DNA from: Methanosarcina flavescens
Lineage (GTDB): Archaea; Halobacteriota; Methanosarcinia; Methanosarcinales; Methanosarcinaceae
Assembly (NCBI RefSeq): GCF_001304615.2
Contig: NZ_CP032683.1
Span: 558,001-622,000, forward strand
Direction: 5' to 3'
DNA: 64,000 nucleotides
Shown: piece by piece, positions 1 to 64,000 of the stretch
Layout of the letters: each line of letters opens with the position of its first letter
How positions within the stretch are numbered: the first letter of the stretch is position 1
Program-made: the position numbers and the translations under genes
The notes under the pieces: generated by a model
Told to the model about the DNA's origin: nothing
Seen by the model: only the letters and a program-made list of their open reading frames with translations
Database searches by the model: none

Positions 1-483
1 GAGGCAGCTATCTGGGGAAGTTCAAAAACCGAAAATCTGGGAGTCGAAAAAATAATCGTAAATATCATTTCAAATTCCAATATAAGGTATATCCTTGTCT
101 GCGGGACGGAATCAAGAGGGCATCTGGCAGGTCAATCTCTGCTCGCAATTCACGCAAACGGGATTGACGAAAAGGGTAGAATTATTGGCTCTGAGGGAGC
201 GATCCCTTTCATAGAAAACATATCCAGAGAAGCAGTAAAACGCTTCCAGCAGCAGGTAGTGCTCCTTGACAGGATAGGATTGACTGACCCTGATGAAATA
301 ATGAGAATTGTGAGAAAATATAAGTACCGGGGGGAGGCTTATCAAGATGAGCCAGTAGTAACCGTCTCCCAGAAGAAAAGACAAACCACTTTCTCAGTCC
401 TTCTTTCAGGCGATATAATAATTTCTGAAGAACTGGTTATGGATGCAGCTTCAGGAATTATCTGTGAGGCAAAAGATTTCTAA
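1..483 (+). CDS. mtxA: MtrA-type corrinoid methyltransferase subunit (MtxA-like), 5' end outside window
   Basis: The reading frame is open from base 1 and ends at the TAA at 481-483, so only the C-terminal 160 residues are seen. They match MtrA, the corrinoid subunit of tetrahydromethanopterin S-methyltransferase: KTENLGVEKI, IRYILVCGTE, then RGHLAGQSL, where the His at 121-123 corresponds to the cobalt-ligating His of MtrA, then GAIPFIEN and AVKRFQQQV. The frame ends in AKDF without the hydrophobic C-terminal anchor of true MtrA, so the protein should be soluble. It is followed after 83 bp by an MtrH-like gene. This pairing matches the mtxA-mtxH genes of Methanosarcina, thought to move methyl groups between tetrahydrosarcinapterin and another carrier; the substrate is unknown. 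Family assignment is firm; the mtx label rests on context. Confidence 0.78.
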   Translation, partial: EAAIWGSSKTENLGVEKIIVNIISNSNIRYILVCGTESRGHLAGQSLLAIHANGIDEKGRIIGSEGAIPFIENISREAVKRFQQQVVLLDRIGLTDPDEIMRIVRKYKYRGEAYQDEPVVTVSQKKRQTTFSVLLSGDIIISEELVMDAASGIICEAKDF

Positions 484-566
484 TCACCAGACAAGAGATC
501 TATTCCGAGCATATGTCACGGTGTTCTGAAAAAAGATACTGACCTGTAGATTTGGAGAGTGTAAAA

Positions 567-1499
567 ATGTTTAAGTTCCAGAAAGAACAGGAAATCGTTA
601 ATATTGCAGGAGTAAAAATAGGCGGACAGCCTGGAGAGCTTCCGACCGTACTTGCAGGAACTATCTTTTATGATAAGCATGAAATTGTAGAAGATATTGC
701 AAGAGGGCTGTTTGATCGGGCTGCTGCCGAAGAATTGATAAATCTACAGGAAGCAAGTGCGGAAGAGACAGGAAACCCGCACATCATTCATATTTTCGGA
801 ACTACCCCTGAAAGCATTACCCGTTATATTGATTTTGTAGCTGAGATTTCAGATGCTCCCTTTCTTATCGACTCCCCCGAAGGAACTGTGCGTTCCCATG
901 CAGCAGAATATGTCAGCGAGATAGGGCTTGCAGATAAAGCAATCTACAACTCTATAAATCTGAGCATAAATGCTCCGGAGATTGAAGCTCTTGCTCTGTC
1001 CGATATTGACAGCTCGATTATCCTTGGCTTTAATGCAATGGACTCATCCTTGCAGGGCAGGATGGAGCTGCTGGAAAATGGGGCAGGTCTTCTCGAAGAA
1101 GGATTACTTTCAATTGCAGAAAGGTGCGGAATAGTTAACAAGCTTATAGATCCGAGCATTACCCCTATGGGAAACGGGGCGGGCGTAGCCCTCAGGATGA
1201 CGATTACCTCAAAAGCAAAATGGGGGCACCCAACAGGTTCGGGAATACATAATGCACCCTCAGCCTGGAACTGGCTAAACGAGAAGAGAGAAAAAGACCC
1301 TGTCCTCTACAAAATCTGCGATGTCGGTTCAACCTGCCTGCAACAGGCAGCTGCTGGAGATTTCATCCTCTATGGACCCATCGAGTATGCTCCGTATGTA
1401 TTTCCCATGGCTGCCATGAGCGATATAATGATCTCCGAAGCTGTAGCTGACCTCGATATTGAGCCTGCTGCCAGGCATCCTGTAAATTTACTGGTCTAA
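567..1499 (+). CDS. mtxH: MtrH-type methyltransferase (MtxH-like)
   Basis: This 310-residue protein belongs to the MtrH family, which transfers the methyl group of methyl-tetrahydrosarcinapterin to the corrinoid on MtrA. Family features are the start FKFQKEQEIVNIAGVKIGGQPGE, TVLAGTIFYDKHEIV, the SPEGTVR segment, and the run of short beta-strands of a TIM barrel such as IILGFNAMD and KLIDPSITPMGNGAG. The ATG at 567 is preferred over an upstream in-frame TTG at 552 because GGAGA at 554-558 is well spaced from it and the family starts at MFKF. Length is normal for MtrH. It lies directly downstream of the MtrA-like gene with no other mtr subunit (B-G) nearby, so the pair probably works apart from the sodium-pumping membrane complex. 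Confidence 0.82.
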   Translation: MFKFQKEQEIVNIAGVKIGGQPGELPTVLAGTIFYDKHEIVEDIARGLFDRAAAEELINLQEASAEETGNPHIIHIFGTTPESITRYIDFVAEISDAPFLIDSPEGTVRSHAAEYVSEIGLADKAIYNSINLSINAPEIEALALSDIDSSIILGFNAMDSSLQGRMELLENGAGLLEEGLLSIAERCGIVNKLIDPSITPMGNGAGVALRMTITSKAKWGHPTGSGIHNAPSAWNWLNEKREKDPVLYKICDVGSTCLQQAAAGDFILYGPIEYAPYVFPMAAMSDIMISEAVADLDIEPAARHPVNLLV

Positions 1500-1751
1500 T
1501 TCTGCTCAAAGAAGGCTAATATATTTGCTGCTTTCTGCATACTTCCTTTCGTGTGGTTAAATGGGATAAAATGAATAGGATCAAAGGAGGTACTGAAAAC
1601 ACGGATAAAGGAAACAGTGACATGGTCTTGAGTATTTTCCGAGTTTTCGATGACTCCTGGGGCTTGAGTTAGTTATAATGATGTTTATTTTTCGTGGTTA
1701 CAGGACTTGAAGTAAGTAGTATGTGTAGTTTTTATTGCATTCAAAACCTAT

Positions 1752-2219
1752 TTAACTGGGTGTTCCTTGTGGTTGTGACGCTTTGCTTCTTTGCTTCATC
1801 TTTTCGGCAATGTCGACACCGAGTCTTTTGCATTCCTGCACATCCTTATCTGTAGGTTTGTGCAGGATCCTGAGCACGGGATCTATAACAGTCATCCCCA
1901 TCTCTCGCATCTTTTCGGCTATCAGTATAGGTGCCTCTCCACTCCACCCGTAAGACCCAAAAGCAGCTCCCAACTTCCCTTTCGGATTTGTGGAAGCAAG
2001 AGTTTCGTCCATGAATTTTTCCATGGGTTGCAGCATTCTATAGTAAAAGGTTGAGGAGCCAACAGCGATTGCATCAGCTTCATTGAGATCTTCAGTTTTT
2101 ACATCATAAAAGCTAACTGCTTTTGCATCCACGTGTTTTGATTCAATCCCGCTGGCTATTGCTTCGGCCATAATTTTCGTATTCCCAGAGGTACTGAGAT
2201 AAACTACTATTGCTTTCAA
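1752..2219 (-). CDS. Flavodoxin-like FMN protein
   Basis: The 155-residue product is a flavodoxin. The N-terminal YLSTSGNTKIMAEAI is the FMN phosphate-binding loop, followed by DAIAVGSSTFYYRM and KLGAAFGSYGWSGEAP, the two further FMN-contacting loops. It should carry electrons in the cytoplasm; the partner is not shown by context. The frame stays open upstream for another 71 codons, but that stretch has no family resemblance. The TTG at 2219 (reverse strand) puts the first beta-strand at residues 1-8 and is preceded by a G-rich Shine-Dalgarno-like site, so that start was chosen; it is not certain. The gene ends in a polar tail. It lies downstream of the PAS sensor on the same strand. Confidence 0.75.
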   Translation of the reverse strand: MKAIVVYLSTSGNTKIMAEAIASGIESKHVDAKAVSFYDVKTEDLNEADAIAVGSSTFYYRMLQPMEKFMDETLASTNPKGKLGAAFGSYGWSGEAPILIAEKMREMGMTVIDPVLRILHKPTDKDVQECKRLGVDIAEKMKQRSKASQPQGTPS

Positions 2220-2424
2220 TCTTATCCCCCATCCTGCGTAAAATCCTTTATTAACTCCAGTAATGGACAAAAAGTGAGCAAAGACAGGCTTGCATATTTT
2301 TCCCAGTCCGGTAAAGTAAGGCAAGTCCCAGGATTTTCTCACTTTCAACCCTGTATTAATTATAAAAATTATTTTAAATAAGGGTTTCGTCCAGAGCCAG
2401 GCTGACCTCTGGTACGAAAAGATA

Positions 2425-4188
2425 TTACCCAAGATCTGCCACTATACGGATAGGGGCTATATAATTTACTACCTGGAGGGCAATACTTTCAAGGAAATTG
2501 CGTACATGCTGGGGAATTCGGTCTATTGTATGAGAAGCAAAGTTAAGGCTGCCTATAATCTCTCCCCGGTGCTTCATGGGGATCACGGCTACAGCAGTGA
2601 TTTTTTCCTTCCTGATAATGTCTGTCATTTCATCTGAAAAAAAGTCCATCCTGTAGACAGGTTTTTCAGTCCAGATTTGCCGCGCTTCAGGAGAATCTGC
2701 ACTGTACGTTGAAACACTTTTCACGAATTCGGAAGAAAGTCCTCTGTGTGCAACCAGATTAATCTGGTCCAGAAGCTCGTCTTTCAAATATATACCTGCG
2801 GCATCTATCTCTTCTATAGTCAGACAAGCATCAAGGATCTTGTTGAGCATGGTTTGAAGATTCCAGGTAGAACTGAGGGACACACCCAGTTCCCTCTGGA
2901 TATCAAGCATTTTCTCAGCTTCTTTTCTCTCAGTCACATCTATAATTATTCCCTGAAGATGGGTAGCCTCGCCTTTACTGTCTCGTTGGATAAATGTTCG
3001 CTCTTCAACCCAGCGTACTCTGCTATCTTTCGTAAAAATTCTGTACTCCATCTCGAAGGAATCATATCCTTCTCTTACTGAGCGTGCCAGACTTTCGGCG
3101 ACTGCCTGGATATCATCTCTGTGGATTATGTTCCCGTAAAGTATATTTCCAGAAAGGAAGTCTTCTACCGAGTACCCTAACTGCGTTATATTCTCAGACA
3201 CAAAAACTACAGGCCAGTTTTCTACATATTTCCATAAAAAAGCTATTGTCGGGCTTTTATTAATTATGGTTCTCAGCGTTTTCTGCATCTCGAGCGACTT
3301 CCTGAGGGCATTCTCAATTCTCTTTCTATGGGTTATATCCAGTACTATTCCCTGAAAGCAGGCTACCCTTCCATCCTTTTCTCTCTGGATAAAGGTTTTC
3401 TCGGTTACCCACAGCATGTCTCCAGCTTTTGTGAAAATCCTGTATTCCGAACTGAAGCTTACCTCTCCTTTCTGGATGCTCCTTTCCAGTTCCTCTTCTA
3501 CTCTTCTCAGGTCATCTGGATGTATGATTCGCCCGTATTGAATCTTCTGTGAGAGGAAATCGTCAACCGTATACCCAAACTGTATCACATTATCCGAGAC
3601 GAAAATCGAAGGCCAGAACTTTTCATTTTTCCAGAGAAAGATAACTGCAGGGCTGTTGTTAATTGCTGTCGTCAGCACCTGTTGCATTTTAAGAGTTTTT
3701 TCCAGTTCTTCTTCGCTTTTCTTCCGTTTGGTGATATCGAGCACCACTCCCTGGAAGTGCGTTGCTTCTCCGTCTGCATTTCTCTGGATAAATGTTCTTT
3801 CATTTATCCACCGCACATCTCCTGCTTTCGTAACAATCCTGTACTCCATGCCGAACGCAGAAACTCCGCTTTTTACTCTTTTCTCAAATTCCTGTTCAAC
3901 CCTCTTAAGATCTGCTGAATATATTATGTCTTTATGCCTCACCCTGCCAGAAGTGAAGTCTTCTGTCGTGTATCCGAACTTTGTCACGTTTTCGGAGACA
4001 AACTCTACAGGCCATTTGTTTTCGTTCTTCCAGAGAAAGAGCACTACATGGCTGTTGTTAATCATCATTCTCAGAGTTTCTTCTTTTTCCAGAGTAGCCT
4101 GGAGAGCCTCACCTCTCAAGTTATTTCCATTGCTAGCAGTCTGGAAATTTGCATTTAAAGCTTCTTTACCCTTCGAACTCTCATCCAC
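2425..4188 (-). CDS. Sensor protein with three PAS/PAC domains and one GAF domain, no output domain
   Basis: The 587-residue protein has three tandem PAS/PAC units (about residues 37-155, 170-288 and 300-420) that are clearly duplicated: each holds NNSxxxxFLWKNExxWP, FVSxNVxxFGYxxxDF, a conserved EYRIxTKxxxxRW segment and a terminal DIT-R-K. A GAF domain follows (about 430-580), ending in LESIALQVxNYIA. There is no signal peptide or membrane helix, so it is cytosolic. In Methanosarcina such sensors usually run on into a histidine kinase; here the stop comes right after the GAF domain, with no kinase, HTH or GGDEF part. It may act through protein contacts or be a truncated kinase. The start is a GTG at 4188 with AGGTGGTT upstream. 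Confidence 0.8.
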   Translation of the reverse strand: MDESSKGKEALNANFQTASNGNNLRGEALQATLEKEETLRMMINNSHVVLFLWKNENKWPVEFVSENVTKFGYTTEDFTSGRVRHKDIIYSADLKRVEQEFEKRVKSGVSAFGMEYRIVTKAGDVRWINERTFIQRNADGEATHFQGVVLDITKRKKSEEELEKTLKMQQVLTTAINNSPAVIFLWKNEKFWPSIFVSDNVIQFGYTVDDFLSQKIQYGRIIHPDDLRRVEEELERSIQKGEVSFSSEYRIFTKAGDMLWVTEKTFIQREKDGRVACFQGIVLDITHRKRIENALRKSLEMQKTLRTIINKSPTIAFLWKYVENWPVVFVSENITQLGYSVEDFLSGNILYGNIIHRDDIQAVAESLARSVREGYDSFEMEYRIFTKDSRVRWVEERTFIQRDSKGEATHLQGIIIDVTERKEAEKMLDIQRELGVSLSSTWNLQTMLNKILDACLTIEEIDAAGIYLKDELLDQINLVAHRGLSSEFVKSVSTYSADSPEARQIWTEKPVYRMDFFSDEMTDIIRKEKITAVAVIPMKHRGEIIGSLNFASHTIDRIPQHVRNFLESIALQVVNYIAPIRIVADLG

Positions 4189-4382
4189 TTTTTAACCACC
4201 TGTACAGCGCTCTGTAGTATCCACTTTTCTCCTGTTTTCTTTCTTTTAATCTATATTTCATTTATATAATTACGTTTCCATTAAACTTCGTTTTCTTGGT
4301 TACCTTATCCTATTTTCAGATTTATATCAATGTAAAATGCTCATAACTCTAGACAAGTCAGTTTATAATTCTTAAAAATTCG

Positions 4383-5390
4383 GGCTCTGTAGAAATCCTC
4401 TAAATTCTGTTTTTACCCAAAAATTATAAAAATAAAATTGTAAAAATGCTCCTTAATTTTTTTGTCCACACAAAAAACAAAGGAGCAATTGCTATTGTCA
4501 TCAAATAAGTATATTAAATTTATTGATCTCAGTCTTAAAACGGTTCAGTCTTCCAGACTGAACCTTTACTCCTGCAAATATTCCAAACGTGTTTATACTC
4601 AACATCAGCTTCTTGTTCTTGTTTTATTGAAGGAGTATATAAGTACAGACTACCGTGACTTTGTAGAACTTGTTGACCTCATGAACAATATAAAGGAAAA
4701 ACTTGACCTTGATAAGGTTCCTCATTACACTACTCTTCAAAAGTTTGTGTCCAGAATTCCCTCTTCATTGTTTAACCTAATTTTGTCAAAAACTCTAAAA
4801 CTATTTTACTCACATGGAGAAAAAGTTCTCATTACGGCAATTGATGCAACAGGATTTACGAGTTCTTATGCAAGTCATTATTATTCTAAGAGAACAGGGA
4901 AGCTCCGAAGGAGCTTCCTTAAAACTTCAATATCAGTAGACACTATTAAAAAAGTAATATTAGGATGGAAAATTAGCCAAAAAACAGATCATGATGTCAA
5001 GCATGCAAAGACTCTGATAAGACAATCAAACAAGTCAAGAAAGTCTCAATGTTATGTGATGGATAAAGGATATGATTCCGAAGAAATTCATACTCTAATA
5101 AGAGAAGAGATAAAAGCAGATTCAATAGTACCTTTGAGAGAAAGAAAAAGAAAGAGAATAAACGGAAAATATAGAAAACAATTAAACAAAGACTTTGATA
5201 AGATCAAATACAATAGAAGGAATATAGTAGAGACAATAATATCTGTTGTAAAAAGAAAATTTGGAGAAACATTAAGAGCAAGAAAGGTTAGAAATCAAGT
5301 AAAAGAAGTAAAAGTTAAACTAATAGTCTATAATATAAACAAAAAAGTAATACAATTATTATGGATTAAATTAAGGATTTCTACAGAGCC
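4383..5390 (+). mobile_element. Complete insertion sequence, 1008 bp, IS5-like
   Basis: The element is bounded by inverted repeats: GGCTCTGTAGAAATCCT at 4383-4399 and its exact reverse complement at 5374-5390. The 8 bases AAAATTCG occur directly outside both ends (4375-4382 and 5391-5398), a perfect target duplication, so the copy looks recently inserted and intact. One transposase gene fills it. An 8-bp duplication and a single DDE transposase fit the ISH1-like group of the IS5 family; that subgroup is inference. The interior is more AT-rich than the neighbouring genes. A 120-bp MITE at 8927-9046 has the same ends. Confidence 0.9.
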
Positions 5391-5427
5391 AAAATTCGGT
5401 TTCATATATCAGACTCTATTTCCATAA
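4495..5427 (+). CDS. DDE transposase of the insertion sequence
   Basis: The 310-residue protein has an IS4/IS5-type catalytic core: [17 protein letters not shown] (first Asp), [14 protein letters not shown] (second Asp, in the typical D-K-G-Y-D context) and a basic C-terminal helix around [19 protein letters not shown] holding the Glu. The preferred start is the TTG at 4495, 8 bases after AAAGGAGC; upstream in-frame TTGs at 4462 and 4489 are possible. The frame does not stop inside the element: it reads through the right inverted repeat (coding ISTEP) and stops at 5425-5427 in host DNA, so about 12 C-terminal residues come from the insertion site. A perfect 9-bp hairpin with a GAA loop lies within the gene at 4898-4918. 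Confidence 0.88.
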
Positions 5428-6068
5428 TTAAATTTTATATATCCTGGAAAGTAGTAAGAATCCTTACTCCTGTATGAGTCTGCTGTTCAGAAATCCATTA
5501 AAACATGTTAAGAAAGGCTCTAATTATACAGAATTCAAATTAAAGATTATGTAAAAACTATGTGCGCATTTACTAGATTAAAAATAGAATAAACTGTGAA
5601 CGGGTATAGTCCTGCCGGATTGCTTTTAAATTGTGTTCGTTTTTAGGGTGTGATCTTGTAAATGTGGTCAAGAGCAGGCCCGTTCACCATGCTACTGGCT
5701 CAAAGCTAAGATTGAATATATAAATATTTGGATATTATTATAATATGTTACCCTTTTGTGCAAAATGCTGAAATTTTTCGCAGTTCTGACAAGACTTTTT
5801 ATCCTCTACTGGCTTATATATTATTCGAAAACAGTTATTCCTGCCAGATCTTTTACTTATGTTTTTCAGGCAGGCTTTCTATTCTGGTCGCACTATACCA
5901 GTCATATTGATTATCTTTCATCCAGCCTTCCAGCTCTTTTTCTTCAAACGTTCCGGTATCTTCATCTTCTTTTTTGCAATTTTTCCCCAACCTGTTTATA
6001 CTATGAGGTTTTTTTCCTACCTATACATTATACTTAACTCTCATCATTAAACTGTAAGGAGATTTGCA
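5428..6068. other. AT-rich intergenic region upstream of ilvD
   Basis: No convincing protein gene lies here; the open frames in 5728-6050 are rich in Phe, Leu and Tyr and resemble chance reading of T-rich DNA. The stretch holds the candidate structured RNA at 5596-5687 and the TAAGGAG ribosome site of ilvD just before 6069. Host sequence resumes at 5391 after the insertion sequence. Confidence 0.6.
5596..5687 (+). ncRNA. Candidate structured RNA (long closing stem)
   Basis: GTGAACGGG at 5596-5604 pairs perfectly with CCCGTTCAC at 5679-5687, and after a six-base bulge CCTGC at 5611-5615 pairs with GCAGG at 5674-5678. Inside, TCTTG and CAAGA near 5653-5673 can form a third stem. An A/T-rich TATA-like run (TTAAAAATAG, about 5578-5587) lies just upstream, though a little close. 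The segment is more GC-rich than its surroundings. It does not fold as a tRNA and matches no RNA family I recognise. The strand is assumed, because the stems are symmetrical. Confidence 0.35.
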
Positions 6069-7730
6069 ATGAGAAGTGCTATTATCAAAGAAGGACCGGA
6101 ACGTGCTCCCAACCGTTCACTTCTGAAAGCTACAGGAGTAACAGATTCCGAGATGAGGAAGCCGTTTATCGCAGTTGTAAATTCCTGGAACGATATAATT
6201 CCTGGTCATATCCATCTAAATAAACTTGCAGAAGCCGTGAAAGCCGGAATCAGGAACGCTGGAGGGGTTCCTTTTGAATTCCATACTATAGGGGTATGTG
6301 ACGGAATCGCAATGGGGCATGAGGGCATGAAATATTCCCTTCCCAGCAGAGAGGTTATTGAAGATACAATAGAGCTTATGGTTAAAGCCCACCAGTTCGA
6401 CGGTATTGTCCTTATCCCTTCCTGCGATAAAATTGTGCCAGGCCATCTTATGGCAGCAGGCAGACTTGATATTCCTGCAATTGTTGTAACCGGAGGGCCT
6501 ATGCTTCCGGGTTATGTCGACGACAAATATACAGACCTTATCTCGGTTTTCGAAGGTGTGGGAGCGTATAGGGCAGGTAAACTCTCAGAGGCTGACCTAA
6601 AAAGGCTTGAAAATCTTTCCTGTGCAGGAGCCGGGTCCTGTGCAGGGATGTTTACCGCAAATACTATGGCCTGCATGACCGAAGCCCTGGGGTTGAGCCT
6701 TCCGGGCTGTGCAACGGCCCATGCAGTAGACGCAAAAAAGGTACGTATTTCCAAGGAATCGGGCGAGCGCATAGTTGAGATGGTCCATGAGAACCTGACT
6801 CCAAGAAAGATTGTCAACTTCAAATCACTTGAAAACGCTATAATGGTTGATATGGCGATTGGGGGAAGCACAAATACAACTCTGCACCTTCCCGCCATTG
6901 CCCACGAATTCGGGCTGACTCTTCCTCTTGAGAAATTTGATGAACTGAGCAGGACAACTCCCCATCTAATCTCACTGCGTCCAGGCGGACCAAATTTTAT
7001 GCTGCATTTTGACAGAGCAGGCGGAGTTCAGGCAGTCATGCAGAGACTTTCCTCCAAACTCTATCTGGATCAGCTTACAGTGAATGGCAAAACTATCGAG
7101 GAAAATCTGAGTGAATTTGAGATTGTTAACCCGAAGCTCAATAAAGAAATAATTGCAACTCTTGAAGCGCCCATTCATGCCGAGGGAGGAATCGCAGTCC
7201 TTAAAGGTAGCCTCGCCCCTGACGGCTCGGTTGTTAAACAGGCAGCCGTTGATCCGAAAATGTGCGTTCATACAGGCCCTGCGCGGGTTTATGACCGTGA
7301 AGAAGATGCTATGGAGAGCATCCTTGCAGGAGAGGTAAAACCCGGAGATATTGTCGTCATCCGCTATGAAGGCCCAAAAGGTGGTCCTGGTATGCGGGAA
7401 ATGCTTGCAGCTACCGCCGCAATCGGAGGCATGGGTTTGCTGGAGTCAGTAGCTCTGGTTACTGATGGACGCTTCTCCGGAGGCACTCGCGGGCCATGTA
7501 TAGGGCACGTCTCTCCAGAAGCCAGTGAAGGAGGACCAATAGCCCTGGTAAAAACCGGGGATATGATAGAAATCAATATTCCTGAGAGAATCCTGAACCT
7601 GAAAGTTTCAGAAGAAGAGCTTAAGCAACGGAAGGCTACTTTTGTACCACTGAAAAAGGAAGTTACAGGTTACCTTGCCAGGTACCAGCGTTCCGTCCAC
7701 TCTGCAAACACAGGTGGAATAGTCGACTGA
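6069..7730 (+). CDS. ilvD: Dihydroxy-acid dehydratase
   Basis: IlvD dehydrates 2,3-dihydroxy-isovalerate and 2,3-dihydroxy-3-methylvalerate to the 2-keto acids of valine and isoleucine, in the cytoplasm. The 553-residue length is typical. Family motifs are [32 protein letters not shown] (Cys119), [14 protein letters not shown] (Cys191), [11 protein letters not shown] and the C-terminal GHVSPEA-EGGPIA. Cys119 and Cys191 are the expected iron-sulfur ligands. The plant-type CNYH cysteine is replaced by Gly (PGHIH), so the cluster type is left open. The ATG at 6069 follows TAAGGAG at a good distance. No other branched-chain amino acid gene is adjacent. Confidence 0.95.
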
Positions 7731-7860
7731 GCTCTCCATATATATTAAAATTTTTGCGTTCGGAGGCTTGCCCTTCATTTTTTTAACTTTTCTCCATGTC
7801 TGAATTATAACTAGCCCTCATGAATGCAAGAAGCGTTGCATCGCGACCGTTGTGTTGCAA

Positions 7861-8018
7861 TCCTTTTACGAAAAGGCTTGTGATCAAACCTTTTCTTAAA
7901 AAGTTTATGATTATCACCAACCGTTGAGCCGCTTGACCACGCCGTCACGCCGGTTTTTGATCAAACTTTTTTTCAAAAAGTTTGCGCTCAAGCAGTTTTT
8001 TTCAAAAGGCTTGTGAGA
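7861..8018. repeat. Dispersed intergenic repeat, copy 1 (palindromic)
   Basis: The block between ilvD and the regulator gene contains AAAAGGCTTGTGA twice (7871-7883 and 8004-8016), TTTTTGATCAAA at 7954-7965, and a perfect hairpin AAACTTTTT-TTC-AAAAAGTTT at 7963-7983. The same words in the same order and nearly the same spacing recur at 35150-35209. It looks like a repeat family placed between genes rather than coding DNA. Confidence 0.6.
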
Positions 8019-8052
8019 GAGGATTGTTGATCCCAGGTTACTGGTTGCCAGT

Positions 8053-8850
8053 TTATTCATTTGGTATTTGACTAATCCGGGTAGAATTTCTGAGTAGTTC
8101 GTCAAAAAGCTCGTCTCCAAACTTAAGAGCAGAAGGATCATAACTTATCAGACTTTCCCTATCGAAATGTTTCTGATTTTTCGGGAAAAGGGAAATCATG
8201 ACAAATCTATCGGTTACAGTAAGATTCGCGATCCTGAGTTCTCCAGAGTAAAGGAAAAATTTTGTGTTTTCAAGGGAAAGCATACTTCGGAAATCTTCAA
8301 GGTAATCCACAGAATAACGTTGAAAAACGGGTTCTGACATAAGAAAAGAGAATTCAACCCCATCTTTTGCAAGTTCCTGACATATAGAAATAAGTGAAGG
8401 ATCAAAGTAAGCTATGCATTCAAGAATACGAGTGGATTTTGAAATGTTTTCAACGATTTCTGGATCAAGCTCGAACATCCTGTCCAGATCGGGTTGAATC
8501 AGTTTAGACTTTTTGAGTTCTCCAAGCCGCTTTCTAAAAGCAGGAGGAATTCCCTGAAGATCCCTTTCAGCCCAGTAGTCAAAATTATCCTCAAAGACGT
8601 CAACTATATTTACGAGTGGCTGCATTTTTTCAACAAGGACCTTTCCTATAAGCGAGAGTCTATAGCTTTTTTCTTCCTGAACAACCAGGGATTTTTCTTT
8701 TAATTTTTTTATCTGAGGCAGAATAGCAGTGGATGTTACATCAAGGGCTCCCTTAATTTCATCCATATTTTTTGGCCCATCTTTCAGAAAGAGTAATAAC
8801 TGCTTTCGTCTGTTGGAAAGAAAAATCAGCTCTAGAAGTTCTAATTGCAA
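8053..8850 (-). CDS. ArsR-like HTH regulator with DUF1724 domain (Msr-like), paralog 1
   Basis: The 265-residue protein opens with a winged helix (about residues 5-75): LIFLSNRRKQLLLFLKDGPKNMDEIK, then TSTAILPQIKKLKEKSLV. The rest is the DUF1724 type domain with ERDLQGIPPAFRKRLGELKKSKLIQPDLDRMFELDPE and a C-terminal VTDRFVMISLFPKNQKHFDRESL. Proteins of this build in Methanosarcina (Msr regulators) control methyltransferase isozyme genes; the target here is unknown. A paralog lies at 11955-12785 with the same two-domain layout. The start is a TTG at 8850 with AGGAGA upstream; no ATG lies near the start of the domain. It stands alone, with a MITE between it and the next upstream gene. Confidence 0.82.
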   Translation of the reverse strand: MQLELLELIFLSNRRKQLLLFLKDGPKNMDEIKGALDVTSTAILPQIKKLKEKSLVVQEEKSYRLSLIGKVLVEKMQPLVNIVDVFEDNFDYWAERDLQGIPPAFRKRLGELKKSKLIQPDLDRMFELDPEIVENISKSTRILECIAYFDPSLISICQELAKDGVEFSFLMSEPVFQRYSVDYLEDFRSMLSLENTKFFLYSGELRIANLTVTDRFVMISLFPKNQKHFDRESLISYDPSALKFGDELFDELLRNSTRISQIPNE

Positions 8851-8926
8851 CCCTTCAGTCTCCTCTCGAGTTTTATGTGGCTAAAAAGATTAAAGCCATC
8901 AAAGATATATAAGTTACTACTGTTTC

Positions 8927-9046
8927 GGCTCTGTAGAAATCCTCTGAAATAACCAATCTTAACAAATTAAAACTGAATTGCCTGATTCAATTTTGCTGAG
9001 AACTTTAAGTCTATTAATGACGATTAAGTAGGTTTTCTACAGAGCC
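8927..9046. mobile_element. MITE, 120 bp, with ends of the 4383-5390 insertion sequence
   Basis: The left end GGCTCTGTAGAAATCCTCT (8927-8945) is identical to the insertion sequence end; the right end AGGTTTTCTACAGAGCC (9030-9046) matches it with one mismatch. ACTGTTTC flanks both sides (8919-8926 and 9047-9054), a perfect 8-bp target duplication, the same length as that of the full element. The 120-bp interior has no coding potential. It was very probably moved in trans by the transposase of that family. Confidence 0.88.
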
Positions 9047-9202
9047 ACTGTTTCCTACTTTTTTATTTGAATAGATTAAAGATTCTTTTCTTCCATGTTA
9101 AGCTTCGATATAGAAAATGAGGCTGTAAACAAGCAGTAAGTAAAAACTACTTATCAGATAAAAGAGACAGGATGGAGAGATTTAAAATTAAAAAACGTAT
9201 AG

Positions 9203-9266
9203 AGTCACCCTGCTGTGGAAAGCTCACGCTACCACCCCGGGTCAGGGAGCCTTTTTCAGGCTCCTT
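9203..9266 (+). ncRNA. Candidate small RNA with end hairpin
   Basis: A GC-rich island in AT-rich DNA follows TTTAAAATTA (9181-9190), a good TATA-type box about 25 bases upstream of 9205-9215. CCCTG near 9208 can pair with CAGGG at 9243-9247. A hairpin GGAGCCT-TTTTC-AGGCTCC occupies 9246-9264. No open frame with a ribosome site is present. It could equally be part of a leader or a decayed element. Confidence 0.3.
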
Positions 9267-9377
9267 AAGTTAAATGTTAAAGCTGGAACCTGGATAATAG
9301 AGATATTCTCAGAATTGATACTATTGATTTTACCTGCACTTAAGAATCCAGCGGAAATTTCGGCATGAGAGTCATTC

Positions 9378-9785
9378 TCAGGCAGAAGCTTCCTTGGTCA
9401 GGATATAAGCAACCATTTCAGGGTTAAGTTTGCTTTCCCTTGCGACCTTTTCTTCAATTCTCTCAGCAGGTGTACCCTCCGATTTCAGTTCTCTGATTTT
9501 CTCAATCACTGAGGAAGGAATACTGTAATACTCGTTAATATCCTTCCTGTGACCCCAGACATCGCCTTCAATAAGCTGAATCCTCTGCATCTCAAGAAAC
9601 ATCTCTATGGACTTTGAAACCGTACGCCTGTAAGATTTGGGTAATTGAATTACCTCAATTTTCGGGCAGGTTTCGACAAGTGCAAAAATATCCTTGTTCG
9701 ACGGCCTGAAAGCCAAGTGAACAACACGTTCATTAGGATTGAGAGTGAATATCTCCTCTCTGGAACTAACTACTCTAATTTTCAT
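9378..9785 (-). CDS. DUF1699 family protein
   Basis: This 135-residue cytosolic protein has the DUF1699 pattern found in Methanosarcina: the start MKIRVVSSREEIFTLNPNER, HLAFRPSNKDIFALV, CPKIEVIQLPKSYRRTVSKS and a C-terminal helical part with IREL and MVAYILTKE. Function is unknown. The phrase PKSYRRTVSKSIEMFLEMQRI may be DNA-contacting by its basic, helical look, but that is a guess. The ATG at 9785 was kept because the family starts there. Confidence 0.78.
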   Translation of the reverse strand: MKIRVVSSREEIFTLNPNERVVHLAFRPSNKDIFALVETCPKIEVIQLPKSYRRTVSKSIEMFLEMQRIQLIEGDVWGHRKDINEYYSIPSSVIEKIRELKSEGTPAERIEEKVARESKLNPEMVAYILTKEASA

Positions 9786-10375
9786 GTATACAATTCCCCC
9801 ACTGTAAAGTTCTTATGTTTTTACCTCAAAATAAACTACTTATACTTATTATAAATATTTATCTGCCAGCGCTTTTATTTTTTACACAGTATCCTGTTTT
9901 TGGTCTACTGTCTGATCCTTTTAAATGCTGGAAAAAGCCTGAAAGGATAAAACCTATAAAAATAATCATAACTCAGAAATTTTAGTCCCCGCAGGAACTA
10001 TCTCGGCAAAGAAACCAGAGAAAGAAAGGATCAGGTATAAATATATGAAGTTTTTAAAGGCTATTGTCCTTGTAATCTGCCCTATCTTGTATCTCTCCTG
10101 AGTCTACCTTTTAACTTACAGTAAGTCTTACAGAGTGTCAGGTCTGGAAAAAAACCAGTACATAATGGAAGAGTCAGGGCAGAAAAAGCTTACTGCAGTA
10201 TCTGCAACAGCCTTACAGATTGCGATATTCTGAATTTGATCCTGGTAAAAAACCATTGTTAAAAATACCGCATCTATGCTGGCTTGTATCCTGCCGCAAA
10301 GAAAGAACAAAGGTTGAATCATTATTCAACCCGAAATAAACTATTTTTGAAATTAGATTGAGCTGAATAATAGGC
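9786..10375. other. Intergenic region without a supported gene
   Basis: No gene is supported. An ATG at 10045 starts a hydrophobic, signal-peptide-like run MKFLKAIVLVICPILYLS that stops at 10101, so at most a dead or micro-gene is present. The 3' end of fae lies at the right edge. Confidence 0.5.
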
Positions 10376-10858
10376 TCAGGCAAATGGGTGTTTTGCGGAA
10401 TCTTTCTTAGCAAGCGCTTCTTCAACAGTCGGGCTGCCTTCCATTGCCCTTGCTATTGCAAGCTTTGTCGCTTCATAGTTATATTCGTAAACTTTGTCAT
10501 TGTCTTTTGCATCCCACTCGATAAAGACGGAAACAATAATAAAAGTGTCATCTGCCTGCTCTTGAGGGAGCACGCCATCAGCCACGGAATCCATAACTGC
10601 CTTTGCTACCGCAGCCTGAGCCGGCCCGAACATAAGGGCAGCCTGCGATGCATTCTTTATCGTTACCTTGTTTACAAGCAGTGTCATGGGTTTAGGTTGG
10701 AGATTTGGTTCAAGAACTGCGAGAAGTGGGGTATGACCCTGCCTGGGCATTGCAAGCGAGTTAATAAATGCTGCTTCAACTGGCCCTCCTCTTGGCCCGA
10801 TAACAAGGTCTATGTGTGCAATTTCCGGACCAGAACCTACGAGAGCTTCCCCTACCAT
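10376..10858 (-). CDS. fae: Formaldehyde-activating enzyme (Fae)
   Basis: Fae condenses formaldehyde with tetrahydromethanopterin (sarcinapterin) to the methylene form, in the cytoplasm. The 160-residue protein shows the family start VGEALVGSGPEIAHIDLVIG, in which the His of AHIDL is the catalytic base, then FINSLAMPRQGHTPLLAVLEPN, a TLLVNKVTI strand, the MFGPAQAAVAKAV helix and the C-terminal AKKDSAKHPFA. The frame extends 11 codons upstream to a GTG at 10891, but a TATA box at 10901-10908 would place transcription start near 10876, so the ATG at 10858 is preferred. It is not fused to hexulose-phosphate synthase. It sits among regulators rather than carbon-metabolism genes. Confidence 0.88.
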   Translation of the reverse strand: MVGEALVGSGPEIAHIDLVIGPRGGPVEAAFINSLAMPRQGHTPLLAVLEPNLQPKPMTLLVNKVTIKNASQAALMFGPAQAAVAKAVMDSVADGVLPQEQADDTFIIVSVFIEWDAKDNDKVYEYNYEATKLAIARAMEGSPTVEEALAKKDSAKHPFA

Positions 10859-10900
10859 ACTTTTAATAATATTTTTAACCAGATTAAACACCTCAGCTTA

Positions 10901-10908
10901 TTTTATAG
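10901..10908 (-). promoter_or_regulatory. TATA box for fae
   Basis: CTATAAAA on the reverse strand, centred about 28 bases before a start site near 10876. That gives a leader of about 18 bases to the ATG at 10858 and excludes the upstream GTG as start. Confidence 0.45.
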
Positions 10909-11239
10909 AAAACCCAATACCCAGAATCGCTCGAGAGAAGGAATTTGATCTCCATATACATCAATAATAAGACAGATAATAAGAGCAAATCAGGCATTAA
11001 GTTTAATTATTCTTGCTATGGAAAATAATTAGCCTTAATATCTGTACACAAATAAATAATTTGCTTGCTGCATTTTTGATAGTACGACACAGATACCTGA
11101 TCAAAGGCAAAAATAAGTAAACTCCATAGAAAAAAATCAGAATTATAGAGTAGAGCTTTAAAAAGTAATTTATTCAAACCAGAAGATAAGTTACCTGGAA
11201 AAGACATAGAATAATAAATTGAATCCCTGAGCCCACTAT

Positions 11240-11530
11240 TTAAAAAGAAACGCCTGAAAGAATCTCAAGCCTTTTGTTCCAGTGATCTAGCTCTCTTTTT
11301 GCTGCATACCAGTCAAAAAAATTACTTTTATTAGTTATTTCCCCATTTTCGAAATTTCTCCGGAGCTCTGCGGAACTGAGCCCGAATCTCGTTTCGAATT
11401 CATTGCAGATCGTAGAGTAACGTTTAATCTTATACCTGGCAACGTGCTTTTCGTGCTCAAGAGCCGAACGGATAGCCTCAGTCACTTCTTGAGACGAGAA
11501 ATCGGTTTCAATATTAAGCGTGAAACTCAT
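11240..11530 (-). CDS. Small acidic/basic helical protein, paralog A
   Basis: This 96-residue protein is a close paralog of the one at 13122-13412: both have EVIRSALEHEKH-type text (here EAIRSALEHEKHVARYKIKRYS), a FE-xxFxLSSxELxxxFExGE middle, and WYAAKRELDHWNKRLEIL at the end. It is mostly helical with no membrane segment. The ATG at 11530 follows AGGGGATAGGT; the paralog has AAGGGATAAAC at the same place. Sequence style recalls antitoxins of small two-gene modules, but no toxin gene is adjacent, so function is left open. It lies between fae and the second regulator gene on the same strand. Confidence 0.65.
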   Translation of the reverse strand: MSFTLNIETDFSSQEVTEAIRSALEHEKHVARYKIKRYSTICNEFETRFGLSSAELRRNFENGEITNKSNFFDWYAAKRELDHWNKRLEILSGVSF

Positions 11531-11954
11531 ACCTATCCCCTTCAATATTAGTCATTTATTCCATTAAATGATTGTGATAAATAGGGAATCTTGCAGGTTT
11601 GTTATCTTGAGGTTATATGTTTAAGCTTTCCTGAAAGCCTCATAAATCAATACTTCCTATCTCTCAAGCATTCCTACTTTCAAGCCTCCTGTCTGTTCAT
11701 TTTATATTTATCCTGCGGCAAGCCCTGTGAGAGGTGTTAGCGTCAATACGATAGAAGGTCATATTACGCTAGAGGATTTTAACCAGTTTTCTTCAGACTT
11801 CAACTTTCTATCAGTATAATCTTTAGGTTACTCAGCCAGTTTACCTTCCACGAATCATAATCCAACCTATAAGGAAAATATCTTGCTTGAATTATCTTGA
11901 GACTCATTGTAAGAGGGATCATTTTGATATCAGAAGAGTTGTAAAACTCGGAAT
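11531..11954. other. Intergenic region, nothing recognised
   Basis: No gene or clear repeat is seen between the small paralog A and the second regulator gene. Open frames here lack ribosome sites and family resemblance. Confidence 0.5.
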
Positions 11955-12785
11955 TCAAATCTCTTTTACCTGAACGGCTTCCTTTTGCATATGCGAGAAA
12001 AGGTCTGTACCCCATCTGAGAGCCTCGGGCCTGAAACTTAACAGGCTTTCGTGTTCAAAAAACTTTATCTTTGGGAGAACGGTGAGCAGGAAGAATCTGT
12101 CTGTAACAGTAAAACCTGCAAGTTTTGGATCTTTCGTGAAAAGGGAAAGGTTGACATGTTCAAAATTAATCAGAGTTCTCAAATCTTCGAGATAATCGGT
12201 TTTAAACCTTTTTAATACGGGTTCGGTGAGCATTATAGAAATTTCAGCCTCTCTTTTTGCAATCTCCAGGTAAAGAGGGATAAACGAGGGATGGAAATAA
12301 GAACTGAAGCCGAAAACCTGCCTTGAAATGAGAAGGTTTTCTACATACTCGGGGTCCAGTTCAAACATATGACTCAGATCCGGACGGATAAGCTTACAGT
12401 TCTTCAAGTCTCCGATTCGACTTCGCAAGACCGGAGGAATTCCTTCGAGATTCCTCTGTGACCAGTAATCGAAATTATCTTCGAGCACTTCCAGGGTTTC
12501 TAAAAGAGGAGCCATTCTATCTACAATCGCTTTTCCCATAGTAGAAAGCTCATAAGTGCGGTCTTTCTGTATGACCAGTTTTCTATCCTTCAGTTTTTTG
12601 AGCTGGGGGAGAATGGAGACCGAATTTACATGCAGATGTGCCTGGATCTCATCTATGGATCTGGGCCTGTCTTTAAGAAAAATAAGTAGATCCCTGCGTT
12701 TTTCAGACCGAAAGATCAGTTCTGTTAACCCAATTTTTGCGCCTATCCTAACACCACCAAAAAGATTATAATGAGGAGACAGCAT
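11955..12785 (-). CDS. ArsR-like HTH regulator with DUF1724 domain (Msr-like), paralog 2
   Basis: The 276-residue protein matches the regulator at 8053-8850 along its length: LIFRSEKRRDLLIFLKDRPRSIDEIQAHL and VSILPQLKKLKDRKLV form the winged helix (about residues 23-90), followed by QRNLEGIPPVLRSRIGDLKNCKLIRPDLSHMFELDPE and VTDRFFLLTVLPKIKFFEHESLLSF. By family it should be a DNA-binding regulator of C1-metabolism genes; the target is unknown. The only ATG is at 12785 with no ribosome site; a TATA-like TATAAAATT about 30 bases upstream suggests a leaderless message. An array of 11-bp repeats lies 130 bp upstream. Confidence 0.82.
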   Translation of the reverse strand: MLSPHYNLFGGVRIGAKIGLTELIFRSEKRRDLLIFLKDRPRSIDEIQAHLHVNSVSILPQLKKLKDRKLVIQKDRTYELSTMGKAIVDRMAPLLETLEVLEDNFDYWSQRNLEGIPPVLRSRIGDLKNCKLIRPDLSHMFELDPEYVENLLISRQVFGFSSYFHPSFIPLYLEIAKREAEISIMLTEPVLKRFKTDYLEDLRTLINFEHVNLSLFTKDPKLAGFTVTDRFFLLTVLPKIKFFEHESLLSFRPEALRWGTDLFSHMQKEAVQVKEI

Positions 12786-12916
12786 GGCAACTATATATAC
12801 ATTTCCATTAATTTTATACTGTTGAGGAATGATTAAAGAAATAAAACAGATGGCTGTGGCTTTTAGACAGCAAATTAATGAGATATAACTGTAGAATAAT
12901 GATACATAGGTTATAG

Positions 12917-12970
12917 AATAATTTTAAAATAATCTTAAAATAATCCTAAAGTATCCTGAAGTAATCTTAA
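12917..12970. repeat. 11-bp phased repeat upstream of Msr-like paralog 2
   Basis: Five units of AATAATCTTAA type follow head to tail: 12917-12927, 12928-12938, 12939-12949, 12950-12960 and a 10-base unit to 12970. A 16-base word AATCTTAAAATAGCGT overlaps the end (12963-12978) and recurs at 13018-13033. The period is close to one helical turn, so the tract may be curved or bind a protein on one face. Confidence 0.6.
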
Positions 12971-13121
12971 AATAGCGTTACAATACTCATCGAATCTTAT
13001 ATAGAAGAAAAAATATAAATCTTAAAATAGCGTGAGAGTGGGAAGGATTTTTCAAGCAGCTTTTCGGTTAATGTTTAGATCCGTTTTTAAATTATACTTC
13101 GCGCGACCATATTCTGGCAGG

Positions 13122-13412
13122 TTAGAATCTGATATCTTTGAGAAGAGCCAGCTTTTTCTTCCAGTGGTCAAGCCCTCGCTTTGCCGCATACCATTCAAAA
13201 TATTTGTCATCATAGATAAGTTCGCCTGCTTCGAATTTTTTAATGAATTCGGAGGAAACAAGATCGTACTGATCCTCAAATTCATCACAGATCATGGAGT
13301 AGCGATCTATTTTGTATTTTGCAAGGTGCTTCTCATGTTCCAGAGCCGAGCGAATAACCTCGCTTGCTTCCTGAAGCGAGTAATCGGAATCAATCTGCAA
13401 AATAAAATCCAT
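13122..13412 (-). CDS. Small helical protein, paralog B
   Basis: The 96-residue product is the paralog of 11240-11530, sharing EVIRSALEHEKHLAKYKIDRYS, the middle SSEFIKKFEAGE and WYAAKRGLDHWKKKLALL. The start ATG at 13412 follows AAGGGAT. It precedes the second Msr-like regulator on the same strand with a 336-bp gap that holds the 11-bp repeats. No domain of known function is recognised; an antitoxin-like role is possible but no partner is seen. Confidence 0.65.
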   Translation of the reverse strand: MDFILQIDSDYSLQEASEVIRSALEHEKHLAKYKIDRYSMICDEFEDQYDLVSSEFIKKFEAGELIYDDKYFEWYAAKRGLDHWKKKLALLKDIRF

Positions 13413-13793
13413 GTTTATCCCTTAAAAGAGTTATTGATGGTACTAAAAAATAATCCTATATCTCTTTTTCTATTTGTAAATCAAAGATTTCTCTCCTGCC
13501 CGAAGAACTCAGTTATTTCTTTTTTTCAACGCCGGGACTTATTTGCTCCTTATGTTTCCACAGACTAATAACTTTCTACATCAAAGGAGGTAAAATCACA
13601 TTAAAAGGTTTGTATTAATTTCTACTAAACTGAAATCAACTAATAGCAAATAACAGAAAAGAATAGCAAAGGATTGACATGCCTAAAAAGAAGGAGAAAA
13701 TCAAAAAAGATTAAAGAAATAGAAAAAGGAAAAAAATTAAAGCAGATAGCTTCTGTAGGAGGTGTGGAGCTTTAAATCAAAGCCACACAGTCA
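13413..13793. other. Intergenic region with an orphan Shine-Dalgarno
   Basis: No gene is supported. A perfect AAAGGAGGT lies at 13583-13591 but no start codon with an open frame follows it. The same 13-base word ATCAAAGGAGGTA also occurs at 1580-1592, likewise without a gene. Confidence 0.45.
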
Positions 13794-14036
13794 TCAGTTC
13801 TCGGCTGCTACAACGGGAATTTTCCCGGAATTCTCAAGGTTCTTGTAAATGAACGCTGAAGTGTATGCAAGCAGCATGAATTTAAAGCCCTGGGCAAAGT
13901 CCAGCTCTACAAACTTTAATATCATGTATACGAAGAACGCAAACTGTATCGCACACAGAACCATTCCGGCTAATGTGAGCATTTTCTGATGGCTGCTACT
14001 ATCACTACTATCTGAATCGTCGGATTCTTCTGACAT
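13794..14036 (-). CDS. Small membrane protein, unknown function
   Basis: The 80-residue protein starts with an acidic, serine-rich tail (DDSDSSDSSS, residues 4-15), followed by two likely membrane segments (about 20-43 and 48-66: AGMVLCAIQFAFFVYMIL and FKFMLLAYTSAFIY). The ATG at 14036 follows GAGGT. Nothing in it points to a function. It is flanked by long empty regions on both sides. Confidence 0.55.
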   Translation of the reverse strand: MSEESDDSDSSDSSSHQKMLTLAGMVLCAIQFAFFVYMILKFVELDFAQGFKFMLLAYTSAFIYKNLENSGKIPVVAAEN

Positions 14037-14763
14037 TTTGTTTCAAACCTCGCAAATAAAGGTGCTAAAAGTACTCTTTATTTCGCTCGTTTTTCTGTTG
14101 TTTTAGCTCTCTATTTTGTTTTAATTTGTTTTTGTGTTTTTTCATCAGGTTTTACTGCTATCAGCTTCAAACTGCTCAAAATTAAATAGGGTCCCCCGCA
14201 AGAGCATAAAGGCTGGCTTTCACGGAACTCCTAAAATGAGATAAAAAGCTGAAAATTTCAATGGATGCATCTGAAGGTTTAGTCCATCATTGATCCTCTG
14301 GTGTAGCATTATTTGAAAAAACACTCTCCAAATTAGAGACTTTTATACAGTACTATTATTTGTTGGGGATGATATATATAGTTTGCGAAGTAGGAGGGGG
14401 GATTGAGGATGTGATAGTGAATTTTAGGTTGCGGGTTTGGGATGTATATTAATTGCTGAGATATGATAAGATAATAGAACACTGGCTTTTCCTATAATAA
14501 GGAGCTATCTTTAATGCCGAGAGCCTTAAAATGCATAAGGTTCAAACTTTCAGATAGGGGAGAGTTTTGAGAGTAAATTCTATTTCAGTAAAATACCCCC
14601 AGCGAGCTGCGAGGATGAAAAATTCCCCATAATACACAGGGAAATTACACAATATTTATCCTTCTACTTTGCTATGAAGCTTTATAGGGACAAACAATAT
14701 TACTTTTGTTTATCTTATGGAATCTATAACAGAGGCGCGAGAGTATTTTTGATTGCTAGACAA
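14037..14763. other. Long intergenic region, nothing recognised
   Basis: 727 bp of AT-rich DNA with no open frame carrying a ribosome site and no repeat that could be confirmed by eye. Confidence 0.5.
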
Positions 14764-15786
14764 TCAGTTGCTTTCCAATTTTTTATCTTCTGAGTTTTCA
14801 TTGTCTGATTTTTTATCTTTCCATCTTTTCATAAGTCCGCCTATAGATACAAGCAAAGTACCTCCTATTCCGCTAAAAACCCATTGTATATTTCTATACA
14901 TCCATGATTGGTTATCCTCTTCTTCTAAGATATTCAAAGTAACTGCAATCTCTACACTCACATTATGAAAACGATCCATGTATTTTTGTAAGTCATCAGA
15001 ATCTTCTCCAGAATTATGCCCAACTTTTTCAGTAGTAGGATCCAATGTTTTTGCAGATTCAGTAAAAACAGTTGTTATGTTTTTATCATTTTTAATTTCG
15101 CCTTTATCAATTTTGAAACCATAAGCAGTCCCCGAGTTACCTGTTATAAGTTTAACTTTTAATGTATCTCCTGTGTACCATTTTGTCCAGAAATCATTAC
15201 CTGACTGAAAACGACTATAGGTCACAAGTTCATTGTCATACTTATCATAAAGAATGAGTTTATCGTAGGTGTCAGCAAGATTAAGGCTTTCAAAGTGGAT
15301 TCGTATCTGAGTGGCACCAGGCTTGCTTATATCAGGCCATTTATATACAAAGTTGTTCGCATAAGGATGATACGACTCGGGTAAAGAGCTATTAGATATG
15401 CACATATCTGATCTGCCCTCTACCTCGTCAATTTTAAACCCGTATGCAGTCCCCGAGTTACCTGTTATAAGTTTAACTTTTAATGTATCCCCTACATACC
15501 ATTCTGTCCAGAAGTCTGCTTTTGTGATGCCAGAATAGGTTACAAGATCATTTCCATACTTATCTAAAATAGTTAACTTATCGTACCTACCAATATCTAA
15601 ATCTGAAAAATGAAGCCTTATTTCAGTCGCACCAGGCTCGCTTATATTAGACCATGTATATTCAAAGTTGTTTGAATAAGGATGCTTAGACTCGGCTAAA
15701 GATTCAGATGATGCTGCAGGCATACACGCGAGAACTACAAATAAAAAACAACATAAAACAACTCTAAAAATATTTAATTTAGACAT
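14764..15786 (-). CDS. Membrane-anchored surface protein with two CUB-like domains
   Basis: The 340-residue protein has a signal peptide (residues 1-29, ending near PAASSES), two tandem beta domains of about 85 residues (about 33-120 and 140-230), a charged linker, one membrane helix (about 298-318) and a basic, charged cytoplasmic tail rich in Lys and Asp. Both domains share HPYxNNFxYxWxxIxxPGAT-IRxHF, YDKLxxxDKYxNxLVTYS and DTLKVKLITGNSGTAYGFKID, a CUB-like pattern. It should be exported and face the outside. A 44-base stretch is identical between the two domain copies (15125-15168 and 15446-15489), which suggests a recent duplication or gene conversion. Ligand unknown. Confidence 0.72.
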   Translation of the reverse strand: MSKLNIFRVVLCCFLFVVLACMPAASSESLAESKHPYSNNFEYTWSNISEPGATEIRLHFSDLDIGRYDKLTILDKYGNDLVTYSGITKADFWTEWYVGDTLKVKLITGNSGTAYGFKIDEVEGRSDMCISNSSLPESYHPYANNFVYKWPDISKPGATQIRIHFESLNLADTYDKLILYDKYDNELVTYSRFQSGNDFWTKWYTGDTLKVKLITGNSGTAYGFKIDKGEIKNDKNITTVFTESAKTLDPTTEKVGHNSGEDSDDLQKYMDRFHNVSVEIAVTLNILEEEDNQSWMYRNIQWVFSGIGGTLLVSIGGLMKRWKDKKSDNENSEDKKLESN

Positions 15787-16598
15787 ATTTACACTCTTTT
15801 CAATTTCATAAATTTTATTACTTTAAAGGCGCACTTGCAGAAAGAGAGAAAAAAACGAGTAAACAATTTGCGAAAAAGTTATCCCTCGTTAAAAATTTAC
15901 ACCTCACTGTTGTTGCTTTCTCATTTCAAGTATATGATTCCTGAAACCCGAGTATACGATTGGGTAGAATACCCGTGACTTTCAATAGGATGTGACATTC
16001 CAATTGAAATTTAAGAAAAATTTGGAAATAACACAAGTAAACTGATAGAAAACCATTCAAGATTGAATGTCTTCTAATAACGATATTTTTGAGGGTATGA
16101 AGTGACACATATAATAATTTTTCGAAAAAATTGGAGAAATATTATCTTTTTTATATTAGAATATATCTATTCTGATAAATTTTATAAATAAACATAAATA
16201 TTATGACAAAAAGGAAAATAAATGAATTTAAGTGAGTAACAAAAATCTTCTAATCACTGTATAATGTAGATATGAATATCCATCTTCAGACTATTCCTTT
16301 TTGTCTTCCATTTCTACCTAATTACATAACTTATAATTTTACTTAGTGCTTCTTTATGAAGAATAGTCTTTGTAAACATCACCTGAATTCTGGGGAACTT
16401 ACTATTAACGCTTACACATAGATATGAAATTTAATGCTCATAATGATAGAAAAAATATCAAGTTCCTGCTCATGGTAAGGACAGAAGGCTATAAAAATCG
16501 AAGTCAGACTGCATCTTTTTTGAAATAAAAGGAATGTGATCTGCACCCAGCGTAGAGTTTTATGAAGAAAACTGGAGTTACACATCCCCTGTATCAAC
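15787..16598. other. Long intergenic region, nothing recognised
   Basis: 812 bp of AT-rich DNA between two surface-protein genes. A reverse-strand frame at 16412-16597 lacks a ribosome site and family resemblance and is not counted. Confidence 0.5.
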
Positions 16599-17696
16599 TT
16601 AAAGATCTCGTCTTTTCAATGCATAGAAAGATAAAAGCCCTATAAGCGCTATAAATGACCCAAATCCCGAAATTTCAGTGGGAGTAGACTGTGAGCCGGA
16701 TAATGCCCCTTCGTTAACTTTTATTGGTAGATTGAGTGTGTAATACTCTGCATTTTCAGGATCATCTACAAAATAGTAGATTACTTTGCCAGTGACATCA
16801 AAGTTTCCTACCTGATTGGATTTAATCCTTACTTCAATATCTTTTCCCTGTCCAGGCTCAAGTTCATAAGTAGTTGTATACTGACCAGCTCCAGACAGAA
16901 CAAACTCAGAGGATGTTACACTCATTCCCGAAGGTGGAAGAAGGATTACCTGGACGTGCATTGTCGGTTTTGTGATCAAATTTACAGCAGAAAGTTTGAG
17001 TAAAATATCTTCTCCCAAGGTAACATCTGTCTTTTCGCCATACAATTGCACGCTAGCAGAGAATTCCCCATTATCTGTGGGTTCTTTTGTTTGTGGGTAA
17101 ATGGGCTTATCTATAGGTGATTTCGGAAAATCAAAGTTGGGGAGCTCTTTAGTTGAAGGTGATTTCGGAAAATCAAGTTTGGGGAGATCTTTAGTTGAAG
17201 GTGATTTCGGAAAATCAAGTTTGGGGAGATCTTTAGTTGAAGGTGATTTCGGAAAATCAAAGTTGGGGAGCTCTTTAGTTGAAGGTGATTTCGGAAAATC
17301 AAGGTTGGGGAGCTCTTTAGTTGAAGGTGATTTCGGAAAATCAAGTTTGGGGAGATCTTTAGTTGAAGGTGATTTCGGAATATCAAGGTTGGGGAGCTCT
17401 TTAGTTGAAGGTGATTTCGGAAAATCAAGGTTGGGGAGCTCTTTAGTTGAAGGTGATTTCGGACTCCATGTAGGTATATCTGTGGTTTCTGAAGTGTTAG
17501 GATCTATAGTCTCTATATTCCCTAAGGTTCCTGTTTCCGTATAGTCAGATGTTTCTGTTTCGTTGCTGTAATAATCCGAATCTGTTGAATATTCAGATGA
17601 GGCACACGCGCTCATAACACACCCCGTTAAAAAACAGCCTGTTAAGAGATATATAGTTGAAATTTTTAAAACTTTTAGTATACTTCTTTCAGACAT
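16599..17696 (-). CDS. Surface protein with eight 14-residue Pro/Lys/Ser repeats and sorting-type C-terminus
   Basis: The 365-residue protein has an N-terminal export signal with Cys residues (LLTGCFLTGCVMSACASS, about 16-33), a Thr/Ser/Glu-rich segment, eight repeats of the type KSPSTKELPNLDFP (about residues 82-193), a beta-rich domain (about 210-325: GEKTDVTLGEDILLKLSAVN and YTTTYELEPGQGKDIEVRI) and a C-terminus ISGFGSFIALIGLLSFYALKRRDL. That ending, a Gly-Phe-Gly motif followed by a hydrophobic helix and basic residues, resembles archaeosortase (PGF/PEF-CTERM type) signals. It is likely a cell-surface protein with a stalk made of the repeats. The ATG at 17696 follows AAGGTGG. Confidence 0.72.
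   Translation of the reverse strand: MSERSILKVLKISTIYLLTGCFLTGCVMSACASSEYSTDSDYYSNETETSDYTETGTLGNIETIDPNTSETTDIPTWSPKSPSTKELPNLDFPKSPSTKELPNLDIPKSPSTKDLPKLDFPKSPSTKELPNLDFPKSPSTKELPNFDFPKSPSTKDLPKLDFPKSPSTKDLPKLDFPKSPSTKELPNFDFPKSPIDKPIYPQTKEPTDNGEFSASVQLYGEKTDVTLGEDILLKLSAVNLITKPTMHVQVILLPPSGMSVTSSEFVLSGAGQYTTTYELEPGQGKDIEVRIKSNQVGNFDVTGKVIYYFVDDPENAEYYTLNLPIKVNEGALSGSQSTPTEISGFGSFIALIGLLSFYALKRRDL
17116..17451. repeat. 42-bp coding tandem repeat, eight copies
   Basis: Eight units of 42 bp start at 17116, 17158, 17200, 17242, 17284, 17326, 17368 and 17410, with a partial ninth to 17463. They differ at only a few positions, giving E/D, N/K, L/F and F/I variants. The unit is a multiple of three and stop-free in more than one frame, which creates long false frames on both strands. 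Confidence 0.93.
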
Positions 17697-18474
17697 CCTT
17701 CCACCTTATATGAAGCTTTTCAATCATCAAAACATATCTATCGATAACGACTTGATGGAACCAATGGGCTAACAAATAACTGACAAATAATGAAAAACAA
17801 TGTTAACAGTCTTCGAGCCAAGAAGATAGTTATAGGAGTTTGTCTATTTATTTTATAAAAGGCAAATATAATGTATATAGATAAATTATATTGATAAAAT
17901 TTTTGATCTTAACTTTAGCATTAATTTTATTGCAATGTCCTAATATATTAATGCAAAATATTTTCGAGATGAGAAGATCTTCAGATCAAATTAAAAAAGT
18001 ATTATCCTTCGACCCTTAAAGACTAGCTCAAAATTCAAACTACAAACACGATTGGTTAATGGATAATACTAACTTTAAAATCCAAACTTTCATTTTTCCA
18101 GAATCAAGGTATATGTCCACCTTAGAACTGATTATATTCCTAAAACTTACATATCAGGTAAAACTAATCCATTAAAGGTTAACTGTCCCCAAATTATAGA
18201 ATATTTTTTGTTTGATTACAATTCATTTTTGCATATTGCCTAAGTATAGAAACTGATTTCGTTATAAGACATTGCGTTATCTTTTTATTTTCAGCTTAGT
18301 GAAATTTCAGAAATCATCTAAATTTCAATCATGTAAAAATATGCCAGAGTTAAATTATTGAAGAAACTTTTAATTGTGTATAATAAGAAATAAGTTCTCT
18401 TCTCAAAAACTACACCTTTAAATCTCATCCCTCCCTTCTCTATCCCAAGTATAACTTTATTCGGTGATCCCTTT
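17697..18474. other. Long intergenic region, nothing recognised
   Basis: 778 bp of AT-rich DNA between divergent genes, holding the promoters of the repeat-bearing surface protein and the aminopeptidase. No gene or clear repeat is seen. Confidence 0.5.
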
Positions 18475-21318
18475 ATGAAGAACAGGCTTTACAAGTATTA
18501 TCCGGAGGATTTCGGGGAACTTACGGTTGATGTTTTGCATATGGATCTTGTATTTGACGTTTATGATGACAGGACAAATGTGAAATCCATGCTCAGGGTG
18601 AGAACAAAGGATGCCCCTATTGAAAAGCTGGAATTGAACTGCAGAGATCTTGAGATTCGGGCTGTGAGCTGCATACAGTGTGAGGTTTCTTACAGGTACC
18701 GGAAAGATGATGCGATTCTTGAGATTAATTTCAGAGAAGAGATTCCGCCGCATACTGAGGTTGCGATTGTCACGGATACGGTTTGCAGACCAACAAAGCA
18801 TATTCTTGAGGGGCTGTACTATGACGAGACGCCGGCAGGGGCCCCTCCACAGCAGATCACGCAGTGCCAGCAGTGGGGGTTCCAGAGGATTGTGCCGTGC
18901 ATTGATGATATGACTGCAAAATGCACGTATACCACTACCATTATTGCGGATTCGCGGTATACGAACCTGATTACAAATGGGGACGTCGTGGTTGAGAGGC
19001 ATACAATAAAGCCTGGGCGGGACAAGATCGTTTATGACAACTCAGTCACGCCGATGGCACCTTATCTCTTTTTCCTTGGGGTTGGGACTTATGCGACATT
19101 TAAGAGAGAATTCGAGTATCCTGACGGAAGGACTTTCATGCTGGAACTGCTCGTGCCGCCGGCGTCCGAGGCATCCGCTGCCGAAAAAGCACTTGATATT
19201 CTGCACGATGCGGTTATGTGGGTTTACCTTTTCACAGGGCCCGAGCAGTTCGATGAGGAAAAACTGCCTGTCAGGAAGGAGATCTGGGAGCTTGTCCGCA
19301 GGCGGGAGAAGATGAAATATGAAACAAAGCCCGAAACTACGCTGGAAGAACTTGAAATGCTCAGGTACAGGCTTGCCGAGCTTGACGCAACCATCACTCC
19401 CGGGTACAGGTACACAGGCACGGTATACAGGGAAATCGGGATGCAGAACTCGGACTTCGGGGGCATGGAAAATGTCGGGAATACCACAATTACCACAAAT
19501 AAGATAATGCCTTTCCCTCAGATGGTTGACTCTGCTTTTGAATATATGGTAAAGGTAAAGGTGCACGAATATCATCACAACCAGAACGGGTCCGAGGTCA
19601 CGGGAAGAAGCCCGTTTGAGATCTGGCTGAATGAAGCTGTGACCGTGCATGTCGAAGAGCAGTTTCACGCCTTTTTCTTTGGCGAGGATTACCAGAGGCT
19701 TGATAGGGTGCTTGAGCTGCTTGCGCCTGTGTCTGGGACATTTGCCCTGGATTCTGGAGCGGCTTCCATGCCGATCATTCCTGAAGGCTTCAACGACCCT
19801 AACGACTTGATTACCGCAGTTACTTATGTAAAAGCCCCAGAATATGTGCGGATGGTTGAAACCCTTATAGGAAAGGATACATTTGTCAGAGGTCTTGACA
19901 GGTACTTTAAAAAGTTCCAGCACTCCAATGCAAGCACTCAGGACTGGATCGAAGCTATGGAAGAAGAAAGCGGGCAGCCTTTAAAGGAAATGTCCGAGAC
20001 CTGGCTGAGGCAGACAAAGTTTCCTGTAGTCGAGGTTTCAGCCGAATATAACCGGGGTGAGCGGAAATTCAAATTCTTCCTCAAACAGAGGGTCCCCGCC
20101 GGCGCAAAACCCTGGGAATTCCCGTTCAGGGCAGCCCTTGTGGACGAAAACGGGAATGACCTTGCTGAGATCCTCGAACGAGTAAGCGGGGAAACTGCCG
20201 AGCTTACAATTGAGAATGTGGATATGCCAGCCTTCCTTTCCCTTAACAGGGGCTATTCTTTCTACGGGAAGCTCATATACAGGGCGAGCCAGGACGAACT
20301 TCTGATGCAGGTTAGAAAGGATAGGGATACCATAGGCAGATTTATGGCTTTTTACACCCTGGTTGACAGAGAAAAGCTCAGGTTACTTAAGAATCCAAGA
20401 TCGAGACCCTCTGAGGAATTTATCGAGCTATACTACAGGCTCCTGAATGACCGGCAGCTTCTTGAAAAAGCCGGTGGACAGTTCCTGACCATTTTTGAAT
20501 CCGTAGAAGATGAAGAATTTGCCCACAGGTATCAGGCACTTTATGATGTAAAGCAATCCCTTCTGAAAGCAATTGCCTGGAAGTACAAGAACTCCGTGAT
20601 TTCAGCCTACCGTTACTTTGAAAGTGGCTCAACTCCCATGGATTCTACGCTTGAAGAGACCGCCAGGGCAATCAAATACAGGCAGGCTAAAAATATCTGT
20701 CTTAGCATCCTTGCAACTCTTGATACTCCGGATATTCATGCCATGATAAAGCAGCAGTTTGAAACTGCAACCTGTGCAACGGACCGGCTGAGCGCATTCT
20801 CTGCGTACATGGACAGTTCGGCACCTGACAAGGTTGAGATACTGAGAGCCTTTGAAGCAGAATCAAAGAAAAATCTTGTTGCCTGGGAAACTTTCCTTTC
20901 CGCAATAGGAAGCAACAGTAGCATTGACGCCGTGGAGCTCGTAAGGGAAATGGAAAGGTCAGATGCTTTCAGGATAGAGCAGGCAAATGATCAGCGAGCC
21001 CTTTACGGCAGCTTTGCCCGTAACCGGAAAAAATCACTCCAGACCGAAGAAGGCAGGGCTCTCTTTGCAGAGATCCTTAGAAAGCTTGCTCCTGTAAACG
21101 AGTACACTACAGTCAACCTGCTCAATGCCTTTGCAAACATAGACCTGATGGAAACAAAATACCATATTCCACTGGTAAAAATTCTGGCAGACCTCCTCGG
21201 AGAACTTGATCCCCAAAAATATCCGAGCGTGTACAATAGAATCCGAAAACTCCTGCTCGGAGCTCCGAAAGCTGTAAAAACCTACAATATAGAGCACGGA
21301 GAAATTCCGGGTCTGTAA
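18475..21318 (+). CDS. M1 family zinc aminopeptidase (PepN-like)
   Basis: The 947-residue protein removes N-terminal amino acids from peptides. The zinc site is HEYHH at residues 364-368 followed after 18 residues by Glu387 (HExxH-x18-E), and the exopeptidase motif is present as GGMENVGNTT about 35 residues earlier. The N-terminal beta domain, the thermolysin-like centre and a long helical C-terminal domain (from about 620) give the usual M1 layout and length. There is no signal peptide, so it is cytosolic and probably trims peptides released by the proteasome. The ATG at 18475 follows GGTGATC. It is alone in its unit, followed by tandem repeats and a terminator hairpin. Confidence 0.9.
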   Translation: MKNRLYKYYPEDFGELTVDVLHMDLVFDVYDDRTNVKSMLRVRTKDAPIEKLELNCRDLEIRAVSCIQCEVSYRYRKDDAILEINFREEIPPHTEVAIVTDTVCRPTKHILEGLYYDETPAGAPPQQITQCQQWGFQRIVPCIDDMTAKCTYTTTIIADSRYTNLITNGDVVVERHTIKPGRDKIVYDNSVTPMAPYLFFLGVGTYATFKREFEYPDGRTFMLELLVPPASEASAAEKALDILHDAVMWVYLFTGPEQFDEEKLPVRKEIWELVRRREKMKYETKPETTLEELEMLRYRLAELDATITPGYRYTGTVYREIGMQNSDFGGMENVGNTTITTNKIMPFPQMVDSAFEYMVKVKVHEYHHNQNGSEVTGRSPFEIWLNEAVTVHVEEQFHAFFFGEDYQRLDRVLELLAPVSGTFALDSGAASMPIIPEGFNDPNDLITAVTYVKAPEYVRMVETLIGKDTFVRGLDRYFKKFQHSNASTQDWIEAMEEESGQPLKEMSETWLRQTKFPVVEVSAEYNRGERKFKFFLKQRVPAGAKPWEFPFRAALVDENGNDLAEILERVSGETAELTIENVDMPAFLSLNRGYSFYGKLIYRASQDELLMQVRKDRDTIGRFMAFYTLVDREKLRLLKNPRSRPSEEFIELYYRLLNDRQLLEKAGGQFLTIFESVEDEEFAHRYQALYDVKQSLLKAIAWKYKNSVISAYRYFESGSTPMDSTLEETARAIKYRQAKNICLSILATLDTPDIHAMIKQQFETATCATDRLSAFSAYMDSSAPDKVEILRAFEAESKKNLVAWETFLSAIGSNSSIDAVELVREMERSDAFRIEQANDQRALYGSFARNRKKSLQTEEGRALFAEILRKLAPVNEYTTVNLLNAFANIDLMETKYHIPLVKILADLLGELDPQKYPSVYNRIRKLLLGAPKAVKTYNIEHGEIPGL

Positions 21319-21330
21319 CCAGAGATTAAT

Positions 21331-21414
21331 AAGAAAGAGGAACTATACTGGACTTATTAAGATAGAGTAATTATAATGGACTTGTTAAGAAAGAGTAACT
21401 ATACTGCACCTGCT
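21331..21414. repeat. 28-bp tandem repeat, three copies, 3' of the aminopeptidase gene
   Basis: Three 28-bp units occupy 21331-21358, 21359-21386 and 21387-21414, each starting AAGAxAGAG and holding a TATAxTG core. They lie between the stop codon and a terminator-like hairpin, so would be transcribed as 3' UTR. Confidence 0.75.
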
Positions 21415-21415
21415 C

Positions 21416-21445
21416 GCTCCGGAGATAAATCCGGAGCAAGTTTTT
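21416..21445 (+). terminator. Hairpin plus T-run
   Basis: GCTCCGGA (21416-21423) pairs with TCCGGAGC (21430-21437), followed by AAGTTTTT. It probably ends the aminopeptidase transcript. Confidence 0.6.
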
Positions 21446-21729
21446 ATCGAATCCTAGTTAAATTTTCAAGTTTTTCTAATTATTAATACTCAAACACTAT
21501 TTTGCAGTCAGGAAAATGGTGACTTTAGTACCATGATTATGCAAAATGCTTAATGTAGGGTATAAGCTAACCCTCTTTTTATTACTTCGGGAATGCGGAG
21601 GGTTACGAGCATCCTCCCCATCAGGTCAAGAGTAAGTAAATCTGGATTATTCTTTTTGTTCGTTTTACAACTAAATTCGACAGCATTGGTCTTTATATCA
21701 CCTTATCTGTACTGTAACATGGGGAGTGT

Positions 21730-24264
21730 ATGACAGATTTATCGAAATGGTGGGCTGGCTCAATTTCAGATCTTGTAAATTTTTACAAGACTGACATAAG
21801 AACTGGTCTCTCAGAAAAGCAGGTTCAAAAAAATGCTGAGAGATTTGGTAAAAATACATTTGCCGAACTCAAACCTGCCAGTGCTTTTTTTCTTCTTATT
21901 GAAGGAATGAAATCGCCCATGATGCTGCTGCTTCTTTCTATAGCCGCCCTCTCCTTTATATTCTCCAGGTTTTTAGAAGCCGCTGTAATGGTTTTTGTCG
22001 TCATAGCTTACATTCTCATAGAATTGATTAATAAAGCAAGAACTGATCGTGCTCTCAAACAGCTAAAAGCACTGGCACAGCCAACATCAACCGTTATCAG
22101 AGCAGGAAATAAACTGGAGATTGCATCATCTGAGCTTGTAGCTGGGGATCTGATTGTCTTATCCCCAGGAGTTCGTGTTCCTGCTGATGGTCGAATTATT
22201 GAAAGCAAAGGCCTGGTTGTTGATGAATCCACGCTAACAGGTGAATCAACTCCATTGAGGAAAGATACTGAATCTGAGGTTCCGGAAGAAGCGCCACTTA
22301 CAGAGAGAACTAACTCCGTATTTTCAGGCACTATCGTCCTTGACGGTGAAGGAACTGTACTTGTTACTGCTGTTGGAGAGAAAAGTGAATTTGGCAAAAT
22401 CGCAAGAGAAGTGCAGATAACAGAAAAAGAAAACACCTATCTCCAAATTGCCATGATAAATCTGGCAAAAATGCTAGCAGTTGTTGCAGTTGCAGTTAGT
22501 CTTATTATACCTGGCATAGGAGTATTGAGAGGTCAGGATTTTCAGCAAATGGTAATTACCTGGTTAGCTTTGACATTCCTGATGGTCCCAGGGCAACCTC
22601 CAATTATAATTACAATGGCACTTGCACTGGCTTCCTTTGAACTTGCAAAAGAAAACGTTATAACAAAACGTTTGAGAGGCACGGAAACACTTGGTTTTGT
22701 AACTGTGGTCGTAACAGATAAAACAGGGACAGTTACAGAAAATAAAATATGCCTTAAGAAATTTATTTCTGCTGAAGGAGATAAATTAGAACTATCACTA
22801 GAGCAATCTGACGTGAGAGAAAAAATACTTCTGTCGCTTCCAGAACATTCAAAAGACCCAACAGACGAAGCAGTTCTGGAAGCACTTGGAAAGATTCAGG
22901 GTAAAAAATTCCCTCCCGACATATTCACTGGTTTTGCCAAGGGCCAGCCCTGGCGTGTACTTGTATACAAAAAAGATAATGGCTTTCTCCACGCAATAGC
23001 AGGAAAACCTGAGATACTTATTAACAGCTCAAACCTTTCCGAAAGAGAAAAGGAAAAATTGCTTGAGATTTTAGAAAAAGAAACTGCTGCTGGCGAACGT
23101 GTAGTTGCTTATGCTGTGCGTATTTTAGATAAACCAGAAACTGACAAGCTAAAAGATCTTGATTTCGTTGCTCTTGCAGTATTGACAGATCCAATCCGGG
23201 AAGGCGTGAAAGAAGCCATAGCTTCGCTTGAGATGGCTGGAGTAAAAACGGTTATTGTTACCGGAGATCACCCCGGTACTGCTAAAGCAATCGCAGAAAA
23301 AATAGGATTAAGAGGAGAAGTAGTAACTGGCGATCAGATCGAGAGCCTGGAAGACGAAGAGCTTGTGGAGGTGGTAAAGAAAACTGGAGTATTTGCACGA
23401 GTTGCTCCACTCCAGAAGCTTCGGCTGATAAAGGCCTTACAGGCCAATGGGGAAAAAGTTGCTATGATTGGGGACGGCATAAATGATGCCGCCGCAATAA
23501 AATCAGCTAATGTGGGCATAGCGATGGGAAAAGTAGGTACTGACCTGGCAAAAGAAAGTGCCGATCTTGTATTAACTGATGACAATTATATTCACATTCC
23601 AGATGCAATAGCAAACGGCAGGAAATCCCTGGACAATTTCCAGAAAGGGATTACATATTATCTTACTGCTAAAGCAATACTGCTTTCAATTTTCCTGATT
23701 CCTCTAATACTTGGAATTCCTTTTCCTCTTAATCCAATTCATATAATTATAGTTGAGCTGCTGATGGATCTTGCTTCTTCAACTATATTTGTTACTGAGC
23801 AGAAAGAACCTGATTTATTACAACGTATGCCAGAAAATATTCAAGAGCATTTGAAATCAACCATATTGAAGAAAATATTTGTAAATGGTATCGGACTGGC
23901 ATCAGGAATAACTGTTCTTTATATTTTTTTATATTACCATACAGGTGACCTTGTCCTTGCACAGACTGCAGCGTTCTCAACCTGGTTACTTGGACATATC
24001 TGCCTTGCACTAAATATGAAGCAAAGGCAGCTTCCTCTCCTGAAACAGGGTATTTTTTCAAATCGTTTTGCGTCATTATGGCTTGCCGGAATGATTGTGC
24101 TTACCAAAGCAATGACAAATATCCCCACGTTTTTCCCTTATTTGAAGACTACCTTTCTTCCTCTATGGGTGTGGGAAATTATTCTGATTGTGGTAATAGT
24201 CACTACTTTCTGGATAGAGATTAGGAAAATTTTCAGATTTTACATTGCAAAAACGAATTTTTAA
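21730..24264 (+). CDS. Cation-translocating P-type ATPase with atypical ion-site motifs
   Basis: The 844-residue membrane protein has the P-type layout: N-terminal cation-ATPase domain, M1-M2 (about 55-95), actuator domain with TGES, phosphorylation site DKTGT (Asp330), GDGINDAAAIK hinge and about six C-terminal helices. It resembles type II/III pumps. The M4 motif that is PEGLP in calcium pumps is VPGQPP here (residues 286-291), lacking the ion-binding Glu. The M6 motif NxxTD appears as ELLMD, keeping only the Asp, and the M5 Asn/Glu positions look like Lys/Leu. The ion therefore cannot be named; protons or another cation are possible. The nucleotide-binding domain is short. ATG 21730 follows GGGGAG. 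Confidence 0.85.
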   Translation: MTDLSKWWAGSISDLVNFYKTDIRTGLSEKQVQKNAERFGKNTFAELKPASAFFLLIEGMKSPMMLLLLSIAALSFIFSRFLEAAVMVFVVIAYILIELINKARTDRALKQLKALAQPTSTVIRAGNKLEIASSELVAGDLIVLSPGVRVPADGRIIESKGLVVDESTLTGESTPLRKDTESEVPEEAPLTERTNSVFSGTIVLDGEGTVLVTAVGEKSEFGKIAREVQITEKENTYLQIAMINLAKMLAVVAVAVSLIIPGIGVLRGQDFQQMVITWLALTFLMVPGQPPIIITMALALASFELAKENVITKRLRGTETLGFVTVVVTDKTGTVTENKICLKKFISAEGDKLELSLEQSDVREKILLSLPEHSKDPTDEAVLEALGKIQGKKFPPDIFTGFAKGQPWRVLVYKKDNGFLHAIAGKPEILINSSNLSEREKEKLLEILEKETAAGERVVAYAVRILDKPETDKLKDLDFVALAVLTDPIREGVKEAIASLEMAGVKTVIVTGDHPGTAKAIAEKIGLRGEVVTGDQIESLEDEELVEVVKKTGVFARVAPLQKLRLIKALQANGEKVAMIGDGINDAAAIKSANVGIAMGKVGTDLAKESADLVLTDDNYIHIPDAIANGRKSLDNFQKGITYYLTAKAILLSIFLIPLILGIPFPLNPIHIIIVELLMDLASSTIFVTEQKEPDLLQRMPENIQEHLKSTILKKIFVNGIGLASGITVLYIFLYYHTGDLVLAQTAAFSTWLLGHICLALNMKQRQLPLLKQGIFSNRFASLWLAGMIVLTKAMTNIPTFFPYLKTTFLPLWVWEIILIVVIVTTFWIEIRKIFRFYIAKTNF

Positions 24265-24267
24265 CGT

Positions 24268-24426
24268 AACAAAATTCATAGAATAATCTTTGAAGCTAAA
24301 CCTTTTGAGATAAAGCAAATATTATATCAGGATCATACTGAAACACGTGAAATAAAAACTGGCTGGGGAGATTTTCCGAAACATATTATGCAATGGACTA
24401 AAAGTCTTGGTTTTAAGAAGTCTTAA
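24268..24426 (+). pseudogene. Possible gene fragment (C-terminal 52 codons)
   Basis: An open frame without a start codon runs from just after the ATPase stop to TAA at 24424-24426. It reads as ordinary protein (FEAKPFEIKQILYQDHTETR, then GWGDFPKHIMQWTKSLGFKK) rather than AT-rich noise. No family is recognised. It may be the tail of a deleted gene. Confidence 0.3.
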
Positions 24427-24487
24427 TTTTTAAGACATCATCTATTTAGGGAGTTTGTTGTGGGGCTGGAATTTTGGAAGGGGAAGT

Positions 24488-24844
24488 ATGGTAGTGGAAT
24501 TTCTTGTCTTAGTTCTGGAGATCTTTGTGCAGTACTTCGAGATTGTTAGCGCGCTCATTATAATATATGGGGGACTAAGGACTATGTATAAAATCTTATA
24601 TATAGAAGTTTTTAAAAGACCTGGAAGTTACCAGAGAGTAAGGCGAGAATTTACAGACAGGATAATCCTGGGACTCGAGCTCCTGATTATTGCAGATTTG
24701 CTTGAAACCCTTAGAAGGCACTCATTAGAAGATCTCCTGCTGGTAGGGGCTGTTGTATTAGTTCGGATCCTTCTTAGCCATTTTCTCAGTAGAGAGGAAG
24801 AGAATATAACTTTGATTGAAGATGAACCTTCAGAAGTAGTGTGA
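24488..24844 (+). CDS. DUF1622 membrane protein, copy 1
   Basis: The 118-residue protein has three hydrophobic segments (about 4-35, 60-80, 85-103) and the DUF1622 pattern: IVSALIIIYGGLRTMYKIL, then LGLELLIIADLLETL and VGAVVLVRILLSHFLSREEE. The ATG at 24488 has GGAAGGGGA upstream; an earlier in-frame start at 24455 would add 11 unlike residues. Ten bases separate it from a second copy. Function is unknown; the family is usually a small inner-membrane protein. It follows the P-type ATPase on the same strand after 220 bp. Confidence 0.8.
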   Translation: MVVEFLVLVLEIFVQYFEIVSALIIIYGGLRTMYKILYIEVFKRPGSYQRVRREFTDRIILGLELLIIADLLETLRRHSLEDLLLVGAVVLVRILLSHFLSREEENITLIEDEPSEVV

Positions 24845-24854
24845 GAGGTACAAG

Positions 24855-25190
24855 ATGGTCTCAGAATATATAGAGACATTCCTTCTGGTCTTCGAATTGC
24901 TCTTTGAAGCAGTAGGCACAGCTATTATAATCTACGGAGGTCTAAAAGCAACATTTCAGCTTTTCCTCCGTGAAGTGTTAAAAAGACCCTACAATCTGGA
25001 AAAGGTCAGAAAAGGGCTTACAAAAAAAGTACTTTTTGGGCTTGAGTTTTATATTGTAGTTGCCATCCTTGGAACTTTGAGAGACCCCTCCAGTGAGGAG
25101 CTTTTACTTCTGGGTGGTGTCGTCCTTATCAGAACCGTGCTTGGTTACTTTTTGAGCAAAGAAATCAAAGAATATAAACTTGAAGAATAA
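24855..25190 (+). CDS. DUF1622 membrane protein, copy 2
   Basis: The 111-residue protein is a paralog of the preceding gene, sharing AVGTAIIIYGGLKATFQLF, FGLEFYIVVAILGTL and LGGVVLIRTVLGYFLSKE. The ATG at 24855 follows GAGAGGT. The arrangement as a tight pair suggests the two form a hetero-oligomer, which is inference. The tail is charged. Confidence 0.8.
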   Translation: MVSEYIETFLLVFELLFEAVGTAIIIYGGLKATFQLFLREVLKRPYNLEKVRKGLTKKVLFGLEFYIVVAILGTLRDPSSEELLLLGGVVLIRTVLGYFLSKEIKEYKLEE

Positions 25191-25515
25191 TACGGGACTA
25201 TCTACTTTTGTAGCAGATCTGTTACGAAAATTGTCTTTTGAATTAACTTCTAATACTGCCCTTAAAGCTTGAATTTCTACATAAAAATTATATTTTATAG
25301 TACGTTGTAGACCCAGAAACAGTACAATTTAAAAACAAGTAGTGTGTTAAGGATACAAAATATTATTAAACTCTAATATTATACTAATCCGAAATCCAGA
25401 CTATACTTACACAGATTATAACTATATTGATTTAGTCAAAGGCTGTTCCAGCCCAAAACGGCTAACATGCAGCCCGATATTGAAATAATTCAAAATTACC
25501 AACAGGAGCAATTTA
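25191..25515. other. Intergenic region upstream of thrC
   Basis: 325 bp, AT-rich, no gene. It must hold the thrC-leuS promoter; the AGGAG ribosome site of thrC lies at 25504-25508. Confidence 0.5.
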
Positions 25516-26733
25516 ATGTATCACCTGAAATGTATCGAATGCGGTGCAGAGTATCCTAAAGACGAAGTAATCTATACATGCAGCAAGTGTGACGGGCTGC
25601 TTGATGTTATTTACGATTATTCCTCAATTAAGATTGACATGGAAAAACTCAAGACCGAATGCCCTTCGGTCTGGAAGTACGCAAAACTTCTTCCTGTAGA
25701 AAGGGAACCTGTAACTATCAGGGAAGGCGGGACTCCCCTTTATAAGTGCGACCGTCTGGCTGAGAAGATAGGGATTAAAGAACTCTATGTAAAGCACGAA
25801 GGCATGAATCCTACAGGCTCTTTTAAAGACAGGGGAATGACTGTAGGAGTTACTAAAGCCCTTGAGCTTGGTATGAATACGGTTGCCTGTGCATCTACCG
25901 GGAACACGTCAGCAGCCCTTGCAATTTATGGGGCAAAAGCCGGAATTCCTGTAGTCGTACTTTTGCCTGCAGGAAAAGTCGCTCTTGGAAAGGTAGCTCA
26001 GGCCCTTATGCACGGGGCAAAGGTGCTCAGTATTCGCGGAAACTTTGACGATGCTCTTGCCCTTGTGCGCACCCTCTGCACCCAGGAAAAAATTTATCTC
26101 CTTAACTCTATCAACCCCTACAGGCTAGAAGGCCAGAAGACTATAGGTTTTGAGATTGCAGACCAGCTCGGATTCAGGGTTCCTGACAGAATTGTCCTCC
26201 CCGTAGGAAATGCAGGCAACATTACCGCAATTTATAAAGGCTTCAGGGAGTTTAAGAAGCTCGGCATAACCGATTCACTCCCGAAGATGACCGGAATTCA
26301 GGCTGAAGGTTCCTGCCCAATAGTAAAAGCCATAAAGAACGGAGCCCCGGAAATTATTCCCGAGGAAAAACCCGAAACTGTTGCAACTGCAATAAGGATT
26401 GGAAACCCCGTTAACGCAAAGAAAGCCCTGACTGCAATCCGGGAGTCAGGGGGGACCGCCGAATCCGTTACTGATGAAGAAATCCTTGCAGCCCAGAAAG
26501 ACCTTGCAAGGCTTGAAGGCATAGGAGTCGAACCTGCGAGTGCAGCCTCGGTTGCAGGACTCAAGAAACTGGTCGATCTTGGCGTTATAGGCAGAGACGA
26601 AACTGTTGTCTGTATCACTACAGGCCACCTGCTTAAAGATCCTCAAACCGTAATTGATGTCTGCGAAGAACCGATTGTAGTGGATGCCAGCATAGAAGCT
26701 ATCAGAGAAGCTATCTTCGGAAATACTGAATAA
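25516..26733 (+). CDS. thrC: Threonine synthase
   Basis: ThrC converts O-phosphohomoserine to threonine using pyridoxal phosphate. The 405-residue archaeal form starts with a zinc-ribbon (CIECGAEY at about 5-12 and CSKCDG at about 22-27), then GGTPLYKCDRL, the PLP-lysine motif GSFKDRGM with Lys104, ACASTGNTSAALA and the PVGNAGN phosphate-binding loop. The C-terminus has VCITTGHLLKDP. The ATG follows AACAGGAGC. Only 18-33 bases separate it from leuS, so the two are probably co-transcribed. Confidence 0.94.
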   Translation: MYHLKCIECGAEYPKDEVIYTCSKCDGLLDVIYDYSSIKIDMEKLKTECPSVWKYAKLLPVEREPVTIREGGTPLYKCDRLAEKIGIKELYVKHEGMNPTGSFKDRGMTVGVTKALELGMNTVACASTGNTSAALAIYGAKAGIPVVVLLPAGKVALGKVAQALMHGAKVLSIRGNFDDALALVRTLCTQEKIYLLNSINPYRLEGQKTIGFEIADQLGFRVPDRIVLPVGNAGNITAIYKGFREFKKLGITDSLPKMTGIQAEGSCPIVKAIKNGAPEIIPEEKPETVATAIRIGNPVNAKKALTAIRESGGTAESVTDEEILAAQKDLARLEGIGVEPASAASVAGLKKLVDLGVIGRDETVVCITTGHLLKDPQTVIDVCEEPIVVDASIEAIREAIFGNTE

Positions 26734-26766
26734 AACCTGAAAAACAAACCGATGGGTGTGAAAACA

Positions 26767-29670
26767 ATGGAGCCGGATTATAAGCCTCACGAGATCGAAA
26801 AAAAATGGCAGGAAAAGTGGAACGAAAGCCAGATTTTCCAGGCTGAGCCTGATAAACGAGAAAAATTTTTCATAACCATCCCCTACCCCTACCTGAACGG
26901 GAACCTGCATGCAGGACATACCCGGACCTTTACCATAGGGGATGTCGTTGCAAGGCACAAGCGGATGCTCGGGTACAATGTGCTTTACCCTATGGGCTTT
27001 CATGTGACAGGCACACCCATTGTGGGGCTTGCCGAACTGATTGCAAACCGGGACCCTCAGACTCTGGACGTCTATGAACGTCTTCATGGGATTCCAGGAG
27101 ATATTCTCCCCACGCTTGATACCCCGGAAAAGATCGTTGATTATTTCAAGCGTGAATCCGAGAAAGCCATGCGTAATATCGGGTATTCTATTGACTGGAG
27201 GCGCAAGTTTACCACGACTGACCCGACATATAAGAAGTTCATTGAGTGGCAGTACATCCGGCTTGAAGAAAAGGGCCTCATTGTGAAAGGCTCGCATCCT
27301 GTAAAATGGTGCCCGAATGACAATAACCCTGTAGAAGATCATGACATTCTGTATGGAGAAGAAGCTACCATCGTCGAATATACGCTGATCAAGTTCCGAT
27401 ATAAGGATCTGGTATTGCCCTGTGCAACCCTCAGGCCTGAAACGACATATGGAGTGACTAACCTCTGGGTCAACCCTGATGTGACTTATGTAAAAGCAAA
27501 AGTCACGCAGGATGGAAGCGAAGAGTTCTGGGTTGTCAGCAGGGAAGCTTTCAAGAAACTTACATTTACTGACCGGACAGTCGAGTATATTGAGGATGTG
27601 CCTGCAAAATCCATAATAGGAATAAAACTCACAAACCCGGTTACTGGGGATGAAGTAATTTCCCTTCCTGCATCCTTTGTAAAACCTGAAAACGGAAGCG
27701 GAATAGTAATGAGTGTACCTGCTCATGCACCTTTTGACTACCTGGCTCTTCGAGACCTTTACGATGCTGACCTGGGCGAGTACGGGATAACCGAAGATCT
27801 CAGGAATATCAAACTGATTTCCCTTATCAAGGTGCCCGAATTCGGGGAGTTCCCTGCAAAAGAAATTGTTGAGAGCATGGGAATTGAAAACCAAAAGGAC
27901 CCGAGAGCCGAAGAAGCCACAAAAATCGTATATAGAAAGGAATTCCACGGCGGTGTTCTTAAGGAGATTACAGGAAAATACGAAGGTCATGCTGTTTCCA
28001 AAATAAAGGACATCCTTACCAGGGACTTCATCAGCTCAAACGCAGGGGAGACTTTTTACGAATTCAGCGAACCTGTAGTCTGCCGCTGCGGTACACCCTG
28101 TGTAGTAAATATGGTGAAAGGCCAGTGGTTCCTTAATTATTCGAATCCCGAATGGAAAGCAAAAGTTTACAAATGCCTCAGTGGGATGCGGATCATTCCT
28201 GAGGAGTACAGGGTAGAGTTTGAAAACAAGGTTGACTGGCTCAAGGATAAAGCCTGTGCCCGCAGGAAAGGCCTTGGAACTCGTCTTCCCTTTGATAAGG
28301 AATGGTTGATTGAGTCCCTTGGAGATTCGACAATTTACATGAGCTATTATATCATTGCCAGGTTTATCGAAAGCGGTGATCTGAAGCTCGAACAACTTAC
28401 CCTTTCATTCTTCGACTATGTCCTGCTTGGAAAGGGCGACCTGACAGCCGTCAGCGCGGATACCGGGCTCAGTCCTGAGCTACTTGAAGAAATCCGCAGG
28501 CATTTCAATTACTGGTATCCGGTTGACCTGCGCTCTTCGGGAAAAGACCTTGTACCCAACCACCTGCTCTTTTTCCTCTTCCACCATGTAGCTCTCTTTG
28601 AAGAGGAGAAGTGGCCGAAAGCGCTTGCAGTAAACGGCTTTGTCTCCCTTGAAGGACAGAAAATGAGCAAATCCAAAGGCCCGATCCTGACTATGGAAAA
28701 TGCGGTCAGCCGTTACGGTGCGGACATAACAAGGATGTATATCCTTTCCACAGCCGAGCAGACGCAGGATGCAGACTGGCAGAGGACAGGAATCGAATCT
28801 GCCAGAAGGCAGGTGGACAGGTTCTATTCCTTTGCTAAGGATGTTATAGAGAGCGGAAAACGTGCAAACCTGAGCACTGAGCTGAAACAGATCGACCGCT
28901 GGATCCTTTCCAGGATACAGAAATATATCCGGGACACGAATTCTTCCCTTTACTCTATTCAGACAAGGGAAGCAATCCAGAACTCCTTCTTCCTGCTGAT
29001 AAACGATGTCAGATGGTACCAGAGGAGAGGCGGAGAAACCCTGCTCTATTATGTGCTGGACAACTGGGTCAGGCTTATGGCTCCCTTTACCCCCCACCTC
29101 TGTGAGGAAATCTGGGAAGCAATGGGGCACGAAGACCCGATTTCCCTTGCTCAGTACCCGCTCTATAACAAAGACCTGATAGATGACGGCGCAGAGCTTG
29201 CCGAAGAAGTGATAAAGGGAACCCTGGAAGACATTGAGGAGATTATAAGGGTAACAAAGATGACCCCGCAGACGGTTCATCTCTATACGGCCCCTGCCTG
29301 GAAAGCCGAAACCGTCAGGTGTGCCTGCAATATGCAGCTTGAAGGTTCTCTTGAGGTAGGTACGCTTATAAAAGCCCTGATGGCAAATCCCGACCTCAAA
29401 CGGTTTGGAAAAGAGATCCCAAAGTTTGTGCAGAAACTTGTCCCCGAATTCAAAAGTGGAGGTGCAGAACGGTATGAGGTCTTTGCAGGTCCGGGGCTTG
29501 ATGAGCAGGCTCTCCTGAAAGAATCAGCTTCCTTCCTGGAAAAAGAGATCGGTTGCCCTGTTGAAGTCCACAGTGCCGACTCACCTGCCTTTGACCCTGA
29601 AAAGAAGTCAAGGTTTGCCGAGCCGCTAAGGCCAGCAATTTACATCGAGCAGGCAAAGAAAGAAGAGTAA
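26767..29670 (+). CDS. leuS: Leucyl-tRNA synthetase
   Basis: The 967-residue class I synthetase charges tRNA-Leu. Features are the N-terminal IEKKWQEKWNE, the HIGH-type motif LNGNLHAGHTRTF, PMGFHVTGTPI (archaeal/eukaryotic LeuRS signature), an inserted editing domain with LRPETTYGVTNLWVNP, GDSTIYMSYY, the KMSKS motif as QKMSKSKGP, and an anticodon-binding domain. Length fits the archaeal type. An in-frame ATG at 26752 would add five residues, but GGTG at 26755-26758 is spaced correctly for the ATG at 26767, so that start is preferred. It follows thrC on the same strand. Confidence 0.94.
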   Translation: MEPDYKPHEIEKKWQEKWNESQIFQAEPDKREKFFITIPYPYLNGNLHAGHTRTFTIGDVVARHKRMLGYNVLYPMGFHVTGTPIVGLAELIANRDPQTLDVYERLHGIPGDILPTLDTPEKIVDYFKRESEKAMRNIGYSIDWRRKFTTTDPTYKKFIEWQYIRLEEKGLIVKGSHPVKWCPNDNNPVEDHDILYGEEATIVEYTLIKFRYKDLVLPCATLRPETTYGVTNLWVNPDVTYVKAKVTQDGSEEFWVVSREAFKKLTFTDRTVEYIEDVPAKSIIGIKLTNPVTGDEVISLPASFVKPENGSGIVMSVPAHAPFDYLALRDLYDADLGEYGITEDLRNIKLISLIKVPEFGEFPAKEIVESMGIENQKDPRAEEATKIVYRKEFHGGVLKEITGKYEGHAVSKIKDILTRDFISSNAGETFYEFSEPVVCRCGTPCVVNMVKGQWFLNYSNPEWKAKVYKCLSGMRIIPEEYRVEFENKVDWLKDKACARRKGLGTRLPFDKEWLIESLGDSTIYMSYYIIARFIESGDLKLEQLTLSFFDYVLLGKGDLTAVSADTGLSPELLEEIRRHFNYWYPVDLRSSGKDLVPNHLLFFLFHHVALFEEEKWPKALAVNGFVSLEGQKMSKSKGPILTMENAVSRYGADITRMYILSTAEQTQDADWQRTGIESARRQVDRFYSFAKDVIESGKRANLSTELKQIDRWILSRIQKYIRDTNSSLYSIQTREAIQNSFFLLINDVRWYQRRGGETLLYYVLDNWVRLMAPFTPHLCEEIWEAMGHEDPISLAQYPLYNKDLIDDGAELAEEVIKGTLEDIEEIIRVTKMTPQTVHLYTAPAWKAETVRCACNMQLEGSLEVGTLIKALMANPDLKRFGKEIPKFVQKLVPEFKSGGAERYEVFAGPGLDEQALLKESASFLEKEIGCPVEVHSADSPAFDPEKKSRFAEPLRPAIYIEQAKKEE

Positions 29671-29982
29671 AAGAAGCTTTCAGACTTCTTATATTCTTTT
29701 TCAACTCCAACTTTTTGTGCTTCTAGTAGCACACTATCTTTTTACATTATCTTTTATTATATTATGGCTCTTACATATTTATTTCTGACACTCAGAGTCG
29801 TGTACTGAGTTAAGAGTCGTGTACTGAGTTAATAAAAATCGCAGGAACAAAGCTCTGTCTACGTTATTCCACTATATATCGAGGATTTACTTTTCCGAGG
29901 CATGAATATAGTATTAAAGAAATCATAATAAGCAATTTGAGAAGATATTTTAATCAGAAATTGCAAAATTGTATTGTTGAAG
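29671..29982. other. Intergenic region between convergent genes
   Basis: 312 bp without a gene. It contains a 19-bp tandem duplication at 29794-29831. Confidence 0.5.
29794..29831. repeat. 19-bp tandem duplication, two copies
   Basis: AGAGTCGTGTACTGAGTTA occurs at 29794-29812 and again, exactly, at 29813-29831, 3' of leuS. Confidence 0.85.
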
Positions 29983-30828
29983 TCAGATATAAAGCTCTGT
30001 TCTCCTATCCTCAAATACAGGAATAAACTTTCGAATCTCATCTTTTGCGGACAGGTCAAGCTCGCAGACAATTACACATTCTCGATCGCTTGCATCGGCT
30101 TTTACTTCACCCCAGGCGTCAATTATCATTGAGTTTCCGAAATAAGTGCAGTCGGGAGCCGAACCCATGCGGTTGCAGGCAATATGCGGGATCTGGTTTT
30201 CGATTGCTCTTGCCTTTGCAAGGATTCTCCAGTGCTCAGATCTGGGATTTGGGAAAGCTGCGGTCGTAACAAGAAGGTCAGAACCGGCAAGAGCAAGCTT
30301 TCTTGTAACTTCAGGGAAACGAAGCTCGTAGCAGATCTGGAAACCGATTTTCAGGTTCCTCTTTTTTAAAGCAATAGGTTCGATTGAGCTTCCCCTGGAA
30401 AAATACTGGTTTTCACCCTTAAAAGGATGAGTTTTCCGGTAAGTGCCTGCTAAAATTCCTGATTCAAAGCAAAAGCCGAGATTATAATAAAGCACTGAAT
30501 TATCTGAGCTCGAAATAGCGGGCTTTTGAGAATCCGCAAGTTCCCTGCTGCCAGAAACTTCTCCCGAAACAACTTTTTCAATTATTGAACCCATGATAAT
30601 GCAGTCATTGGCTTCGGAAAAACATGCCAGGTTTTCAAGAACAGGAGAAGGCAGGGTTTCTGCTGCATGTTCAAAACGCTCATAGCAAAAGCCTGTTGAA
30701 AAGAGTTCGGGAAAAACGATAAGTTCAGCTCCTCCTCTTACGGCTTCGTGAGCCATATAAAGGGCTTTTTCAAGGTTTTTCTGCTTCCTGCAGTGCAGCA
30801 CATCCATCTGGACACAAGCAACTTTCAT
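29983..30828 (-). CDS. Carbon-nitrogen hydrolase (nitrilase superfamily)
   Basis: The 281-residue enzyme has the Glu-Lys-Cys triad of the superfamily: Glu in FPELFSTGF, Lys in GTYRKTHPF and Cys in GFQICYELRFPEV. The pattern, with ARAIENQIPHIACNRMG and FGNSMIIDAWGEV towards the C-terminus, fits omega-amidase-like members, but the substrate cannot be set. The ATG at 30828 (MKVACVQMDV) is preceded by GGTGGTT; an upstream in-frame start at 30888 would add 20 residues that do not belong to the fold. It is cytosolic. An HTH protein gene lies 79 bp upstream on the same strand. Confidence 0.85.
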   Translation of the reverse strand: MKVACVQMDVLHCRKQKNLEKALYMAHEAVRGGAELIVFPELFSTGFCYERFEHAAETLPSPVLENLACFSEANDCIIMGSIIEKVVSGEVSGSRELADSQKPAISSSDNSVLYYNLGFCFESGILAGTYRKTHPFKGENQYFSRGSSIEPIALKKRNLKIGFQICYELRFPEVTRKLALAGSDLLVTTAAFPNPRSEHWRILAKARAIENQIPHIACNRMGSAPDCTYFGNSMIIDAWGEVKADASDRECVIVCELDLSAKDEIRKFIPVFEDRRTELYI

Positions 30829-30907
30829 ATCCGAACCACCAGCCAGCAACAGCATCAACAATATAAACTCTGTTATGTAAAGTTTCAATTAAACGATTAA
30901 AATCTTT

Positions 30908-31570
30908 TCAAGGAAGCAGGGTAGTTTGCTTGCTTTTCGCTACCAGACCCTCGAGATCGATCCTGTTTCTAATCAACCCTGCAAACACTTCGTTCGCAAA
31001 CCTTGTAATTTCTTCCCTGTTTTCATGTATTTCATACGCAGGGTCATCGGGAGGTATTTCAATCTTTGTAATATCGGCCCTGGCTTTCTTTAGATAAGCA
31101 TCCTGAACCTCACACACCAATCCAGGCTTTTCCAGGTACTGCTCAAGGTGTTTTTGAGTAATTCCTATAAGCTTCAATTCCCTGCGAAAACAGGGTCTTT
31201 CAAACAGTTTTGAGATTACATATACTCCTACAGGAATCCTTGAATCCAGGTTGATTTTAAGAAGCTGGTCCCTGAGAATAGAATAGATTTCCTTGGAGTC
31301 TGGAAGTTCCTGAGACCTGGACTCCCTGACTTTTCCAGATAGAGATTCCGTGGTCTTCTCAGGCAGGGCATAGATTTTCGAAGGAGGGACTTCGGTTTCC
31401 TCAAGAATGTTAAGATCCCTGAGTGCCCTGAGATAGCCTGTAAGAACAAGGCGATGCTCTTCTATTCCTCTGGCTTTCAGTTCTCTGGAAAGCCCGCTGA
31501 TCGAGAGTTGTCTGCCTTCAAGTAGTTCAAGGAGTTTGGAATTGAGATTTTCTTCCATCTGTACCGACAT
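30908..31570 (-). CDS. Winged-helix-like protein, unknown function
   Basis: The 220-residue protein has an N-terminal helix-turn-helix-like segment (about residues 8-65: LLELLEGRQLSISGLSREL and LVLTGYLRALRDLNILEE), a polar linker, and a C-terminal helical domain with FERPCFRRELKLIGITQKHLEQYL and ENREEITRFANEVFAGLI. I recognise no named family. Start codons at 31573 (GTG), 31570 (ATG) and 31558 (ATG) are all possible and ribosome sites are weak; 31570 was chosen. It is upstream of the nitrilase-family gene and may be co-transcribed with it. Confidence 0.6.
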   Translation of the reverse strand: MSVQMEENLNSKLLELLEGRQLSISGLSRELKARGIEEHRLVLTGYLRALRDLNILEETEVPPSKIYALPEKTTESLSGKVRESRSQELPDSKEIYSILRDQLLKINLDSRIPVGVYVISKLFERPCFRRELKLIGITQKHLEQYLEKPGLVCEVQDAYLKKARADITKIEIPPDDPAYEIHENREEITRFANEVFAGLIRNRIDLEGLVAKSKQTTLLP

Positions 31571-32116
31571 CACATTTTATTGCTGTTATTGCTGTTAATT
31601 AACTTTCAAAGGCTCAGGACGGTAAAATCTTCTGCCTTTAGGGACAGCCAGACGGATAAGCCTGTGTTTCTCCTGAATCTTTTAAAAAGATCTAATCTTT
31701 CCTGGTCTGAGAGGCGATTAAGCAAGAAAATTGCAGAGAGTAATACACGATGTAATTATCCTGCATAATATAAAGCTTATGAGAGAGCCTGTAAGGTGAA
31801 GTAATATAATTGGGAAAGTAACTGATAGATATAAATAAAGGAGATTTACTTGACTATATGGATGAAACGTAAGAGAGATTAATCTGAGGAGAATAAACGA
31901 GAGATAATGTAAACAGTAAATTCCGGCGCTATATGACGAGTAATTCCCTGGAAAGAAAATGTATGAGGTAGTATAATCAACCAGGTCATTTTATATTCTT
32001 TATTAGTTAAATAAGCAGGAATTGAGCTTTTTCCAGCAGGATTGAAGGGCAACAATTAAAAATGATAATTGCTATCTGGTTTAAGTTCAGACTGAGTATT
32101 TCATAAGGATGCAAAG
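31571..32116. other. Intergenic region, nothing recognised
   Basis: 546 bp of AT- and purine-rich DNA with no supported gene, leading into the decayed pdaD. Confidence 0.5.
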
Positions 32117-32374
32117 ATGATTACGAAGTTAATTCCCAGAAAAGTATTCTTTACAGGCGGAGTTGGTACACACTCTGTAAATCTTGAATCATTTGAAGTT
32201 GCGCTCCAGGATGCTGCTATTGAAAAAATTAATCCTGTAACTGTAAGCTCTATCCTGCCTCCTTACAGCAACTGGGCAAATGAAGTACCTCTCAGGAATC
32301 TCAGTTTCCCAGTTCAGTAGATGAACATGGAAACTGGATGACCTGTAATCACTGCAGCAGTTTTTGCAATATGA
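32117..32374 (+). pseudogene. pdaD: Pyruvoyl-dependent arginine decarboxylase remnant, internal deletion
   Basis: The first 50 codons are clear Pda[41 protein letters not shown] and the self-cleavage site SSILPP that makes the pyruvoyl group. Homology then stops at about residue 52. After a short unlike stretch, a shifted frame (about 32310-32343) gives [11 protein letters not shown], and after one more shift GTAATC...ATATGA (32345-32374) gives VITAAVFAI and a stop, which is the C-terminal end of PdaD. A full protein has about 165 residues, so some 85 internal residues are missing and two frameshifts are present. The gene should not make active enzyme. It lies 308 bp upstream of deoxyhypusine synthase. 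Confidence 0.75.
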
Positions 32375-32682
32375 ACACCAATACATACCTTTAATTGCTT
32401 CCGAACCTATTTATGGACACCACTCAGGGAATATCAAAACTGTTTATCATGCTGTCAATTTCAGATTCTTTGCTCTGACTCAGACCTGACAAATTGGTGC
32501 TCCTTAAGAAAATTCATAATTGTTGGATCTCACCCAGTGAAAGAATCTGTATATATTGATATTTAATAAAAAATATATAATTATCTACCGTTACTTGCAT
32601 TTCTTACTGCCTGTTGCCCAATGCCCTCAGGTATTGGGAATTACATGCAAAACTATGACTATTTGCTTATCAGGAGAATGGT
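32375..32682. other. Intergenic region upstream of dys
   Basis: 308 bp without a gene. AT-rich TATATATTGATATT-like text near 32550-32570 may hold the dys promoter; the AGGAGA site lies at 32672-32677. Confidence 0.45.
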
Positions 32683-33720
32683 ATGCGTCTTAATGTATTC
32701 ACAGATAACCCAACCGTTCCGATAGATGTAAAGGACAGGTCTATAAGCGAATTGATGGACGGAATGCTCAAAACAGGCTTCCAGGGAAGGAAGCTGGCAG
32801 AATCCGTTCAGGCCTGGTACAACATGTTAAAAGAAGAGGATATGACCGTGCTTATGGGTCTGTCAGGGGCGATGGTCCCTGCTGGCATGCGAAGGGTTAT
32901 TTCTTATATGATCCGGGAGAGAATGATAGACTGCCTTGTAAGTACAGGGGCGAACCTGTTCCATGACTCACACGAAGCACTTGGCAAGAAGCATTATATA
33001 GGTTCACATCTGGCTGACGACGAGAAACTCTTTGAGCATGGTGTGGACAGAATTTACGATGTTTTTGCAGTGGAGGAGGAGTTCAGGACTGCAGATAACC
33101 TGATTGCGGATTTTGCAGAAGAAATTGGAGAAATTTCCTGTTCATCAAGGGAGTTCATGCACCTGCTCGGAAAGGAATTGGTAAGGCGCGGAGCTGCAGA
33201 AGATTCCATAGTTGTAAGTGCATACAGGCATAATATCCCTATCTTCGTTCCTGCACTTTCGGACAGTTCAATAGGGATTGGACTCACGATTGCAAGAAGG
33301 AGAGGCTTGAGACTTGATATAGACCAGATAAAAGACGTTGACGAAGTTACGCAGATTGTAGAAAAGTCAGGAAAGACTGGCGTTGTCTATATTGGAGGCG
33401 GAGTCCCAAAGAATTTCATCCAGCAGACAGAAGTAATAGCTTCTATCCTGGGAATGGATATCGGAGGGCATGATTATGCGCTTCAATACACTACTGATGC
33501 TCCACACTGGGGAGGACTTTCAGGCTGTACTTTTGATGAAGCCGTTTCCTGGGGAAAGATCTCAGCCCAGGCAAAAAAAGTGCAAGTTTTCGTAGATGCT
33601 ACTATCGCTCTTCCTATTGTTGCCCATGCACTGCATGAAAAATGCCGTGGACTGAAGCGGAATGCCCCGAGTTTTAACTGGGGAGGGCCTGAAGGGCTTG
33701 ATATTGATTATAAAGAATAA
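32683..33720 (+). CDS. dys: Deoxyhypusine synthase
   Basis: The 345-residue enzyme moves the aminobutyl group of spermidine to a lysine of aIF5A, using NAD. Motifs are LSGAMVPAGMRRVISYM, STGANLFHDSHEALG, VYIGGGVPKNFIQQ and DEAVSWGKI, in which Lys292 is the catalytic lysine that forms the imine with the substrate. LSGCTFDEAVSW differs from the LSGARPDEAVSW type common in the family, so a related activity on another polyamine is possible. The ATG follows CAGGAGAA. Two regulator genes follow on the same strand. A broken arginine decarboxylase, which would start the polyamine pathway, lies just upstream. Confidence 0.88.
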   Translation: MRLNVFTDNPTVPIDVKDRSISELMDGMLKTGFQGRKLAESVQAWYNMLKEEDMTVLMGLSGAMVPAGMRRVISYMIRERMIDCLVSTGANLFHDSHEALGKKHYIGSHLADDEKLFEHGVDRIYDVFAVEEEFRTADNLIADFAEEIGEISCSSREFMHLLGKELVRRGAAEDSIVVSAYRHNIPIFVPALSDSSIGIGLTIARRRGLRLDIDQIKDVDEVTQIVEKSGKTGVVYIGGGVPKNFIQQTEVIASILGMDIGGHDYALQYTTDAPHWGGLSGCTFDEAVSWGKISAQAKKVQVFVDATIALPIVAHALHEKCRGLKRNAPSFNWGGPEGLDIDYKE

Positions 33721-33783
33721 TCAAATTACGAATGTTTATTATATTTGAAAGCTTATAACGTAAGACGAGAAGGAGAGGAGTAA

Positions 33784-34305
33784 ATGGGTAAAAGAACTCG
33801 GATAATTAACGATCCTTCCTATTTAGTACCATTACTCAGGACTTTTGGGTCAAGAACTCATAAAAAAATATTCGATGCACTTTCAAACAAATGGATGACA
33901 AAAGTTGAGATTGACGAGTTCATAGGTTCAGACTCGTCAAAAAGCCTTCACGTTCTGAAAAAAGCCGGACTTCTTGAGAGCCAGTGGAGAGTTCCGGAGG
34001 CAGGACAAAAACCCTCCAAAGAATACCACAGCTCCTATTCCAAAGTTCAGGTTAACTTCCAGTGTTCTTTTGAAGATCTGAGCGATATCATCATGCTTAC
34101 TTTTAAGCCGTATGAGGAAGTCAAAGACGCAATAGAAGAACTGGAAAGGCTTGTTGAAGAAGGCAATACCTCCATGAGCAACCTCACGCGGACCCTTAAT
34201 AAAAACCCGTTTTATATCTGTGCAGTTGCTCGCAGATCTGAAAGGCTTTCGGTAATGGGACAGAGGTTAAAATTAATTGAAGATGTAGAGGAGAACTACG
34301 ATTGA
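33784..34305 (+). CDS. ArsR-like winged-helix regulator
   Basis: The 173-residue protein has a winged helix in its first 80 residues (LLRTFGSRTHKKIFDALSNK, then EIDEFIGSDSSKSLHVLKKAGLLESQWRV), followed by a helical domain with FKPYEEVKDAIEELERLVEEG. The start ATG at 33784 follows GGAGAGGAG. Its TGA overlaps the ATG of the next regulator by one base, so the two are translationally coupled and likely act together. Targets are unknown. Confidence 0.78.
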   Translation: MGKRTRIINDPSYLVPLLRTFGSRTHKKIFDALSNKWMTKVEIDEFIGSDSSKSLHVLKKAGLLESQWRVPEAGQKPSKEYHSSYSKVQVNFQCSFEDLSDIIMLTFKPYEEVKDAIEELERLVEEGNTSMSNLTRTLNKNPFYICAVARRSERLSVMGQRLKLIEDVEENYD

Positions 34306-35093
34306 TGATTAAAATCCTCAAGACTAAAAGCGGAGTAACCAAGTTTCAAGTCCTTATTGAGATTGCAGCCCACCAGCCGAATGTAAGACAGAAAGAAATC
34401 GCTGCAAAAATTGGAATAACTCCCCAGGCAGTTTCCGAATATATTAAAGAACTTGTAAACGATGGGCTTATAGTTACTGAGGGCCGAGTCCGGTACAGGA
34501 TTACAAAAGAAGGTGTAGAGTGGGTCCTTGAGAATGCCACAGAAATGAAACGGTACGCTCGCTTTGTCATGGAGGATATAATCAGCCATGTTTCAACCTG
34601 GACAGCCATTACAAAAGAGGATGTAAAGGAAGGCCAGCAGGTGTACCTGAAAATGGAAAAGGGACTCCTGTACGTTAGCAGCACGGAAAAAACAGGCGCA
34701 TCAGGCAATGTTATCTCCGATGCAGCTGCAGGAGAAGATGTAGGGGTAACGAGCTTAAAGGGCCTGATCGACCTGGAAAATGCGACAATTACAATCTGCA
34801 AGGTTCCCAGGATTGAGCGTGGAGGGTCGAGAAAGGTGGACATTGAACGCCTGAAGGCTATGGCAAACTCAAAACCCTATATAGCAGCTATAGGTGTGGA
34901 AGCACTTATCGCCCTGCGCAAGATTGGTATAACCCCAAATGTTATGTTTGGAACCAATGAATCAGTCATAGAAGCTGCATATCACGGGCTGTCATCCCTT
35001 GTAGTCTCAGTGGATGAACAGGTCTCTTCCCTTCTTAACAGGCTGGAAACCGAAAACCTTGAGTACGAACTCGTAGACCTGACACTAGAATAA
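34305..35093 (+). CDS. Winged-helix regulator with C-terminal ligand-type domain
   Basis: The 262-residue protein begins with a MarR/Lrp-like winged helix (about 8-68: KFQVLIEIAAHQPNVRQKEI and GITPQAVSEYIKELVNDGLI), followed by a domain (about 100-262) with GEDVGVTSLKGLIDLENATI, KVPRIERGGSRKVDIERLKA and GVEALIALRKIGITPNVMFG. The C-terminal part may bind a small molecule; it is conserved in methanogen regulators I cannot name further. The ATG at 34305 shares its A with the TGA of the upstream gene and has GAGGAGA before it. Confidence 0.78.
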   Translation: MIKILKTKSGVTKFQVLIEIAAHQPNVRQKEIAAKIGITPQAVSEYIKELVNDGLIVTEGRVRYRITKEGVEWVLENATEMKRYARFVMEDIISHVSTWTAITKEDVKEGQQVYLKMEKGLLYVSSTEKTGASGNVISDAAAGEDVGVTSLKGLIDLENATITICKVPRIERGGSRKVDIERLKAMANSKPYIAAIGVEALIALRKIGITPNVMFGTNESVIEAAYHGLSSLVVSVDEQVSSLLNRLETENLEYELVDLTLE

Positions 35094-35106
35094 TTTATCT
35101 TATTTT

Positions 35107-35214
35107 TTGATCGAAGCCGATGCAGCGGTTTATCTCATCGAGCGCATCGTTTTTGATCAAATTTTTTTGAAAACGTTTTCGATCAAGCTTTTTTGTAAAA
35201 GGCTTGTGAAAGAG
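35107..35214. repeat. Dispersed intergenic repeat, copy 2
   Basis: TTTTTGATCAAA at 35150-35161 and AAAAGGCTTGTGA at 35197-35209 match copy 1 (7954-7965 and 8004-8016) in order, strand and spacing (47 against 50 bases). The copy sits between the regulator pair and the phosphoesterase gene. Confidence 0.6.
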
Positions 35215-35269
35215 TTTGCACATACATTTATCTTTAAATAGCATGTTTTATATAATCAGGAGATACCCC

Positions 35270-35845
35270 ATGAAGCTGATTGCGCTTTCCGATACTCATA
35301 TGAAAACCGGAGAAATTCCCCAGCAACTTAAAACGCTCCTTGAGGAGTGTGATCTTATAGTACATGCAGGGGACTTCAATACTGTAGAGGCTTATCATGC
35401 CTTCAACGCTGGCGGGAAATTAAAGGCGGTTTTTGGCAATGATGATGCTTCTGAACTCAAAAAACTCCTTCCCGAAAGGCTGAGATTCGAAGCGGAGGGG
35501 GTAAAGATAGGAGTTGTACATGAAGGTGGGCTTTCGGTTACCGACACAACTGCACAGGGTTACCTCGCTAAAGAAATGGAGGTAGATATCCTGATTTTCG
35601 GGCACCTGCACAGGCCTCTGATAGAGAAGAGAGATGTCATGCTCATCTGTCCCGGCTCGCCTACCAAACCCAGAATGTCAAATCCAAGTGTCGTGGAACT
35701 CGTAATCGAGAAAGGAAATATTAACGGCAGGATAGTTACGCTTGAAGGAGATACCTGTGAATATATAAAGTTCCGGGATGCGCTTAAAAAGCGCACGCAG
35801 GAAGAAGACCTTAACGAAAAAAAGCTTGAGCATCTGAAACTATAA
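35270..35845 (+). CDS. Metallophosphoesterase (YfcE/MJ0936 type)
   Basis: The 191-residue enzyme has the metal-binding motifs of the family: LSDTHM near the start, HAGDFNT, FGNDD, VVHEGG in place of the usual H-G-H-G, and IFGHLHRPL. It should be a cytosolic, metal-dependent phosphodiesterase with unknown natural substrate. The ATG at 35270 follows CAGGAGAT and gives the family start MKLIALSDTH; an earlier frame start at 35216 is rejected. The usual Gly-His-Gly before the fold's third metal ligand appears as HEGG, a mild deviation. Confidence 0.85.
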   Translation: MKLIALSDTHMKTGEIPQQLKTLLEECDLIVHAGDFNTVEAYHAFNAGGKLKAVFGNDDASELKKLLPERLRFEAEGVKIGVVHEGGLSVTDTTAQGYLAKEMEVDILIFGHLHRPLIEKRDVMLICPGSPTKPRMSNPSVVELVIEKGNINGRIVTLEGDTCEYIKFRDALKKRTQEEDLNEKKLEHLKL

Positions 35846-35975
35846 GATATGGACTTGAAAGAAATCACAATCTGGACTACCCTGTGTAATAGCCCTGACC
35901 AGTGATTTCTTTGCTCTTGGAATCCGGCAATGCCCTGCTAAGTGGGGTTACAGGAACTAATTTCGCAATCCAGGT

Positions 35976-36197
35976 TTACATTGTTTCCAGTTTGAACATA
36001 ACGCCTGTGCCCTGAAGACTCAGATATACTTTATCCCCAAATTCGAGAATTTTCTCGACACTGACATTGCTGTTCCAGTTGTATACGAAATCGTAGCTAC
36101 CCTGCATGGGCTCGAAACCCAGGGACATCAATCGATGGTTAATCTCTGATGGACGGGCCCCTTCACTGCTGAACCAGACCAGTAGATATGTTTTCAC
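35976..36197 (-). CDS. Small conserved-looking protein, unknown function
   Basis: The 73-residue protein has alternating strands and helices: MKTYLLVWFSSEGARPSEIN, MSLGFEPMQGSYDFVYNW and KVYLSLQGTGVMFKLETM, which suggests a ferredoxin-like fold. The start is a GTG at 36197 with GAGATGATG upstream. The fold type resembles Cas2 or ACT-like small proteins, but the Cas2 catalytic pattern is missing and no CRISPR is near. Confidence 0.6.
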   Translation of the reverse strand: MKTYLLVWFSSEGARPSEINHRLMSLGFEPMQGSYDFVYNWNSNVSVEKILEFGDKVYLSLQGTGVMFKLETM

Positions 36198-36553
36198 GGC
36201 ATCATCTCACATATCAGCTTAATTATTTTGATATTAAGTTTCATTCAAACACACATTGCTTATTTTATACCATGTCTCGTTCATTTATGTATATTTTGCC
36301 TCTTCTGGTTTTAAGACCGATGCGAATAAAAAACGTTTGCTTAATACAACCGGGGTTCAAGTATTAAGTAAAAGAATTTCAGGAAAAAGATAGAAAGAAG
36401 TAAAAACTCCAGTGAATGGGTAACAGGGAAAGAGGAAGCAGAAAAAAGAAACAAAGACCTGATAAGATGAAGGTTAATCTTCTAAATAAAAAAGAATTAA
36501 GAGGCTTTTGCCCCTATTTTACTATAAGGCTGTTTTATTCATTTATGATTTTG
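36198..36553. other. Intergenic region, nothing recognised
   Basis: 356 bp between the small gene and the RPA pair, both transcribed leftward, with no supported gene. Confidence 0.5.
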
Positions 36554-37120
36554 TTACTTTTCTTCGAGGGATTCAAGGGCTTTTTTGACCATTGCACGGT
36601 AGGAATCCGTGTCAGTCAAGTAGTGTTCTTTTGCAAGTTTTGCGTTTGAGTCTTCCTCTGCCTCAACTGCCCTTATTCTCTCAAGAGTTTGCTTTGCGGT
36701 ATCGAGTACCCAGAGGTCTCGGGTAAGTTCATCTACCTGCTGGATCGATTCTGGTCGGATGGAAGTCAGGACATTTCCATCATCTGTTATGTAGGTGCTG
36801 GTCTTGCCCACGACTGCCACAAAAGCTGGTAGTTCGCATTCCGAAAGGAATTGGGTTGCTTCAGGCTGGTACTGTCCTGCATAGACCAGGAAGGAGCCAG
36901 TAGGGTCTGAAATCCTCCCCCTCCAGTATTCGGAATCCGTGCCGATATCTTCCTTTTCGATAAGTGTGCCAACAAGGAAAATCCGGTTTACCTTAGCCCC
37001 TGTGGGAGTAAGGATATACTGCGGAGCATACTGATCACTCTCATCCCTTGATGTCAGGTTCGAGTCCTTCAGTTCCTGAGCAAAAACTCTGCGGGCAGCT
37101 TCTCTGAAAAAGCCTGGCAT
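36554..37120 (-). CDS. RPA-associated OB-fold protein
   Basis: The 188-residue protein begins FFREAARRVFAQELKDSNLT, then LTPTGAKVNRIFLVGTLIEKEDIGTDSEYWRGRI-type OB-fold text (about 45-80), and SFLVYAGQYQPEATQFL. It ends in a helical tail. This is the partner protein encoded next to archaeal replication protein A. Its ATG follows the TAA of the rpa gene with no gap, so the two are made together and probably form a complex on single-stranded DNA. Confidence 0.82.
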   Translation of the reverse strand: MPGFFREAARRVFAQELKDSNLTSRDESDQYAPQYILTPTGAKVNRIFLVGTLIEKEDIGTDSEYWRGRISDPTGSFLVYAGQYQPEATQFLSECELPAFVAVVGKTSTYITDDGNVLTSIRPESIQQVDELTRDLWVLDTAKQTLERIRAVEAEEDSNAKLAKEHYLTDTDSYRAMVKKALESLEEK

Positions 37121-38392
37121 TTACTGCACCTCCGACCTGGTAAGTGTTTCATTAAGGGTAAGCATTTCATCAAGCATCTCTCTATCCAGAGAAGTCTTGG
37201 GAGTAATCGAATCGACTAGGATATAACGGTCAAGTTTGTGCCCGGTGATGGTATAATACCTGCCCACTAGTTCATGTTTCAATTTATCCAACACAACCCC
37301 CGGATCAAGGGCATCTGCAGCCATTGCAATTGCAGCATCAAGGGAAATCCCTGCAAGCTCTTCAGTAAGTTCCCTGTTAATAAGGGCATCCTGGGTGGAG
37401 GTCCCGGAATCAAGAACCGCTTTTATCCTCAGGTCATATTCTCCTTTTACTTTACCGTGTTCTGCACAGGCACCTTTAACCAGAGCCCTTTTACACTCAG
37501 GGCAGCGTTTTATTAGGCCTGAGCCTGTCTGGATGTCCACCATTGCTCCAAAGTATGTGGAGGTTGCGGATCCGACTTCGATATCCTCATCAAGCTCTTC
37601 TATGGAACTTGACCGGTTAAGCTGGATCTGAGCTTTGCCGCCCCATTCATTAACAACTACATTTTTCAACATGTAGCTCTTGCCTTCTTCCATGTCAGGA
37701 AGTTCGGAGCTGGCCCAGTTAGTGAATTTAACGACACCTGTGTGGTCTCCTATAAGCCCTGCCTGCCCGATGGATTCGTGAGAGTTTTCCCAGAGCTGAA
37801 CCACTTTTCCTTTGACTGTAGCCCACTGGCCTCCCGCAAGGTCAGAGATGTTTCTGAATTCGGACTCCCTTGCAGCTGGTGTGAAATCTCCGCCTCCAAC
37901 TCCGATAGGTTCATCAAGCTTTTCCACTGAGCTGTTCTTGTTGAGCTGAACCTGGAACCTGCCGTTGTACTCTCCTACAACAACACTCCGGAGGAGGTAA
38001 CTTTCTCCCTGCTCAAGCCTGGGCAGTTCAGCATTCTTCCATGCGGTAAACTTTATGATGCCCGTCTCATCCCCCAGGAGCCCTACCTGAGAGATGGACT
38101 CATGAGTGTTTTCCCAGAGCTGGACAACCTTTGCCTTAAGGTTTGCCCACTGCCCGTTTTCCGAGATATCTGCAATCTTCGTAAGCTGAGGCTCAGCCTG
38201 CCTCATATAAAATTCATTCTTAGGAATAGAATATTTCTTCAAAAAATAATTGGTCACGCTGCGCTGCGCTTCGTTAGAAGGAACTTTAAATTTAGTAATC
38301 AGTTCATCAAGTCTGCTTTCGATATCTTCTACATTTACATTGATGCCAAGCTTCAAAAATCGGTCTCGAATGGATTCGGCTGTTTGTTTCAT
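37121..38392 (-). CDS. rpa: Replication protein A with two OB folds and a zinc finger
   Basis: The 423-residue single-stranded DNA-binding protein has an N-terminal helical part (1-70), two OB folds that are near duplicates (about 73-160 and 178-265, both with KxKVVQLWENxHESIxQxGLxGDxTGxxKFTxW), and a zinc finger CPEC-x8-CAEH (about 292-308), then a helical C-terminal domain. This is the two-OB-fold plus zinc-finger type found in Methanosarcina. It protects ssDNA in replication and repair. The ATG at 38392 follows GAGGT. It is co-transcribed with the partner gene downstream. Confidence 0.88.
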   Translation of the reverse strand: MKQTAESIRDRFLKLGINVNVEDIESRLDELITKFKVPSNEAQRSVTNYFLKKYSIPKNEFYMRQAEPQLTKIADISENGQWANLKAKVVQLWENTHESISQVGLLGDETGIIKFTAWKNAELPRLEQGESYLLRSVVVGEYNGRFQVQLNKNSSVEKLDEPIGVGGGDFTPAARESEFRNISDLAGGQWATVKGKVVQLWENSHESIGQAGLIGDHTGVVKFTNWASSELPDMEEGKSYMLKNVVVNEWGGKAQIQLNRSSSIEELDEDIEVGSATSTYFGAMVDIQTGSGLIKRCPECKRALVKGACAEHGKVKGEYDLRIKAVLDSGTSTQDALINRELTEELAGISLDAAIAMAADALDPGVVLDKLKHELVGRYYTITGHKLDRYILVDSITPKTSLDREMLDEMLTLNETLTRSEVQ

Positions 38393-38726
38393 TCTTTCTA
38401 CCTCAAGCCTCTTGTTTATCTTTATTGTATAGAGAGGCGTTTTAAATTACAACGTCACAGAATATAAAGTTAAGGAAAGCGGAGTGAAAGTATTCACCAC
38501 GAGCAGTGACCAATTTATGGGAAGCATGTCTTAAAAACTCTGCGAAACCCGAGGAATTGGCCCCTGGGGATATTCTTATGCAGGGAAATAATTACTTTTT
38601 TGAGATCATTTTTAAATCCCCGCCAGCAGTAATATTTGCTGCCTGCCTGGGTTCAACTTTGAAATCACTTCAATATTTCATTTTAAGTTTTTTTTGATAG
38701 AATATATTCTCAGGCTATACTTAAAC
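38393..38726. other. Intergenic region, nothing recognised
   Basis: 334 bp between rpa and the antiporter gene, holding the rpa promoter on the reverse strand. The open frame at 38506-38697 has no family resemblance. Confidence 0.5.
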
Positions 38727-40565
38727 TTATTTGTGGAGAAGATCGAAAGCACGTTTTCCAATATCTCCTTCCCCAATAATTGTGACAATGTCACCGTATT
38801 CAAGTATTAGATTGCTATATGCGATAATCGAACTCTTTCCGCGCTGTACCATGACTACGAGACTTTTTTCCGGAAAATTAATTTCCTTAATTGCTCTTCC
38901 TGTAATCTTCGGATTTGTAACCTTGACTTCCATGATATTGCCTCCTCCACCTACTTCACACATTGAGAAAAGGTGAGGTCTCCCTATCATATTGTCAATG
39001 ACTGCCGCAGTTGTTATGGCAGGGCTCATGGCTCGGATTCCAAGATCCCAGAAAGCCTGAAGGTTTTCTGTATGATTTACCCTGGCAACCAGCTGGTCCC
39101 CCCTAAACCCGAAACGTGCTTTGGCAATCTGGCAGAAGAGCAGATTAGTATCATCTTTGTTTGTGGTTGCAACAATATATTTGGCATTCTCGATTCCGGC
39201 TCTTATCAAAGTATTTATATCTCCTGCGTCCCCCTGCACAGTCATGATCCCAAGATCCAGACATTTGTTACAGGCTTCTTCGGAAATATCCACAACCACT
39301 ACGTTTTCCCCCCTCTTATCAAAACGTTCGGCGAGAATCCTACCTACTTTTCCCCCTCCGACAATCAAAATTTCCATAGGAATTACCTCCAGCTTCTGAG
39401 CCACTCTTTTTGACATGCTTCCAGTCAGGAAGACTGTGGTAATGACCGTCAGGAAGACCAGTCCCACAATAGTCTGGCCTCCCGGAACGCCAATCTCATC
39501 CAGCTTGATCGCAAAGTAAGTTGCAATCGAAGTTGGAACGACTCCCCTTGGTCCAACAAATGAGATGAATAGCTTTTCATTGGTGCGGAACTTTGAATTC
39601 CACATCGAGGCAAAAACAGAGATTGGGCGGATGAGAAAAATCATCAGTAAAACCAGAGCAATTCCTCTTCCCCCGATCCCTATTATATATTCAAACTTGA
39701 TCATTGCTGCTAATAAAATGAAAAGTAGAGAGATCATTACAGTTACCAGGTCACCCTCGAACTCCTTGATAGTCTCTTTGTAAGGAAACTCGGAAGTCCC
39801 TATGATGATTCCAAAGACTGCCAGTGAAAGAATTCCAGACTCATTGCCAAGAAGTTCTGATAGCACAAAACATGCAAACACCGAGGTAAGAGTAACCATT
39901 TTGGCAGTTTGTTTGCTGATAAGCATACCCCTGGTAAAGAACCAGCGGAGAGTAAACCCACTGATGCCTCCTATTAATAAACCGATTGCAAGCCTTTGAA
40001 GGATAAAAAGGACTGCACCCATCCCCGAAAGCTCAGCTACAATCCATTCGAAAACTACTGCAGTGAGGATTACACTTGCAGCATCATTCAAGACACTCTC
40101 AAGTTCTAGAACTTTGCCAACCTTATGGCATATCTGGATATTTCTTATAATTGGACCGACTACAGTTGGCCCGGTTGCAGTAACCAGAGCCCCGAAAAGT
40201 GCAGAAATTTGGAGAGGAACTTCTATTAGTAAAGTAGTGAGTGCCGTTATCCCGAGAAAAGTGATGAGCACACCAACTGTGGTCAGTTTAAGAACACTTT
40301 CCTTATATCCTCTCAATTGCTTCATGTCAATCTGAATCCCTCCGTCAAAAACTATCACGGATACTGAAAATGCTACTATGGCAAGAAGCTCGTCAAAATA
40401 AATAGCAGGGTTTAGCAAATTGAGAACTTCGGGTCCTACTATGATTCCTTCAAACAGCAGAAAGATTATAAAGGGAATCTGGAAGTAACGGCTAAGGGTC
40501 TGTGCAAGGAGTAACATTACCAGCACAGCAACAACCAGTCCCAGGAAGTTTACTGAGTCAATCAT
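38727..40565 (-). CDS. Sodium (or potassium)/proton antiporter with TrkA domains
   Basis: The 612-residue protein has about 12 membrane helices (residues 1-395) of the CPA type, with TATGPTVVGPIIRN and LESVLNDAASVI; the Asn-Asp pair suits an electroneutral exchanger. It then has a TrkA-N/RCK domain (about 403-525, EILIVGGGKVGRILAERFD and VVVDIS) that binds NAD(H) or nucleotide and a TrkA-C domain (about 540-612). The ATG at 40565 has AGGGA upstream; an in-frame TTG at 40580 is an alternative. It controls ion and pH balance across the cytoplasmic membrane. Confidence 0.87.
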   Translation of the reverse strand: MIDSVNFLGLVVAVLVMLLLAQTLSRYFQIPFIIFLLFEGIIVGPEVLNLLNPAIYFDELLAIVAFSVSVIVFDGGIQIDMKQLRGYKESVLKLTTVGVLITFLGITALTTLLIEVPLQISALFGALVTATGPTVVGPIIRNIQICHKVGKVLELESVLNDAASVILTAVVFEWIVAELSGMGAVLFILQRLAIGLLIGGISGFTLRWFFTRGMLISKQTAKMVTLTSVFACFVLSELLGNESGILSLAVFGIIIGTSEFPYKETIKEFEGDLVTVMISLLFILLAAMIKFEYIIGIGGRGIALVLLMIFLIRPISVFASMWNSKFRTNEKLFISFVGPRGVVPTSIATYFAIKLDEIGVPGGQTIVGLVFLTVITTVFLTGSMSKRVAQKLEVIPMEILIVGGGKVGRILAERFDKRGENVVVVDISEEACNKCLDLGIMTVQGDAGDINTLIRAGIENAKYIVATTNKDDTNLLFCQIAKARFGFRGDQLVARVNHTENLQAFWDLGIRAMSPAITTAAVIDNMIGRPHLFSMCEVGGGGNIMEVKVTNPKITGRAIKEINFPEKSLVVMVQRGKSSIIAYSNLILEYGDIVTIIGEGDIGKRAFDLLHK

Positions 40566-41556
40566 GAGATTCCCTATCAATTATGCATCTCTTCATTAAA
40601 AAAATTATTGAGATTCCCAGTTGTTTTAAATTCAGAAATTGTTAAAATATTATGTATCAGGATTATTTAGAGAAGAAGCAAAAATCTAATTGAGCGTTAT
40701 ATTAAAATTTATTGAGAAGGCAATCTAAAAGGATCGCCTGAAACAAAAGAAAGAGAAGTATCGAAATACGGTATGACAACCCGGCATTTTTAGAGGATCC
40801 TTGTGTTTTTGCAGGATTTTACGGGAGAAATTAAGAGTGTGAACATGAATTTTTGTGGCTGGCTGTAAAAGTTCTCTTTCAGAGTGGATTAAAGCTGTTA
40901 CGAAGCAAAATATGTGAGTAAGCAGGTACCCAAAATTATCAGCATCTGACAATCCGGATCTGAACTGGCATTTTATTCTCAAAGTACAGTTATTACTGAA
41001 ATGCAATTTACATTTTAAAATGTTTATGTATACACCAGTTATATACTATTATATCCACCAGTTATATACTATTATATCTAAATTTATTTATCCTGTAGCA
41101 GTATAGAAAACTCCAGAGTGCCCATAACGGCTCCGAGAATTCATCACTGTTCTCCTTGAATCTTAATAATTAATTGTTAAATGTATAATATTATATGGTG
41201 AAATATATCTAGTCATTTTTCAAAAATTGCCTTAATTTTAAGCTTTAAAAAGCACATGACATAAAAAATTGGAAGTATTTATCTGAGTTGTGGAATAAAT
41301 ATTTTTCTATACATCCAAAAAGCTCAAATACTCTATAAAAACTAAAATCAAGATAAATTTGGAAGAGATTTTAAGGTTTACGTTCTCAAGAATGCTTATT
41401 CTATGAGGAGGATTAATTATTAATTATAGAGGATTACTTTTTTATTGTTAGTTATCCCTTATACAGGTATAACATTTTACATATATTTAGACAAAGGTAT
41501 TTTGCGTAAAACTTTCAAAGGTAATGTATAAATTCTAAAGAAGGTTTTTAAGATCT
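40566..41556. other. Long intergenic region between divergent genes
   Basis: 991 bp without a supported gene. It carries a 23-bp tandem duplication at 41033-41078 and must contain the promoters of the antiporter gene and of the amino-sugar operon. Confidence 0.5.
41033..41078. repeat. 23-bp tandem duplication
   Basis: Two exact 23-bp units (41033-41055 and 41056-41078), each starting CACCAGTTATATACTATTAT. Confidence 0.85.
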
Positions 41557-42774
41557 ATGAAAGCTATTATCCTTGCAGCAGGAGAAGGGCTGCGTTGCAG
41601 GCCTCTTACTCTTACTCGCTCAAAAGTAATGCTTCCCATCGCCAACAGGCCTATTCTGGAGCATGTAATAGATTCGCTTGAAAAGAACAGAATAACTGAT
41701 ATTATATTGATTGTTGGATATAAGAAAGAACGCATAATGGACTATTTTGAGGACGGACTGAACTTTGGAGTGAAAATAAAATACATCGAACAAAAAGCTC
41801 AGCTCGGTACTGCACATGCAATCGAGCAGGCAAAGAGCATGATCGACCCCGAAGACTCGGAATTTCTCGTGCTTAACGGAGACAACCTGGTGGAACCGAA
41901 AACAATAGCAGACCTTCTCAATAATTATGAGGGGGATGCAAGCCTTCTGACCGTAAGGATGGAAGAGACTGCAGGCTATGGAGTAGTTCTTGAAGAAAGG
42001 AAAAGAGTTACAAGGATTCTGGAAAAAAGACCCGGAGATCTGAGCCGTATCGTAAACACCGGAATTTATATTTTTACGCCGCAGGTCTTTGAAACCATCG
42101 AAAAAACCCCGATATCCGAAAGCGGGGAATATGCAATAACAGATACCCTCCAGCTTATGATTGATGAAGGAAAAATTGTTACTTCAGTTCCTACCGAGTC
42201 AAAGTGGCTTGATGCTGTCCATTCCTGGGATTTATTGAAAGCAAATGCAATAGTCTTGGATTCCGCCAGAAGCCTGAGAATTGAAGGAGAAGTGGAAGAG
42301 GGAGTTGTCATAAGGGGAAAGGTAACCATAGGAAAGAATACCAGGATTCGTTCCGGAACTTACATTTTGGGACCTGCTGTCATAGGAGAAAATTGTGACA
42401 TCGGTCCCAATGTGGTCATTCTGCCCTCCACAACAATAGGAGACAATGTGTCTATCAGGTCATTCACTGAAATTCAGAATAGTATAATAATGAACGACTG
42501 CAGGATATATTCTCACGGGCAGATCTCGAATTCTATAATTGGAAGCAACAATACAATTGGTTCAGGATTCTTTGTTGAGGAGAAAGAAGGTCTGTCGATC
42601 ATTATGAATGGAACTATTCATCGAGCTCCCAAACTTGGTACTATCTTTGGAGATGACAACCGGATTGGAAACAGTGTACTTGTGAAGGCCGGAGTAACTA
42701 TAGCCGTCGATTGCCAGGTAGAGTCCGGAAACACTATATACAGGGACCTGTCCCGTCACTCGGTGGTCCTTTAA
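41557..42774 (+). CDS. Sugar-1-phosphate nucleotidylyltransferase / hexapeptide protein (GlmU-like 1)
   Basis: The 405-residue protein has an N-terminal nucleotidyltransferase (LAAGEGLRCRPLTLTRSKVM, LPIANRPILEHV, FLVLNGDNLV) and a C-terminal left-handed beta-helix of hexapeptide repeats (about 250-400, such as [20 protein letters not shown]). Unlike the second copy at 46035, its acetyltransferase part lacks the NLRHDG segment. It is probably a sugar nucleotide pyrophosphorylase for the amino-sugar pathway, perhaps with a different acceptor. It opens a four-gene unit with glmS, glmM and the second copy; 18 bp separate it from glmS. Confidence 0.82.
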   Translation: MKAIILAAGEGLRCRPLTLTRSKVMLPIANRPILEHVIDSLEKNRITDIILIVGYKKERIMDYFEDGLNFGVKIKYIEQKAQLGTAHAIEQAKSMIDPEDSEFLVLNGDNLVEPKTIADLLNNYEGDASLLTVRMEETAGYGVVLEERKRVTRILEKRPGDLSRIVNTGIYIFTPQVFETIEKTPISESGEYAITDTLQLMIDEGKIVTSVPTESKWLDAVHSWDLLKANAIVLDSARSLRIEGEVEEGVVIRGKVTIGKNTRIRSGTYILGPAVIGENCDIGPNVVILPSTTIGDNVSIRSFTEIQNSIIMNDCRIYSHGQISNSIIGSNNTIGSGFFVEEKEGLSIIMNGTIHRAPKLGTIFGDDNRIGNSVLVKAGVTIAVDCQVESGNTIYRDLSRHSVVL

Positions 42775-42792
42775 TCCCAGAGAGGTGAAAAA

Positions 42793-44646
42793 ATGTGTGG
42801 AATCGTAGGTTATGCAGGAGAAAAATCTGCTGCATCTGTTATCGTAGAATCCCTCAAAAAACTTGAGTACCGTGGATATGACTCTGCCGGGATTTCGGTT
42901 CTGGGCAGCGGAGTAGATACTTACAAATCAGTAGGTAAAATCGTAAACCTTGAAACCACAATCCCTAACAGCATAGGTGGCAATATCGGAATAGGGCATA
43001 CCCGCTGGGCAACCCACGGAAGACCCAGCATTATGAACGCTCATCCGCACAATTCCGGAAACCCTTATAAGATCTCAGTTGTGCATAACGGAATCATAGA
43101 GAACTATATGACACTGAAAGAGCAACTGACTGCAGAAGGATACGAGTTTAAGTCGGAAACCGATACAGAAGTGGTCGCACATCTCCTGCACAAACACCTG
43201 TACGGAAAACCCGATGGGAAAGAAGCAAAGTGCGATCTTCTCACAGGACTCAGGGAAGCGCTAAAGAAGATTGAAGGTTCTTATGCCCTTGCAGTTATCT
43301 GTGCTGACGAACAGGGAAAACTCGTGCTTGCGCGGAAAAACAGCCCGCTTGTTATAGGACTTGGCGAAGGTGAGAACTTTGCCGCATCGGATGTAACCGC
43401 TTTTTTGAATTATACAAGGGATGTCATTTTTGTAAATGATTTTGAAACTGCAGTTCTGACTCCTACCAGTGTAGAGATCTTTGATAGAGAAGGAAAAGTC
43501 CGCGAAAAGAAAATAGAAAGGATCGAGTGGGATTTTGAAGCTGCTGAAAAAGCCGGCTACGAACATTTCATGCTGAAGGAAATTCACGAGCAGGTGAGTG
43601 CGATTCATAACACACTTGCAGGTAAGGTCTCAGAGCTTGAAGGAACCATATATCTCAAAGAACTTAATATGACTGAGGACGAGATAAGAAAGCTTTCAAG
43701 GGTTCAGATTCTGGCATGTGGAACCTCCTGGCATGCAGGGTTGCTTGGAAAATATCTATTTGAGCAGCTGGCAGGCATCCATTGCGATATAGATATCTGC
43801 TCGGAATATAGGTACAGAAACCCGGTCATGAATGACGGGACTCTTGCCATTGCAATTACCCAGTCAGGAGAAACTGCGGATACTCTCGCAGCCGTGAGAG
43901 AGGTAATGTCCTATAACTGTCCTACGCTTGCGATCACAAATGTCGTAGGAAGCACCATTACAAGAGAAGTTGACAGTGTGCTCTATACTAGAGCAGGACC
44001 TGAGATAGGGGTTGCCGCAACCAAAACTTTCAGTACGCAGCTTACGCTGCTTTATCTGCTTGCCGTAAAGTTCGCCTTATCAAGAGGTAAGTTAAGCCCT
44101 AATTATGTTAAAGGATTCATTACGGATCTAAGGAAAGTACCTGGCCAGATTCAGCAGATCCTTAACCAGAAGGAGATAGTAAAAGAATGTGCAGAGATTT
44201 TTGCTCACGCAAAGAGTTATTTCTTCCTCGGCAGGCACCTGAACTATCCGATTGCCCTTGAAGGTGCGCTCAAGTTAAAAGAAATTTCATATTTGCATGC
44301 TGAGGGTTTTGCCGCAGGTGAGCTCAAACACGGCCCGATTGCACTGCTTGAAAAGGGTACTCCTGTGGTTATTATTGCAACAAAAGGGCAGACGTATGAT
44401 AAGGTGCTGAGCAATATAAAAGAAGTAAAAGCCAGGGATGCTACAGTTATCGCAATTGCCGGGAATAAAGACTCCGAGATTGGAAAATATGCAGATGTTG
44501 TCCTTACGGTTCCTCAAAGTAGCGAACTGCTTTCTCCGCTGCTCAATGTTGTAGTCCTCCAGCTGCTTGCTTATTATACTGCGCTTGCCCGGAGCTGCTC
44601 GATTGACAAGCCACGCAATCTTGCAAAAAGTGTCACTGTGGAATAA
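42793..44646 (+). CDS. glmS: Glutamine-fructose-6-phosphate aminotransferase
   Basis: GlmS makes glucosamine-6-phosphate from fructose-6-phosphate and glutamine, the first step to UDP-GlcNAc. The 617-residue protein has the class II glutaminase start MCGIVGYAG with catalytic Cys2, HTRWATHGRPS, HNGIIENY, then two SIS domains (ACGTSWHAGL, TQSGETADTLAA, HAEGFAAGELKHGPIAL) and the C-terminal KPRNLAKSVTVE. RBS AGAGGTG precedes the ATG. The order of genes matches the pathway from GlmS to GlmM to GlmU. Confidence 0.95.
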   Translation: MCGIVGYAGEKSAASVIVESLKKLEYRGYDSAGISVLGSGVDTYKSVGKIVNLETTIPNSIGGNIGIGHTRWATHGRPSIMNAHPHNSGNPYKISVVHNGIIENYMTLKEQLTAEGYEFKSETDTEVVAHLLHKHLYGKPDGKEAKCDLLTGLREALKKIEGSYALAVICADEQGKLVLARKNSPLVIGLGEGENFAASDVTAFLNYTRDVIFVNDFETAVLTPTSVEIFDREGKVREKKIERIEWDFEAAEKAGYEHFMLKEIHEQVSAIHNTLAGKVSELEGTIYLKELNMTEDEIRKLSRVQILACGTSWHAGLLGKYLFEQLAGIHCDIDICSEYRYRNPVMNDGTLAIAITQSGETADTLAAVREVMSYNCPTLAITNVVGSTITREVDSVLYTRAGPEIGVAATKTFSTQLTLLYLLAVKFALSRGKLSPNYVKGFITDLRKVPGQIQQILNQKEIVKECAEIFAHAKSYFFLGRHLNYPIALEGALKLKEISYLHAEGFAAGELKHGPIALLEKGTPVVIIATKGQTYDKVLSNIKEVKARDATVIAIAGNKDSEIGKYADVVLTVPQSSELLSPLLNVVVLQLLAYYTALARSCSIDKPRNLAKSVTVE

Positions 44647-44733
44647 CGGAAAGACTGAAAACTTAAAATTAAAAAATCAAAAGAACCTAAAGAGAATACA
44701 CTTTACACTTCAGGAAACTTCGGAGCAGGACAT

Positions 44734-46038
44734 ATGAAACTCTTCGGATCTTCAGGAATAAGAGGAATAGCAAACAAAGAAATCACGCCCGAACTTGCAC
44801 TTAATGTAGGGCTTGTATTGGGAAGCCGGAAAAAGACTGCAGTTATCGGGAGGGATCCCAGAGTTTCGGCCCCAATGATCGAGCACGCCCTGATTGCAGG
44901 AATGACTGCAGCAGGCTGTGCTGTTACAGAGATCGGCCTTGTTACTACCCCTACCCTGGCATATGCAGCCAGAGAATACGAATGCGGTGTAATGGTTACA
45001 GCCTCCCACAACCCATCTGAGTACGTAGGAATCAAACTCTGGAATCCTGACGGCATGGCTTTTGACTCGCCGCAGCAGGAGGAAATTGAGAGAGCCATTG
45101 AGGATGCAAATTTTTCCAGGGTTCCATGGAACCGTATAGGCAGATTTGAAGAAGATGGAAATGCCATCCGTGCCCATATGAATATCATTAAGAAACTTGT
45201 AGGGAGTTCCAGCCTGAAAGTAGTACTGGACTGCGGATGCGGAGCAGGAGGAACAATTAGCCCCTATCTCCTCCAGGAACTGGGCTGTGAAGTAATAACC
45301 CTGAATGCCCAACCTGATGGCCACTTCCCTGCGAGAAACCCGGAGCCGAGTGATGAAAACCTTTCCATGCTAAAAAAAGCTGTTGTTGATTTCGGAGCCG
45401 ATCTCGGGATAGCGCATGACGGGGATGCAGACCGGATGATGGCAGTGGATGAGAAAGGCAATTTTGTCTCAGGCGATGAGCTACTTGCAATTTTCGGACT
45501 CTATGAATGCGACGGCAGCAAGGGAACGGTTGTCGTGCCTGTAGACACTTCATTGATGGTTGACGATTTCCTTAAAGGTTCGGAAATTATAAGGACAAGA
45601 GTGGGAGACGTCTACGTCGCAGAGGGTATAAAACAGTACGGCGCTATTTACGGAGGCGAGCCGTCAGGAAGCTGGATTTTCCCGAAGATTTCCTACTGCC
45701 CGGACGGGATTTACGCAGCTGCAAAGCTTGTCGAGATTGTAAAGGAAAAGAAATTAAGCGAACTTCGAGAAGAACTTCCAAAGTATGCCACAAAAAGAGG
45801 AGCTCTGCCCTGCGCAAATGAAAAGAAAGCAGAGTTTATGGAAAATGTGAAGGCTAAACTTGAGCCTTTAGGAAAAGTCCTTGATATTGATGGTATTCGC
45901 GTGGAAATGGACAATGGCTGGGTACTTGTTCGCCCCTCGGGCACGGAAGCAAAAGTGAGGATTACGGCTGAAGCCCGTGAGAATGTTGATGAGATTTTCG
46001 AGATGGCTGAAAAGATAGTAAAGGAGGCGCTTAAATGA
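44734..46038 (+). CDS. glmM: Phosphoglucosamine mutase
   Basis: GlmM converts glucosamine-6-phosphate to glucosamine-1-phosphate. The 434-residue protein has the phosphohexomutase motifs: the N-terminal [20 protein letters not shown], the phosphoserine loop [10 protein letters not shown] with Ser91, the metal loop HDGDADRM, the sugar-binding GGEPSGSW and the phosphate-binding [12 protein letters not shown]. The TGA overlaps the ATG of the next gene by four bases. RBS GGAGCAGGA precedes the start. Confidence 0.92.
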
Positions 46039-47228
46039 AAGCAGTTGTCCTTGTGGCAGGTAAAGGCACAAGGATGGAACCTCTGACTTCCGATTGCCCC
46101 AAGGTCATGCTCAAGGTTGCAAATAAGCCCATCCTTGAGCATATACTTAATTCCGCCATAGAAGCAGGTATCGAAGGCTTTGTCTTCATTACGGGTTATC
46201 TCGAGGAGCAGATAAAGGAGTACTTTGGGGACGGGAGCAAATGGGGAGTTAGCATAGAGTACGTACGGCAGAATGAGCAGCTAGGAACTGCAAATGCGAT
46301 AGGCTGTGCAAAAGGGTATGTTGATGGGACTTTCCTTGTACTCAATGGAGATATGCTCATAGGACAGGAAGATTTAAAAGCCCTGGTCTCAAGGACAGAG
46401 GAAGCAGTCATTTGCGTAAAAGAAGTAGAAAACCCTTCGGATTTTGGAGTGCTTGAGACCGAAAATAATAGAGTTGTAAGGATAATAGAAAAACCTAAAA
46501 ATCCCCCCACTAACCTTGCAAACGCCGGAATATACCTCTTCAGGGAATCCATTTTTGATTTCATTGACAGAACACGACCATCCGTGAGAAATGAATTCGA
46601 GATTACGGACTCACTCCAGATGCTTATCGATACAGGAGCGGCTGTGGGCTACAGCTCTCTCAATGGCAGGTGGATAGATGTAGGGTATCCCTGGGATCTT
46701 CTTAAAGCAAACGAACATCTACTGAAAGATCTCAGGAAGAGGTGTGAGGGTACCGTGGAACCGAATGCAACAATAAAAGGGGAGGTTGTAATAGGGAAAG
46801 GCACTCTTATCAGGAGCGGTTCTTACATCGAAGGTCCAGTAATAATAGGAGAGAACTGCGATATAGGTCCTAATTGTTATATCCGCCCATACACTTCAAT
46901 AGGGAACCATGTAAGGGTAGGGAATGCGGTCGAGATAAAAAACACGATTATCATGGAAAATACCCATGTAGGTCATCTGAGTTATACTGGAGACAGTATT
47001 ATCGGACGCCGTTGCAATTTTGGAGCGGGTACGAAAGTTGCAAATCTCCGGCATGATGGGAAGAACATAAAAGTAATGGTAAAAGGCAGAATTCTTGACT
47101 CGGGCAGAAGAAAACTCGGAGTGATTATGGGAGACGACGTACATACCGGTATCAATACAAGTATAAATACCGGCGTGATAATGGAAAAAGGGAGATTTAC
47201 GTATCCCGGAGAGATTGTAAAACATTAA
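46035..47228 (+). CDS. glmU: GlmU-like bifunctional acetyltransferase / UDP-GlcNAc pyrophosphorylase (GlmU-like 2)
   Basis: The 397-residue enzyme has the nucleotidyltransferase half ([47 protein letters not shown]) and the beta-helix acetyltransferase half with [15 protein letters not shown], the pattern expected for acetylation of glucosamine-1-phosphate. It therefore probably performs the last two steps to UDP-GlcNAc. Its ATG overlaps the glmM stop (ATGA). It shares the sequence layout of the first gene in the unit (41557), so the operon has a duplicated GlmU-like enzyme at both ends. Confidence 0.86.
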
Positions 47229-47296
47229 TCCAGTGCCCGGGTTTTCGAAAATCCGATCAACTCTAAAAAAAGAGTCCATGACTTTCTGAGATCAAA

Positions 47297-47362
47297 TAAG
47301 AGTTTCTGAAAAATAAAATAAGAGATCCTGAAGAATAAAGTAAGAGATTCTGAAAATAAGCT
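47297..47362. repeat. 22-bp tandem repeat, three copies
   Basis: Units at 47297-47318, 47319-47340 and 47341-47362, each beginning TAAGAG followed by TTCTGAA or TCCTGAA text, lie 3' of the amino-sugar operon. Confidence 0.7.
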
Positions 47363-47365
47363 GGA

Positions 47366-47391
47366 GCCCTTTTCCCGGAAAGGAAAGGGGC
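47366..47391 (+). terminator. Imperfect hairpin after the amino-sugar operon
   Basis: GCCCTTTTCC and GGAAAGGGGC can pair with one G-T pair. It lies directly after the 22-bp repeats and is followed by AT-rich DNA, so it may end transcription. Confidence 0.45.
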
Positions 47392-47434
47392 ATTTAAATT
47401 GACTTTTTCTAACGAGCTCGGAATAAAGCTGCCT

Positions 47435-47968
47435 TTATGCGTAAAGTTTCTTTAAGGACCAGAGCATTGTGCTCCGGAAGAGTCCTTCGGTTTTCACCTT
47501 TAAGGAATCGTCATTCATGCATTTTACAGCTTCTTTCAGGGGTTTGTCCGAATCAAGGATCTGCCTTACAGTTTTCTCATCAGTTTCTATTGTTATGGTA
47601 GGCCCCATCTTTGAGTTGGGATCATCAGGAGTGTCATATGTGTAAAACTCTCCTATCTGTCCTCCTCTCATCAGTAAAGTCACGTAAAGCATCTCGCCGT
47701 TTTCAAGCTTAATTTTTCCGGCAATTTCCTCACTGGCTACAAACCTTTTAAGGACTGAGGGAACTTTATCGAAATTTTCGTTGTAAAGCTCGGCTTTTGC
47801 ACTCAGTTCTGCAAGGAGGTCATTTTCAATACTGGAGTTCTCAGGCGCTTTGTAAAGCTCAGCTTTTTTAATGTCGACTGCACTTGAGGTTGCACTTGCT
47901 ATCGGTACAAACAAGAGCATAATTAAAAGAAAAAAACTCAGAGATCTGATTTTACTGTGAGAAAACAT
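47435..47968 (-). CDS. Secreted protein, unknown function
   Basis: The 177-residue protein has a signal peptide (residues 1-27, basic start then SLSFFLLIMLLFVPIASA) and no further membrane segment. The mature part has KIKLENGEMLYVTLLMRGGQ, GEFYTYDTPDD and KTVRQILDSDKPLKEAVKCM, mixed alpha/beta, with helical ends. No family is recognised. It is exported and probably remains outside the cell or at the membrane surface. It converges with the amino-sugar operon. Confidence 0.65.
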   Translation of the reverse strand: MFSHSKIRSLSFFLLIMLLFVPIASATSSAVDIKKAELYKAPENSSIENDLLAELSAKAELYNENFDKVPSVLKRFVASEEIAGKIKLENGEMLYVTLLMRGGQIGEFYTYDTPDDPNSKMGPTITIETDEKTVRQILDSDKPLKEAVKCMNDDSLKVKTEGLFRSTMLWSLKKLYA

Positions 47969-48349
47969 AATTGAAAATAAGAGAGAGGAATATAAATAAG
48001 TTATTGAAACAAATTAAGCCTGAAAAAGGATAAAATAATTAGAAATGAAGTAAAAGAAGTTCAGGCAATGAGAAGTATGATTAGCGAAAGATGAAGGTAA
48101 GAAATGGTGAAGGTGATGAAAGATAAGTGTAATGAAGAACAAAGATAACAAAAAATCAAATCAGAAACAGTGATAACGAAAAATACATATAAACAAAAAT
48201 AAGAGAGTCAAAATAAGGGAATCAAAATAAAGAAAATCAAGAATATACTCGATTGAAAGCTCAACTGAGATTTAAGAAAAAATAAAATAAGAAATAAATA
48301 AAATTTACCGACGCCGCATTTACTGATAGTAAATCCATATCGATAAATA
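47969..48349. other. A-rich intergenic region, nothing recognised
   Basis: 381 bp of purine-rich DNA with GAAGG and ATAAAA text but no gene. No clear repeat unit. Confidence 0.5.
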
Positions 48350-48547
48350 TCAAAGTTTAAGAGAGGGTCTGAATACCTCGGAACAATATTTGTCGAAGAC
48401 CTGGTCTTCAACCTGTTCGAATAATTTTTTGTAGTCTTTCGATTTAGGATCGTGCTTGCTCATCATTTTCTTGACTTCAGCATTCATCTTATCAAGAGTT
48501 TTCTGGTCAAAACCTTCCGTATTCTCCATAGTAAACATAAAAATCAT
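48350..48547 (-). CDS. Small charged protein, unknown function
   Basis: The frame gives up to 65 residues. It is rich in Lys and Asp and helical (QKTLDKMNAEVKKMMSKHDP, DYKKLFEQVEDQVFDKYCSE). Starts at 48547, 48538 or 48529 are possible; ribosome sites are poor. No domain recognised. The regular amphipathic pattern and codon use make a real gene more likely than not. Confidence 0.5.
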   Translation of the reverse strand: MIFMFTMENTEGFDQKTLDKMNAEVKKMMSKHDPKSKDYKKLFEQVEDQVFDKYCSEVFRPSLKL

Positions 48548-49173
48548 ACTCTGAAATTACCTGTTAGGCACTGAAATTCTTAAGTCATTAGTCTTCGATA
48601 TTACCTGCATAATATTACTGTACAATGTTGAGATTGTGCAATTTTAAGGATTATATATTAGTCAGGCAATATACTCAACGTTATTGATAAATTTTCAAAT
48701 TCTTTGAAAGCAACATCTGATTCAATAATTAAGAGTTTTATATTATTCATCTAATATATTAGCTTTCTCTTTTAGACCAGACCCTTGTGTGCACTGCAAA
48801 GCTCCATAGTCTTAAGATTCTAACATTAGAACCCTTGAGAGCTGTTACTTTACATAAGCGGTGGTTCAAGTATCTTTGAGATAATAGATCAGTTATGTCT
48901 ACTCATATAAATATTTTACACTCAAGTAATATTCTGAAGGATTTATACATTGTGACATTGAAGACCGGTACATAATAATTATCTGAATTCTTAAGAAACC
49001 CTGTAGATAATTATATAGGAGCAGTTTACCACAAGTCTTTAGAAGTCAGCTTCTCAGCTTCACATAGGAGGTAAGTCTTTCGCAGTCGAATATTCTGCCT
49101 GGTTTATGGGTTAATTTTATTAGCTCTTCGGATTACTATATAGTTATACAAAAGTATTCGAGTTGATAATAAA
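48548..49173. other. Intergenic region upstream of the AAA ATPase gene
   Basis: 626 bp without a gene. TAGTTATACA at 49141-49150 is a TATA-like box centred about 27 bases before the GTG at 49174, so the message may start at or very near the start codon. An AGGAGGT at 49067-49073 has no following start codon with an open frame. Confidence 0.5.
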
Positions 49174-50292
49174 GTGCGACCAGTCTCACAAAGAGTGAAC
49201 GCGAAAAAGACTCATGAAAACAATACCGAGTTTGGAAAATCTACCTCTGAGCTTCTTATCCTGAAGCCCGAAGGTTATCCGTTAAGTGGCATGATGGATG
49301 AATATCCTGTTATTGAAAATCGGGATGTTTTTGAATTCTATGCCAGAGAACAGTGGAACGGGTATGTTGCCCGCAAAGGAGATTATCTCTTTGACAGGCG
49401 AATGTTCCCGGATTTTGCTTACCGCATTATAGATGTGGAACCTGCAGAGTCCGTAATAGGAAGTTCAACTTCAATTATCGTTACTGAGGAAGAAAACGGG
49501 CTTCCTTCCTCGGCAGAAATAAAGAGCAGCGTAAAATTTGAAGATGTAATCGGGCAGGAGCTTGCAAAACAAAAGTGCAGGCTGATTGAACGCTTCCTTG
49601 AAGAGCCCGAACGCTTTGGGAAATGGGCGCCAAGAAATATCCTTTTTTTCGGGCCTTCAGGTACCGGAAAAACCATGCTTGCAAAGGCTCTTGCTAACAA
49701 GACCAATGTACCTATCATTCCGGTCAAGGCTACACAGCTAATAGGAGAATATGTGGGAGATGGAGCCCGCCAGATCCACCAGCTTTATGACAGAGCAGAA
49801 GAGATGGCTCCATGTATAATCTTTATAGATGAGCTTGATGCCATAGCTCTGGACCGGAAATTTCAGGAGTTGAGAGGAGACGTAAGTGAAATTGTAAACG
49901 CTTTACTGACCGAAATGGATGGTATAGTGGAGCGCGACGGAGTATGTACTATCTGCTCCACAAACAGGATTTATACCCTTGATTCTGCTATAAGAAGCCG
50001 ATTTGAAGAAGAAATTGAATTCGTACTTCCCGGAGAAGAAGAGATCCTCAGGATATTTGAATCGAATGTAAAAACCTTCCCCCTGCAAGTGGAGGGCTGT
50101 GACTTCCAGGCTCTTGCGAAGAAAGCAAACGGGCTTTCGGGTAGAGACATTGTGGAAAAAGTTTTAAAAACCGCTCTTCATCAAGCAATAATAGAAGACC
50201 GGGAGATAGTAACAATCAAAGATTTTGAAAACGCGCTTGCAAAACTTAGCAGGAAAGACCTCCCAGAGGGACCTTCAGAACTTTATATTTAA
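49174..50292 (+). CDS. AAA ATPase, proteasome-activating-like
   Basis: The 372-residue protein has an N-terminal domain of its own (about 1-115, with ENRDVFEFYAREQWNGYVAR) and one AAA module: VKFEDVIGQELAKQK, Walker A GPSGTGKT (160-167, Lys166), Walker B IIFIDELDA (Asp219, Glu220), sensor CSTNR and arginine finger SRFEEEIEF, then the lid helix LSGRDIVEKVLKTAL. The AAA core resembles Cdc48/PAN-type unfoldases, but the usual coiled coil and OB domain of PAN are absent, so it is not PAN itself. Target unknown. The GTG at 49174 has no ribosome site and may be leaderless. Confidence 0.85.
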   Translation: MRPVSQRVNAKKTHENNTEFGKSTSELLILKPEGYPLSGMMDEYPVIENRDVFEFYAREQWNGYVARKGDYLFDRRMFPDFAYRIIDVEPAESVIGSSTSIIVTEEENGLPSSAEIKSSVKFEDVIGQELAKQKCRLIERFLEEPERFGKWAPRNILFFGPSGTGKTMLAKALANKTNVPIIPVKATQLIGEYVGDGARQIHQLYDRAEEMAPCIIFIDELDAIALDRKFQELRGDVSEIVNALLTEMDGIVERDGVCTICSTNRIYTLDSAIRSRFEEEIEFVLPGEEEILRIFESNVKTFPLQVEGCDFQALAKKANGLSGRDIVEKVLKTALHQAIIEDREIVTIKDFENALAKLSRKDLPEGPSELYI

Positions 50293-50501
50293 AATAATCC
50301 TTTTACTTTTTGGAATTTTTCTTTTGCCTGCTTCAATATAATTTTTTACTTGCTTCATGTAACGTTTTTATATACATTTCTCCTGCCTTAAAGAGCAGGA
50401 ATAATTTTATGTATAAAAATAGTTATTTTCTAGCAGGAATGATTTAAATAAGTCTCAAATAAGTCTCAAACAAAAATGAAATAAAAATAAAAGGGATCCC
50501 T

Positions 50502-50762
50502 ATGAATGAAATACGTGAAGTCGACAGGTTTGAGTGCAGAGTTGTAAACGTAATTAAAAACCTGATGTGGAAAGGTGTAACAGTAGAAGAGAAGGGCACA
50601 AAAGGTAGGGTATATTTCAGCAGAGTTAACGGTGAACTTGATATCAATCACGGTGATACTCTATATATAGGCGTCAAGCCGGTTTATGAAATCGAAGGCA
50701 AAACTATGGAAGTCACACTTTATGATGCTGAAAACAAAAAACTGGATTGGACTCTTGTCTGA
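50502..50762 (+). CDS. Small beta-rich protein, unknown function
   Basis: The 86-residue protein is rich in strands: RFECRVVNVIKNLMWKGVTV, GRVYFSRVNGELDINHGDTL and KTMEVTLYDAENKKLDWTLV. The ATG follows AAGGGAT. Its leader contains a hairpin TCCTGC/GCAGGA (50381-50400) and a direct repeat AAATAAGTCTC (50447-50457, 50458-50468). No family recognised. The pattern resembles small OB-like or SH3-like barrels. Confidence 0.6.
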   Translation: MNEIREVDRFECRVVNVIKNLMWKGVTVEEKGTKGRVYFSRVNGELDINHGDTLYIGVKPVYEIEGKTMEVTLYDAENKKLDWTLV

Positions 50763-50892
50763 GCTATCCTGAACCTGTTGCGATGCAGAAGTTGATATAC
50801 AGAAGATCTGTTACAGCTCCCTTTACGCTAACCCGTCTGAATATAAAAACTCAATAACTTTTAATCTTTCCTTGAAGACAATTTCAAATTTT

Positions 50893-51810
50893 TTATTCAG
50901 ACCGGTAGGGAACCTCGATTTCCATCAGGTCTTCGGCTATAATCACTTTTTCAAACACTTTTTTCGAATCGCTAAGGAGAGGCTCAGAATCATCAGTATA
51001 CCGGGAACTTATATGGGTAAGGATGAGCTTTCTGACCCCGGCTTCCTTTGCGAGAGCTGCAACTTCCCCTGCTGTCGAATGTTTGGATTCTTCAGCCCAA
51101 TCTGCCATCTCGTCCGCGAAACTGCTGTCGTGGATCAGCACATCTGCATCCCTGCTGGCTTCAAGAACGGACTCACAGGGTCTGGTATCTCCGCTGTATA
51201 CAATAGTCCTTCCGGGCCTTGGGGCTCCCATTACATCTTCGGGTTTTACGAGCTTTCCATCGACTTCTACCGATTTTCCTTTTTGCAACTTTGCGAAAAG
51301 AGGACCAGGAGGAATTCCCAGTTCGATTGCCTTTTCTCTGTTGAAACGCCCGGGGCGGGGGTTTTCTATAAGGGCATACCCGAGGCTTGAGATACTGTGC
51401 TCGGTTTTTAAGGCACGGATCACGTATCCCTCCTTTTCCACAGTATCTCCGGGTTCCAAAGGGATACCCTGGACTTCATATTTAAGATTGAAATATCCAA
51501 GAGCTTTAAAAAGCTCGGTAAATTCCCTGGTTCCTTCAGGGCCATAGATCAGAAGGGGCTCTTTCCTTCCCATGAAAGACATGGTCTGAATCAGCCCAGG
51601 AATACCCAGGAAATGATCTGCATGAAAGTGGCTGACAAAAATCGAGGATAGGTTCATCATTCCTGTCTTTGCCCGCATCATTTGCTGCTGAGTGCCTTCT
51701 CCACAGTCAAACAGGATAAGCTCTCCTTCCCGATTGATCATTATTGCAGACGGATTTCTGTTGCGTGTAGGCAGAGAACCTCCAGTACCAAGAAAAATTA
51801 TGCGAAGCAT
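50893..51810 (-). CDS. rnz: Ribonuclease Z
   Basis: RNase Z cuts the 3' trailer from tRNA precursors. The 305-residue protein has the N-terminal IIFLGTGGSLPTRNRNPSA, the zinc-binding HFHADH, a further YSGDTRPCE Asp, the HST-type HSTAGEVA and C-terminal LTHISSRY, all of the short archaeal/bacterial form. The ATG at 51810 (MLRIIFLGTGG) is preferred over an in-frame start six codons upstream. It converges with the small gene at 50502-50762. Confidence 0.93.
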   Translation of the reverse strand: MLRIIFLGTGGSLPTRNRNPSAIMINREGELILFDCGEGTQQQMMRAKTGMMNLSSIFVSHFHADHFLGIPGLIQTMSFMGRKEPLLIYGPEGTREFTELFKALGYFNLKYEVQGIPLEPGDTVEKEGYVIRALKTEHSISSLGYALIENPRPGRFNREKAIELGIPPGPLFAKLQKGKSVEVDGKLVKPEDVMGAPRPGRTIVYSGDTRPCESVLEASRDADVLIHDSSFADEMADWAEESKHSTAGEVAALAKEAGVRKLILTHISSRYTDDSEPLLSDSKKVFEKVIIAEDLMEIEVPYRSE

Positions 51811-51976
51811 ATCGAATCCACTAAACACTCAAGGAGTATTTATGGATTACCACTTAAAAGTATCAGAAAAATCCCAAATAAAGTCAACTTTTTAAGTTGA
51901 AATCCTACTTTAGAGGATTTGCTAATTTTTAGCATTTTCTAAAGCACTTACCGGAATCTCGACGTTCCTAGAACAC

Positions 51977-53853
51977 TTATTCAACTTTCACAGTCCAGAT
52001 TCTCCCGTAATTACCTGGAATTTTAAGCCGGATTTCTTTGTCAGCAGTGACCCCCATTAAATTTTCCAGTCCGTGAAGTTCTTCCACGTAATTGCCACTA
52101 AACGGGAATTTAAAAGACACTGCCTGACCCTGATCTCCAAAGTTTAGAGCTATAAGGCTAAAAACTCCCTCAAAACTCCTGGAAAACAGCATAATATTCC
52201 GGCATTGATAACGGGTTAAATCATTGTAGAAATAATGTTCTCCCCTGGAAAACTGAGGGTTATTTCTACGAAGCTTGATTAGTTTTCTGACGAGTTGAAC
52301 CAGAGACCTGCCTTCATGAGTATAGAAGTATTCCCAGCGTACAGGTCTGTATAAAAGCACTCTTCCCCAGCCTTCATGATGAAGGAAGTAGTTTTCTCCG
52401 AACTCCTGTCCCTGCCATAACATGGGAATTCCTCTTGCTGTAAATAAACCTATTAAATAGGGCTGAACCTTATACCAGAGCGCACGGTCGCCTTCTTTCA
52501 AAAGTTCATTATCACTGTCAATTGTTCCGAAGTTACAGATAAAACGGGAATGATCATGATTTTCCAGATACTGGTGGGCAGTTTTTATAATACTATCGCC
52601 GTTATTCTGAACTTCAGCCGGATAACCTGAGAGCCCAAAAAGAAAGCCCAGACTGGTCAATTGATCGGGATTTCTGGCTGCTTCCCTGGCTGCATGCAAA
52701 GTTCCGTTTTGCCAGGTACAGTTACTGAAAGTCTTTTTCAGAATTTCTACCGGTTTTTGCAGTTGTTCGGCGCACTGAATAAGGTTTATGGAGCCATTAT
52801 TAAAAAATCGCTGCCAGTGGTCGGAAGAGCCTCTTTTTTCTTTGACCATTAGGTAAGTCTCCCGTACCAGTTTCGTATAACCGTTTTCCGAATTCTCAAG
52901 CCAGTAACCTGGCACGTAATCATACCTGAAACCATCTATGTGGTAAGAATCGAGCCAGTGATAGTTTACTGTCAAAAAGAAGTCCCTGGTAAATTTATGG
53001 TTGAAATCCATACTCGTTCCAAATGCGTCTTCAGCAAAAGGACCCATAAAAGGATTTTATCTATGCTCCATCCGAGTTCGTTATAAACATAGAAATAAGG
53101 GAAAAGCTGACTTGTGTGAGCATATACAGAGTCAACTATAACTGCTATCTCTTTCTGGTGAGCCGTATCGATTAACTTTTGCATATCATTCCTTTTTCCA
53201 AAACGCTCATCCACACCAAAGTACCCGATTGGCATAAATCCCCAGTCTACCCTTTTCTCAACATTGGAAAGAGGCATAAACTCTATGCAATTTACCCCAA
53301 GATCTGCCAGATAATTCAGTTGTTCAGTTACTCCCTGTATGTCATTTGCAAATTCATTGATCATCAGTTCATACAGAATAATATCATTTATTGAAGGGAT
53401 CTTACATACCAGTTCATGCTCGGTCCATTCGTAATGTTCGTATCCGAGCGTGAACGCAGACAACTTGCCGACTCCAAACTCTCTGGCAAAAGGATCTATA
53501 ATCCAGTCAACAGGATTCTGTTTATCCGGATTCTCAAGACAGTATCGATAGACATATTTGCCTGGAGTTCCCCACGCAGAGTACGGTCTTGGCTTATCTT
53601 GAGGTACGACATTTATTGTTATAGACCAGTAATCTCCATACTCTGAATTTTCGGAGTGTTCCATTTCAAAATTCAAAGGTAATATATCCTGAAGGAACTG
53701 GTCTTTCTCATGAATCACCCTCACCCATAACTTATTACCTTTATCTGTTGATATTCCTGGCAACAGGAGTCCGAAGTTAATAACTCCAGAATTCTGTTTA
53801 TCCTCCCTGGCTCCAAGCTTATGAAGCGGCAGAAAATCTAATTTACTCTGCAA
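51977..53853 (-). pseudogene. GH13 alpha-amylase/branching-type glycosidase, single frameshift
   Basis: Two overlapping frames together form one glycosidase of about 625 residues. The upstream frame (53853 to about 53056) holds the beta-sandwich domain and the barrel start with ITINVVPQDKPRPYSAWG, MPLSNVEKRVDWGFMPIGYF and VIVDSVYAH. After a shift at the T-run 53055-53058 (coding AAAA) the second frame continues with NPFMGPFAEDAFG, DGFRYDYVPGYW (nucleophile Asp), IQCAEQL (acid/base Glu) and ENHDHSRF (third Asp), and a C-terminal beta domain. One lost A restores DKNPF. All catalytic residues are present, so this is a recent break or a sequencing error. Substrate is an alpha-glucan or oligosaccharide. 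Confidence 0.8.
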
Positions 53854-54392
53854 GGTTACTCACACTTCGCACTGGTCTGGAAAATTATTAAAAGTAAATT
53901 GTATTATTATCACCTGGAACCCAATTTGAAGGGCGTACCTAAAGTAAAAAATAACAACCATTTAATGTAGAATAAATAAATATGTAATATAATTAAACAG
54001 ATATTGAATATACAATCAAATTTTCTTTCAGTACAAACTAAATCACTGCTAATAGAAATGAATCACTGTTAATATAGAAGTGAATGAATGTTTAATGTAG
54101 AATTAAATTCAAGGATCAATATAGTTTTGGAAATTTAGCTTCTAAAAAGTGATTCTGAATCCTCACTTTCCGGATTCTAGCATTTTTTTCGCGAAAATAA
54201 GGATGATTGGAGCTCTCAAGTTAAGGAAAACTAAATATTCCCACGTTTAAGATGAAAACAAAATAAATTAATTCTCCTGACTTTTCAGGAAATTACTGCC
54301 TCAATTTTCAGGATATTATATATTCTAAAAACTCGTTAACCTTCTCCAGATTACGCATTTCTATTCAAAAATGATAAAGGAACCGTCGCCAT
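53854..54392. other. Intergenic region, nothing recognised
   Basis: 539 bp, AT-rich, no gene. TTTAATGTAGAAT occurs twice (near 53962 and 54091), which may be a short dispersed repeat. Confidence 0.5.
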
Positions 54393-55160
54393 ATGTCAGG
54401 AAATTACGGAAAAGTTTACCTCGTAGGTTCGGGCCCAGGAGACCCCGAGCTTCTTACCCTGAAAGCCCGCCGTCTGATAGATAGTGCTGAAGTAATTATT
54501 TATGACCAGCTTCCCGGAAAAGCTATTCTGGATTCAATGCCGGCAGGTGCGGAAAAGATCGATGTCGGAAAACATGCCGGCAACCACACCATGACCCAGG
54601 CTGAGATTAATGAAGTGCTTGTGCAAAAGGCAAAAGAAGGAAAAATGGTAGTCAGGCTTAAAGGAGGTGATCCTTATGTCTTCGGGAGAGGGGGAGAAGA
54701 AGCCGAAGTACTTGTAGCTGAAGGCATTGAGTTTGAGGTCGTGCCAGGGATAACTTCTGCAATTGCAGTGCCTGCTTATGCTGGTATTCCGGTAACACAT
54801 AGAGAAAGCACGTCAATGGTCACCTTCATAACCGGACACGAGGATCCAACAAAGCCCGAGAGCTGGCTTGACTGGGAGACCCTTGCAAAATTCGGAGGAA
54901 CAATTGTAATCCTTATGGGCGTAAAAATGCTCGAGCGTAACGTTGATGAGCTAATGAAGCACGGAAAGAACCCTAATACACCCGTTGCGGTCATAGAGAA
55001 AGGAACCAGACCTGACCAGAGAGTTACTGTAGGAACTCTTGCAAATATCGCAGAACTTGCGAAGGAACGTAAAGTAAAGGCTCCTGCTATCACGGTTGTA
55101 GGAGATGTGGTAAGGCTTCATGCAATCCTTGGAGAACAGCGTACAGGGACGGAGTTATAA
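54393..55160 (+). CDS. cobA: Uroporphyrinogen-III C-methyltransferase
   Basis: The enzyme methylates uroporphyrinogen III at C2 and C7 to precorrin-2, the shared precursor of siroheme, haem, cobalamin and F430. The 255-residue protein has VYLVGSGPGDPELLTLKARR, the RLKGGDPYVFGRGGEEAE motif, PGITSAIAVPAYAGIPVTHR and GTIVILMGVKML, as in the SumT family. The ATG follows AAAGGA. hemD follows after 20 bp. Confidence 0.92.
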   Translation: MSGNYGKVYLVGSGPGDPELLTLKARRLIDSAEVIIYDQLPGKAILDSMPAGAEKIDVGKHAGNHTMTQAEINEVLVQKAKEGKMVVRLKGGDPYVFGRGGEEAEVLVAEGIEFEVVPGITSAIAVPAYAGIPVTHRESTSMVTFITGHEDPTKPESWLDWETLAKFGGTIVILMGVKMLERNVDELMKHGKNPNTPVAVIEKGTRPDQRVTVGTLANIAELAKERKVKAPAITVVGDVVRLHAILGEQRTGTEL

Positions 55161-55180
55161 GAGTACGAAGGGATCACGAT

Positions 55181-56005
55181 ATGACAGGAGAACAGGAGAA
55201 GACGAAAATGCCGGTCCTTGCAATCATGAGGCCGGAAAACTACAGGGAAAGATCCGAGGCTCTTGCCAGGGATTATGGCTTTAATCCGATATATGCCCCT
55301 ATGATAAAGCTTGAAGGCATAAAAGATGAGGGATTTGAGCCTTTTGTACGGAGAGTCCTTGCCGGCGAGTCCGACTACGTGGTTTTTACCAGTGCAAACG
55401 GGGTAACCTTTACCCTGGATAAGCTCTCCGAAACTGAAAAAGAAGAATTTATCAATGCACTTAAAAAATCCAGAATAATCGCAATCGGACCTAATACAGA
55501 AAAAGAACTTGTAAAAATAGGAATTGACAATTCTTTCCTGCCAGCCGATTATAGCTCAGAAGGGATTGTAGAAGCTCTCTGCCCTGAGATAAGAGGGAAA
55601 ATAGTAGATCTTGCCAGGAGTGCTTTTGGGGCTAAAGTCTTAATAGAAGGGCTCGAAAAGTGTGGAGCTACGGTTTATGAGACCCACGTGTACACTCTCA
55701 GTATCCCTGAAGGAGAGGCTCAAAAAGAGTTGATTGAGCGCACACTTGCAGGGAAAGTGGATGCTTTTGCTTTTACAAGCTCCATGATGGTTAAAGGCTT
55801 TATGAAGCACGCTAAAGGGCTGGGATCAGAGGAAACTATTAAAGAAACTCTCAATAGGGCCGTGGTGGGAGCGATTGGCACGCCTACGGGAAAAACTCTG
55901 AAGAAATATGGGATTAATACAAAGGTAATCCCTGACGAATTCACCTTTGAAGCCCTGTTAAAGGCTATAAAGAACCAGCTTCAAGAATTTGAAGGATTGA
56001 CATGA
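55181..56005 (+). CDS. hemD: Uroporphyrinogen-III synthase
   Basis: The 274-residue protein closes hydroxymethylbilane to uroporphyrinogen III. It shows the low-conservation HemD pattern: MRPENYRERSEALARDYGFN, VVFTSANGVTFTLD, IIAIGPNTEKELVKIGI and DAFAFTSSMMVKGFMKHA, with GAIGTPTGKTLKKYGI near the end. RBS AGGGATC lies before the ATG. Its TGA overlaps the start of ahbC (ATGA), so translation is coupled. Confidence 0.88.
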   Translation: MTGEQEKTKMPVLAIMRPENYRERSEALARDYGFNPIYAPMIKLEGIKDEGFEPFVRRVLAGESDYVVFTSANGVTFTLDKLSETEKEEFINALKKSRIIAIGPNTEKELVKIGIDNSFLPADYSSEGIVEALCPEIRGKIVDLARSAFGAKVLIEGLEKCGATVYETHVYTLSIPEGEAQKELIERTLAGKVDAFAFTSSMMVKGFMKHAKGLGSEETIKETLNRAVVGAIGTPTGKTLKKYGINTKVIPDEFTFEALLKAIKNQLQEFEGLT

Positions 56006-57201
56006 TAGGCATATCAAAACTTTACTGCGGGACTGTGGAACCTTCTGATGCCCTCCGTTATGGAAGGAAATCAAAGAATCTTCCCTCACACCTGTTGCAG
56101 TTCTCAAAAGATAAAAAGCCAGTTGTAGTCTGGAATATGACCCGCCGCTGTAACCTGAAATGTATACATTGCTATGCCCAGGCGAAGGATATCGAGTTTC
56201 AAAACGAGCTTTCGACCGAGGAAGGCAAAGCTCTTATCGATGACCTTGCACAATTTGGAAGTCCGGTAATCCTCTTTTCAGGGGGTGAACCTACCCTGAG
56301 AAAGGATCTGCCCGAACTTGCAGCCTATGCTCGTGAAAAAGGGATGAGGGCAGTGATTTCTACAAACGGGACACTGATAAATCGGGATATGGCAAAAAAA
56401 CTAAAGGATGTCGGGCTATCTTACGTGGGAGTTTCCCTGGATGGCATAAGAGAAACGAATGATAAATTCAGGGGGATGAAAGGAGCATTCGACGCAGCTC
56501 TTAGGGGACTTCATAATTGCCAGGAAGAAGGCATAAAAGTGGGCTTGCGTTTTACAATTAACAAACAAAATGTCGCAGATATTCCCGCAATCTTTGACCT
56601 GCTTGAAAAAGAAAAGATTCCAAGAATATGTTTTTACCATCTGGTTTATGCAGGCCGGGGTTCGGAAATGGTAAGTGAAGATCTCTCCCTTGAAGAGTCC
56701 AGGCAGGCTGTAGACCTCATACTCGAGAGGACAAGAAGCCTGCACGAAAAAGGTTTTCCTGCCGAAGTCCTTACCGTGGACAATCATTGTGACGGTCCCT
56801 ACCTTTATATGAAACTCCTCAAAGAAAACCCGGAAAGGGCTGCGGAGGTATTTGAACTTCTCTCAATGAACCAGGGCAATTCCTCAGGAATAGGTATAGG
56901 ATGCGTCTCCTGGGATGGCTCGGTGCATGCTGACCAGTTCTGGAGACATTACTCCTTTGGGAACGTGCGGGAACGCCCATTCAGTGAAATCTGGAATGAT
57001 CTGAGTGATGAACTCATGGCAGGGCTCAAGGACAGGAAGCCCCTGATAAAAGCTCACGCCGACCGCTGTGCCCGGTGCAAGTGGTTAGAGGTTTGCAATG
57101 GGAATTTCAGGGTGCGGGCTGAAGCCGTATACGGCAATGTCTGGGCAGACGATCCTGCGTGTTACCTGACAAAAGAAGAGATAGGATATGATGAGGCCTG
57201 A
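56002..57201 (+). CDS. ahbC: Radical SAM 12,18-didecarboxysiroheme deacetylase (AhbC)
   Basis: The 399-residue radical SAM enzyme has the CxxxCxxC cluster site at Cys50, Cys54 and Cys57 (CNLKCIHCYA), GGEPTLRKDL and a C-terminal Cys set (GCVSWDG, CARCKWLEVCNG, PACYL) for an auxiliary cluster. Its start MIGISKLYCGTVEPSDALRY matches AhbC, which removes the acetate side chains of didecarboxysiroheme on the way to Fe-coproporphyrin III in archaeal haem synthesis. The operon with cobA and hemD supports this. AhbD is the main alternative, but its N-terminus differs. AhbA, AhbB and AhbD are not in the window. Confidence 0.86.
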   Translation: MIGISKLYCGTVEPSDALRYGRKSKNLPSHLLQFSKDKKPVVVWNMTRRCNLKCIHCYAQAKDIEFQNELSTEEGKALIDDLAQFGSPVILFSGGEPTLRKDLPELAAYAREKGMRAVISTNGTLINRDMAKKLKDVGLSYVGVSLDGIRETNDKFRGMKGAFDAALRGLHNCQEEGIKVGLRFTINKQNVADIPAIFDLLEKEKIPRICFYHLVYAGRGSEMVSEDLSLEESRQAVDLILERTRSLHEKGFPAEVLTVDNHCDGPYLYMKLLKENPERAAEVFELLSMNQGNSSGIGIGCVSWDGSVHADQFWRHYSFGNVRERPFSEIWNDLSDELMAGLKDRKPLIKAHADRCARCKWLEVCNGNFRVRAEAVYGNVWADDPACYLTKEEIGYDEA

Positions 57202-57388
57202 AATTTATCAGGCTTTACAATACTTTTAATTTTTATTTACAATTTGTCTCTTTGTTTGCCCTTTATTCACTCCTTTGTTAATTTTTACTTTACCTGTTTT
57301 TCTTATTCTGAGCAAGACTCCTGCATTATCTTCTTAAAACACTTATTCAGGCTGTTTGCATATTTTTGAGTGAGAATAATAAGAATAT

Positions 57389-57526
57389 AATAAAATAACA
57401 TACAAGAAGATAACAAAATAGCATATAAAAAGACAATAAAATAGCATATAAAAAGACAATAAAATAGCATATAAAAAGACAATAAAATAGCATATAATAA
57501 GACAGTAAAATGACTTATAATGAGAA
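57389..57526. repeat. 23-bp tandem repeat, six copies
   Basis: Units at 57389, 57412, 57435, 57458, 57481 and 57504, consensus starting AATAAAATAGCATATAAAA, with the outer copies diverged. The array lies between ahbC and the lipoprotein gene and runs up to its leader. Confidence 0.88.
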
Positions 57527-57554
57527 AAGGGCTCAGGGGGGGCAGAATAAATAC

Positions 57555-58214
57555 ATGAATTTAATTCCTTTATCCATGACCGTTTCAATAATTTTCTTAA
57601 TTACCTCTGGTTGTATCTCGGAAAGAGAAGAACCGGAAACCTATGATAATGAAACTGAAAACCTTTCATACGAAGGAAAATCACTGACTCCAATAGCACA
57701 GCAGCGAAATAATGCCATTAAAGGGACTCAGTATATTGACAGGGAGAGCTACAGACTGCAGGTCAATGGGCTAGTGGAAAAGCCTCTAAATCTTACTTAT
57801 GAAGAAATAACCACAATGCCTCAAGTTTCGAAAGTTGTGGAGCTGAACTGTGTGGAAGGCTGGAGCTTTACTGCAAAGTGGACAGGAGTAAGGATAGCTG
57901 ACCTTTTTGAAGAGGCAGGGGCTATGGAGAACGCAACTACCGCGATTTTTTACAGCGCGGATGGCTATTCTACTTCACTTGATAGGGATTACCTGCTAGA
58001 AAATGATATAATTCTTGCATACAGGCTCAACGATGTAACCCTGCCCCCAGACAGGGGTTTTCCTCTTCAGCTCGTAGCTGAAGATAAATATGGATATAAA
58101 TGGGCAAAATGGATAGTAAGAATTGAGCTGAGTGACTCACCTTACAGGGGATACTGGGAGAAAAGGGGATATAATAACACGGCTGATGTCGGTGGACCTG
58201 AACTTGAGAGATAA
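57555..58214 (+). CDS. Lipoprotein with molybdopterin-binding (sulfite oxidase-like) domain
   Basis: The 219-residue protein starts with a lipoprotein signal peptide, lipobox LITSGC (Cys near residue 19), and then a sulfite oxidase-type molybdopterin domain: YRLQVNGLVEKPLNLTYEEI, VELNCVEGWSF with the molybdenum-ligating Cys99, WTGVRIADLFEEAG and FPLQLVAEDKYGYKWAKWI. It is exported and membrane-anchored. There is no haem or dimerisation domain, so it is like MsrP/YedY-type or orphan forms; the substrate is unknown. The ATG at 57555 is used because it gives a normal signal peptide; upstream starts fall in the tandem repeat. Confidence 0.82.
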   Translation: MNLIPLSMTVSIIFLITSGCISEREEPETYDNETENLSYEGKSLTPIAQQRNNAIKGTQYIDRESYRLQVNGLVEKPLNLTYEEITTMPQVSKVVELNCVEGWSFTAKWTGVRIADLFEEAGAMENATTAIFYSADGYSTSLDRDYLLENDIILAYRLNDVTLPPDRGFPLQLVAEDKYGYKWAKWIVRIELSDSPYRGYWEKRGYNNTADVGGPELER

Positions 58215-58402
58215 ATAAACCTCATCAATCAAACACCAATAAAAATATAATATATCCAAACTTATAGTATGTTGTCAGTAATGAGACCAAAACAAAAAAT
58301 TGGCAGCCGTTTTATCACAAAAATTAACTTTGGGATGAGAACATACTGCGGGGAAAAAAATACAACTGTGGGAATACTTCTGGAAAATGGGGGTAGTTTA
58401 AA

Positions 58403-59350
58403 GTGGCTTCTCGCCATGTTGATGTTTTAAGCCCAGGGGATCCTTTCAGGGACTGGCTTGTTGAAGAGGTAGTCGGGCACAGACTCAGGAATAAAAAATG
58501 TTCTGTTAACGTTTTTAAGTATAACTCTTCCCATACCGTCTGCAGGTATCAGTTCATGGGAGAAAACTTCAGTGTAATGGCAAAATTTTTTGCCGAACCT
58601 ACCGGCCGATTGAAAGATTATAACCCTCATAAAGGCATGATGAACGAATACCGGAATCTTAAAAAAGCTGCATCGGTAATAAACGTTGCAAAGCCTCTTG
58701 CAGTCAATAAGAAGTTCAATTGCGTTCTTGTAACCGAACACATACCTGGAAAATCTCTTGCCTGGTATTTCAACCATGAAGAAAAACTTTATGAGAAGCT
58801 TGCTGCAGTTGCACACATGCTCAGGCAGCTCCATGAGAACACAAAGGCTTCCTACAATAAGGAAAACGAATTCAGGAATTATCATGAAGTACTGGATCAC
58901 CTGAAACTGGATCATGATACCAGAGAGAGCTTTAACAAACTGCTCGGACAATGGTGGTACAGTTCCCTGCTTAACAGGGAGCATGGCTGTATGGTTCATA
59001 GGGATGTTACCCCTTCCAATTATATTTTTTGCAAAGGCAAGCCTTATGCCCTCGATTTTGAGAGCTCCTGGTTCCATGCACATCCTGTAAGAGATCTCGG
59101 TATTCTTACTGCAGAACTTAAAAATGAGTTCGAACTGCGTAAAGGAGGTGGGTGGAAAGCCGAACCGTATATAGGAAATTTTCTCTGGGAGTATAGCATA
59201 GATGAAAAGCATTTTAAATATGTTACCAGAGTTTTGCCTTTTTTCATGAGTATAGGACTTCTCCGCTCGGCAAGGCTCCACCAGGGCGACTATAAAAGCT
59301 ATTTGATTAAAGAAGCATATGAGTGTTTAAAAGCAATTAATTACATGTAA
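58403..59350 (+). CDS. Small protein/sugar kinase of the APH/RIO-like fold
   Basis: The 315-residue protein has a protein-kinase-like fold: FSVMAKFFAEPTGRL with the likely ATP-lysine, VLVTEHIPGKSLAWYF hinge, catalytic loop MVHRDVTPSNYIF (His199, Asp201) and the metal-binding LDFES (Asp218). It resembles aminoglycoside phosphotransferases and lipopolysaccharide kinases rather than Ser/Thr kinases. The substrate is unknown. The start is a GTG at 58403 with GGGGG upstream. It is followed, after 50 bp, by a HAD phosphatase gene on the same strand, suggesting a linked phosphorylation and dephosphorylation pair, which is inference. Confidence 0.76.
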   Translation: MASRHVDVLSPGDPFRDWLVEEVVGHRLRNKKCSVNVFKYNSSHTVCRYQFMGENFSVMAKFFAEPTGRLKDYNPHKGMMNEYRNLKKAASVINVAKPLAVNKKFNCVLVTEHIPGKSLAWYFNHEEKLYEKLAAVAHMLRQLHENTKASYNKENEFRNYHEVLDHLKLDHDTRESFNKLLGQWWYSSLLNREHGCMVHRDVTPSNYIFCKGKPYALDFESSWFHAHPVRDLGILTAELKNEFELRKGGGWKAEPYIGNFLWEYSIDEKHFKYVTRVLPFFMSIGLLRSARLHQGDYKSYLIKEAYECLKAINYM

Positions 59351-59400
59351 AAGGCAATTAAATAAAGCTTAAGTGAAAGAGAAATGGGGGAAAGAGTATA

Positions 59401-60147
59401 CTGGGAAATTATGAAACTGAAGAAGGCGAAGGTAAAGTCACATCTCTGGGCCATTCTTCCGGGAAGGGAGAGGAGACATTTGAGAGCTGTCAGATAAAAG
59501 GAGTTATTTTTGACTGCTACCAGACCCTCATAGATATCGACACTGATGAGCACAGGTTGGAAACGTATGAGATTGTAACCAGATGGCTTGCCTATCAGGG
59601 AGTGAAAATAAAGCCAGAAAAATTGCGGGACACTTATATGTTTAAAGTCAGGGAAAAAATGGAGGACTCGAGGGAAATATACCCTGAAGTCAGGGTAGAA
59701 GAAATCTTTGCCGAGATCTGCAAGGAGAACTCGATCTGGAGGATTGACGAAAAAAGCCTCGGAGTAGAGACTTCAAGGGTTTTTAGAGCAGCCTCAATGA
59801 AAAAACTCCGCCCTTTCCCCCAGAGCATCAGACTGATTGAACATTGTATAAATATCCCCAAATGCATAATCTCTAATGGGCAAAGAGTTTTCTCCGAACT
59901 GGAACTCCGATTTCTCGGGCTTTATGATTATTTCGATTTCGTAATCTTCTCATCGGATGTGAGATACAAGAAACCTGATCTCAGGCTTTTCATGACTGCG
60001 CTTAAGAAGATGAACCTTGAACTCGAACCCACGTGTGTCATGTCGATTGGAGACTCTTACGAAAACGATATATTGCCTGCAAGGAAATTGGGAATGCGAG
60101 CCATGCGTATTGATGAAGCTTGGGAGCAGTTCGGTTTGAAGGACTAA
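59401..60147 (+). CDS. HAD superfamily hydrolase with non-canonical start
   Basis: The 248-residue reading gives all four HAD motifs: GVIFDCYQTLIDI (nucleophile Asp, at 59512-59514), CIISNGQRVF (motif II), RYKKPDLRLF (motif III Lys) and SIGDSYENDI (motif IV). The first ATG, GTG or TTG in this frame after the stop at 59374-59376 is a TTG at 59557, which lies past motif I. Translation must therefore begin at an unusual codon, most simply the CTG at 59401, 11 bases after GGGGG. The segment before motif I (NYETEEGEGKVTSLGHSSG) looks like real protein. The gene follows the kinase gene. Confidence 0.75.
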   Translation: MGNYETEEGEGKVTSLGHSSGKGEETFESCQIKGVIFDCYQTLIDIDTDEHRLETYEIVTRWLAYQGVKIKPEKLRDTYMFKVREKMEDSREIYPEVRVEEIFAEICKENSIWRIDEKSLGVETSRVFRAASMKKLRPFPQSIRLIEHCINIPKCIISNGQRVFSELELRFLGLYDYFDFVIFSSDVRYKKPDLRLFMTALKKMNLELEPTCVMSIGDSYENDILPARKLGMRAMRIDEAWEQFGLKD

Positions 60148-60760
60148 CTGTATAAAAAGTAAGAAGTTTTCCGCGAAAATAGTGAAATTTTAAAAGCTTG
60201 CTTAATTCTTTTCCTTTTTATGGTTTTCTGCTTTTTAAAGACACACCAGAAAACGATATATATCCGCCTCAGAGCCTGGAGTTAATGCAATGCACATCCG
60301 CAAGGCATGGAAATATGCATAACGGGCACACATCGTAGAAAGGAGAAAGAACCAGCCCATACGAAGAAAAAAATTCCTTCTTTAAACCGGATCAAAGTGA
60401 ATCTGAGCTGAATTCAGGCTAGATTCTCTTCACACATTTTATCTTGTAGTTATTTCTATCCTTTAATTCTCCACACTAAATTCTCACAATTTTCATGAAA
60501 ACTTCTATATTCTAACAGCGTTACTATATGCTGACAACTGTGAGATTGCTATCAAACTGGTCATAAATGTTTTTCCTGTAAACTGATTTCTCATAGAAAA
60601 TGCAATCAAGTAACTCAAATATATATTCCAGAAAATATTGAATTGCTACCGGACAGTAAGAAATTTTTCATTTCACCCAAACCCAGATATATTTAAATAA
60701 TCGCAAGCACTCTAAAACCCAAGAAATTCTTACACTATTTTCCATTCATGGAGTGTCTTT
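60148..60760. other. Intergenic region upstream of valS
   Basis: 613 bp without a supported gene, except a very short ATG frame near 60289. It holds the valS promoter; no riboswitch is recognised. Confidence 0.5.
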
Positions 60761-63370
60761 ATGACAGAATCAGAAATTCCGAAAGAATATAACGCAAAAG
60801 AGGTTGAGGAAAAGTGGATGGAGAAATGGAATCTCTCCATGTACCATTTCAACTGGGGAGAGGATACCCGTCCCCAGTATATCATTGACACCCCACCTCC
60901 CTATCCTACAGGCAATTTTCATATCGGAAATGCGCTTAACTGGTGCTATATTGACTATATCGCCCGATACAAACGTATGCGCGGGTACAATGTGATGTTC
61001 CCCCAGGGCTGGGACTGCCACGGCCTCCCAACCGAAGTCAAGGTAGAAGAGATTCACGGTATAACGAAAAACGAGGTTTCGCGTGCCGAGTTCCGCAGGA
61101 TGTGCAGGGAACTGACCGCAGAAAACATCGAAAAGATGCGAAAAACAATGCTGCGCCTGGGCTTTTCCGTCGACTGGAGCAACGAATTCGTTACCATGGA
61201 CCCATCATACTTTGTAAAAACGCAGAAATCCTTTGTCAGGATGTACAATGATGGGTACATATATCACGAAGAACATCCTGTCAACTGGTGCCCCCGCTGT
61301 GAAACTGCCATTGCTTTTGCAGAAGTTGAGTACGAGACAAGGCAAACGAAACTTAATTTTGTCCATTTTGACAAGGTAGATATTGCAACCACGAGACCGG
61401 AGCTTATGGCAGCCTGTGTTGCAGTTGCAGTAAATCCCGAAGATGAGCGTTACAAACAGTACGTCGGCCAGGAAATTACAGTACCTATCTTTGGGCAGAA
61501 AGTGACCATAATTGCCGATGAGGATGTTGAGCCTGAATTCGGTACAGGTGCCGTAATGATCTGTACTTTCGGAGACAAACAGGACGTTCGCTGGTGGGTT
61601 AAATACCAGCTGCCCCTTATAAAGGCAATCGACAAGCAGGGCAGGATGACAAAAGCAGCAGGCAAGTATGAAGGTATGAGCATTGAAGAATGCAGGGAAG
61701 CTGTCATTGCTGACCTGAAAGCTGCAGGTTGCCTTTATGACCAGAAACCTCTGGAACAGAATGTTGGGCTCTGCTGGCGCTGCGACACCCCTATCGAGAT
61801 TCTTTCAGAACCCCAGTGGTTCGTAAAGATTGACAATGACGGCATCCTGAGAGCTGCAGATGAGATCAACTGGTATCCCGAGTATATGAAAGTCAGACTC
61901 CAGAACTGGACAGGCACTATGGAATGGGATTGGTGCATATCCAGACAGAGAATCTTTGCAACCCCAATCCCAATATGGTACTGCAAATCATGCGGGGAAG
62001 TAATGGTTGCAGAAGAGAGCTGGCTCCCAACTGACCCGAATGAAGCAGCCCCGAAGAAAGCCTGCGCCTGCGGTTCAACCGAGTTTGAACCTGAAACCGA
62101 TGTGCTGGACACCTGGATGGACTCCTCTATTACAGCATTACATGTCACGGGCTGGGAAAGTGAACGCGAGCTCCGTCTGCCTGCACAGATCCGTCCACAG
62201 GGCCATGATATTATAAGGACCTGGGCTTTTTACACGATCCTGCGGAGCCTTGCCCTTGAAGGGAAAAAACCCTGGGACTCTATAGTTATCAACGGCATGG
62301 TGCTAGGGCCTGATGGTCATAAAATGAGCAAGTCCCTCGGAAACGTAATTTCCCCGGAAGAAGTTATCTCACAATACAGTGCCGATGCTTTCAGGCAGTG
62401 GGGTGCTGTTGGCGGCTCAACAGGCTCGGATATAATGTTCCGATGGAAAGACGTGGTCTCAGCTTCTCGCTTCCTTCAGAAGATGTGGAGTATCTACAGG
62501 TTCTCAATGTCTCATCTGAAAGGCTTTGGGCCTGAAGATGCCGATAAATTCCCAACGGATTCCCTCCGTATAATTGACAGGTGGCTTCTGAGTAGGCTGA
62601 ACAGGCTTGTGGACACTGCGACAAAAGAGCTTGATGCATACCAGTTTGATTCCACATTTAAGGCTATAAGAGGTTTTGCCTGGGAAGTCCTTGCCGATAA
62701 CTATCTGGAACTCGTAAAAGGCAGACTTTACGGCGGTGAGCCTGAAGGCAAGAGAGCAGCGCAGTACGTGCTCTACCAAACAATTAAGACTCTTTCGCTT
62801 CTGCTGGCACCATTTATACCCTTCTTTGCGGAGGAACTTTATTCCAGGTTTAGCAATGAGAGTGTCCATACACAGGCCTGGCCTGCAGTCGATGAGAGTT
62901 CCATAAACGAAGAAGCCGAAGCCGCAGGAGAGCTTATCAAGGATATAACAGGTGAGGTCCGCAGGTACAAGTCCGAGCTTGGAATGGCACTTAATGCCCC
63001 TCTGAAAAAGGTTGAGATTTATAACATCGATATAGATACAGGAGATATCGCAGGTGCAACGAACTCGGAAGTTGAGTTGATGGAAGGAGCTCCTTCCTTT
63101 GAATATGTACCAGTGGAAGTAAAGCCCAATATGGGTATCCTGGGTCCCAGATTCAGAAAAAATGCAGGCGCTGTCGTGAAAGCTCTCAAGGCAGAAGACC
63201 CTGTTGCTGTTGAAGCCCAGAAAACATCCGGAAAAATAACTGTCACTGTAAATGACGAGCCGGTCGAACTTGAACCCGAAGCCGTGGAGATAAGGAAGGA
63301 AGTGATCTCTGGCGGCAGGGAGGTCGATGTGCTTGAAGTCAGAGGTGCAGTTGTTGTGATTGTAAGGTAA
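60761..63370 (+). CDS. valS: Valyl-tRNA synthetase
   Basis: The 869-residue class I synthetase charges tRNA-Val. Features are [18 protein letters not shown] (HIGH motif), [18 protein letters not shown], editing domain with [28 protein letters not shown], the KMSKS motif as [10 protein letters not shown], and the C-terminal anticodon-binding domain. The length and the lack of a long coiled-coil arm are typical of archaeal ValRS. The ATG at 60761 is preceded by GGAG (60751-60754). A strong hairpin overlaps its stop codon. Confidence 0.94.
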
Positions 63371-63389
63371 GCAGAAGCTTACCTTTTTT
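63364..63389 (+). terminator. Terminator hairpin overlapping the valS stop codon
   Basis: AAGGTAAGC (63364-63372) pairs perfectly with GCTTACCTT (63377-63385) around an AGAA loop, followed by a T-run to 63389. The stop TAA lies in the left arm. Confidence 0.8.
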
Positions 63390-64000
63390 CATAAAAAATA
63401 TCCTTTATTGCTCAAATTAAGCTTATTTTTTTGCAGTTTTTACGAGCATCTGAAAGCAGGACATCTTAAGGTTAGACTCGTAAACTACTGCTAAACTAAA
63501 TATTTAGTAGCTTCCTAAGTTCACAGATGACCCTTTGGCATATCAGATAGGCTTTAACGGGCAGCTCCTGCCCTACTGAGTTCTGTCCATTCGTCTGTAT
63601 CGGCTTTACATGAAAACGAACCTGTTACAGTGCATTTATTCAAGACCTGTTTAACCCCTGAGATAAAGACCCAGGAGTTTTATGCTCTTCATAAATTTAC
63701 ATTAATGTAAATTTATATGTAAATTCAAATTCCGACTTTAATCCTGCGAACTGTAAAACCTATTTTCCTGAAATAATTTCCCACTATACCGGAATTTATA
63801 TTTCAATGACGGCAAAAATAGATTTTCAGTTTACAATACGAAGGAAAAATTATAAATTGCCCAGCTTAGATTGAGGACTCCTACAAAGTAGAAATTTCAA
63901 AAACGAATCATTTAGAATTAGCCTCCAACTTTAAAAAATTTTTGGCGTCAGAAAGTTCAGGATAACTGTGGGATGATAAAAACAACTATCTAATTTTACA
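63390..64000. other. Intergenic region to the window end, nothing recognised
   Basis: 611 bp of AT-rich DNA with no supported gene or RNA. A small palindrome-like TTTACATTAATGTAAA lies near 63697-63712. Confidence 0.5.

What the first reader, a model, noticed from the sequence alone, without database searches (positions are those of the whole stretch)
8919..9054. 120-bp MITE with the ends of the nearby insertion sequence and its own 8-bp target duplication
The left end is identical to the insertion sequence at 4383 over 19 bases, the right end over 16 of 17, and ACTGTTTC is duplicated outside both ends. This is a non-autonomous element mobilised by that transposase family, 3.5 kb from a full copy. 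It sits upstream of an Msr-like regulator gene and may alter its promoter.
Basis: seen in the sequence. Interest (0 to 1): 0.75.

Follow-up and report, generated by a model that had tools for sequence, protein, structure and literature searches.

The report
Recently mobile 120-bp IS5-type MITE
A 120-base "hitch-hiker" transposon with no gene of its own jumped in front of a regulator gene of a methane-making archaeon, most likely using the enzyme of a nearby insertion sequence; it is a clear, recent example of a known kind of element.

Summary
Window 8927-9046 is a 120-bp element with 17-bp inverted ends (16/17). The ends match those of the 1008-bp IS at 4383-5390, and ACTGTTTC is duplicated at 8919-8926 and 9047-9054. 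The reading as a MITE moved by that IS5-family transposase is strongly supported. The genome holds 16 copies at 93-100% identity, 11 with a perfect 8-bp duplication of their own, and 21 near-identical full IS copies, which also make 8-bp duplications. The orthologous site is empty, with one ACTGTTTC, in related Methanosarcina genomes. All eight MITE sites tested are empty in the nearest relative, so those copies inserted after that split. The proposed promoter effect is unproven: the insert lies 13 bp upstream of a conserved TATA-like box, and the duplication leaves the conserved block beside that box in place. IS5-linked MITEs in Methanosarcina are already published, so this is a new member of a known kind. 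Side observations: larger composite units that moved; the relative's record shows the full IS joined at the very same nucleotide; and the transposase gene lacks a stop codon inside the IS in every copy examined.

The parts
8927..9046 (+). 120-bp MITE
   Evidence: 16 copies at 93-100% identity in the own genome; perfect 8-bp duplications; orthologous site empty in relatives
8927..8943 (+). left terminal inverted repeat GGCTCTGTAGAAATCCT
9030..9046 (-). right terminal inverted repeat (16/17)
8919..8926 (.). left copy of target duplication ACTGTTTC
   Evidence: a single copy at the empty site in relatives
9047..9054 (.). right copy of target duplication ACTGTTTC
4383..5390 (+). full-length partner IS (1008 bp, IS5 family), one of 21 near-identical copies
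4375..4382 (.). left target duplication of the IS, AAAATTCG
5391..5398 (.). right target duplication of the IS, AAAATTCG
4495..5427 (+). transposase frame (DDE_Tnp_1; NF033579 IS5 family); start approximate; its stop lies 37 nt outside the IS
8053..8850 (-). FilR1/Msr-like regulator gene, 265 aa, TTG start conserved in relatives
8906..8913 (-). TATA-like box of that gene, largely conserved in relatives; 13 bp from the MITE
   Evidence: by eye and by conservation

Best explanation
A MITE: a 120-bp gene-less element whose ends are recognised by the transposase of the 1008-bp IS5-family element present in 21 copies in the same genome. The transposase moves it in trans, with an 8-bp staggered cut that gave the ACTGTTTC duplication. 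The copies whose sites are empty in the nearest relative inserted after the split from it. Shown: ends, duplications, copy number, partner, empty sites. Inferred: that this IS's transposase, rather than a close relative's, did the work, and that the MITE can still move.
For: 16 copies at 93-100% identity and further divergent members in the own genome. 11 of those 16, and the divergent copies L017, L021 and L022, carry perfect 8-bp duplications at unrelated sites. 21 full IS copies with the same ends, 14 of them with exact 8-bp duplications. IS5-family transposase model NF033579, 226 bits against cut-off 140. Empty site with a single ACTGTTTC in G029 and G018; none of the nine relatives aligned carries the insert. 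Eight of eight tested MITE sites are continuous and empty in G029, four of four in G018. The IS has 12 full copies at about 100% identity in G029, so it was recently active in the closest relative too.
Against: The interior (about positions 20-103) does not come from this IS, so the MITE is not a plain internal deletion of it; another IS5 relative with the same ends may be its parent. Five of the 16 copies lack a perfect duplication at their own ends (L006, L009, L010, L012, L014); L006 and L009 abut IS fragments. No transposition was observed.
Confidence: 0.95

Rival explanations
1. The MITE is mobilised by a different, related IS5-type transposase that shares the 17-bp ends; the nearby IS is only a cousin.
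For: Similarity to the IS is limited to about 20 bp at each end, whereas about 50 bp of the MITE's left side is shared with 122-bp MITEs in G013 and G015. G029 carries 12 near-identical IS copies but only two MITEs close to this one.
Against: No other element with these ends and a transposase was found in the own genome in the searches made; the 17-bp ends and 8-bp duplication agree with this IS.
Confidence: 0.12
2. The insertion rewires the regulator's promoter (outward promoter, displaced operator or roadblock) and is kept for that.
For: It lies in the upstream region of the gene, about 13 bp from a conserved TATA-like box, and displaces further upstream sequence by 128 bp.
Against: The duplication leaves the conserved block up to ACTGTTTC next to the TATA-like box; no TATA-like octamer facing the gene was seen by eye inside the MITE; most other copies also lie between genes in AT-rich targets; no Rfam family in 8600-9400.
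Confidence: 0.1
3. An intergenic repeat of another kind (REP or BIME-like, or a structured RNA) rather than a transposon.
For: Short, multi-copy, intergenic, folds better than shuffles (z = -3.7).
Against: The fold is dominated by the 17-bp ends; exact 8-bp duplications and empty sites show insertion; no Rfam match.
Confidence: 0.01

Closest known systems
MITEs linked to IS5-family elements in Methanosarcina (Kamoun et al. 2013, PMC3852290: ISMma12-linked 140 bp, 24 copies, IR 16, DR 3; ISMac15-linked 252 bp, 12 copies, IR 17; ISMba19-linked 147 bp, 5 copies, IR 15)
   Same: Same genus, IS5-type partner, similar length class, 15-17-bp ends, 5-24 copies
IS5 family, NCBIfam NF033579 'transpos_IS5_2'
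   Same: The partner's transposase scores well above the curated cut-off
   Different: The transposase frame has no stop inside the element
Prokaryotic MITEs in general (review PMC10969869; for example Correia elements)
   Same: Gene-less, inverted ends, target duplication, thought to be mobilised in trans, mostly between genes
   Different: No outward promoter was recognised here

Membership tests
MITE | short, no transposase gene, terminal inverted repeats | tested here: met
   120 bp, 17-bp ends at 16/17; no ORF of 80 aa or more overlaps it
MITE | target-site duplication | tested here: met
   ACTGTTTC here; perfect 8-bp duplications at 11 of the 16 near-identical copies
MITE | multiple dispersed copies | tested here: met
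   16 near-identical copies plus divergent ones
MITE | shares ends with an autonomous element in the same genome | tested here: met
   19 bp left, 16/17 right, with an IS in 21 copies
MITE | insertion shown by an empty orthologous site | tested here: met
MITE | mobilised in trans by the partner transposase | not testable with these tools
   needs a transposition assay
IS5 family (partner IS) | DDE transposase of IS5 type | tested here: met
   PF01609 at 3e-21; NF033579 at 5e-67, 226 bits against cut-off 140
IS5 family, ISH1-type subgroup | 8-bp target duplication and subgroup sequence | tested here: inconclusive
   8-bp duplication met; that ISH1-type elements make 8 bp is from memory, and no ISfinder comparison was possible

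The most novel reading that the evidence does not exclude
The site ACTGTTTC beside this regulator's promoter is a preferred target, hit independently by the MITE here and by an end of the full IS in the nearest relative. In addition, MITE and IS ends combine into larger gene-less units that themselves transpose, so the family grows by capturing neighbouring ends.
Probability: 0.3. Interest if true: 0.4.

Novelty: new member of a known kind. Interest (0 to 1): 0.25.

Why it matters
It gives a clean set of recent archaeal MITE insertions with a near-identical autonomous partner in the same genome and empty sites in a close relative, which makes transposition in trans directly testable in Methanosarcina. 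It does not change any general view.

Tried and rejected
A first alignment of the empty sites was made in the wrong orientation, because whole-genome loci are not strand-turned, and was redone. Rfam on 8600-9400 gave nothing. A locus in G012 (L140) that might hold an autonomous parent with the MITE's left end shows no transposase-sized ORF (part of it is masked). The structured-RNA reading was rejected because the fold is dominated by the inverted ends. Paper searches found general Methanosarcina MITE reports but not this family, and one search on stop-less IS5 transposases found nothing to the point.

Full report
The observation. The 17-bp end motif occurs only at the four IS and MITE ends of this window at up to 3 mismatches, against 0.24 expected. 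The IS at 4383-5390 is 1008 bp with 17-bp perfect ends and the 8-bp duplication AAAATTCG.

Copies. The window lies at 558001-622000 of a 3,283,688-bp single-contig genome; the genus Methanosarcina follows from the named relatives. The MITE has 16 copies at 93-100% identity, seven of them at 100%, and ten further diverged or partial matches. Eleven of the 16 carry perfect 8-bp duplications: L001-L005, L007, L008, L011, L013, L015 and L016 (L003 is the window copy). L006 is the end part of a larger unit that has its own duplication; L009, L010, L012 and L014 have none. Divergent full-length copies L017, L021 and L022 also have perfect duplications.

Partner. The IS has 21 full copies at 99-100% identity, 14 with exact 8-bp duplications. 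The transposase matches PF01609 and the NCBI IS5-family model NF033579 well above its cut-off. The nearest relative, G029, holds 12 copies that match the window's IS at about 100% identity; the 11 ordinary copies read have perfect duplications. Its backbone is about 92-94% identical to this genome. The IS has therefore moved recently, probably with exchange between the lineages (inference).

Empty sites. A query of the two flanks joined over one ACTGTTTC matches without a break in G029 (94% over 614 bp), G018 (85%), G021 (82%) and G015 (80%). Alignment shows TATATAAGTTACTACTGTTTCCTACTTTTTTATTT uninterrupted in G029 and nearly the same in G018; none of the nine relatives aligned carries the insert. 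Seven further MITE sites joined in the same way are all continuous in G029; with the window site this is eight of eight. Four of four sites aligned are empty in G018. G029 itself has two MITEs of the family (97 and 93%) and G018 one (97%), none with a perfect duplication. The eight copies tested therefore inserted in this genome's lineage after its split from G029.

Origin of the interior. Similarity between MITE and IS ends after about 20 bp on either side. Related MITEs of about 120-124 bp occur in many Methanosarcina genomes; in G013 and G015 a 122-bp subfamily in many copies shares the left 50 bp at 86-88%. The MITE thus looks like a long-lived family of its own that uses the IS's ends, not a recent internal deletion of this IS.

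Effect on the gene. The regulator gene (8850 to 8053, minus strand; FilR1_middle domain) has a TTG start and a TATA-like box at 8906-8913 that are conserved in relatives. The MITE begins 13 bp upstream of that box. Because the target was duplicated, the conserved block up to ACTGTTTC stays in place; only sequence further upstream is moved by 128 bp. A promoter effect is possible but has no support.

Target preference. Over 40 insertion sites (14 MITE and 14 IS in this genome, 12 IS in G029 and G018) the duplicated 8 bp are AT-rich in the middle, with G enriched at the first and C at the last position. Nearly all MITE insertions lie between genes as judged by a simple ORF scan. There are two hints of site reuse. 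One is CTATATTT-IS-CTATATTT-MITE-CTATATTT in this genome. The other is in the G029 record: an IS end is joined to the very nucleotide where the MITE entered here (AAACAGT, the complement of ACTGTTT), at the junction of a tandem duplication whose other side is GTTTTATG, while both sites also occur empty in the same record. The G029 contig ends lie in this duplication, so an assembly artefact or a mixed culture cannot be excluded.

Comparison with what is known. MITEs linked to IS5-family elements are published for Methanosarcina acetivorans and M. barkeri (PMC3852290). This element meets every criterion of a MITE that could be tested here. It is a new member of a known kind.

Noticed in passing
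window 4495-5427; all 21 IS copies (L055-L075) and copies in G018, G020, G003: The transposase frame has no stop codon inside the IS; it reads through the right inverted repeat into the target DNA, so each copy ends in a different tail (stop 7 to 211 nt outside the element). The same is seen in copies only 87% identical from other species.
   Followed up: partly
G029 (L145) 1-10542: Tandem duplication (7-2864 = 7685-10542, 100% identical) with an IS at the junction joining two sites that also occur empty in the same record; one of them is the same nucleotide as the window MITE's target. It could be an IS-made duplication, a mixed culture or an assembly artefact, since the contig ends lie here.
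   Followed up: partly
L006 1357-1620; L018 and L019 1501-1781: Larger composite gene-less units: two 72-bp IS right ends plus a MITE (264 bp, duplication GTAATAAG), and a 281-bp unit of a MITE relative, about 120 bp of other sequence and an IS right end, present twice without a mismatch at sites with different duplications.
   Followed up: partly
L063 1501-2636 (own genome near 2192582-2193717): IS and MITE side by side with three copies of the same 8-mer CTATATTT: a second insertion exactly into the first one's target duplication.
   Followed up: no
L005 57-1620: A MITE copy sits about 175 bp past the last repeat of a CRISPR-like array of at least 18 repeats, just beyond a stretch that is conserved beside other arrays.
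   Followed up: no
G013, G015: A related 122-bp MITE subfamily in many copies in these two genomes, sharing the left 50 bp at 86-88%.
   Followed up: no
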